From IMG/VR virus record IMGVR_UViG_3300030399_000069, positions 1-27,324 of that record: a stretch of 27,324 nucleotides of DNA, one strand, 5' to 3'. The stretch's first letter is position 1. Each line of letters starts with the position of its first letter. The notes under the pieces are model-generated. The model worked only from the letters and a program-made list of their open reading frames with translations. It had not been told where the DNA came from and made no database searches. A program made the translations under genes and the position numbers. The stretch comes from a virus. Below, one piece after another: positions 1 to 27,324 of this stretch.

Positions 1-1658
1 ATATCACCAGTATAAACGGATGACATTTCCCAACTTGATGATTTATTTATTCCATAAATCTTATAAGCAGCATATGTAGTTCCTCTAATAATACTCACAG
101 TTGCATCAAAAGATCTAACAATACTATTAGAAAAATCAAATCCGGTTATATCAGCTGGACTGGATTGATTATCAGCAGCAGTAAATGACATTTCTGATAA
201 ATCACCAGGACTTCCACCTACATCAGTATTAGTTAATGTTCTAAATGAAGGCTGAGCCGAACCACCAGACACCGGACCTGCAAATACTGTATTAGCACTT
301 TGAACTACAAGAGTCTGATCTATTGTGCCAGCAATTGTTACTGGAGAATTAGTAATTGAATATATTGGAGTTGTACTTGTATCAGCAAATCCAACACTTG
401 TTACAGTTCCACTACCGCTTGAACTTACTTGAGCCTGAAGTTTTTCCAACCCACTTAATATTGAATCTGTTGCAATTATTGGACTATTTGGACCAGGAGT
501 AAAACCAGTCAATAATTGACCAGTAACTGATGAATTTGTTAAAGTTGTTGCAAAAGAACCAGTTCCGGAACCAGTTACAGCACCTGTTAAAGTTATTGTT
601 TGATCACCCGTATTGGTTCCACTTAAATTTGAAGCACTAATAGTACTGCTGAATACTGCAGAACTACCATTTAAAGTGCCTGTAAGAGTCGGAGAAGCGG
701 AGAAAACTACATTTCCAGTACCAGTAGTACCGGTAACTGAGTTACCTTGTATTGCTTCAATAGTTGCTGCTTGTGACTGAGATTGGGTTGCAGGTCCTGC
801 TATTACATCGCCTGTTAATTGATTTATTGCATTAACTATTACTCCGCCTTGGGCACCGTTTACAGATGATACACCTGCTGCAGGAGTAGTTAACTGATAT
901 TTGCCTACGGAAGCTGAATATATTACTAAATCGCCAATTTCAAAGTTTACCATTGATGGATCTGTTAATCCAGCAACAGGCAATAATCTTGCTGCACTCA
1001 CGTAATAAACAAAACCATTTGTTCCAGTTCCATCAACTAATGTAGGAGTATTTGTATTGGGATTCCAAGAACCTTGATATTCCATTACAACCGAAGGTAA
1101 TTGTGCAACAGGTATTTTTCCACTACCATCTAGAGATGCAACACCATTTGCAACTCCAACTTCACTTTGAGGAACGTATGTGCCACTTAATGAGGGTAAA
1201 TCTGCTGCAACTATTGATCTAAATGTTGGAACTCCAGAAGATCCATTTGGAGAAGCGAAAAATAGATTAGTACTTTGAGATGTAAAAGCTGGTTGTTTAT
1301 TATTAAATGTATTCCAATCAGTGGAACTTAAAGCACCAGTAGTAGATGTTGAAGAAAGACCTAAAGATAATACTTGACCAACTAATGATAATCCATTAGA
1401 AGTTCCAAGAGTTACATCTCCAGTATTTGAACCTGATATATTTGAAGCTGATATTGGTCCGGTAATTGTTAGAGCATGAGTTGTATCATTAAAATTAAAA
1501 TTTGCATTATCTTGAGCAAGAGTACTACCAGGACCTACGAATAATACAGAACCTGTAGTTCCACCTACAACTGGACCACCGATTGTTGGAGAACTTCCAC
1601 CGCCTCCAGAACTTTGTCCCAAGACGAATCCGCTAAAAAGTAAGGGCTGATATGACAT
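1..1658 (-). CDS. Tail fibre-like protein, C-terminus beyond window
   Basis: The ATG at 1658 opens a reading frame (MSYQPLLFSGFVLG) that stays open to the left edge, giving 552 residues without a stop. It is rich in Gly, Ser and Thr and contains motifs that recur in phage fibre and collar proteins: LSSTDWNTFNNKQ, GTYVPQSE, a LINQLTGDV-like stretch, and a block beginning MEYQGSWNPNTNTP. A segment containing SGGSAQPSFRTL is closely related to part of the 1107-residue fibre 15 kb away. The start lies 1 base after the stop of the preceding gene, so translation is probably coupled; the ribosome binding site is weak. A host-contact or tail-fibre role is inferred from these motifs. The receptor-binding tip would be in the missing C-terminus. 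Confidence 0.8.
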   Translation of the reverse strand, partial: MSYQPLLFSGFVLGQSSGGGGSSPTIGGPVVGGTTGSVLFVGPGSTLAQDNANFNFNDTTHALTITGPISASNISGSNTGDVTLGTSNGLSLVGQVLSLGLSSTSTTGALSSTDWNTFNNKQPAFTSQSTNLFFASPNGSSGVPTFRSIVAADLPSLSGTYVPQSEVGVANGVASLDGSGKIPVAQLPSVVMEYQGSWNPNTNTPTLVDGTGTNGFVYYVSAARLLPVAGLTDPSMVNFEIGDLVIYSASVGKYQLTTPAAGVSSVNGAQGGVIVNAINQLTGDVIAGPATQSQSQAATIEAIQGNSVTGTTGTGNVVFSASPTLTGTLNGSSAVFSSTISASNLSGTNTGDQTITLTGAVTGSGTGSFATTLTNSSVTGQLLTGFTPGPNSPIIATDSILSGLEKLQAQVSSSGSGTVTSVGFADTSTTPIYSITNSPVTIAGTIDQTLVVQSANTVFAGPVSGGSAQPSFRTLTNTDVGGSPGDLSEMSFTAADNQSSPADITGFDFSNSIVRSFDATVSIIRGTTYAAYKIYGINKSSSWEMSSVYTGD

Positions 1659-1659
1659 T

Positions 1660-1929
1660 TTAGGCTATTCTTTCCGCGTATAATAGAGTTGCTCTAGTTC
1701 CATCAGTATATACAACTTTATAAACATAAAGTACTACACTATTTTCTGAAAATGTATATATTTCTGTATCATTTGCGATAGTAGTGGTTGAAATTGCTAA
1801 ATCAACCCTACGTCCAACAATACCTGTAAGAAATCCATCCACTCCAAATGTGGAATTAACATCATTAAAACTATTTTGTTCAGCTTGAGTAGAATCTAGA
1901 TCTGTTGGTCGCTTTTGTGTTATAGCCAT
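1660..1929 (-). CDS. Small virion-type protein, unknown function
   Basis: This 89-residue protein begins MAITQKRPTDLDSTQAEQN and consists largely of beta-prone segments (IYTFSENSVVLYVYKVVYT). No catalytic motif is visible. The start has an AAGGAATT ribosome binding site that lies in the last codons of the preceding gene. The gene sits between two fibre-like genes and is followed after 1 base by the next fibre, so a structural or fibre-attachment role is likely from context only. The family was not recognised with certainty. Confidence 0.7.
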   Translation of the reverse strand: MAITQKRPTDLDSTQAEQNSFNDVNSTFGVDGFLTGIVGRRVDLAISTTTIANDTEIYTFSENSVVLYVYKVVYTDGTRATLLYAERIA

Positions 1930-1930
1930 T

Positions 1931-2308
1931 TTAAAATTCCTTAGTAGGTTTCAATAATTTCTTAGTTCGGCCAAATTTTGCAGGTTTTGGTAAACTAGGT
2001 TGTTGACCAATAACTGAAGGAGCTGCTGTTGGATTCGGAAGAGTCATTTTAGGAGCACCAATTGTTTTAGGCATTCCGGTACTTGCAGGTTTTTGCATTT
2101 GACTTACTGGTTGATGAAAACCCATTGGATTAGGAAGTCCAGGACTCATTGGACTTGGGGCTGATTTATTCTGAGGAACCGATAAACTATTACCACCTAA
2201 GTTTTGACTTCCCAAATTAGATTTTGTAACACTAGTTGGACTAATAGTATTTTTACCACTGGTTTTATCTTTTTCATAAAGTAGTGCGCGTAATTTAGCT
2301 GGATCCAT
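1931..2308 (-). CDS. Pro/Ser/Asn-rich low-complexity protein
   Basis: This 125-residue protein has a short acidic-basic head (MDPAKLRALLYEKDKTSG), a long disordered middle rich in Pro, Ser, Met and Gln, and a basic tail (KFGRTKKLLKPTKEF). No folded domain is evident. Its ATG overlaps the stop of the gene before it as TAATG, implying coupled translation. It is followed closely by another small structural-type gene. It may be a linker or a DNA- or capsid-associated minor protein, but this is only a guess from composition. Confidence 0.65.
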   Translation of the reverse strand: MDPAKLRALLYEKDKTSGKNTISPTSVTKSNLGSQNLGGNSLSVPQNKSAPSPMSPGLPNPMGFHQPVSQMQKPASTGMPKTIGAPKMTLPNPTAAPSVIGQQPSLPKPAKFGRTKKLLKPTKEF

Positions 2309-2466
2309 TATTTTTTCTCCAATACTTTTCTAGTTTTGCTATATTTTGGTAATTTTTTACCTTTTGAAGCTTTATCAAATTCTTTAACAGTGGAAGGTTT
2401 AATTCCTTTATCTTTTGCTGTCTGAGTGTGAAAAAATCTTTCTTGTTTTTGACTTACATAAGGCAT
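2308..2466 (-). CDS. Small basic phage protein (52 aa)
   Basis: This 52-residue frame starts MPYVSQKQERFFHT and ends YSKTRKVLEKK. The pattern 'M-P-x-x-S-x-x-Q-x-R-F-F ... WDKASKGKKLP-like' (here EFDKASKGKKLPKY) recurs in small proteins of many tailed phages, usually near structural genes; its function is not known to me. The start overlaps the preceding stop by one base (TAATG) and its own stop overlaps the next ATG in the same way. The coupling and family resemblance make it a real gene despite its size. Confidence 0.72.
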   Translation of the reverse strand: MPYVSQKQERFFHTQTAKDKGIKPSTVKEFDKASKGKKLPKYSKTRKVLEKK

Positions 2467-2633
2467 TATTTTTTACCTTTTTCAGATAATTTGGCCATTT
2501 TTTCATTACCATATTTCTTACGACCAATTGAAGCAGCTAATGCACCTGGATCTTTAATTCCTGGTTTATGAGCTAAAGCAGCTTTAAGTCTTGCAAATCT
2601 TTTTCCTGAACCTAATTTTGGTTTCTTTTCCAT
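2466..2633 (-). CDS. Small basic phage protein (55 aa)
   Basis: This 55-residue frame contains GSGKRFARLKAALAHK, then DPGALAASIGRKKYGNEKMA and a lysine-rich tail. The 'SGKRF ... DPxALAAxIGRKKYG' arrangement is a recurrent small protein in phage structural regions; its role is unknown. The start has a good AAAGGATAA ribosome binding site just after the stop of the 832-residue fibre gene. The end overlaps the following gene as TAATG. A minor virion or DNA-associated role is plausible because of the strong positive charge. Confidence 0.75.
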   Translation of the reverse strand: MEKKPKLGSGKRFARLKAALAHKPGIKDPGALAASIGRKKYGNEKMAKLSEKGKK

Positions 2634-2646
2634 AAATTATCCTTTA

Positions 2647-5145
2647 TTAAACTTTAGCTACACTAAAACTATTTAAATATGGTGCAGCTCCGCCACTAAA
2701 AGTTTCAGTAGTATTTGGTGTTATTTGTATAGTATCACCTGAATTGACTGCAACTACAGTTGATCCGCCATTTACAGACATAACATTGGCTAGATATGCA
2801 AATGGAGTAGCATTAACTTGAACATATATACTTACTCCAGATCCTCCAGCATAACCGGTAGCAGTTACTAGATAATCACCAGATACCGGTACTGTATATA
2901 ATCCAGTTGAAGTTGAATATGCACTATTTGTATCGAAATTTACAGTATCATAAATTATCGGAGAACCAGAACTTACTGATATACTTGACGCTAAATTAAC
3001 AGAAGCTGCAACGGAAGTCGATCCTCCACCACCTGGTTGAAAACTAGGAGCAGATGATCCATTAGAAGTGAGTACATATCCTGATGTTCCTGCACCTGTA
3101 TTTTGTAATTTTGTACCATCACTATAAATTACACCACCAGCAACTACAGATAATGCACCATTATTAGTTCCACCGTTTGCTATAGGAAGTGGACCTGGCA
3201 TAGAAAAATCTATGTTATTTCCGACTTGAGTTAATACAATATTAGTACTACCAGAAAAAGTTACTGCTCCAGACAAACTATTTATGCTTGAAACTTGTAA
3301 TGGTAAACTACCAGTTGTTTCCAATTCAGCAAACATGTAGAATGTTGCTGTACCGTTGTTTAATATTAAATTACCACCAGATGTTCTTCCTTGTAAATTG
3401 AATACATAAGTAGTTCCAGCAGTTAGTGTATAAACTGATTGGCAGAATGCTGTTGCCATCATGTTAGACGTAGACGAGAAAACTTCACCAATTGATTCTT
3501 CTAAAAGAACAGCAGGTGTACCACCAGAAGGAGCTATGACATTAAATATCATTGCTCTACCTGAATTAGTTACCCAGATACTTCCATTAAAATTCTGTAC
3601 GGCAGTATAAATTCCGTTTGGAGCTGAATCATATACATCAATACCAGCACTGCTTCCTAATACAATACTTGTTAATCCAAATACTATATGGTATGTTGTA
3701 CCAGAAGTTAATGTGGGCGCACTGCTAAAAGTAAATGTATAAGTTGAAGGTGAACTTGTAAGCGTGGTAACACTTTGTGAAGCACTTGTTGCTATTAATG
3801 ATCCAGGAGATCCTGCAACATCTGTATAAATATATGCTTGCATATTTCCTGATGTTAACGGATTTGTATCATAAGATAAACTAAAACTTGCAGTAGTTGG
3901 AGCTGCAGTGCTACTTGGCACAAAATTCTGAGACAGATTAAATCTAGAAGAACTTCCTGTTAGTAAATCATTAGTAGTTTGTGCTCCAACATTTTGAGCT
4001 AGTGTTCCACCTCCACCACCAGAAGTATTAAATACTCTAACGTTTCCTTCATTGTCTTGTGTGCCTTGGTTTATTGAAGGATTACTGTATACTTTATAAG
4101 TTCCAGTTATTGATGGAGTAAATGTAAAAGCTGGACTATTACTAAATGTTGTAAACGTTGTAGTAGTAACAGCTGTACTTGCAGTTGTTACGGGACTAGA
4201 TGCATAGAATGCAGAAACGGTTCCAGGAGCCGGTTGAAAAGTAGGATAAGAGGAAGCACCATTTGAAGTCAGTATATAACCAGCAGTTCCGGGGCCACCA
4301 GAATCAGAAAAAGGTCCGGTACTTGTGGTACCAGAATATATTACAGAATATGGATTAAAAGTAATATCACCAGTTCCACCACTAGTAACAGGTAATGCTG
4401 TACCACTTAATGTGACACCAAATGTACCAGTAGAAGTAATAGGACTTCCAGAAACAGCTAAAAATGAAGGAACTGTTAATGCAACGCTTGTTACAGAACC
4501 ACTTCCTGCTACAGCCCATGCACCATCGGCTCTTAAGAAATTAGTTGTTCCGCCACCAGAAGCTGGAACCAAACCATTTAATGTGGATGTAAATATTGGT
4601 AATATGGCATTAACTTGAGCGACTGTTAAATCTTGTTCATTTGCAGTAGAACCAGTATTATTACCTTTAATAGTCAGAGCGGGAGCTTGGGCTAGTTTTG
4701 AATTACTTACAACATTTGCTTGAATTGTAGAAGATGCTGCTCCAGGACCAGTTGCTACAACATCACCGGTTAAAGATGTTATATAATTACCAGCCGGTTG
4801 CAATGCATTTATTTGTGCTTGTATGTTGCTAGTAGTACCATGTACAAAAGCTAATTCAGCATCGGTTGTTACTGAGGATTCCAAATCACCCGTAGAAGAA
4901 TTAAATTGGGCAGCAGTATTTGGAGTTGAAGTTATAAAATTCGATCCAACTGGAATTGTTTTATTTGTTAGAGTATTTGTACTAGAAGTACCATCAAGTA
5001 TTACTGTAGATGTTCCAGTATTATAATAAATATTACCATCAACACTTGATACTGCAAGTTCACCTTGCAAAGTAGTAGCAGTAGACCCATCTGGTCTTGG
5101 TACTATTTGCATACCTGATGTAAAACGACGAAAATTGATTGCCAT
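2647..5145 (-). CDS. Fibre-like virion protein with C1q-like C-terminus
   Basis: This 832-residue protein has low-complexity fibre repeats such as LTGDVVATGPG, GGTTNFLRADGAWAV and two GTSGYVLTSNGSS-type motifs. A first beta domain lies at about residues 315-400. It is followed at about 400-550 by a segment with SYDTNPLTSGNMQAYIYTD, GSPGSLIATS and LTSGTTYHIVFGL, which resembles bacterial choice-of-anchor/carbohydrate-associated beta-sandwiches. The last ~120 residues (STSTGLYTVPVSGDYLVTAT and VNSGDTIQITP) match the pattern of C1q/TNF-like jelly-roll tips, which usually trimerise. A receptor- or glycan-binding fibre is the best inference. The ribosome binding site is AAGGATT. Confidence 0.82.
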   Translation of the reverse strand: MAINFRRFTSGMQIVPRPDGSTATTLQGELAVSSVDGNIYYNTGTSTVILDGTSSTNTLTNKTIPVGSNFITSTPNTAAQFNSSTGDLESSVTTDAELAFVHGTTSNIQAQINALQPAGNYITSLTGDVVATGPGAASSTIQANVVSNSKLAQAPALTIKGNNTGSTANEQDLTVAQVNAILPIFTSTLNGLVPASGGGTTNFLRADGAWAVAGSGSVTSVALTVPSFLAVSGSPITSTGTFGVTLSGTALPVTSGGTGDITFNPYSVIYSGTTSTGPFSDSGGPGTAGYILTSNGASSYPTFQPAPGTVSAFYASSPVTTASTAVTTTTFTTFSNSPAFTFTPSITGTYKVYSNPSINQGTQDNEGNVRVFNTSGGGGGTLAQNVGAQTTNDLLTGSSSRFNLSQNFVPSSTAAPTTASFSLSYDTNPLTSGNMQAYIYTDVAGSPGSLIATSASQSVTTLTSSPSTYTFTFSSAPTLTSGTTYHIVFGLTSIVLGSSAGIDVYDSAPNGIYTAVQNFNGSIWVTNSGRAMIFNVIAPSGGTPAVLLEESIGEVFSSTSNMMATAFCQSVYTLTAGTTYVFNLQGRTSGGNLILNNGTATFYMFAELETTGSLPLQVSSINSLSGAVTFSGSTNIVLTQVGNNIDFSMPGPLPIANGGTNNGALSVVAGGVIYSDGTKLQNTGAGTSGYVLTSNGSSAPSFQPGGGGSTSVAASVNLASSISVSSGSPIIYDTVNFDTNSAYSTSTGLYTVPVSGDYLVTATGYAGGSGVSIYVQVNATPFAYLANVMSVNGGSTVVAVNSGDTIQITPNTTETFSGGAAPYLNSFSVAKV

Positions 5146-5158
5146 GAAATAATCCTTT

Positions 5159-5638
5159 TTAAGTTAAAATCGCTTTAGCTTGATATGTAATACTTGCAGA
5201 AACAAAAGAACCTGGTAAAGAAGTAGTTGAAAATTGAACTTGTCCCACATCTGTAACACTAAAAGTTATGTCAGCATTACCTACATAATCGACACTAATT
5301 TCCCATTTTTGATTTGTTGGAAATGTTGGATTATAATTAATAACCATATTTCCAGTTTCTGTAACAGTAGTCGTACTACTTACTCTTATGACAGAAAAAG
5401 CTATTATTGCACCATTCACTTGAGTTGTTGGAAATGATAAATTAGGTAAAGCAACGTTAGTATTAACATCTGCAGTAATATCAAATGTTTGCGGAGGGAT
5501 ATCAAAAGCACCAACAGTAAATTCTAAAGCCGCAGCAACAAGTTGTGCAAATTGAATTACAGCACTCGACCAATTTGGAGCGTCACCGGAACTTGGAAAG
5601 TTAATTGTAGTGCCAGAAATGGTTATAGGAGTGCTCAT
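5159..5638 (-). CDS. Small virion structural protein, unknown
   Basis: The start at 5638 (MSTPITISGTTINFP) is chosen over an upstream in-frame TTG at 5653 because AAGGAT lies at the right distance in front of it. The protein has 159 residues, with a head containing APNWSSAVIQFAQLVAAALE followed by beta-rich sequence. The 'G-T-x-I-x-F-P ... PNWS-AV-QFAQ' head is a recurrent opening of small proteins in phage tail/neck regions; I cannot give a function. The copy of the proposed phage promoter at 5657-5675 lies immediately upstream, so this gene probably leads a transcript covering the downstream fibres. Confidence 0.75.
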   Translation of the reverse strand: MSTPITISGTTINFPSSGDAPNWSSAVIQFAQLVAAALEFTVGAFDIPPQTFDITADVNTNVALPNLSFPTTQVNGAIIAFSVIRVSSTTTVTETGNMVINYNPTFPTNQKWEISVDYVGNADITFSVTDVGQVQFSTTSLPGSFVSASITYQAKAILT

Positions 5639-5656
5639 TAGTAATCCTTGCAAGAG

Positions 5657-5675
5657 TCTAATATATAGTTGTTAA
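5657..5675 (-). promoter_or_regulatory. Proposed phage promoter, copy 1
   Basis: The minus strand reads TTAACAACTATATATTAGA, identical over 19 bases to the copies at 11456-11476 and 25582-25602. It lies 18 bases upstream of the ATG at 5638, with the ribosome binding site between. No sigma-70-like -35 box is apparent upstream. Promoter function is inferred from recurrence, orientation and position. Confidence 0.65.
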
Positions 5676-5741
5676 TTATCATTGCATTAAGGATTATTGG
5701 TGAAATTATGAGATTAAACTATAGATAAGTATATGGAATCT

Positions 5742-6023
5742 TTACGATTTTAATATTTTTTCTTGATATTCATTTATTAGTTTAATTATTTGACCTAAAA
5801 GAGAAGTGCCGGTTTCAATAAGAGCAGCATGTTCAATAGCTTCATGTTTATAATCTTCGTACATAATAAGCCATTTTATGTGCTCATTATAATCTTTGGC
5901 ATCCATAGAATATTTAAAAGCCGCACAAGCCCTCGAAGCCCAAGTATAAGCAGTATCTGTTTGAATTTGCTCATATGTCTTTTGTTTTAGCTCTTTTAAT
6001 TGTTTATTTACATCAAATTTCAT
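5742..6023 (-). CDS. Hypothetical helical protein
   Basis: This 93-residue, mainly helical protein begins MKFDVNKQLKELKQKT and contains WASRACAAFKYSMDAKDYNE. No transmembrane segment or catalytic motif is visible. It overlaps the end of the preceding 49-codon gene by 11 bases, so the two are probably cotranslated. It ends about 65 bases before the next promoter copy, without an obvious terminator. Function unknown. Confidence 0.65.
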   Translation of the reverse strand: MKFDVNKQLKELKQKTYEQIQTDTAYTWASRACAAFKYSMDAKDYNEHIKWLIMYEDYKHEAIEHAALIETGTSLLGQIIKLINEYQEKILKS

Positions 6024-6162
6024 CTTTTCTCTTTTTTCCTAAATATGTGTAAATATCAATGCGACCTTGATTAAAACGTTTACGTCTATTACGAATATTT
6101 TTATGTTCTTTTTTAGCATCTTCTGACATTAATATAAGCTTTTTCAAATCTTTATTTTTCAT
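6013..6162 (-). CDS. Small basic hypothetical protein (49 aa)
   Basis: This short frame runs MKNKDLKKLILMSEDAKKEH, then a very basic segment (NIRNRRKRFNQGR) and ends YLGKKRKDEI. Its ATG overlaps the stop of the upstream gene as ATGA, and its end overlaps the start of the next gene by 11 bases; such tight packing supports it being translated. The basic patch suggests nucleic acid contact, but there is no recognised domain. Confidence 0.5.
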   Translation of the reverse strand: MKNKDLKKLILMSEDAKKEHKNIRNRRKRFNQGRIDIYTYLGKKRKDEI

Positions 6163-6533
6163 TTGCGTTTAGATCCATTACCAGATTTCTTTGTATTTGA
6201 TGGTTTATGTTGTCCCATTTGATTCTCCTTGTGTTTATTTGAATTTTGTTCCCAACTTTTAGCTACATTTGGATTGTATTCTACTTCAATTTCATCTTTT
6301 TTAAAAATATGACATAAACTTGTTAAAAAATTATAAAGATAATCGCTAATTTCCAATTTATTATCTTTAAAATCTTTATGGATCAATTTAATATCATCAC
6401 CAATTTCGATGTCATACACTTGATCATAACTATAAACAAATCCATCTTTAAGACTATTATTACCTATAAATTGCAATCGGGGTGGTTCTCCGGTTGCCGA
6501 ATATACATGTAAAATACCTTTAATCGATTTCAT
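6159..6533 (-). CDS. Hypothetical protein with basic C-terminal tail
   Basis: This 124-residue protein has an N-terminal beta-rich half (KGILHVYSATGEPPRLQFIG) and a disordered, Lys/Asn/Ser-rich tail after about residue 90 ending KKSGNGSKRK. No family was recognised. A GAAGAAG ribosome binding site precedes its ATG, which overlaps the stop of the upstream gene by 4 bases. It lies in a run of four overlapping small genes that probably form one transcript. Confidence 0.65.
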   Translation of the reverse strand: MKSIKGILHVYSATGEPPRLQFIGNNSLKDGFVYSYDQVYDIEIGDDIKLIHKDFKDNKLEISDYLYNFLTSLCHIFKKDEIEVEYNPNVAKSWEQNSNKHKENQMGQHKPSNTKKSGNGSKRK

Positions 6534-6853
6534 ACTTCTTCAAATCCAATAGGAGATACTTTCATTCCACATTCACACAAAAAATAATCACCAGATCCTC
6601 GATCATATAGATTTGGACCAATATAGTCAACTTTTTCTTTTGAATGTATGCATTTTTGTATAGGTTGAATATTTATCAAAATGGCTTGATGGGTGTCACT
6701 ATCGGAATATTGAATTTCCGACCATGCATTGGATGAATCACTATTATTTCCATAAACGATCCTACAATTTTTTTCAAGTAATGCGTTTGCATTTCTAGCA
6801 TGATCTTCTTGGGTATCTAGTGGGGCAAAATCTTCAGCTTTAAATAATTTCAT
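6530..6853 (-). CDS. Hypothetical protein with C-terminal Cys pair
   Basis: This 107-residue protein opens MKLFKAEDFAPLDTQED and contains the segment SGDYFLCECGMKVSP near the C-terminus. With the earlier CIH motif this could bind a metal, but a complete four-ligand zinc site is not obvious. A TAGGAT ribosome binding site precedes the start, and a hairpin (6867-6883) lies just upstream of that. It leads the four-gene block down to 5742. Function unknown. Confidence 0.65.
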   Translation of the reverse strand: MKLFKAEDFAPLDTQEDHARNANALLEKNCRIVYGNNSDSSNAWSEIQYSDSDTHQAILINIQPIQKCIHSKEKVDYIGPNLYDRGSGDYFLCECGMKVSPIGFEEV

Positions 6854-6866
6854 TTATTATCCTAAT

Positions 6867-6883
6867 GGGACATTTTTTGTCCC
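6867..6883 (-). promoter_or_regulatory. GGGACA/TGTCCC hairpin before a ribosome binding site
   Basis: A perfect 6-bp stem GGGACA...TGTCCC with a 5-base A/T loop lies directly upstream of the AGGA ribosome binding site of the gene starting at 6853. A second TGTCCC occurs at 6898-6903 on the plus strand, giving an alternative partner. No T-run follows in the transcribed direction, so it is not a standard terminator. It could be an operator or an mRNA element controlling translation. Confidence 0.35.
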
Positions 6884-6980
6884 GATTTGTTTATATTTGT
6901 CCCAATTAACTACTTATATGCTCTTAAAAGCCGATTATAATGCGTAATATGCCCTGAATCAATCATCTATTATAGTTATA

Positions 6981-8435
6981 TCACACATTATTTATGATAT
7001 CATGTCTTTTAGGATAAGGCAATATATTCCATATTTTTCTATGTTGTTCTCCTTTTTTATTCAATAATAAAACATATTTACCTTTTAGTTCTTTTTTTAT
7101 TTTATCACATTTACTCATCAAATTCTTAGCATGATTCATCAATTGTTTTCTAATATCTTCAGGAATTGCTTTAATATCTTGAAATCCATTGATTTTTGAC
7201 CATTCCGGTAACCATTTTATATTAAGTTGTTTTGCCCATTTTTTCATAGAAGAAGTTCTAGTAAAATATCTATCTCCTACCAAACGACCATTAGAAAGTT
7301 TATATTGAAAAGTGGAACCAAAAGTATTACCTAAATAATCAAAATTGCAAGCTTGATATATTGTCCCAATTTCACCTGCTTCTGGATCACTATATGCTGT
7401 AAAAATTCGTTTATCTGTATTATTTATCATCCATCTACAAGAAAACATAACTAGTCTTGATCCTAAATTTTTAGGAGTCCAACTTGCACAAGCGCCTCTT
7501 TGTATTAAAGCTTCTAGATCCATATCAAATTGATAAGCATTAGGTTCTGCGACTAATACAACACCACCTAAAATACCCTTATAACGCGCTGTAAAGGCGT
7601 ATCTGACGCCAAATCCACAAGTACCCAACCATTCATATCTTTCAATGAATTTTCTATGTTCCGTATTAAATGGTTCATAATTAAGTTGAAATTCAGAAGC
7701 TTTCATTCCAATAGGACAACCTTTTTTAATATCATCTTGCAATAATTGATCTCTTATTTGTTTTTGCCAAGAAGTACTCGTATCAAATTTATCATTTTTC
7801 TCATTATTTAGTGCATAAATCATAGGTCTTAAATTTGTATAATGATTTAATCTTTCACAATCAGATTCCATTTTGGCTAAAGAAATAGGTAAAATATGAT
7901 CTATCGACCAATAAGTTCCATAATTGTCCCAATTCATTCGATCATTAAATTGATTTTCTAAATGTTTTTTAAATTCTTCTTTTGTACAACCAATAAAATC
8001 AAGAAAATGACCGTCTTTAACCCAATTATTATCTTTTAAAATTCGATTTGTCTTTCTTCGAAGATTTTCAATTAATCTATATAAAGGATCATTTTTTCTC
8101 TTTTCTAATCTTAATTCATTTCGTCTTTGTTTATATTTGACTTTATAAATTTTATTATATTCTTTAATATCACCAATATGAGTTTTTTTGTAATTCTTAT
8201 TATATTCTGAATAATGTTCTTTATTTTGATATCTTTTAGTTAATACTTGTTTTCTATTAGTTTTATAATAGTTTTTAGCATTTTCTTTTATTTTGTCTCT
8301 TTTTTTATTATAATGTTCTTTATCAATTTTACTTTTACATTCTTTACATTGAGGATAATGACCATCAGTAGATCTCGAAAGAATTCCAAACTCATCATAA
8401 TTTTTAGTATTATTACAAATTGTACAAGTTTTCAT
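6981..8435 (-). CDS. HNH endonuclease fused to a Mom-like GNAT domain
   Basis: This 484-residue protein has two parts. Residues 1-35 hold Cys pairs (CTICN...CKECK) of a zinc finger common in phage HNH proteins. A basic linker follows, then an HNH domain at about 140-215 with SIDHILPISL (D179, H180) and NLRPMIYALNNEKND. Residues about 250-370 contain FIERYEWLG, LGGVVLVAEP and AYSDPEAGEIGTIYQACNF, a pattern like the GNAT-fold Mom family, whose Mu member makes methylcarbamoyl-adenine to evade restriction. I infer a homing nuclease joined to, or inserted in frame into, a DNA-modification gene. The Mom assignment rests on motifs, not alignment. The gene sits just after the capsid terminator and has a weak ribosome binding site. 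Confidence 0.72.
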   Translation of the reverse strand: MKTCTICNNTKNYDEFGILSRSTDGHYPQCKECKSKIDKEHYNKKRDKIKENAKNYYKTNRKQVLTKRYQNKEHYSEYNKNYKKTHIGDIKEYNKIYKVKYKQRRNELRLEKRKNDPLYRLIENLRRKTNRILKDNNWVKDGHFLDFIGCTKEEFKKHLENQFNDRMNWDNYGTYWSIDHILPISLAKMESDCERLNHYTNLRPMIYALNNEKNDKFDTSTSWQKQIRDQLLQDDIKKGCPIGMKASEFQLNYEPFNTEHRKFIERYEWLGTCGFGVRYAFTARYKGILGGVVLVAEPNAYQFDMDLEALIQRGACASWTPKNLGSRLVMFSCRWMINNTDKRIFTAYSDPEAGEIGTIYQACNFDYLGNTFGSTFQYKLSNGRLVGDRYFTRTSSMKKWAKQLNIKWLPEWSKINGFQDIKAIPEDIRKQLMNHAKNLMSKCDKIKKELKGKYVLLLNKKGEQHRKIWNILPYPKRHDIINNV

Positions 8436-8493
8436 ATAAATAGTTTCTCATGTATTTTATATAATGTCAAGAGTTTTTTAGAGAATATCAAAT

Positions 8494-8527
8494 AAAAAAG
8501 AAGGGATCAAATTTCTTCAATCCCTTC
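8494..8527 (-). terminator. Rho-independent terminator after the capsid gene
   Basis: On the minus strand an 8-bp perfect stem (GAAGGGAT / ATCCCTTC, 8520-8527 with 8500-8507) with a 12-base loop is followed by six Ts (8494-8499). It begins 10 bases past the stop of the major capsid gene, so it should end the capsid transcript or limit read-through into the HNH/Mom-like gene. Confidence 0.85.
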
Positions 8528-8536
8528 AATTACTTA

Positions 8537-9784
8537 TTAGAGTGAGTTTACGATGTTGATTATGATTGTATTTCTTCCTGGCGCCATACAGAATACGGCT
8601 TGATCAGAATAAAGCCGGAGTTCATAAGCAGCAGCATTTTCCAAGTCGCGGAAAAATTCTTCGCCCTGACCAGGTCGTTTGAATGTCATGTCAGTTGAAC
8701 CAACACGGAACCATTCTTCGAGACTTAGTACATAGCAATATCCTTCTTTTACATAGATTGAAGGTTCAATCTCAATGTCACCATTCTGAGAATGGAACAA
8801 GAGACCAGTGGAACCGTTTTCAAACTTAGCTGAAGAATAACTTGAATCATACTTTCTAAGAGCAGCTTGGTCAGAAGTCATATTAGCCCATGCTCGGGGA
8901 TTTAATAGAGCAAGAACTCGACCATCCAAACCTTTTTCTACTGCGCGTGCAACTGCGAGTTGCAATTTCGTGAAGCTCAGTGCACCCATTTGTGCATCGT
9001 ACTGGTTACCTTGGAACAAGTTGAAGTTGGCAACGTTGATATTAAAAAGAATACCAGTCGTAATTGTCAAAATCGTGTGGATTCCAGGGAATTCGTTACC
9101 ATAAGCACCAAAATGCCAGATAACATCAGTAGCAACAACCGTAGGAAGAGCACTTACTAACGTAATTGTTCTTGCAGTCATGTTAACTGATTGAATAGTT
9201 GCAGTTCCTCTAGAAACAGAACCAGCAGCATTTCGGATTTCAATTGGCATTCCTTCAGCACCGGCCCAGATTCCTGGAGCCCATTCTGCTGTAGAGATGG
9301 TGATAAGTGTACCAGCAACGGCACCAACAACACCATAACCATATTGACCGTAAAGCATTTCGATTTCAAGCTTTTTAGCCATTGATCGAAGCATGTTTGC
9401 AACTAAAAACTTTGTTGCATCCATAAATGCTTTTTGTCCGCCGAGAGCAGCGCGAGAAGCAGCTGCATATCCAAGCAAAGATCGGAGAACCACGGGATTA
9501 CCACGGATCTGAGCATCTTTCACTTGACCTGCAACAGGAGCATTAAGGTTAAATGCATCTTCATCAGAAGCTGCGAATGTAACACCATGCTCTAATCCAA
9601 GGATAACAGGCTGGTGATAAAGATTACCAGGTTGTTTATCTTTGGACATGAATTTAATTTTGTTCAAAAGCTTTACTCCATCGGGAATAAGCTCTTTAAG
9701 TTTATCTGCATAAGTTTCTTTGAAGAAACCATTCAGGGTACCGACTGAGTTATTCGGGGTACCAAACGTATTTGAAGTTGCCAT
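8537..9784 (-). CDS. Major capsid protein (HK97-fold type)
   Basis: This 415-residue protein begins MATSNTFGTPNNSVGTLNGF. Motifs KETYADKLKELIPDG, GNLYHQPVILGLEHG and LLGYAAASRAALGGQKAF follow a pattern I associate with capsid proteins of P22-like and related phages. The order scaffold, small decoration-like proteins, capsid supports this, as do the length and the terminator immediately afterwards. Base composition is visibly less AT-rich than in its neighbours, as is usual for a highly expressed capsid gene. The start has an AAAGG ribosome binding site. No delta-domain protease gene is seen nearby. The assignment is strong by context, and the fold is inferred. Confidence 0.87.
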   Translation of the reverse strand: MATSNTFGTPNNSVGTLNGFFKETYADKLKELIPDGVKLLNKIKFMSKDKQPGNLYHQPVILGLEHGVTFAASDEDAFNLNAPVAGQVKDAQIRGNPVVLRSLLGYAAASRAALGGQKAFMDATKFLVANMLRSMAKKLEIEMLYGQYGYGVVGAVAGTLITISTAEWAPGIWAGAEGMPIEIRNAAGSVSRGTATIQSVNMTARTITLVSALPTVVATDVIWHFGAYGNEFPGIHTILTITTGILFNINVANFNLFQGNQYDAQMGALSFTKLQLAVARAVEKGLDGRVLALLNPRAWANMTSDQAALRKYDSSYSSAKFENGSTGLLFHSQNGDIEIEPSIYVKEGYCYVLSLEEWFRVGSTDMTFKRPGQGEEFFRDLENAAAYELRLYSDQAVFCMAPGRNTIIINIVNSL

Positions 9785-9812
9785 TTTAATAATACCTTTC
9801 TAAAAATTAATC

Positions 9813-10199
9813 TTATAAATGTTCTTGAACAGCGTACTTAATCATCAACACATCATTTGAAGCAATAGATGAAATACCAGAGATAAGGATTGCTCCTTGA
9901 TCACTAACTGCTACGCCCATTTCATTAAATCCTGAAGTGGTGCTTGGATGAGCAGTACTAGATGCACTATCAACGATTGTGATACTTGCAGCTTGAAACT
10001 CGGTCCATGTATTTGAACTATCAACTTTGAGTCTGACTAAATATACTTGATTGACTGGTTCACGAATGAAAACCATTGCGCTTCCAGAATAGTTCGTTAG
10101 AGAATACAGACCTTGATCTGATCCACTAAGATCCAATTCTTGAACTCTCAATGATTGATCCATTACCAATGAATCTTTAGGATTAAATCCTACTGACAT
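9813..10199 (-). CDS. Small virion protein, likely capsid decoration or head-associated
   Basis: This 128-residue protein starts MSVGFNPKDSLVMDQSLRVQ and ends VLMIKYAVQEHL. It is a paralogue of the next gene upstream (10376-11401): both share the head GFNPK...LRVQELD, the middle SGFNE-G-x-VSD and the tail I-KY-x-Q-HL. The copy here lacks the 200-residue insert of its paralogue. A strong AAGGAG ribosome binding site precedes it, and it lies 28 bases before the capsid gene. A decoration or head-stabilising role is inferred from size and position. Confidence 0.75.
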   Translation of the reverse strand: MSVGFNPKDSLVMDQSLRVQELDLSGSDQGLYSLTNYSGSAMVFIREPVNQVYLVRLKVDSSNTWTEFQAASITIVDSASSTAHPSTTSGFNEMGVAVSDQGAILISGISSIASNDVLMIKYAVQEHL

Positions 10200-10375
10200 T
10201 TTAATTCTCCTTAAAAAAATTGTTTATATTCTATTGACCATATAAACTTTAATTTCTTCAACCGTTTGATATCTATAGTCTGTTTGGCAGATATACAGAG
10301 TCTTTAGGATAAATACTTTCGTGTTTATCATAATTGCAAGTAAATGGTACTTTTCTTACTTACAAATTTTAAATC

Positions 10376-11401
10376 TTATAAATGATCTTGAGTTACGTAT
10401 TTAACTGCAATAAGATCGTTAGGATTAAAAGCTGATTCAGGAAATCCTATTAATTCGATAATTTTTCTATCACTTACAGGCATTCCAGATTCATTAAATC
10501 CTGATAATGCATTTTGACTATCATTGATAGATACTGTAGCTTGATCAAAATTATATATTGTGTTTGATGCATCTATTTTTATAAAAGCATTTACAATTTT
10601 CAATACTGGTTCATTAATTGGAATGCTAATATTAAGTGTTGATGTTGATACTTGTTCACTAACAACTGAAATGGCAGTTGCAGCACTTATTGTAACTGCA
10701 CCAGTTAAAGCTACAAGACTACTCATAGCACTTCCACCATCAATAGTTATACTTGTATTTGCAATAATATTTCCTTTAAATACTCCAGAACCACTAACGT
10801 TAATAGTTGCAGAACTTCCAACAACCCAATAAATTTTAGCAGCAGTTGCTCCGCCACTTAAAGTTATTGTAGGAATTCCACCAGCACCAGTAACTAAAGT
10901 ACTTGGAACTTGAAAAACATAATTTCCAGCACCATTAAGTGTCAAAGTAGCATTTCCAGATCCGGCTAAACTAACACTACCTGCACTAAATTTATAATTA
11001 CCAGGAACAAGTGTTTGTCCATCAAGAACGTTAGCAATAGTTGTTGCACTCATTGCATTTAAAGCTATATAAGCAGATAGAGCTGATGCCTGAGCATTCA
11101 TTGCTGCAGTATTATCAACATCTTCTGAACCAGAAATAGTTCCAGGTGGAAAACCTGTTACTGATGTTCCAGGATTCAATCCAAGATTACCAGTCAAAAC
11201 AGAAGATCCTGTATTTGTTACTGCAGTAGCAGCTAATACAGCATAATTTCCAGCAGTTGCGAGAAATGGATCACTAGTAATAATTGGTGTTCCAGTAACT
11301 GGGGAATAAAGTTGATAATCTAAACCACAAACATCTAATTCTTGAACTCGTAATTCTCTATTGAGAGGCAATTCACTTTTAGGATTAAATCCAGTTGACA
11401 T
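10376..11401 (-). CDS. Paralogous virion protein with inserted DUF3494 (ice-binding-type) domain
   Basis: This 341-residue protein has the same shell as the 128-residue gene downstream (about residues 1-35 and 258-341). Residues about 48-247 form an inserted domain with the hallmarks of DUF3494/ice-binding proteins: YAVLAATAVTNTGSSVLTGN, VTGFPPGTISG, LVPGNYKF, GNYVFQVPSTL and IYWVVGSSATI, ending near TGAVTISA. In that family the domain is a beta-solenoid that binds ice or acts in adhesion; in the phage it would be displayed on the virion. A strong AAGGAG ribosome binding site and the promoter copy at 11456-11476 precede it. No signal peptide is present, fitting a virion protein rather than a secreted one. 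Ice binding itself is not shown. Confidence 0.8.
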   Translation of the reverse strand: MSTGFNPKSELPLNRELRVQELDVCGLDYQLYSPVTGTPIITSDPFLATAGNYAVLAATAVTNTGSSVLTGNLGLNPGTSVTGFPPGTISGSEDVDNTAAMNAQASALSAYIALNAMSATTIANVLDGQTLVPGNYKFSAGSVSLAGSGNATLTLNGAGNYVFQVPSTLVTGAGGIPTITLSGGATAAKIYWVVGSSATINVSGSGVFKGNIIANTSITIDGGSAMSSLVALTGAVTISAATAISVVSEQVSTSTLNISIPINEPVLKIVNAFIKIDASNTIYNFDQATVSINDSQNALSGFNESGMPVSDRKIIELIGFPESAFNPNDLIAVKYVTQDHL

Positions 11402-11455
11402 TAAATAACTCCTTAAAATTTATATGTACAAATAATAGAGAATTTTATGATTAAA

Positions 11456-11476
11456 TCTCTAATATATAGTTGTTAA
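11456..11476 (-). promoter_or_regulatory. Proposed phage promoter, copy 2
   Basis: The minus strand carries TTAACAACTATATATTAGA plus two further bases, identical over all 21 bases to the copy at 25582-25602. It lies about 55 bases upstream of the DUF3494-containing gene and so would drive the decoration and capsid genes down to the terminator at 8494. Function is inferred from recurrence. Confidence 0.68.
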
Positions 11477-11477
11477 A

Positions 11478-11502
11478 TATAATTATTTATTGTATAATTA
11501 TA
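11478..11502. repeat. AT-only inverted repeat at scaffold gene end
   Basis: TATAATTAT (11478-11486) and its reverse complement (11494-11502) form a 9-bp A/T stem with a 7-base loop over the scaffold stop codon, directly upstream of promoter copy 2. There is no T-run, and an AT-only stem is weak, so any terminator or promoter-upstream role is uncertain. Confidence 0.3.
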
Positions 11503-12496
11503 CGCCCCAAAGTTGACGCATGGTCTTTTTACCACCCGTCTCTTCCTTTTTTTCTGAAGCTTTTCCAGTACTTGCGACTTTTGTAGCTGCTTTTAATGCA
11601 GGATTGCTTGCAGCTTGCTTAGCTTTAGCAACTACACGTTTTCTCAAACGATCTTGGATAGCTTTTGGAATATACTGATCCAGTTGATCATCAGGCAGAC
11701 TATTTAAATGCTGTAGGAAATCATTTGATAATTCTTCACGAATAATAGGAATAAGATCATTTACACTTACATCCTTACCATGTTGAAGTGCTATTTCCAT
11801 ATAGTCTGCAATCTTTTTAACAGCTGCAGCTGATTTAGGAATTTTATTACCTTCTAAAGCTTGTGTAATTTGAATATCATAGTCTTCTGCATATTTTTCT
11901 CTTAGACGTTCAAATTCACGTTGTTCTGATGATTTCTTTTCATTTTCACGTTCTTCTTTAATAGCTTGAAGTTCTGCTTGAAGCTTTTCTTTTTCCAATT
12001 GTTCCGGAGACTTCTTAGAATTTTCAATTTCTTCTTCAATAATTTCAGCGGCTAGTTTTTTAAGATCCAAACGATCTTTAAATGCTGGATTTGAAAGGGC
12101 TTTTTTAGGATTTTTTTGAAGTTCATCAAAGAATTGAACGATCTCTTTTTCTAATCCTGCTGCATGTTGTGCTCTATTTTGACCCATTTTAGCCATTTGT
12201 AGTTCACGTTTCATGTATTCAATAGCTTTTGGATCATCAGGAAGTTCGAAAGGAAGATCTTGTTCATACTCTTCACCATCAACCTTTAATGTTAATTTCT
12301 TAAGAGTTTTACGAGCTTCTGATTTAGCTGCTTTAGAAGCATTAGGATTGCTCAATGTTGCTGAAGCTTCTTGTGCTTCCGGAGCTACTTCTTGACCTTC
12401 TGATTGTTCTTGATTCCCACTGACTGCGGTATCAACTGAATCGCTAATATCGTTTAAACTTGAGGATAGGCTTGTATCTGCTGGTGTATCTGACAT
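11498..12496 (-). CDS. Capsid scaffolding protein
   Basis: The start MSDTPADTSLSSSLND at 12496 is preferred; an in-frame ATG at 12565 would fall at the edge of the promoter copy. The 332-residue product has an acidic, Ser/Gln/Glu-rich N-terminus (to about residue 60). A segment with LTLKVDGEEYEQDLP follows, then a long Glu/Lys coiled coil (about 120-230) and a basic C-terminal tail ending KKTMRQLWGV. This acidic-head, coiled-coil, basic-tail plan is typical of phage scaffolds, which guide capsid assembly and then leave. The location just upstream of the head genes agrees. The ribosome binding site (AAGAAG) is modest. Confidence 0.83.
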   Translation of the reverse strand: MSDTPADTSLSSSLNDISDSVDTAVSGNQEQSEGQEVAPEAQEASATLSNPNASKAAKSEARKTLKKLTLKVDGEEYEQDLPFELPDDPKAIEYMKRELQMAKMGQNRAQHAAGLEKEIVQFFDELQKNPKKALSNPAFKDRLDLKKLAAEIIEEEIENSKKSPEQLEKEKLQAELQAIKEERENEKKSSEQREFERLREKYAEDYDIQITQALEGNKIPKSAAAVKKIADYMEIALQHGKDVSVNDLIPIIREELSNDFLQHLNSLPDDQLDQYIPKAIQDRLRKRVVAKAKQAASNPALKAATKVASTGKASEKKEETGGKKTMRQLWGV

Positions 12497-12568
12497 AAAA
12501 TACTTCTTTCTTGTTTTGATCCTAAAGGGTACAAAATCAATTAGATGGCCCGGAATTGGGTGCATCGT

Positions 12569-12587
12569 TCATGTATAAAGTTGTTAA
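12569..12587 (-). promoter_or_regulatory. Proposed phage promoter, divergent copy 3
   Basis: The minus strand reads TTAACAACTTTATACATGA, which shares TTAACAACT and the spaced TATA with the other copies (15 of 19 positions). It directly follows the stop codon of the HNH gene and precedes the scaffold start by about 72 bases, so it would head the scaffold transcript. Confidence 0.55.
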
Positions 12588-13046
12588 TTATTGTTGTTTT
12601 AGATAATTTTGAGCATTTTTTAAATATTCAATGTTATCCTTAAATAAACCTAATGCTAAATTACAAGAATTACATAATAATCCACGAATTTTGCCAGTAA
12701 AGTGACAATGGTCTACAGATAGATTAATAGTTAAATCGATTTGTTTTATACAGCAGATTTTGCAACTATAATTTTGTTCCGTAAGCATATTATTATAATC
12801 TTTGATCGTAATATTAAATTTAGCTTTAAGTTTTTTATCTTTTACTTCTTTTGAATGGCGTTGTTGCCATCTCTTCTGATTATCTCTATTTTTTTGTTTG
12901 TCTAGCGGATATCTATTTTTTCTAAAATCATTATTTATGGAATTTGAACATTCTTTACAGTAATAATTAAGACCGTCTTTATTTCTTTTATTTCTATAAA
13001 ATAAATTCAGATTTTTAGTTTGATTACATTTACTACAGGTCTTCAC
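12588..13046 (-). CDS. HNH endonuclease, recombination endonuclease VII type
   Basis: This 152-residue protein has an N-terminal zinc finger (CSKCN...CKECS at residues 4-34), a basic middle and an endonuclease VII-type core. The core comprises NYSCKICCIKQ, LSVDHCHFTGKIRGLLCNSC with the DHCH motif, NLALGLFKDN and a final ALQNYL-like helix. Free-standing members of this family behave as homing endonucleases in phages; T4 gp49 resolves branched DNA. The GTG start overlaps the stop of the upstream gene by 4 bases. Insertion between a small gene and the scaffold's promoter suggests a mobile gene rather than a packaging resolvase, but both are possible. Confidence 0.85.
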   Translation of the reverse strand: MKTCSKCNQTKNLNLFYRNKRNKDGLNYYCKECSNSINNDFRKNRYPLDKQKNRDNQKRWQQRHSKEVKDKKLKAKFNITIKDYNNMLTEQNYSCKICCIKQIDLTINLSVDHCHFTGKIRGLLCNSCNLALGLFKDNIEYLKNAQNYLKQQ

Positions 13047-13225
13047 ACTGCGACCCCTTTTTTACCTTTTAATGAGGGTTCGATGTTTTCTTTCATGAAT
13101 TTTTGTGGATCTTTTGAAGCATCTAATTCCGCCATAGCTTTTCTGGTTCTTTGAAAACGCTTTTTCTTAGGATAAGCTTCTTTTAAATTAGGTTGCATAG
13201 ATTTAAAATTATTAGTTGTGGGCAT
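13043..13225 (-). CDS. Small basic hypothetical protein (60 aa)
   Basis: This 60-residue protein begins MPTTNNFKSMQPNLKEAYPK and has a basic helix (KKKRFQRTRKAMAELDASKD) and a Lys/Gly-rich tail. It resembles in character the small basic proteins at 2308-2633, but I do not recognise the family. Its start overlaps the end of the membrane-protein gene by 14 bases, and its stop overlaps the GTG start of the HNH gene by 4. Confidence 0.6.
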   Translation of the reverse strand: MPTTNNFKSMQPNLKEAYPKKKRFQRTRKAMAELDASKDPQKFMKENIEPSLKGKKGVAV

Positions 13226-13391
13226 ATTTTATTACTCCATAAATAATTGCAACTAGTTCTATTATCGCAAAAACAGATAATAGTTTGATTACTTTCTTAT
13301 ATTTTTTGGATCTTGCAATATGAATATTTTCTTTAATACTCATAGTATATGTGGAACCAGGATTTTTACTAACCATTCTTAAACGTGCCAT
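13212..13391 (-). CDS. One-helix membrane protein (59 aa)
   Basis: The frame starts MARLRMVSKNPGSTYTMS, has a basic stretch (ARSKKYKKVIK) and then one hydrophobic segment (LLSVFAIIELVAIIYGVI, about residues 38-55), ending KYAHN. The stop is TAA at 13212. It directly abuts the stop of the NlpC/P60-like gene and overlaps the next start, so it is part of the same transcript. A GAGAT sequence serves as ribosome binding site. It could be a holin-like or tail-associated membrane protein; sequence alone does not decide. Confidence 0.6.
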   Translation of the reverse strand: MARLRMVSKNPGSTYTMSIKENIHIARSKKYKKVIKLLSVFAIIELVAIIYGVIKYAHN

Positions 13392-13892
13392 TTAAAATCT
13401 CGCGGCTAAATAATTATAAACATCTGTTGGAGTTGCTGTTTCAAAATTTATAGTATCAGTTGGTAATATTATTTCATTTAAAGCGTATGCAACTAATTCA
13501 GAACAAACCATGGTTCCTGCTTCTGGAAATGGATTTGCAATTCTTTTACCAAAAAGATTAGCGAATTTCACAATAACAATACCTATGATGTGTTTTAATC
13601 CATATGGAACGCCTAAATTATCTATTCCAAATTGTACTGTTTTTAATTTTTGAGCATCACTAATAGGTATGGCAAATTCTTTAATGATATTTTCTTTTAT
13701 ATTAAAAGCTGTTTCTCCTATAATATTAACTTCTAATCCACTAGCTTGTAAAATTATCCATCTTGCAGAATAATTATTATAATATTTTATATATGTATGA
13801 GAAAAACTACTATCATCCATTAATCTAATAAGCCATGAAAATGGTTCAAACCACCCATTGGGACGAGAAAAACCAATTATAATTTCATTCAT
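13392..13892 (-). CDS. Permuted NlpC/P60-like (YiiX-type) cysteine hydrolase
   Basis: This 166-residue protein contains SSFSHTYIKY (His32) in the N-terminal part and GTMVCSELVAYAL (Cys130) in the C-terminal part, plus YGLKHI before the cysteine. This order, His first and a C-S-E-[LF]-V motif later, is that of circularly permuted NlpC/P60 (YaeF/YiiX-like) papain-fold enzymes, which act on amide or acyl bonds, often in cell walls. No signal peptide is visible. Among fibre genes it may be a virion-associated wall hydrolase. The start has GGATC upstream and follows the fibre accessory gene without a gap. Confidence 0.7.
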   Translation of the reverse strand: MNEIIIGFSRPNGWFEPFSWLIRLMDDSSFSHTYIKYYNNYSARWIILQASGLEVNIIGETAFNIKENIIKEFAIPISDAQKLKTVQFGIDNLGVPYGLKHIIGIVIVKFANLFGKRIANPFPEAGTMVCSELVAYALNEIILPTDTINFETATPTDVYNYLAARF

Positions 13893-14561
13893 TTATGATC
13901 CTGGATTAGGTGTTAAGGGTATTTCTAACCACGTTTGTATTTGGTTTAAAAATGAATATAATATATCATTTGTTATAAATGGTGATAAACTAATTTTGGT
14001 ACTACTGGTATCAGCAATCATAGTTTCAATTTGAACTAATGCAACATACAAAGATCCGCTCGATAATGATGCACTCAAATTTGTTGTATAATTAATGACG
14101 TTTAATGTTTGACCAGTTTGTGTTATACCTGCTGCTATATTTTGTGCAGCAAACTGCAAAATTAATTGATTTCCAAAAGCCATTGCTTCCGAAACTAGAC
14201 TTTGATAGTATGCAGCTGATGGTATAAAAGATGTTCCATTGAAACTCCATCCAACTTGTGGTTGTGTAGATGCTCCAGTTATATTTATTATATATTGATA
14301 ATTTGAAGAATTATTAGTAATATAAGCTGTACAATTTTGAATTATATTGACCACTAGATTATTTTGAATTAAAGCTAAAGTTTCAGGCGGGTAAAAAGCT
14401 GTAGAAGGTACATCATAGTACCATCCAATATTAGGTACTATGGATAGATTATCTATCTCAAGACAAGAATCAAATCCTTCAGAGAAGATAGGTACAAGAG
14501 TAGGATCTTCTAGATCTATTATATTTACGATAATTCCATTTAGTATCTGTGCGTAAGTCAT
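13893..14561 (-). CDS. Tail fibre accessory-type protein
   Basis: This 222-residue protein has a head (MTYAQILNGIIVNIIDLEDP) and two copies of a small motif: IGWYYDVPSTAFYPP at about 46-60 and VGWSFNGTSFIPS at about 103-116. 'Vxx-I-x-G-W-x-[YF]-x-G-x-x-F-x-P-P' motifs are common at the ends of phage fibre proteins and in their assembly partners. The rest is helical with no catalytic motif. It lies 3 bases after the glycine-rich protein and directly before the hydrolase gene. A role in fibre attachment or assembly is inferred. Confidence 0.65.
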   Translation of the reverse strand: MTYAQILNGIIVNIIDLEDPTLVPIFSEGFDSCLEIDNLSIVPNIGWYYDVPSTAFYPPETLALIQNNLVVNIIQNCTAYITNNSSNYQYIINITGASTQPQVGWSFNGTSFIPSAAYYQSLVSEAMAFGNQLILQFAAQNIAAGITQTGQTLNVINYTTNLSASLSSGSLYVALVQIETMIADTSSTKISLSPFITNDILYSFLNQIQTWLEIPLTPNPGS

Positions 14562-14564
14562 ATA

Positions 14565-15395
14565 TTATGCTTGGTATTGATAACGAACAATTACCACTCC
14601 TGATCCACCTGCTCCGCCACCATATCCACCACCACCTCCGCCACCAGTATTAGCCGTACCTGCTACGCCTGTTCCACTAGTTGTACTAGAAGGAGTACCT
14701 GCTCCGCCACCACCAGCTCCACCAGCTCCACTGTTTCCACCTGCACCTCCGTCACCAGTTCCACCACCACCTCCAGCTCTTGTCACTGAAGTTCCTGTAA
14801 TGGTACTAGCTGTTCCTGCACCACCTACCCCTGCATTTTGACTTACACTTGTTGTTCCAGCAGCGCTAGCTCCACCACCACCGCCGCCTCCGTTCGTAGC
14901 ACCATTACCACCATTGTTACCTTGTCCAGCAGTTCCAGTTCCACCTAAGTGTGTAGCTCCACCACCACCTCCACCACCTGATCCACCATTTGAACCAACT
15001 TTACCTGTTCCACCACCTCCACCACCGCCAGTTGCTACTATTAATCCAAATGCTGAGTTACCACCACTACCACCAGCAAGCCCGCCGCCTGCTGCTGCAC
15101 CAGAACCTCCACCACCAACAGTCATAGTGTAAGATCCTTGACCAGGCAAAGTAATACTTGATGCCAAATATCCACCAGCTCCACCACCAGCAGAGTGATT
15201 TCCGTTTGTAGTACCCGCTCCACCACCTCCACCACCAGCAACAACTAAATACTGAACAACTCCAGGATCACCACTTGTAATTTTGAAAGTTCCAGATGTA
15301 GTAAAAGTATGTATTCTAAAATTACCACTAGTAGTTACTGTACCACCAGTAGCGTTTAAGAATTGAGATTTCCAAAAACTAAAAGGAAATTGCAT
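14565..15395 (-). CDS. Glycine-rich adhesin-like protein
   Basis: After a non-glycine N-terminus (to about residue 45, with FRIHTFTTSGTFKI), this 276-residue protein is dominated by runs of 5-8 glycines. It carries the motifs VQYLVVAGGGGGG, GSYTMTVGGGGSG and a final GGSGVVIVRYQYQA. The 'FtxsGtFxv ... vxyLvVAGGGGGG ... GGSGvViiRY' plan is a well-known glycine-rich phage protein family. In T4-like S16 gp38 such glycine tracts form a polyglycine-II sandwich that caps the fibre and binds receptors. The position just after a long fibre gene fits a fibre-tip adhesin. The AAGGTG ribosome binding site is good. Confidence 0.8.
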   Translation of the reverse strand: MQFPFSFWKSQFLNATGGTVTTSGNFRIHTFTTSGTFKITSGDPGVVQYLVVAGGGGGGAGTTNGNHSAGGGAGGYLASSITLPGQGSYTMTVGGGGSGAAAGGGLAGGSGGNSAFGLIVATGGGGGGGTGKVGSNGGSGGGGGGGATHLGGTGTAGQGNNGGNGATNGGGGGGGASAAGTTSVSQNAGVGGAGTASTITGTSVTRAGGGGGTGDGGAGGNSGAGGAGGGGAGTPSSTTSGTGVAGTANTGGGGGGGYGGGAGGSGVVIVRYQYQA

Positions 15396-15403
15396 TATTC
15401 ACC

Positions 15404-18400
15404 TTAGAAATTTTGTACATAACTACCAAAATAGTTAGTTCCATCATATATGATTGTATATACATCAGAAAATGCACCAGTTGTCATTACAGGAGATGTT
15501 TGAACAGGCCATTTCATAGATGGCCATGTTACTGTATAGTTTGAAGCTGTATTTGTCAACCTTATAACAATAGTTTGACCTGGTGTTGCATTAGAAAATG
15601 TAAAAGTTGTATTTGCAGATAAAATTTTTGTGAATAAACCCCCGCCAATTCCAACTGTACTCCAATCAATATTACTAGCACTTATTGGTTGAACTGAAGG
15701 CAATTGGGCTAATCTATAATATGTCCAGTTTGTACCATCAGATGTAAATATCCAACCACCATAATTTACACCTAATAATACTGAAGAATTGACACCATTT
15801 ATTGTTATGCTTCCTGGTGGTGTAACTGTTATATGATTTGTTGAAGCTTCACCAGTTTTGTCTTGAATCATTATTATTCTGCCATTAGTGGCAGTTGGAA
15901 GGGTTATTGTAATAGTATTTGAAGTTGAATCTGTGTAAATAATATTATCTGTGGTTGTAGTATCCACAGTATATGTAGAAGCAGTTATAGTTTTTGTAGT
16001 AAGATTAACTCCACCATTAATTTGATGAATATCAGTACTTAAACTTTGAGGTCCAAGAGTTACTCCAGTTGCTGCAACTCTCATATGTTCAGCAAGAGTT
16101 ACAGATCCAGTAGGAGTTGCTTCAAATTGTAAATATGTAGCGTTAGAAGTATTTGTAAATGTTTCACCTGCAACAATATTTATGGCACCTGTAGAAGCTG
16201 TAGCAAATTGTGATGTTCCATAACCACGTCCGCTTAATACTGATAAATTATCTCCAGATTGAACTGCTGCAGGAGTTCCTATTGTTCCTCTTGCAAATCT
16301 TCCTCTAAATGGAATTGAAGATCCTGTACCATATGATGTAGTTTGAATTGCTTTAGATGTTCCAGAACTATTAACTATATCTAATGCTATGTTTGTAGCT
16401 GGAATAACTCCAAGACCAAGATTTAATGTACTATCATTCCAATAAAAATTTGGATTATCTTGTGTTAATTGTCCACTAGCACCGGCGAATATGACACTAC
16501 CTTGAGTAAATCCAGTTACTTGTGCGCCTGAAATTATTAAAGATGCAGCAGATGTTAGATTTGGTAATGAAGTTAAAGTTGTATTACTAGTTGCAGTAAT
16601 ATTCGCAGCATTTCCTGATATATTACCTGTAACTTGAGAACCTGGCAAACTTAATGCAGTAAGAGTAGTTAAGGTAGAATTGGTGGTAGCTGTTATGTTA
16701 GAAGCATTTCCATTTAATGTTGCCGTTATAGTACTTGCCGAAAAATTACCACTACCATCTCTTAATACCAAAGTTCCGGGAGTATTAAGAGAAGTTCCTG
16801 TGGTATTACTATTTGGTAATATACCAGTTACGCCACCATTACCACTAGTTGCTAAGTTGATTGGCGGAATATCAGCACTAACTAGTGATCTAAATGTTGG
16901 TTGAGCCGAACCACCAGATATTGGACCAGCAAATACAGTATTTGCGGGTTCTGTATTTAAAGTAAATGTAAGTGTACCCGAAGAAGTCACAGGACTTCCT
17001 GTAATTGCATATATTGGAGTTGTACTTCCATCTGTTAATGCAACACTTGTTACAGTTCCACTTGTAGCAGGAGATACCCAAGCTGGTTCTCCAGCAACAA
17101 CAGTTAGTAGTTGTCCAGTAGTTCCTATGGGAAGTCTAGTTGCAGTAGGTGTGGAATTTTCGTATATGAGATCTCCAGCAGTTGTCATGGGAGATAAAGC
17201 ATCGAATGCAGCATTTGCAGTAGATTGTCCTGTTCCACCATTTGCTATTGGCAATATTCCTGATACTTGAGTTGTAAGACTTATAGTTCCAGTTAACTGT
17301 GATGTTGGTAAATTTAAAGATGATAATGTTGTAATTGAAGTTAGATCACCATTTACAATCGATCTAAACGTTGGAGTTCCAGCACTTCCATTAGGAGCTG
17401 CAAAAAATGTGTTAGCAGATTCAGAATTTAAAGTTACTGCTAATGTTCCAGAGGTTGTTATGGGACTTCCTGTTACAGAAAAAATACTTGGTACAGTTAA
17501 AGCTACACTAGTAACTGTTCCAGAAGTTGCTGAATTAGCCCATGCTGGTAAGCCGCCAACAACTGTTAAAATTTGTCCTGTAGTTCCTATTGGTAATCTT
17601 GCAGGAAGTGGTGTTGCATTTTCATATATAATGTCTCCTGCGGTAGTTAGAGGAGATAATGCAGCAAAAGCAGCTGAAGCAGTAGTTTGACCAGTTCCAC
17701 CAAAATTAATTGCTATAGGAGTTCCATTCCATATTCCACTCGTTATAGTTCCAACTGATGTTAAAGATGAACTTACAACATTTGAAGCTAAAGTTGTTCC
17801 AGTAAGTGTTCCAGCTGGAGCCACTACAACATTTCCTGAAGCTGCCGTAATCAGACCTTTTGCATTAACCGTGAAAGTTGGTATAGAAGTTGAAGATCCA
17901 AAAGTTCCAACATTAGAATTAACAGTTGCAAGAGTAAAAACCGCAGAACCTGGACCGATTGCAGTACCATCTCCAGTTAATTGAGTTATGGGTCCTAATC
18001 CTGCAATGATAGCAGCATCAATATAATATTCTGTACCACCATCACCATCAACAGTATAAGTATCATACTGATTATAAAGAATTATAGAAGATTGTCCAGA
18101 TATAGTATCTCCACCAGAAGGAACAATTGTAACTGTATTTGCAGAACTATCTGATTTAATAATTGTATATACATTTGCTGTTGAAGCTGATGGAAGAGTT
18201 ATAACAACATCTCCACCTGTAGCATTAACATCTATAATACCGTCATTAATTGTAGCAGTATAAGCAGAAGTTTTTGAAACAACAGTTCTTTGAAATCCTA
18301 CTGTATGTATGAGACCTGTTATAGTTCCACCCATAACATTACCTGTTAAATTTCCAGTGACGTTTCCTATCAAATTTGAAGTAATCGTTCCAGCACTAAA

Positions 18401-18727
18401 ATTGCCAGATGCATCTCTTAATACTAATGTAGATGGTGTATCAGAAGAAGTTGCGGCCAAATAACCAGTTACAGCAGAAGCTATATTTGCAGCACTTTGG
18501 CCACCAACTGAATTTACTGTGGCAGTTGCAATACCAGGACCAGTTGCACTCACATCTCCAGTTAATTGAGTTATAGAAGATGATGAACCAAGAGCTACTT
18601 CTACTCCAGAAGAATCTTGTATATAAAGAACATCATCTGTTTTTACATAAATTAAATCATAATTAAGAGGCGGAGGAGAAGGTTTACTATTTACTTGTCC
18701 AAATCTTAATGTACCAGGAGAAGACAT
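15404..18727 (-). CDS. Long tail fibre-like protein (1107 aa)
   Basis: The N-terminus (MSSPGTLRFGQVNSKPSPPP, then LIYVKTDDVLYIQDSSG) is probably the attachment end. The shaft has repeats of LTGDVSATGPG, GGTGQTTASAAFAALSP and GTVTSVALT. A module of about 155 residues occurs twice in tandem (DNA about 16800-17705). Residues from about 740 contain a region typical of fibre heads (ALDIVNSSGTSKA). The C-terminus ends with WTYYRLAQ and IIYDGTNYFGSYVQNF, as in many fibre ends that trimerise. The AAAGGAAAT ribosome binding site is strong. It is followed closely by the glycine-rich protein, its likely partner. The receptor is unknown. Confidence 0.82.
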   Translation of the reverse strand: MSSPGTLRFGQVNSKPSPPPLNYDLIYVKTDDVLYIQDSSGVEVALGSSSSITQLTGDVSATGPGIATATVNSVGGQSAANIASAVTGYLAATSSDTPSTLVLRDASGNFSAGTITSNLIGNVTGNLTGNVMGGTITGLIHTVGFQRTVVSKTSAYTATINDGIIDVNATGGDVVITLPSASTANVYTIIKSDSSANTVTIVPSGGDTISGQSSIILYNQYDTYTVDGDGGTEYYIDAAIIAGLGPITQLTGDGTAIGPGSAVFTLATVNSNVGTFGSSTSIPTFTVNAKGLITAASGNVVVAPAGTLTGTTLASNVVSSSLTSVGTITSGIWNGTPIAINFGGTGQTTASAAFAALSPLTTAGDIIYENATPLPARLPIGTTGQILTVVGGLPAWANSATSGTVTSVALTVPSIFSVTGSPITTSGTLAVTLNSESANTFFAAPNGSAGTPTFRSIVNGDLTSITTLSSLNLPTSQLTGTISLTTQVSGILPIANGGTGQSTANAAFDALSPMTTAGDLIYENSTPTATRLPIGTTGQLLTVVAGEPAWVSPATSGTVTSVALTDGSTTPIYAITGSPVTSSGTLTFTLNTEPANTVFAGPISGGSAQPTFRSLVSADIPPINLATSGNGGVTGILPNSNTTGTSLNTPGTLVLRDGSGNFSASTITATLNGNASNITATTNSTLTTLTALSLPGSQVTGNISGNAANITATSNTTLTSLPNLTSAASLIISGAQVTGFTQGSVIFAGASGQLTQDNPNFYWNDSTLNLGLGVIPATNIALDIVNSSGTSKAIQTTSYGTGSSIPFRGRFARGTIGTPAAVQSGDNLSVLSGRGYGTSQFATASTGAINIVAGETFTNTSNATYLQFEATPTGSVTLAEHMRVAATGVTLGPQSLSTDIHQINGGVNLTTKTITASTYTVDTTTTDNIIYTDSTSNTITITLPTATNGRIIMIQDKTGEASTNHITVTPPGSITINGVNSSVLLGVNYGGWIFTSDGTNWTYYRLAQLPSVQPISASNIDWSTVGIGGGLFTKILSANTTFTFSNATPGQTIVIRLTNTASNYTVTWPSMKWPVQTSPVMTTGAFSDVYTIIYDGTNYFGSYVQNF
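16800..17705 (-). repeat. Tandem 155-residue fibre module
   Basis: Two consecutive copies, spaced about 464 bases apart, encode the series GGTGQ[TS]TA-AAF-ALSP, TAGD[IL]IYEN, RLPIGTTGQ[IL]LTVV and then GTVTSVALT and a TFRS motif. A third relative of the second half lies in the truncated fibre near the left edge. The boundaries are approximate. Confidence 0.65.
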
Positions 18728-18737
18728 ATATTTCCTT

Positions 18738-19061
18738 TTAAATTATTATCATTTCAGCATCTGGTTCTATTTCTATAGATCCAGTTAATTCTATTTCCAT
18801 TTCTGGAGCAATCCATGATTCTCCAGAATTTACAATTACTAAATTTATAACAGATCTCATGGTTATAAAACCTTGAGCTTCTATTGCACCACCATCTTGA
18901 ACGAGTGCTAGACTATTTTCAATAGTAGTTCCAGTAGTATCTTCCCATCTTGCAATAGCTGTAACAGTTGTTGGTGGAAGACCTGTAACATTTCCAGTTC
19001 CGCTGCCAGAAGTTCCAGTTATATCTAATGTTCCAGTAAAAATATTAAGGCGGTAACTCAT
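18738..19061 (-). CDS. Fibre-associated small virion protein
   Basis: This 107-residue protein begins MSYRLNIFTGTLDITGTSGS and contains AIARWEDTTGTTIENS and VQDGGAIEAQGFIT, motifs normally seen inside phage fibre and tail-appendage proteins. The ATG overlaps the stop of the upstream gene by 1 base (TAATG). It ends 10 bases before the 1107-residue fibre and is probably a short adaptor in the same appendage. Confidence 0.68.
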   Translation of the reverse strand: MSYRLNIFTGTLDITGTSGSGTGNVTGLPPTTVTAIARWEDTTGTTIENSLALVQDGGAIEAQGFITMRSVINLVIVNSGESWIAPEMEIELTGSIEIEPDAEMIII

Positions 19062-19498
19062 TACGTTCTAGCCACATTCAATATAAAATTTTTAGTAGCA
19101 TCTGTATAATTTACCGTTACTGTTTGTTGAACAATTCCACCCACACCACCAATTCTTGATTGATAAACTTCCTCGGTTGATGTTGGATAAGTAGCTGTTA
19201 TTGCATCATAAGGTTCAGTAAATAATGTAACATTACCTGATACTATATTTGCATCAACATTTATTGCACCATCAGGATTAACTTTTACATATTGAACTGG
19301 ACCAGTAGGAGTTCCTGTTGTTGTTCCAGCTAATAATACACTATCACCGTCTTCAGCTCTAATATCTACTAATACTTCTCCATTAATATCAACTGGAGCT
19401 GTAATAGAAGCTTCTACACGTAATCTACCTGTAGCATCATCATATGCACCTTGAATACATTGACTATAATCTAAATCTGAAGGCGTAGGTATTGGCAT
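19061..19498 (-). CDS. Virion-type beta-rich protein
   Basis: This 145-residue protein contains CIQGAYDDATGRLRVEA near the N-terminus and PYDAITATYPTSTEEVY followed by VQQTVTVNYTDATKNFIL at the end. 'A-Y-D-x-A-T-G-R-L-R' and 'YD-I-ATYP' motifs recur in small proteins next to phage portal and tail genes. No function is known to me. An AAGAGAT ribosome binding site is present, and it is coupled to the following gene by a one-base overlap. Confidence 0.68.
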   Translation of the reverse strand: MPIPTPSDLDYSQCIQGAYDDATGRLRVEASITAPVDINGEVLVDIRAEDGDSVLLAGTTTGTPTGPVQYVKVNPDGAINVDANIVSGNVTLFTEPYDAITATYPTSTEEVYQSRIGGVGGIVQQTVTVNYTDATKNFILNVART

Positions 19499-19501
19499 TT
19501 A

Positions 19502-19837
19502 TTATCTCTTTGCATTTATTGAAGCTGATATAAAACCAGTTCCACTAGTAAATGTATACACTAATTGTACATAAGAATAAGCAGGTAACGAATCAGGTAT
19601 TAAATATATTCCAGCTGCACTTATTGCAACGGTAAATTGTGACCCAGGCACATTTCCAAAATTTATACCATCATTGGATCCTTGAACTTGAAGACTACCA
19701 ACAGGAGATCCAGTAATAACTGCAGATATGCAATAACTTCTAATTTCATCAATATTCTGACTAGCAGAAATTGAACTTGCTGTTAATGAGTGAGCAGTAT
19801 AAATTGGTTCGTTAAATGAATGTATTGGTTCTGACAT
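19502..19837 (-). CDS. Virion-type beta-rich protein
   Basis: This 111-residue protein (MSEPIHSFNEPIYTAHSLTA) contains SLQVQGSNDGINFGNVPGSQ and ends FISASINAKR. The 'G-S-x-x-VQ-S-N-D-G-x-x-F' motif is common in small virion proteins. Its ribosome binding site (AAGGAT, 19842-19847) sits within the displaced portal tail described below. Thus the gene originally followed the portal directly, and an interrupting endonuclease gene now separates them. Confidence 0.7.
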   Translation of the reverse strand: MSEPIHSFNEPIYTAHSLTASSISASQNIDEIRSYCISAVITGSPVGSLQVQGSNDGINFGNVPGSQFTVAISAAGIYLIPDSLPAYSYVQLVYTFTSGTGFISASINAKR

Positions 19838-19845
19838 AAATATCC

Positions 19846-19890
19846 TTATTTTTTAACATTTCCCATTGCAGCTTGTTGCAATGCGGGGTT
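19846..19890 (-). pseudogene. Displaced 3' end of the portal gene
   Basis: Read on the minus strand, this stretch encodes NPALQQAAMGNVKK and TAA. The intact portal ends NPALQQATMGNVSKK with TGA. The peptides match at 13 of 14 aligned positions with one gap. The DNA differs at 11 of 45 aligned bases, 9 of these in synonymous changes (for example AAT/AAC, CCA/CCC, CTT/TTG). It lies immediately after the GIY-YIG stop and out of frame with it. It is best read as the original portal end, stranded when the endonuclease gene entered with its own recoded end. Confidence 0.85.
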
Positions 19891-20575
19891 ATTTAATTAT
19901 ATCTAGATCTAAATATTCAAATTTAAATCCTTTAAATGATTTTCTTTTTCCAGTACAAACTCTTGATATATGAGCTTGTTTACATCCTAAATATTTTGCT
20001 GCTTCTGTTGCACTATCAAATATAATATTTCTATCTAACCAAAGAACATATTTTGACAAAAAATGTCTATTATTTTTATGATATTTAATTTTAGAAATAG
20101 ATAAATTTTTTCTATGAGATTGGGATTTAGGTTTGTTCTTTAATGCTACACTAATTTTTGGATTTGCTTTATATTGTCTTTTCAATCCTGGTTTTCCTTT
20201 ATTATGTGCAGGTCTACCTTTTAATATTAAACTTATTTTTGGATTTGGAATTCCTTTTTTACTATTACTAATTTTTTGTTTAGTTTCTTCTGATAATCTT
20301 TTATTATTTCCACCATGCTTTAAATTGTATCCATTAGGACTTATACAATTAAATTCTTTTATATATTTTTCTTCTAATATATTAAGTTCTTTTAATGTTT
20401 TAGCAATATCTATTAATTCTATTGAAAAATTATCTTTACCATATTTTCTTATAGCTTTTGATATTGTAGTTCTATTCCCATAATAATGATCAGACCATCT
20501 TTTCTTCAAAGATTTAGTAGTCTGACCGATATAAATTTTAGAATTAATAGTATTACTTATTTTATATATAATCAT
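19889..20575 (-). CDS. GIY-YIG homing endonuclease inserted at portal 3' end
   Basis: This 228-residue protein has the GIY-YIG module at its N-terminus (IYKISNTINSKIYIGQTTKS with R26-type basic residues, KFGKDNFSIEL-like and NGYNLKHGGNN). It continues with Lys-rich NUMOD3-like repeats (KQKISNSKKG, HNKGKPGLKRQ) and a C-terminal NUMOD1/IENR1-like helix-turn-helix (ATEAAKYLGCKQAHISRV). This is the standard layout of a phage homing enzyme: nuclease, linker, DNA-binding tail. The ATG overlaps the portal stop as ATGA. The displaced portal end directly follows its stop codon, showing insertion into the portal gene. Confidence 0.92.
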   Translation of the reverse strand: MIIYKISNTINSKIYIGQTTKSLKKRWSDHYYGNRTTISKAIRKYGKDNFSIELIDIAKTLKELNILEEKYIKEFNCISPNGYNLKHGGNNKRLSEETKQKISNSKKGIPNPKISLILKGRPAHNKGKPGLKRQYKANPKISVALKNKPKSQSHRKNLSISKIKYHKNNRHFLSKYVLWLDRNIIFDSATEAAKYLGCKQAHISRVCTGKRKSFKGFKFEYLDLDIIK

Positions 20576-22668
20576 TTTTTAGATACATTCCCCATTGTCG
20601 CCTGTTGAAGGGCTGGATTTGATAGTAAACTTTGTGGTACTTTAGCCGGTTGTCCGGGATTAATATTTCTAACTCCAGGTCCTTGTTGTGATTGTCCTGC
20701 AACTGTTTGTCCTTGAGCAGGAGACATCATGGCGGGCATTGGACTACCAGTTAATGATTGTTGGGGTGGTTGTCCGCCAGGAGGACCATTTTGAGGTTGA
20801 CCACCTGGAGGATTATTATTGTTTTGGAGAGGAGGAAGAGCTTGTTCTCCGCGCATTTGTAAAAGAGCAGGATCTGTATTTCTCAAGGCATCCATATGTC
20901 CTTGAATATGATCCATAACAATTTTAACAAAATTTGGATCAGTACGAAGATCTGGATCAGCTAATACCATACTATGTTCATCGATATGAACACTATGTTT
21001 ATCCATTGGACTTACCAGGGGATTATTACCTTCTAGAAGTTCTTCATTTTCTTTTTTAATAAGCATAAGATCATCTATTTCTCCTTCATACATTGCATCA
21101 AGTCTTCCGGTATTAATAACTTGAAAATATTGTTGAGGATTTTTGATGATTTTCATTTGCATCATTTGTTCAGCCATTTGAACTCGACCAGCAATTGTTT
21201 TTGATAATGGATTACCCATATCAACTACAACTCTATTGATTGATGAAATCTTTTCTCCAGTAAATTCTTTTAATAATGGACGATTATTTTTACCAACTAG
21301 AGTCATAACTTTAGGAGTATTGGCAAAATCTTTTAATATTTGAATTACAGCAGTTCCTACTTCTTCGACTAATCTAACATAATTGGCTTGAAGTCCTGAC
21401 ATGAATTGTAATGCTTGAGCCTGAACAAGAGCAAGAGCTGTTCCAGACTTGAGAGATGCTTCTGGATTACCACGCGCAACACTATTAACTCCTGAAATTG
21501 TTTCTGCTTGTTGAATGAGCATATCTAAGAATTTAAATACTTCTGCAGGAGTTTGAGTTAGATTAAGAGCCTCTGGTTTTGCAGTAGATTCAATAACATT
21601 TAAAGCACCCTCAAGATTACTAATTGCAATATCAGCACCTCTTGGCATCCAAATGTTTTGTACTCCGAAGGCATTTTGGTTAGTCATAATTGTTCCAAAT
21701 AAAGAATTAATACCTTCTTGGATTGGAAAAATATCAAACATTGGAGTGTAACCATATGGAGTTCCTAAAATTTCACTAGGAACTATTCTAAAAACTGGGA
21801 TAGTCCGATAAGGCATTTTAGCATCTAAGAGAATAACATCTGAATCGAGAAATAACATATATCGACCATCTGGCATTGATTCAGTTTGACGATGAAAAAA
21901 TTCATATACAGCAACATCATCTGTATCATCATTAGACCAAACAGCTAATCTGTAAACTGTACTTTGATTTTTTGGAGGAAGTGCTCGTATTTTATCAGCC
22001 ATTTCAGGATATTTTGCAATAAGATCAAATCTATTAACCCAATTTCTAACAGTTAACCAATCATTATTCCATGTATCTTTTGTTCCATCAATAACTACGT
22101 CAAATACAGAAGGAGTTGAAAATTCTAATTCACCTTCTCTTACTGCCTCATCTGTTTCTGGATCAACATCATATATTTCTCCAGCTGTTGCATTCCAGGC
22201 AAGTTTTACATATCCTTGACCTAGTACAATTGCATGTTCTGTTGCTCTTGTTAAACAGCTTTCAAGATTCTTTTCTCGCATGTAATAATCGAGAATTTGA
22301 TTACCAAGATAAGTCTGAGCATATGATTTATAGTCTGTATTAATTGCTCTACAATCCATGGTAGGTCTTGAAGAGGTTATCATTACATAAATATGTTGTG
22401 CAAGATTTCTAAAATGGTTTATAGGAATTTGAACTAATTCACCTTGTTCTCCAGTAAAATTTACTCTATGTCCATATCCAATGTAGTCGTTTAGATAAGC
22501 GCCATTGTATGCACGCCACATATTTTGAAGTTTATCTAAATAGCTATTAGATCGAAGAATATTAAAAAACGATTCAGACTTTCCTAATATAATACTTGCG
22601 GCATCAGCTGCGGGTTTAGCCGCGAAGTATACGTCCGATGGATCATTAAAAGGACTTGAATTAGACAT
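20572..22668 (-). CDS. Portal protein, P22-type
   Basis: This 698-residue protein forms the dodecameric channel at the head vertex through which DNA is packaged. The N-terminal region contains NMWRAYNGAYLNDYIGYGHR and ITSSRPTMDCRAINTDYKSY, the latter typical of P22-like portals. Then comes LGQGYVKLAWNATAGEI. The length is close to the P22 portal's. The C-terminus is disordered and Pro/Gln/Gly-rich (about 610-675). It lies 2 bases after TerL with a GAGGAAAT ribosome binding site. The last 15 codons appear to be a recoded version brought by the following GIY-YIG gene; the original is stranded at 19846-19890. Confidence 0.9.
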   Translation of the reverse strand: MSNSSPFNDPSDVYFAAKPAADAASIILGKSESFFNILRSNSYLDKLQNMWRAYNGAYLNDYIGYGHRVNFTGEQGELVQIPINHFRNLAQHIYVMITSSRPTMDCRAINTDYKSYAQTYLGNQILDYYMREKNLESCLTRATEHAIVLGQGYVKLAWNATAGEIYDVDPETDEAVREGELEFSTPSVFDVVIDGTKDTWNNDWLTVRNWVNRFDLIAKYPEMADKIRALPPKNQSTVYRLAVWSNDDTDDVAVYEFFHRQTESMPDGRYMLFLDSDVILLDAKMPYRTIPVFRIVPSEILGTPYGYTPMFDIFPIQEGINSLFGTIMTNQNAFGVQNIWMPRGADIAISNLEGALNVIESTAKPEALNLTQTPAEVFKFLDMLIQQAETISGVNSVARGNPEASLKSGTALALVQAQALQFMSGLQANYVRLVEEVGTAVIQILKDFANTPKVMTLVGKNNRPLLKEFTGEKISSINRVVVDMGNPLSKTIAGRVQMAEQMMQMKIIKNPQQYFQVINTGRLDAMYEGEIDDLMLIKKENEELLEGNNPLVSPMDKHSVHIDEHSMVLADPDLRTDPNFVKIVMDHIQGHMDALRNTDPALLQMRGEQALPPLQNNNNPPGGQPQNGPPGGQPPQQSLTGSPMPAMMSPAQGQTVAGQSQQGPGVRNINPGQPAKVPQSLLSNPALQQATMGNVSKK

Positions 22669-22670
22669 AA

Positions 22671-24155
22671 TTAAAATTTCCTCTTGGTTCTAATACCAAA
22701 TATTTGTTTGTATTTTTCTAGTTGACTATTCCCATTTTCTGCAAATTTTGCAGGGTCTTTAACAAATAAACTAGACATATTCATTTGATAATGAGAAGGA
22801 TATGGATTTTTTTTATATTCTATAACTCTTACTAAATATTTTAAAGCTTCTACTGCATCATAATGTCCATCATCTGTACTGCGAGCAAAACCTTTTCTTT
22901 GTTTATCCCATCGAACATTTTTTAAATGTCTTATCAAGGTTACACATCTTGGATGAATAATAATTTTTTTATTTCCAATCATTATACGAAGATTATTAAT
23001 CATAGCATCTGCATCGTCTTTTCTTGCTATTTGAAAATCTACTCCTTCTTCTTTGGAGAATAATTTTCTGCTATGCATGTATATTTCTTGGGTCAATATA
23101 TAACTAATATCACTTACTCTTATGTGTGGTGCTCGATATTCCAAAGATATTGGATTAGTCCAAAGTTCTTTTTCTTTTCTATTAATTTCTTTTGCAAGAT
23201 GTTCAATAGTCATGTCTTTGTCTTGAAAATTAATAACTGTTTCATCTTCTATAATAACTTTATCAGCTCTAAAATCATAATAGCCATAAAGAACTACAGT
23301 AAGATCTTTTCCACCAGTATCCATGCCTTCATATGCATCAAAAAATGGAGGTTTTGGCCATTCTTTTACAATTTCTTTTTCTAAGGCACTATCAAATTCA
23401 GGTATTACAGAAGTTTTAGAATCTTTAATTATTTCACAATATAATTCCCTACGAGCTTCATCCGTATTAATTCCACCCAATTCTGCTATAAGTTCTTCTT
23501 TTTGTTCTGGAGTAATGCGTGGATTATCATCTATTGTTTTCATTATTAGTGAACCACGTTGTTCAGCTTCTTGGATATAATCTAAAAATTCATGATCTGA
23601 TTCTTTTGGAGGAGTAGAAGCTAAAATTCCTTTACCTTTAGTGATAAGAGTTGTCGGCAAAAGAATACTTTTTATCATATTTTTTAAATCGTCACAACTA
23701 CCAGCTTCATCGATCATCCAAATATCGCTGTCACCACCACGAAGTTTTTCAGCATGACCGCTATCACTACCAGCTAATTGAATTTCAGAACCATTATTGA
23801 AATAATATATATAATCTTTTTGTCTGAATTCTGGTTTTATATCACTTGGACAATCTTCTATTAGTTGTCGTAAAATTGGTCTAACGTTATTATTAACTTG
23901 TAACTTTGTTGGTGAAACAAGTTTAACTACTGCATTTGGTTTTCTTATACATTGTTCCAAAGCTAGAACACATAACGTATAAGTCTTTCCTTGACGACGA
24001 GATAAAAGCCAAGTCATTATTTTATGCTTAGAATTATAATAAAGATCATATAATTCTTTTTGAGTCTTGTCTAATTTAAAAGAAAGCATTCCATTACGCC
24101 ACAATTGTTCGCGTGCTGCTCTTTTAATTTCTTCTTTTTCAGTTAGAATTGTCAT
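22671..24155 (-). CDS. terL: Terminase large subunit
   Basis: The start at 24155 (MTILTEKEEIKRAAREQLW) has AAGGG five bases upstream and is preferred to an in-frame TTG at 24170. The 494-residue product has the packaging ATPase: Walker A SRRQGKT (about 52-58), Walker B DIWMIDEAG (D149, E150) and a coupling motif ILASTPP. The nuclease part has the acidic residues of the RNase H-like fold: YEGMDTGGKDL (D279) and DDGHYDAVEALKYL (D433). This motor pumps and cuts concatemeric DNA at the portal. It overlaps the preceding small-terminase-like gene by 17 bases, as usual in such pairs. Confidence 0.95.
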   Translation of the reverse strand: MTILTEKEEIKRAAREQLWRNGMLSFKLDKTQKELYDLYYNSKHKIMTWLLSRRQGKTYTLCVLALEQCIRKPNAVVKLVSPTKLQVNNNVRPILRQLIEDCPSDIKPEFRQKDYIYYFNNGSEIQLAGSDSGHAEKLRGGDSDIWMIDEAGSCDDLKNMIKSILLPTTLITKGKGILASTPPKESDHEFLDYIQEAEQRGSLIMKTIDDNPRITPEQKEELIAELGGINTDEARRELYCEIIKDSKTSVIPEFDSALEKEIVKEWPKPPFFDAYEGMDTGGKDLTVVLYGYYDFRADKVIIEDETVINFQDKDMTIEHLAKEINRKEKELWTNPISLEYRAPHIRVSDISYILTQEIYMHSRKLFSKEEGVDFQIARKDDADAMINNLRIMIGNKKIIIHPRCVTLIRHLKNVRWDKQRKGFARSTDDGHYDAVEALKYLVRVIEYKKNPYPSHYQMNMSSLFVKDPAKFAENGNSQLEKYKQIFGIRTKRKF

Positions 24156-24564
24156 TTGTCCCTTCAACAAGGGCTAAAAGTTCTTCATTACTCATATTTT
24201 GAGTTTTTAATTCGATAACTTTTGGAGAATTTCTCGAAGCAGTCAATACTTTTGAAAATATTTCTACTCGTCTTGCTTCTTCTAATGTTAATTCTCTTCC
24301 ACTACTAATATCTCTGAGCTTTTCGAGTTGCATTACACATATTGCTTCCTCAGAACTTGTTAAAAATTTTTGTCCCAATGATTTATCATCTTTTAAAATT
24401 GGAACTGATGATTCTAAAAGTTGTTTGAGGTGATCACGTTCTTCTTCAAGTTTTTTTAATTTCTTTGACAGATTTAATATGGTACTATTTTGTGCTTCAG
24501 CATATGCTTGCAATTGACTCATTTCTTTATATTGCAATATGGTTTTACTAAAGCCATCAGACAT
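24139..24564 (-). CDS. Probable terminase small subunit
   Basis: This 141-residue protein begins MSDGFSKTILQYKEMSQLQA and has a coiled coil at about 25-50 (LSKKLKKLEEERDHLKQLLE). A helical segment with ISSGRELTLEEARRVEIFSK follows, then an acidic tail. The assignment rests mainly on its position right before and overlapping TerL and on its size; the 'R-E-LTLEEARR-EI' segment resembles proteins found there in other phages. A DNA-binding helix-turn-helix is not obvious. It overlaps the end of the HNH gene by 8 bases. It could be another packaging accessory protein. Confidence 0.55.
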   Translation of the reverse strand: MSDGFSKTILQYKEMSQLQAYAEAQNSTILNLSKKLKKLEEERDHLKQLLESSVPILKDDKSLGQKFLTSSEEAICVMQLEKLRDISSGRELTLEEARRVEIFSKVLTASRNSPKVIELKTQNMSNEELLALVEGTNDNSN

Positions 24565-25192
24565 TATATTTATTACCTTTGCTACAATTTTGAGATTCAG
24601 TTAATATTTGTAAGTTTTCTGGTACATGAAGTCCTGATATATTTTTACCTTGTAATGGAATAATATGATCTACTTCAAATAAAATTCCTAAACTATCAGT
24701 CATAAGTTTTGCATAAGTATAGTATTCTTCTATTTTTAACCAATCATCAAATGTTAACCATTTTGGTGTTCTTTGTAATTTTAATGCCCTACGTTTAGCT
24801 GCTGATGCATTTTTTTTAGCTTTATCTGCAGTTTTATAGCATTTTTTTGAATATTCGTTAAATTGTTTACGATTATTTTTACTATATTTTGCTTGTTTTT
24901 CTTTTAAAGAAGATTCATAATTTTTATGCCAGTAAATTCTATTTCTTTTATTAATTTCTTCTTTGTTTGTCATATAATATTCAATTTGATAGTTTTTATA
25001 TTCTTTAGTATCTTTAATTTTATTGTATCGGTCTTTAAAATATTTATCAGAACGTTTTTTATTTTCAATTCTATATTTAGAATCACAGTCTTTACATTTA
25101 TACTGCAATAGATCTTTAGTTGTTTTTGATTTTGCAAAACAAGACAAAGACTTTATTTCTAAACATTTAGCGCATAATTTATTATCTAGCAT
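24557..25192 (-). CDS. HNH homing endonuclease
   Basis: This 211-residue protein has an N-terminal zinc finger (CAKCLEIKSLSCF then CKDC, residues 7-37) and a long, very basic Tyr/Asn/Lys-rich linker. The HNH domain at the C-terminus contains LFEVDHIIPLQGKNISGLHV, PENLQILTES and NCSKGNK. The D-H pair, the central Asn and the final N-x-x-K are all present, so it should be active. It overlaps the upstream membrane-protein gene by 11 bases and the small-terminase-like gene by 8, so it is tightly spliced into the packaging operon. Confidence 0.9.
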   Translation of the reverse strand: MLDNKLCAKCLEIKSLSCFAKSKTTKDLLQYKCKDCDSKYRIENKKRSDKYFKDRYNKIKDTKEYKNYQIEYYMTNKEEINKRNRIYWHKNYESSLKEKQAKYSKNNRKQFNEYSKKCYKTADKAKKNASAAKRRALKLQRTPKWLTFDDWLKIEEYYTYAKLMTDSLGILFEVDHIIPLQGKNISGLHVPENLQILTESQNCSKGNKYNV

Positions 25193-25469
25193 TTATTCCA
25201 CGCATCCCTTGAGCCATTTTCATGCTTGCTAAAGCACTTTTAATAGAATCTATATCTTTGTTTTTAAAATCAATATCTTCTGTAAGTTTTGCTAATTGTT
25301 TTTCAATAGCAACTAATTTAGAATCATTTGTTTTAAATTCAAAAAATGACACGATAGAGCCCAATACTAATAAAATTACAGCATCTTCGTATCCAGAAGG
25401 ACGAACTAAGACCTTAATGAAATAGAGACATAATAGAGCTAGGAATATAGTACTTTTAGTTTTTTGCAT
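25182..25469 (-). CDS. Small two-helix membrane protein with coiled coil
   Basis: The start at 25469 (MQKTKSTIFLALLCLYF) is chosen because GGAG lies seven bases upstream; a GTG at 25544 would add 25 residues with a poorer signal. The 95-residue product has two hydrophobic segments (about 6-22 and 29-45) separated by a short polar loop. A charged coiled coil follows (about 50-82, EKQLAKLTEDIDFKNKDIDS) and a tail rich in Met and Gly. Two helices plus a charged C-terminus would suit a class II holin, but a virion or membrane-anchor role is equally possible. It is the first gene after promoter copy 25582-25602. Confidence 0.65.
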   Translation of the reverse strand: MQKTKSTIFLALLCLYFIKVLVRPSGYEDAVILLVLGSIVSFFEFKTNDSKLVAIEKQLAKLTEDIDFKNKDIDSIKSALASMKMAQGMRGINAR

Positions 25470-25581
25470 TATTATCTCCATTAAATTTTTTAAAACTTTA
25501 GAAACTATATTAGCTTGAGCCACTGTTTGGGGTACATAGACCACCTTTTTGCCCTAAGTAAGGCTGTTAGCACGCTTCATG

Positions 25582-25602
25582 TCTCTAATATATAGTTGTT
25601 AA
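25582..25602 (-). promoter_or_regulatory. Proposed phage promoter heading the packaging operon
   Basis: The minus strand carries TTAACAACTATATATTAGA plus two bases, identical over 21 bases to the copy at 11456-11476. It lies upstream of the first packaging-operon gene, and its mirror copy at 25632-25650 points the other way. Together they make a divergent control region with 29 bases between. Confidence 0.7.
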
Positions 25603-25631
25603 TAGTGATAAATAGATAATATCCATGGTAG

Positions 25632-25650
25632 TTAACAACTATCTATATGC
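25632..25650 (+). promoter_or_regulatory. Proposed phage promoter for the plus-strand cluster
   Basis: TTAACAACTATCTATATGC on the plus strand matches the minus-strand copies at the first 11 bases and the following TATA. Its last bases include the ATG of the zinc-ribbon gene. It is the only copy found on the plus strand and sits before the only plus-strand gene group, which strongly supports a directional promoter. Confidence 0.65.
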
Positions 25651-25793
25651 TAAAAAAGACTTCCTCAACGTGTCCTAAGTGTGCGATTTATATGGAATTA
25701 GTCAAAGGAAATACTTGGTTTAAATGTTCCATTTGCGGATATATGATTAAAGTTGAAAAGATTATAATAAAGAAGTATAATAAGATAAAATGA
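25647..25793 (+). CDS. Small zinc-ribbon protein
   Basis: This 48-residue frame reads MLKKTSSTCPKCAIYMELVK, then WFKCSICGYMIKV and a basic tail (KKYNKIK). Two CxxC pairs (Cys9/12 and Cys27/30) spaced like a zinc ribbon are clear. There is no ribosome binding site before the ATG, and the start lies within the proposed promoter, so the message may be leaderless; the next in-frame ATG would lose the first Cys pair. The stop overlaps the GIY-YIG ATG as ATGA. Zinc ribbons bind nucleic acid or proteins, and a regulatory role is only a guess. Confidence 0.6.
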   Translation: MLKKTSSTCPKCAIYMELVKGNTWFKCSICGYMIKVEKIIIKKYNKIK

Positions 25794-26461
25794 CTATTTA
25801 TAAAATCACATGTATTATAACTAATAAACACTATATAGGTCAAACTGTTCAAAAAACAGATAAACGTATACGAGATCATTTTAAACCTTATAATTTAAAA
25901 AAGAAATCCAAAGTTCCATTTCTATTAAAGCAAGCAATATTGAAATATGGTAAAGAAAATTTTAAATGGACTATATTAGATATAGCAAATAATATAGAAG
26001 AATTGAATGAAAAAGAAAGATATTGGATTAAAACTCTAAATACTGTAAGTCCAAATGGTTATAATTTACAATTAGGTGGTAATAGTGGTGGAAAATTTTC
26101 AGAAGAACTAATTTTAAAACATAAAGAAATATATAATATTAATCCAGAATTAAGAAACTTAATAAGTCAATATAGCAAAAATAATTGGTCTAAAGAAGAA
26201 TATAGAAAAAAAATAAGTAAATCAAGAAAAGAAAATTGGAATGATTCTTCTTATAGAATTAAACAACATGAAAGTAGATTAAAAAGTTGGGAATCAAGAA
26301 AAACTGCATATTTGGCAATAAACCCAGAATCAAATATGTCTTGTTTTTATAAAAATAATAATGAATTAAAAGATAATAATTATAAAAGAGATTCTATATA
26401 TAGAGCTATAAAAAATAATGCATTATATAAAGGATTTTATTGGAGAATTTATGGAAAATAA
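25790..26461 (+). CDS. GIY-YIG homing endonuclease
   Basis: This 223-residue protein starts MTIYKITCIITNKHYIGQTV, the GIY-YIG motif with following Lys/Arg residues. LKYGKENFKWTILDI, an ELNEKERYWIKTLNT catalytic-Glu region and NGYNLQLGGNSGG follow. The middle is Lys/Ser-rich (NUMOD3-like), and the C-terminus has SIYRAIKNNALYKGFYWRIY, similar to the tail of the portal-associated enzyme. It overlaps the zinc-ribbon gene by 4 bases and the M15 peptidase gene by 11. Its first 100 residues resemble those of the minus-strand GIY-YIG enzyme, so the two are related. Confidence 0.9.
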   Translation: MTIYKITCIITNKHYIGQTVQKTDKRIRDHFKPYNLKKKSKVPFLLKQAILKYGKENFKWTILDIANNIEELNEKERYWIKTLNTVSPNGYNLQLGGNSGGKFSEELILKHKEIYNINPELRNLISQYSKNNWSKEEYRKKISKSRKENWNDSSYRIKQHESRLKSWESRKTAYLAINPESNMSCFYKNNNELKDNNYKRDSIYRAIKNNALYKGFYWRIYGK

Positions 26462-26858
26462 ATTAATAGCATTAGAACAATATGCTATGGGTAGAGATAA
26501 ATTATATCCATTAGATTGGACAGATGAAGTAAAAAATAATGCAATAAAATTGTTAGATATTATAAATACTTTTTTAACTGAATTAGGTATAGAGGAAGCA
26601 ATTGTAAGTAGTGGTTTTCGTCCACCAGCTATTAATAATAAGACCACAAATGCAGCTAAACGAAGTTATCATATGATTGGTTTAGCGATAGATTTAAAAG
26701 ATAATGAACAACAAAATTTAGGAAAATTAGTAGCGTCAAGGCCAGATTTACTCAAAAAATATAATTTATGGTTAGAAGATCTAAATCATACTAAATATTG
26801 GGTTCATTTAGATATTGGAACAAGAGCTGATAGACCAAGTCGTGTGTTTCTACCTTAA
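26451..26858 (+). CDS. M15-type peptidase, probable endolysin
   Basis: The start at 26451 (MENKLIALEQYAMGRDKLYP) is chosen for the GGAG five bases ahead; it lies inside the end of the GIY-YIG gene. The 135-residue protein has the zinc peptidase motifs SSGFRPPAINN and SYHMIGLAIDL (His and Asp ligands) and WVHLDIG (third ligand His). These match the M15 D-Ala-D-Ala carboxypeptidase-like fold used by L-alanyl-D-glutamate endolysins such as that of T5. There is no signal peptide, so it would depend on a holin. It ends overlapping, tail to tail, with the SLOG gene by 3 bases. Confidence 0.85.
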   Translation: MENKLIALEQYAMGRDKLYPLDWTDEVKNNAIKLLDIINTFLTELGIEEAIVSSGFRPPAINNKTTNAAKRSYHMIGLAIDLKDNEQQNLGKLVASRPDLLKKYNLWLEDLNHTKYWVHLDIGTRADRPSRVFLP

Positions 26859-27217
26859 AGTCTTTCTTTCATAGGTAATATTATTTCATAAATTGGTTTA
26901 TTTAATTTAAGCATTTGTTCTTTCATATTTTTAGAACCTTTACTTTGTCCATCCCAAATCAATAAAAGTTTATCTGCATATTCTGCCATTTGTTTATTTC
27001 TGATAGGTCCAGCACTTTTGCCATATTTATCCCAATCAGCTTTAAATATTTTAACTTTTCTTAAAGATATTTTAGCTGCATATTCTCCAGACTTATCAAC
27101 TCCACCTGCCCCTCCAGATACTATTTCTTCTGGTTCAATATGAAATTGATTAAACAATCCAAAAATGAAAGCGGGACAAGCTTTTATAGTTCTTGAACCG
27201 GCAATGATTAACTTCAT
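26855..27217 (-). CDS. SLOG-fold protein, DUF2493/YspA-like
   Basis: This 120-residue protein contains MKLIIAGSRTIK at the start, EEIVSGGAGGVDKSGEYAAK (phosphate-binding Gly-rich loop), FKADWDKYGKSAGPIRNKQM and ADKLLLIWDGQSKGSKNM. This is the ordered motif set of cpYpsA-related SLOG proteins, a Rossmann-like fold thought to bind nucleotides or nucleotide-derived signals. Many phages carry one; its role there is unproven. The ATG overlaps the stop of the upstream gene as ATGA, and both genes end in MKERL. Confidence 0.88.
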   Translation of the reverse strand: MKLIIAGSRTIKACPAFIFGLFNQFHIEPEEIVSGGAGGVDKSGEYAAKISLRKVKIFKADWDKYGKSAGPIRNKQMAEYADKLLLIWDGQSKGSKNMKEQMLKLNKPIYEIILPMKERL

Positions 27218-27233
27218 AATCTTTCTTTCATAG
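26861..27233. repeat. 14-base direct repeat at two gene ends
   Basis: The plus-strand sequence TCTTTCTTTCATAG occurs at 26861-26874 and 27220-27233. On the minus strand each copy encodes MKER just before a stop (MKERL-TAA in the SLOG gene, MKERL-TGA in the upstream gene). The interval between holds exactly one gene. Confidence 0.55.
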
Positions 27234-27324
27234 AACTAATAAGAACCATATTCTTCCAAACTTTTATGAATGGAACTTGTCCTTCTTTTAATTCTAATTC
27301 AAAATAATCACCTTGTGCTGGTTT
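27214..27324 (-). CDS. Hypothetical protein, N-terminus beyond window
   Basis: Only the last 36 codons are present, reading ...KPAQGDYFELELKEGQVPF, then IKVWKNMVLISSMKERL and TGA. No family was recognised from so little. Its stop overlaps the start of the SLOG gene as ATGA, so the two are probably cotranscribed. Confidence 0.6.
   Translation of the reverse strand, partial: KPAQGDYFELELKEGQVPFIKVWKNMVLISSMKERL

Follow-up and report, generated by a model that had tools for sequence, protein, structure and literature searches.

A GIY-YIG homing gene joined to a probably foreign portal gene end in a phage contig, with the native end stranded downstream

The portal locus and its allele without the endonuclease

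The window analysed here, the whole of a stretch of 27,324 nucleotides (IMG/VR record IMGVR_UViG_3300030399_000069), is a phage contig in which portal, terminase and head genes are present, and whose minus strand carries in succession the terminase, the portal gene, a GIY-YIG gene and small structural genes (Table 1). The portal is of the P22 type and its intact ORF terminates in NPALQQATMGNVSKK-TGA, a stop codon that the start of the GIY-YIG ORF overlaps as ATGA. The product of the latter contains a GIY-YIG domain (PF01541, 9.2e-10), NUMOD3 and a C-terminal I-HmuI/NUMOD-like DNA-binding segment, the NUMOD-type modules being matched by PF07460 (2e-5) and PF22083 (3.5e-9), and it matches the phage homing endonucleases of phrog_314 (9.7e-40); it thereby combines the catalytic domain and the NUMOD-type DNA-binding modules of free-standing phage GIY-YIG homing endonucleases.

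Past the endonuclease stop, at about 19890-19846, lies a second portal terminus, NPALQQAAMGNVKK-TAA, which adjoins a ribosome-binding site, AAGGATATTT, and the ATG of the ORF that follows. Between the end now fused to the portal (the carried end) and this stranded end, 11 of the 45 bases that align are different and a single Ser codon is extra; in terms of codons, the differences comprise 8 synonymous changes, one change of Ala to Thr, and the stop, TGA versus TAA. The second copy is not a product of chance, since it stands in register, has its stop at the expected place, reaches a BLOSUM62 score of 66 and is the real portal end of the relative described below. The two ends, the ATGA overlap joining the endonuclease to the portal, the second copy and the number of differing bases had all been described in the original prediction, and all of them hold.

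Table 1. Coordinates of the features in the window
Feature	Position	Strand	Basis
Portal protein gene, 698 aa	20572..22668	-	ORF; PF16510 P22_portal 1.2e-12; phrog_156 portal 5e-30
Carried portal 3' end (67 nt, TGA included), with which the element begins	20572..20638	-	Comparison with L003
GIY-YIG homing endonuclease gene, 228 aa	19889..20575	-	ORF; domain and phrog matches; junction comparison with L003
Whole inserted element, 741 bp (carried end and endonuclease)	19898..20638	-	Comparison with L003
Stranded native portal 3' end, LNNPALQQAAMGNVKK-TAA, outside any portal ORF	19846..19897	-	Matches the L003 portal end base for base
Gene originally after the portal, 111 aa	19502..19837	-	ORF; directly after the portal in L003 and L004
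HNH gene, the phage's second polymorphic homing gene; separate from the portal element	24557..25192	-	Absent in L035; junctions compared

A search of viral contigs with the portal as query returned 39 contigs. One near-isogenic contig, L003, has no endonuclease and is identical to the window in 6686 of 6686 bases up to the junction; it is the only near-identical empty contig for this site, and both alleles come from metagenome assemblies. The last base common to the two lies at window position 20639 (...CCGGCTAAAGT), and native DNA resumes at 19897. Beyond the junction L003 continues with TAGTGCCCAATT-ATTAAATAACCCC... into an uninterrupted portal that ends in VSAQLLNNPALQQAAMGNVKK-TAA, with the next gene directly after it, and from ATTAAATAACC (window 19897) to the end of the contig it equals the stranded copy plus the next gene in 111 of 111 bases. 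The stranded copy is therefore the ancestral end, as had been anticipated for a relative without the GIY-YIG gene. The inserted element stands where L003 has the 12 bp TAGTGCCCAATT (L003 6687-6698), and its insertion was imperfectly precise, given that these 12 native bases are missing; the final 9 bases of the endonuclease gene (ATTAAATAA) are themselves native portal DNA. The portal gene is consequently a hybrid of a native body and a carried 3' end. As originally predicted, the carried end keeps the portal protein intact in one uninterrupted ORF, and the locus contains neither an intron nor an intein: no intron RNA family was found at either locus examined, and over 19700-20800 at the portal locus there was no Rfam match even at E <= 1; the continuity of the portal ORF speaks against a group I intron, and portal and endonuclease are separate ORFs, each with its own stop, which speaks against an intein.

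The other relatives have a single portal end and no duplication. In L005 (7087-7659) an unrelated HNH homing gene, again without duplicated ends, occupies the same gap between the portal and the next gene, indicating that this gap is a repeated target.

An assembly chimera of two related phages would offer a trivial account of the locus, and the material does consist of metagenome contigs of which two with different alleles, the window and L003, have precisely the same terminal base (window 27324, the first base of L003), a coincidence that may reflect the end of a genome or a break in the assembly. We nevertheless hold a chimera to be very improbable, since at the left join the alleles have only about 8 bases (GCTAAAGT) in common, much less than the word lengths that assemblers usually employ, the join is in frame at a homologous codon, and the same architecture is found in contigs from other studies.

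The HNH gene listed in Table 1 lies beside a small gene upstream of the terminase and is present or absent between near-identical phages. The empty junction in L035 reads GGAATAGGTAATGTCCGATAATATTTCC; with the insert, the upstream gene ends in INAR instead of IGNVR and the downstream gene starts with MSDGFS instead of MSDNIS, which is to say that replacement codons are provided for the ends of both neighbours and no stranded copy is present. Between 21889 and 23727 the window and L035 differ in patches (about 23370-23727 and 21889-22147), a pattern that suggests recent recombination tracts. Elsewhere in the window, a single 484-aa ORF (6981-8435) fuses an HNH-type N-terminal part to a Mom-like DNA-modification protein (PF25680, 8e-10), and a second GIY-YIG gene (25790-26461), on the opposite strand, has an end that overlaps a peptidase-like gene at its start (ATGGAAAATAAA); a displaced start was looked for upstream and not found.

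Origin of the carried end and proposed mode of entry

The two portal ends flank the endonuclease gene, and this arrangement alone might be accounted for if the portal end had been duplicated locally and an endonuclease gene had then inserted, independently, between the copies. The portal-fused copy, however, differs from the native end at 25 of 66 aligned bases, whereas the adjoining 6686 bases show 0 differences from the empty allele, a disparity that excludes a drifted local duplication and leaves this alternative with practically no probability; the translation initiation factor loci described below argue against it as well.

The closest sampled relative of the carried end is that of L012 (50 of 66 nt), whose portal is 67% identical in protein and which is too distant to be named as the donor. 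An exact search with the carried peptide gave no match in the viral contigs covered, a set from which near copies of the window may have been excluded, and a second portal element was not found among the GIY-YIG relatives. The original prediction regarded the carried end as recoded, as a version that the element's own enzyme cannot cut. Purpose-made recoding is not supported: at residues identical in the carried and native ends, synonymous codon identity is 5 of 15, which ranks 36 of 152 among natural portal-end pairs and is what ordinary homologues display. This rank points to a foreign homologous end and not to special recoding, and the carried end is best read as the terminus of a diverged homologue, foreign to this phage lineage.

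We consider it very probable that the locus holds a free-standing homing element whose mobile unit consists of the foreign portal 3' end and the GIY-YIG endonuclease gene. The ancestral portal 3' end would be the enzyme's target, with the cut at CTAAAGT-TAGTGCCCAATT-ATTAAATAACC, the junction sequence, and repair would copy the element in, with the portal body on one side and the displaced native tail with the next gene on the other serving as homology arms; the portal insertion would thus have moved by homing. The carried end would complete the portal frame, and restoring the portal would be its main job, so that an essential gene might be invaded without the help of an intron or an intein. 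The endonuclease would in turn be translated through ATGA coupling to the portal, and the native tail would be left behind as a remnant. From then on, the portal body (left) and the stranded tail with the next gene (right) may provide the homology for the next homing event, in an intron-like manner that dispenses with splicing.

The position of the predicted cut site can be narrowed down by what the window has lost. The only ancestral 20-mers missing from it are those that start at L003 6668-6698 (k = 20), and because the remaining ancestral bases are kept in the stranded copy, the site predicted for cleavage has to extend across the 12-bp junction; if the enzyme spares its own genome, the site would span about 6687-6698 of L003. 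Insertion would part the halves of this site, over which the carried end has a different sequence, for which reasons the occupied allele is expected to be resistant. The immunity that had been ascribed to the altered NPALQQ... stretch cannot arise there, as the ancestral version of that stretch persists in the genome and only the junction around the 12 lost bp is missing.

Displaced gene ends at other GIY-YIG loci

Stranded ends were sought at 109 unique GIY-YIG loci by comparing the translated DNA before the gene with the DNA after it, mispaired flanks of other homing loci serving as the null. The latter scored 57 or less, except for one pair at 185 (probably neighbouring contigs). About 4 clear and 2 probable cases emerged among the 109 loci. 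The clear cases are the portal locus of the window (3' type, score 66), L053 (3' type, 118), L103 (5' type, 104) and L208/L214 (5' type, 79), the last of which concerns translation initiation factor IF-3 (Pfam IF3_N and IF3_C); the probable ones, L101 and L079, are decayed and stand outside the firm count. In L053 a TTATGATATAAT-like motif, the usual follower of that gene in many relatives, comes after the stranded copy, and over 40 relatives have a single end. L116 (score 124) was rejected, for by eye it resembles a homing gene set between two small paralogues, with no displaced end. A tree of 110 enzymes unites those of the 5' type (L103, L079, L208 and L218) in a clade of exactly four, of which L218 is no independent draw, having been fetched through IF-3; the 3'-type enzymes (window, L053 and L101) are scattered.

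The stranded-end architecture is that of a minority of the loci. No displaced ends occur at the window's other four homing genes, no stranded ends at eleven cultured-phage GIY-YIG loci, several of which lie inside split terminase or nrdD genes, and of the four weak relatives that turned up in a scan of bacterial genomes, none has a clear stranded end. A related split is seen at L291 (2050-3300), where a phage gene is divided by an HNH gene; its second half has an ATG of its own and about 19 overlapping codons that resemble the upstream end (NGQWSLGKS / NGQWSLVKS).

As far as sequence comparison goes, IF-3 is the strongest test of mobility, with the same cassette shown in two diverged genomes. 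L214 and L215 have in common a 1106-bp element composed of the GIY-YIG gene and a carried IF-3 5' end, with 3 differences (99.7%), which enters at the same base in both (after ...CTTGTT or ...CCTGTT). Around the element the two phages are 60% identical in the upstream gene, 78% in the rest of IF-3 and 61% in the downstream DNA; each recipient's own IF-3 end is stranded, and native DNA resumes immediately on both sides. Although the stranded 5' ends native to these phages are 63% identical, their carried copies agree at 99.5-100%. It follows that the carried end is part of the mobile unit and that the stranded end is the recipient's, and the contrast tells once more against duplication in place. 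L216, which is without a stranded end, has about the final 500 bp of the element in common at 100%, the carried end among them, but not the remainder; L218 has a diverged version of the element together with a stranded end of its own, and in L219-L224 the IF-3 end is single and uninterrupted.

These loci also bear on a reading modelled on the Seg enzymes of phage T4, in which a distant cut is followed by co-conversion, the gene end is mere co-converted donor DNA and the stranded tail goes back to one accident of illegitimate repair. According to the T4 homing review (PMC2988022), Seg enzymes do cut neighbours away from their insertion point and co-convert the flanks, and the lack of a stranded copy at most screened GIY-YIG loci and at the other four homing genes of the window is in keeping with such behaviour. 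Yet the IF-3 elements enter two diverged phages at one and the same base and are flanked directly by native DNA, which is what would be expected if cut site and insertion site coincide, and a single accident does not sit well with the recurrence of stranded ends in L053, L103, L208/L214, L215 and L218; we therefore deem this reading unlikely. Nor is the portal locus, originally described as a fossil, a one-off, the same plan and also its mirror image at gene starts being found in other phages.

Relation to known homing systems and wider meaning

The closest parallel comes from the mORFs of fungal mitochondria, known from Allomyces atp6 and from Glomus atp6, atp9, cox2 and nad3, in which an endonuclease ORF moves together with a foreign C-terminal end that joins the resident gene in frame, and the displaced native end, lying downstream, matches a close relative without the element (PMC3630166). 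At the portal locus, likewise, the endonuclease ORF adjoins a carried end fused in frame to the portal, and the displaced portal end matches the element-free L003; the Glomus atp9 case is, in addition, also GIY-YIG (PMC3630166). On the other hand, mORFs are mitochondrial and mostly LAGLIDADG, whereas the portal element resides in a phage contig and in a structural gene, has a short carried end and predicted ATGA coupling, and has related phage loci that also present the mirror image at gene 5' ends. The portal element would work like a mORF but, being in phage and not in mitochondrial DNA, is not classed as a member.

As regards phage systems, the portal element resembles the T4-like Seg/Mob genes in that a GIY-YIG gene lies between phage genes with no intron, and for that group preferential inheritance of a resistant allele in the neighbouring sequence is the accepted rationale; it differs from them in that the T4 genes occupy intergenic gaps away from the cut site. 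With mobA in T4 gene 60 and mobE in Aeh1 nrdA it has in common a homing gene within an essential phage coding sequence, but in those two cases insertion divides the host gene into separate coding regions, whereas the portal is repaired by the carried end (PMC2988022 for both T4-type comparisons). A term search within that review met no mention of duplicated gene ends, term searches in PMC10448857, a study of phage nucleases at recombination boundaries, returned nothing of the kind, and no description of a terminus-replacing homing element in phages was found in the open-access literature. The principle is thus known from the fungal mitochondrial "mobile ORFs", and its occurrence in phages is without a precedent that we found.

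It is likely, in our judgement, that these loci represent a recurrent class of phage homing elements whose cargo is a substitute terminus for the target gene, which come in two mirror forms (a 3' end before, or a 5' start after, the endonuclease gene), insert at their own cut site in an intron-like manner without splicing, and include one GIY-YIG lineage dedicated to the 5' form. Such elements would open a third route, besides introns and inteins, by which a selfish nuclease can reside inside an essential phage gene, namely by bringing a working replacement. They would generate chimeric essential genes and explain stray gene ends beside phage endonucleases, and the parallel with fungal mitochondria, together with the portal, IF-3 and other phage cases, may render both convergent evolution and the frequency of this strategy measurable.
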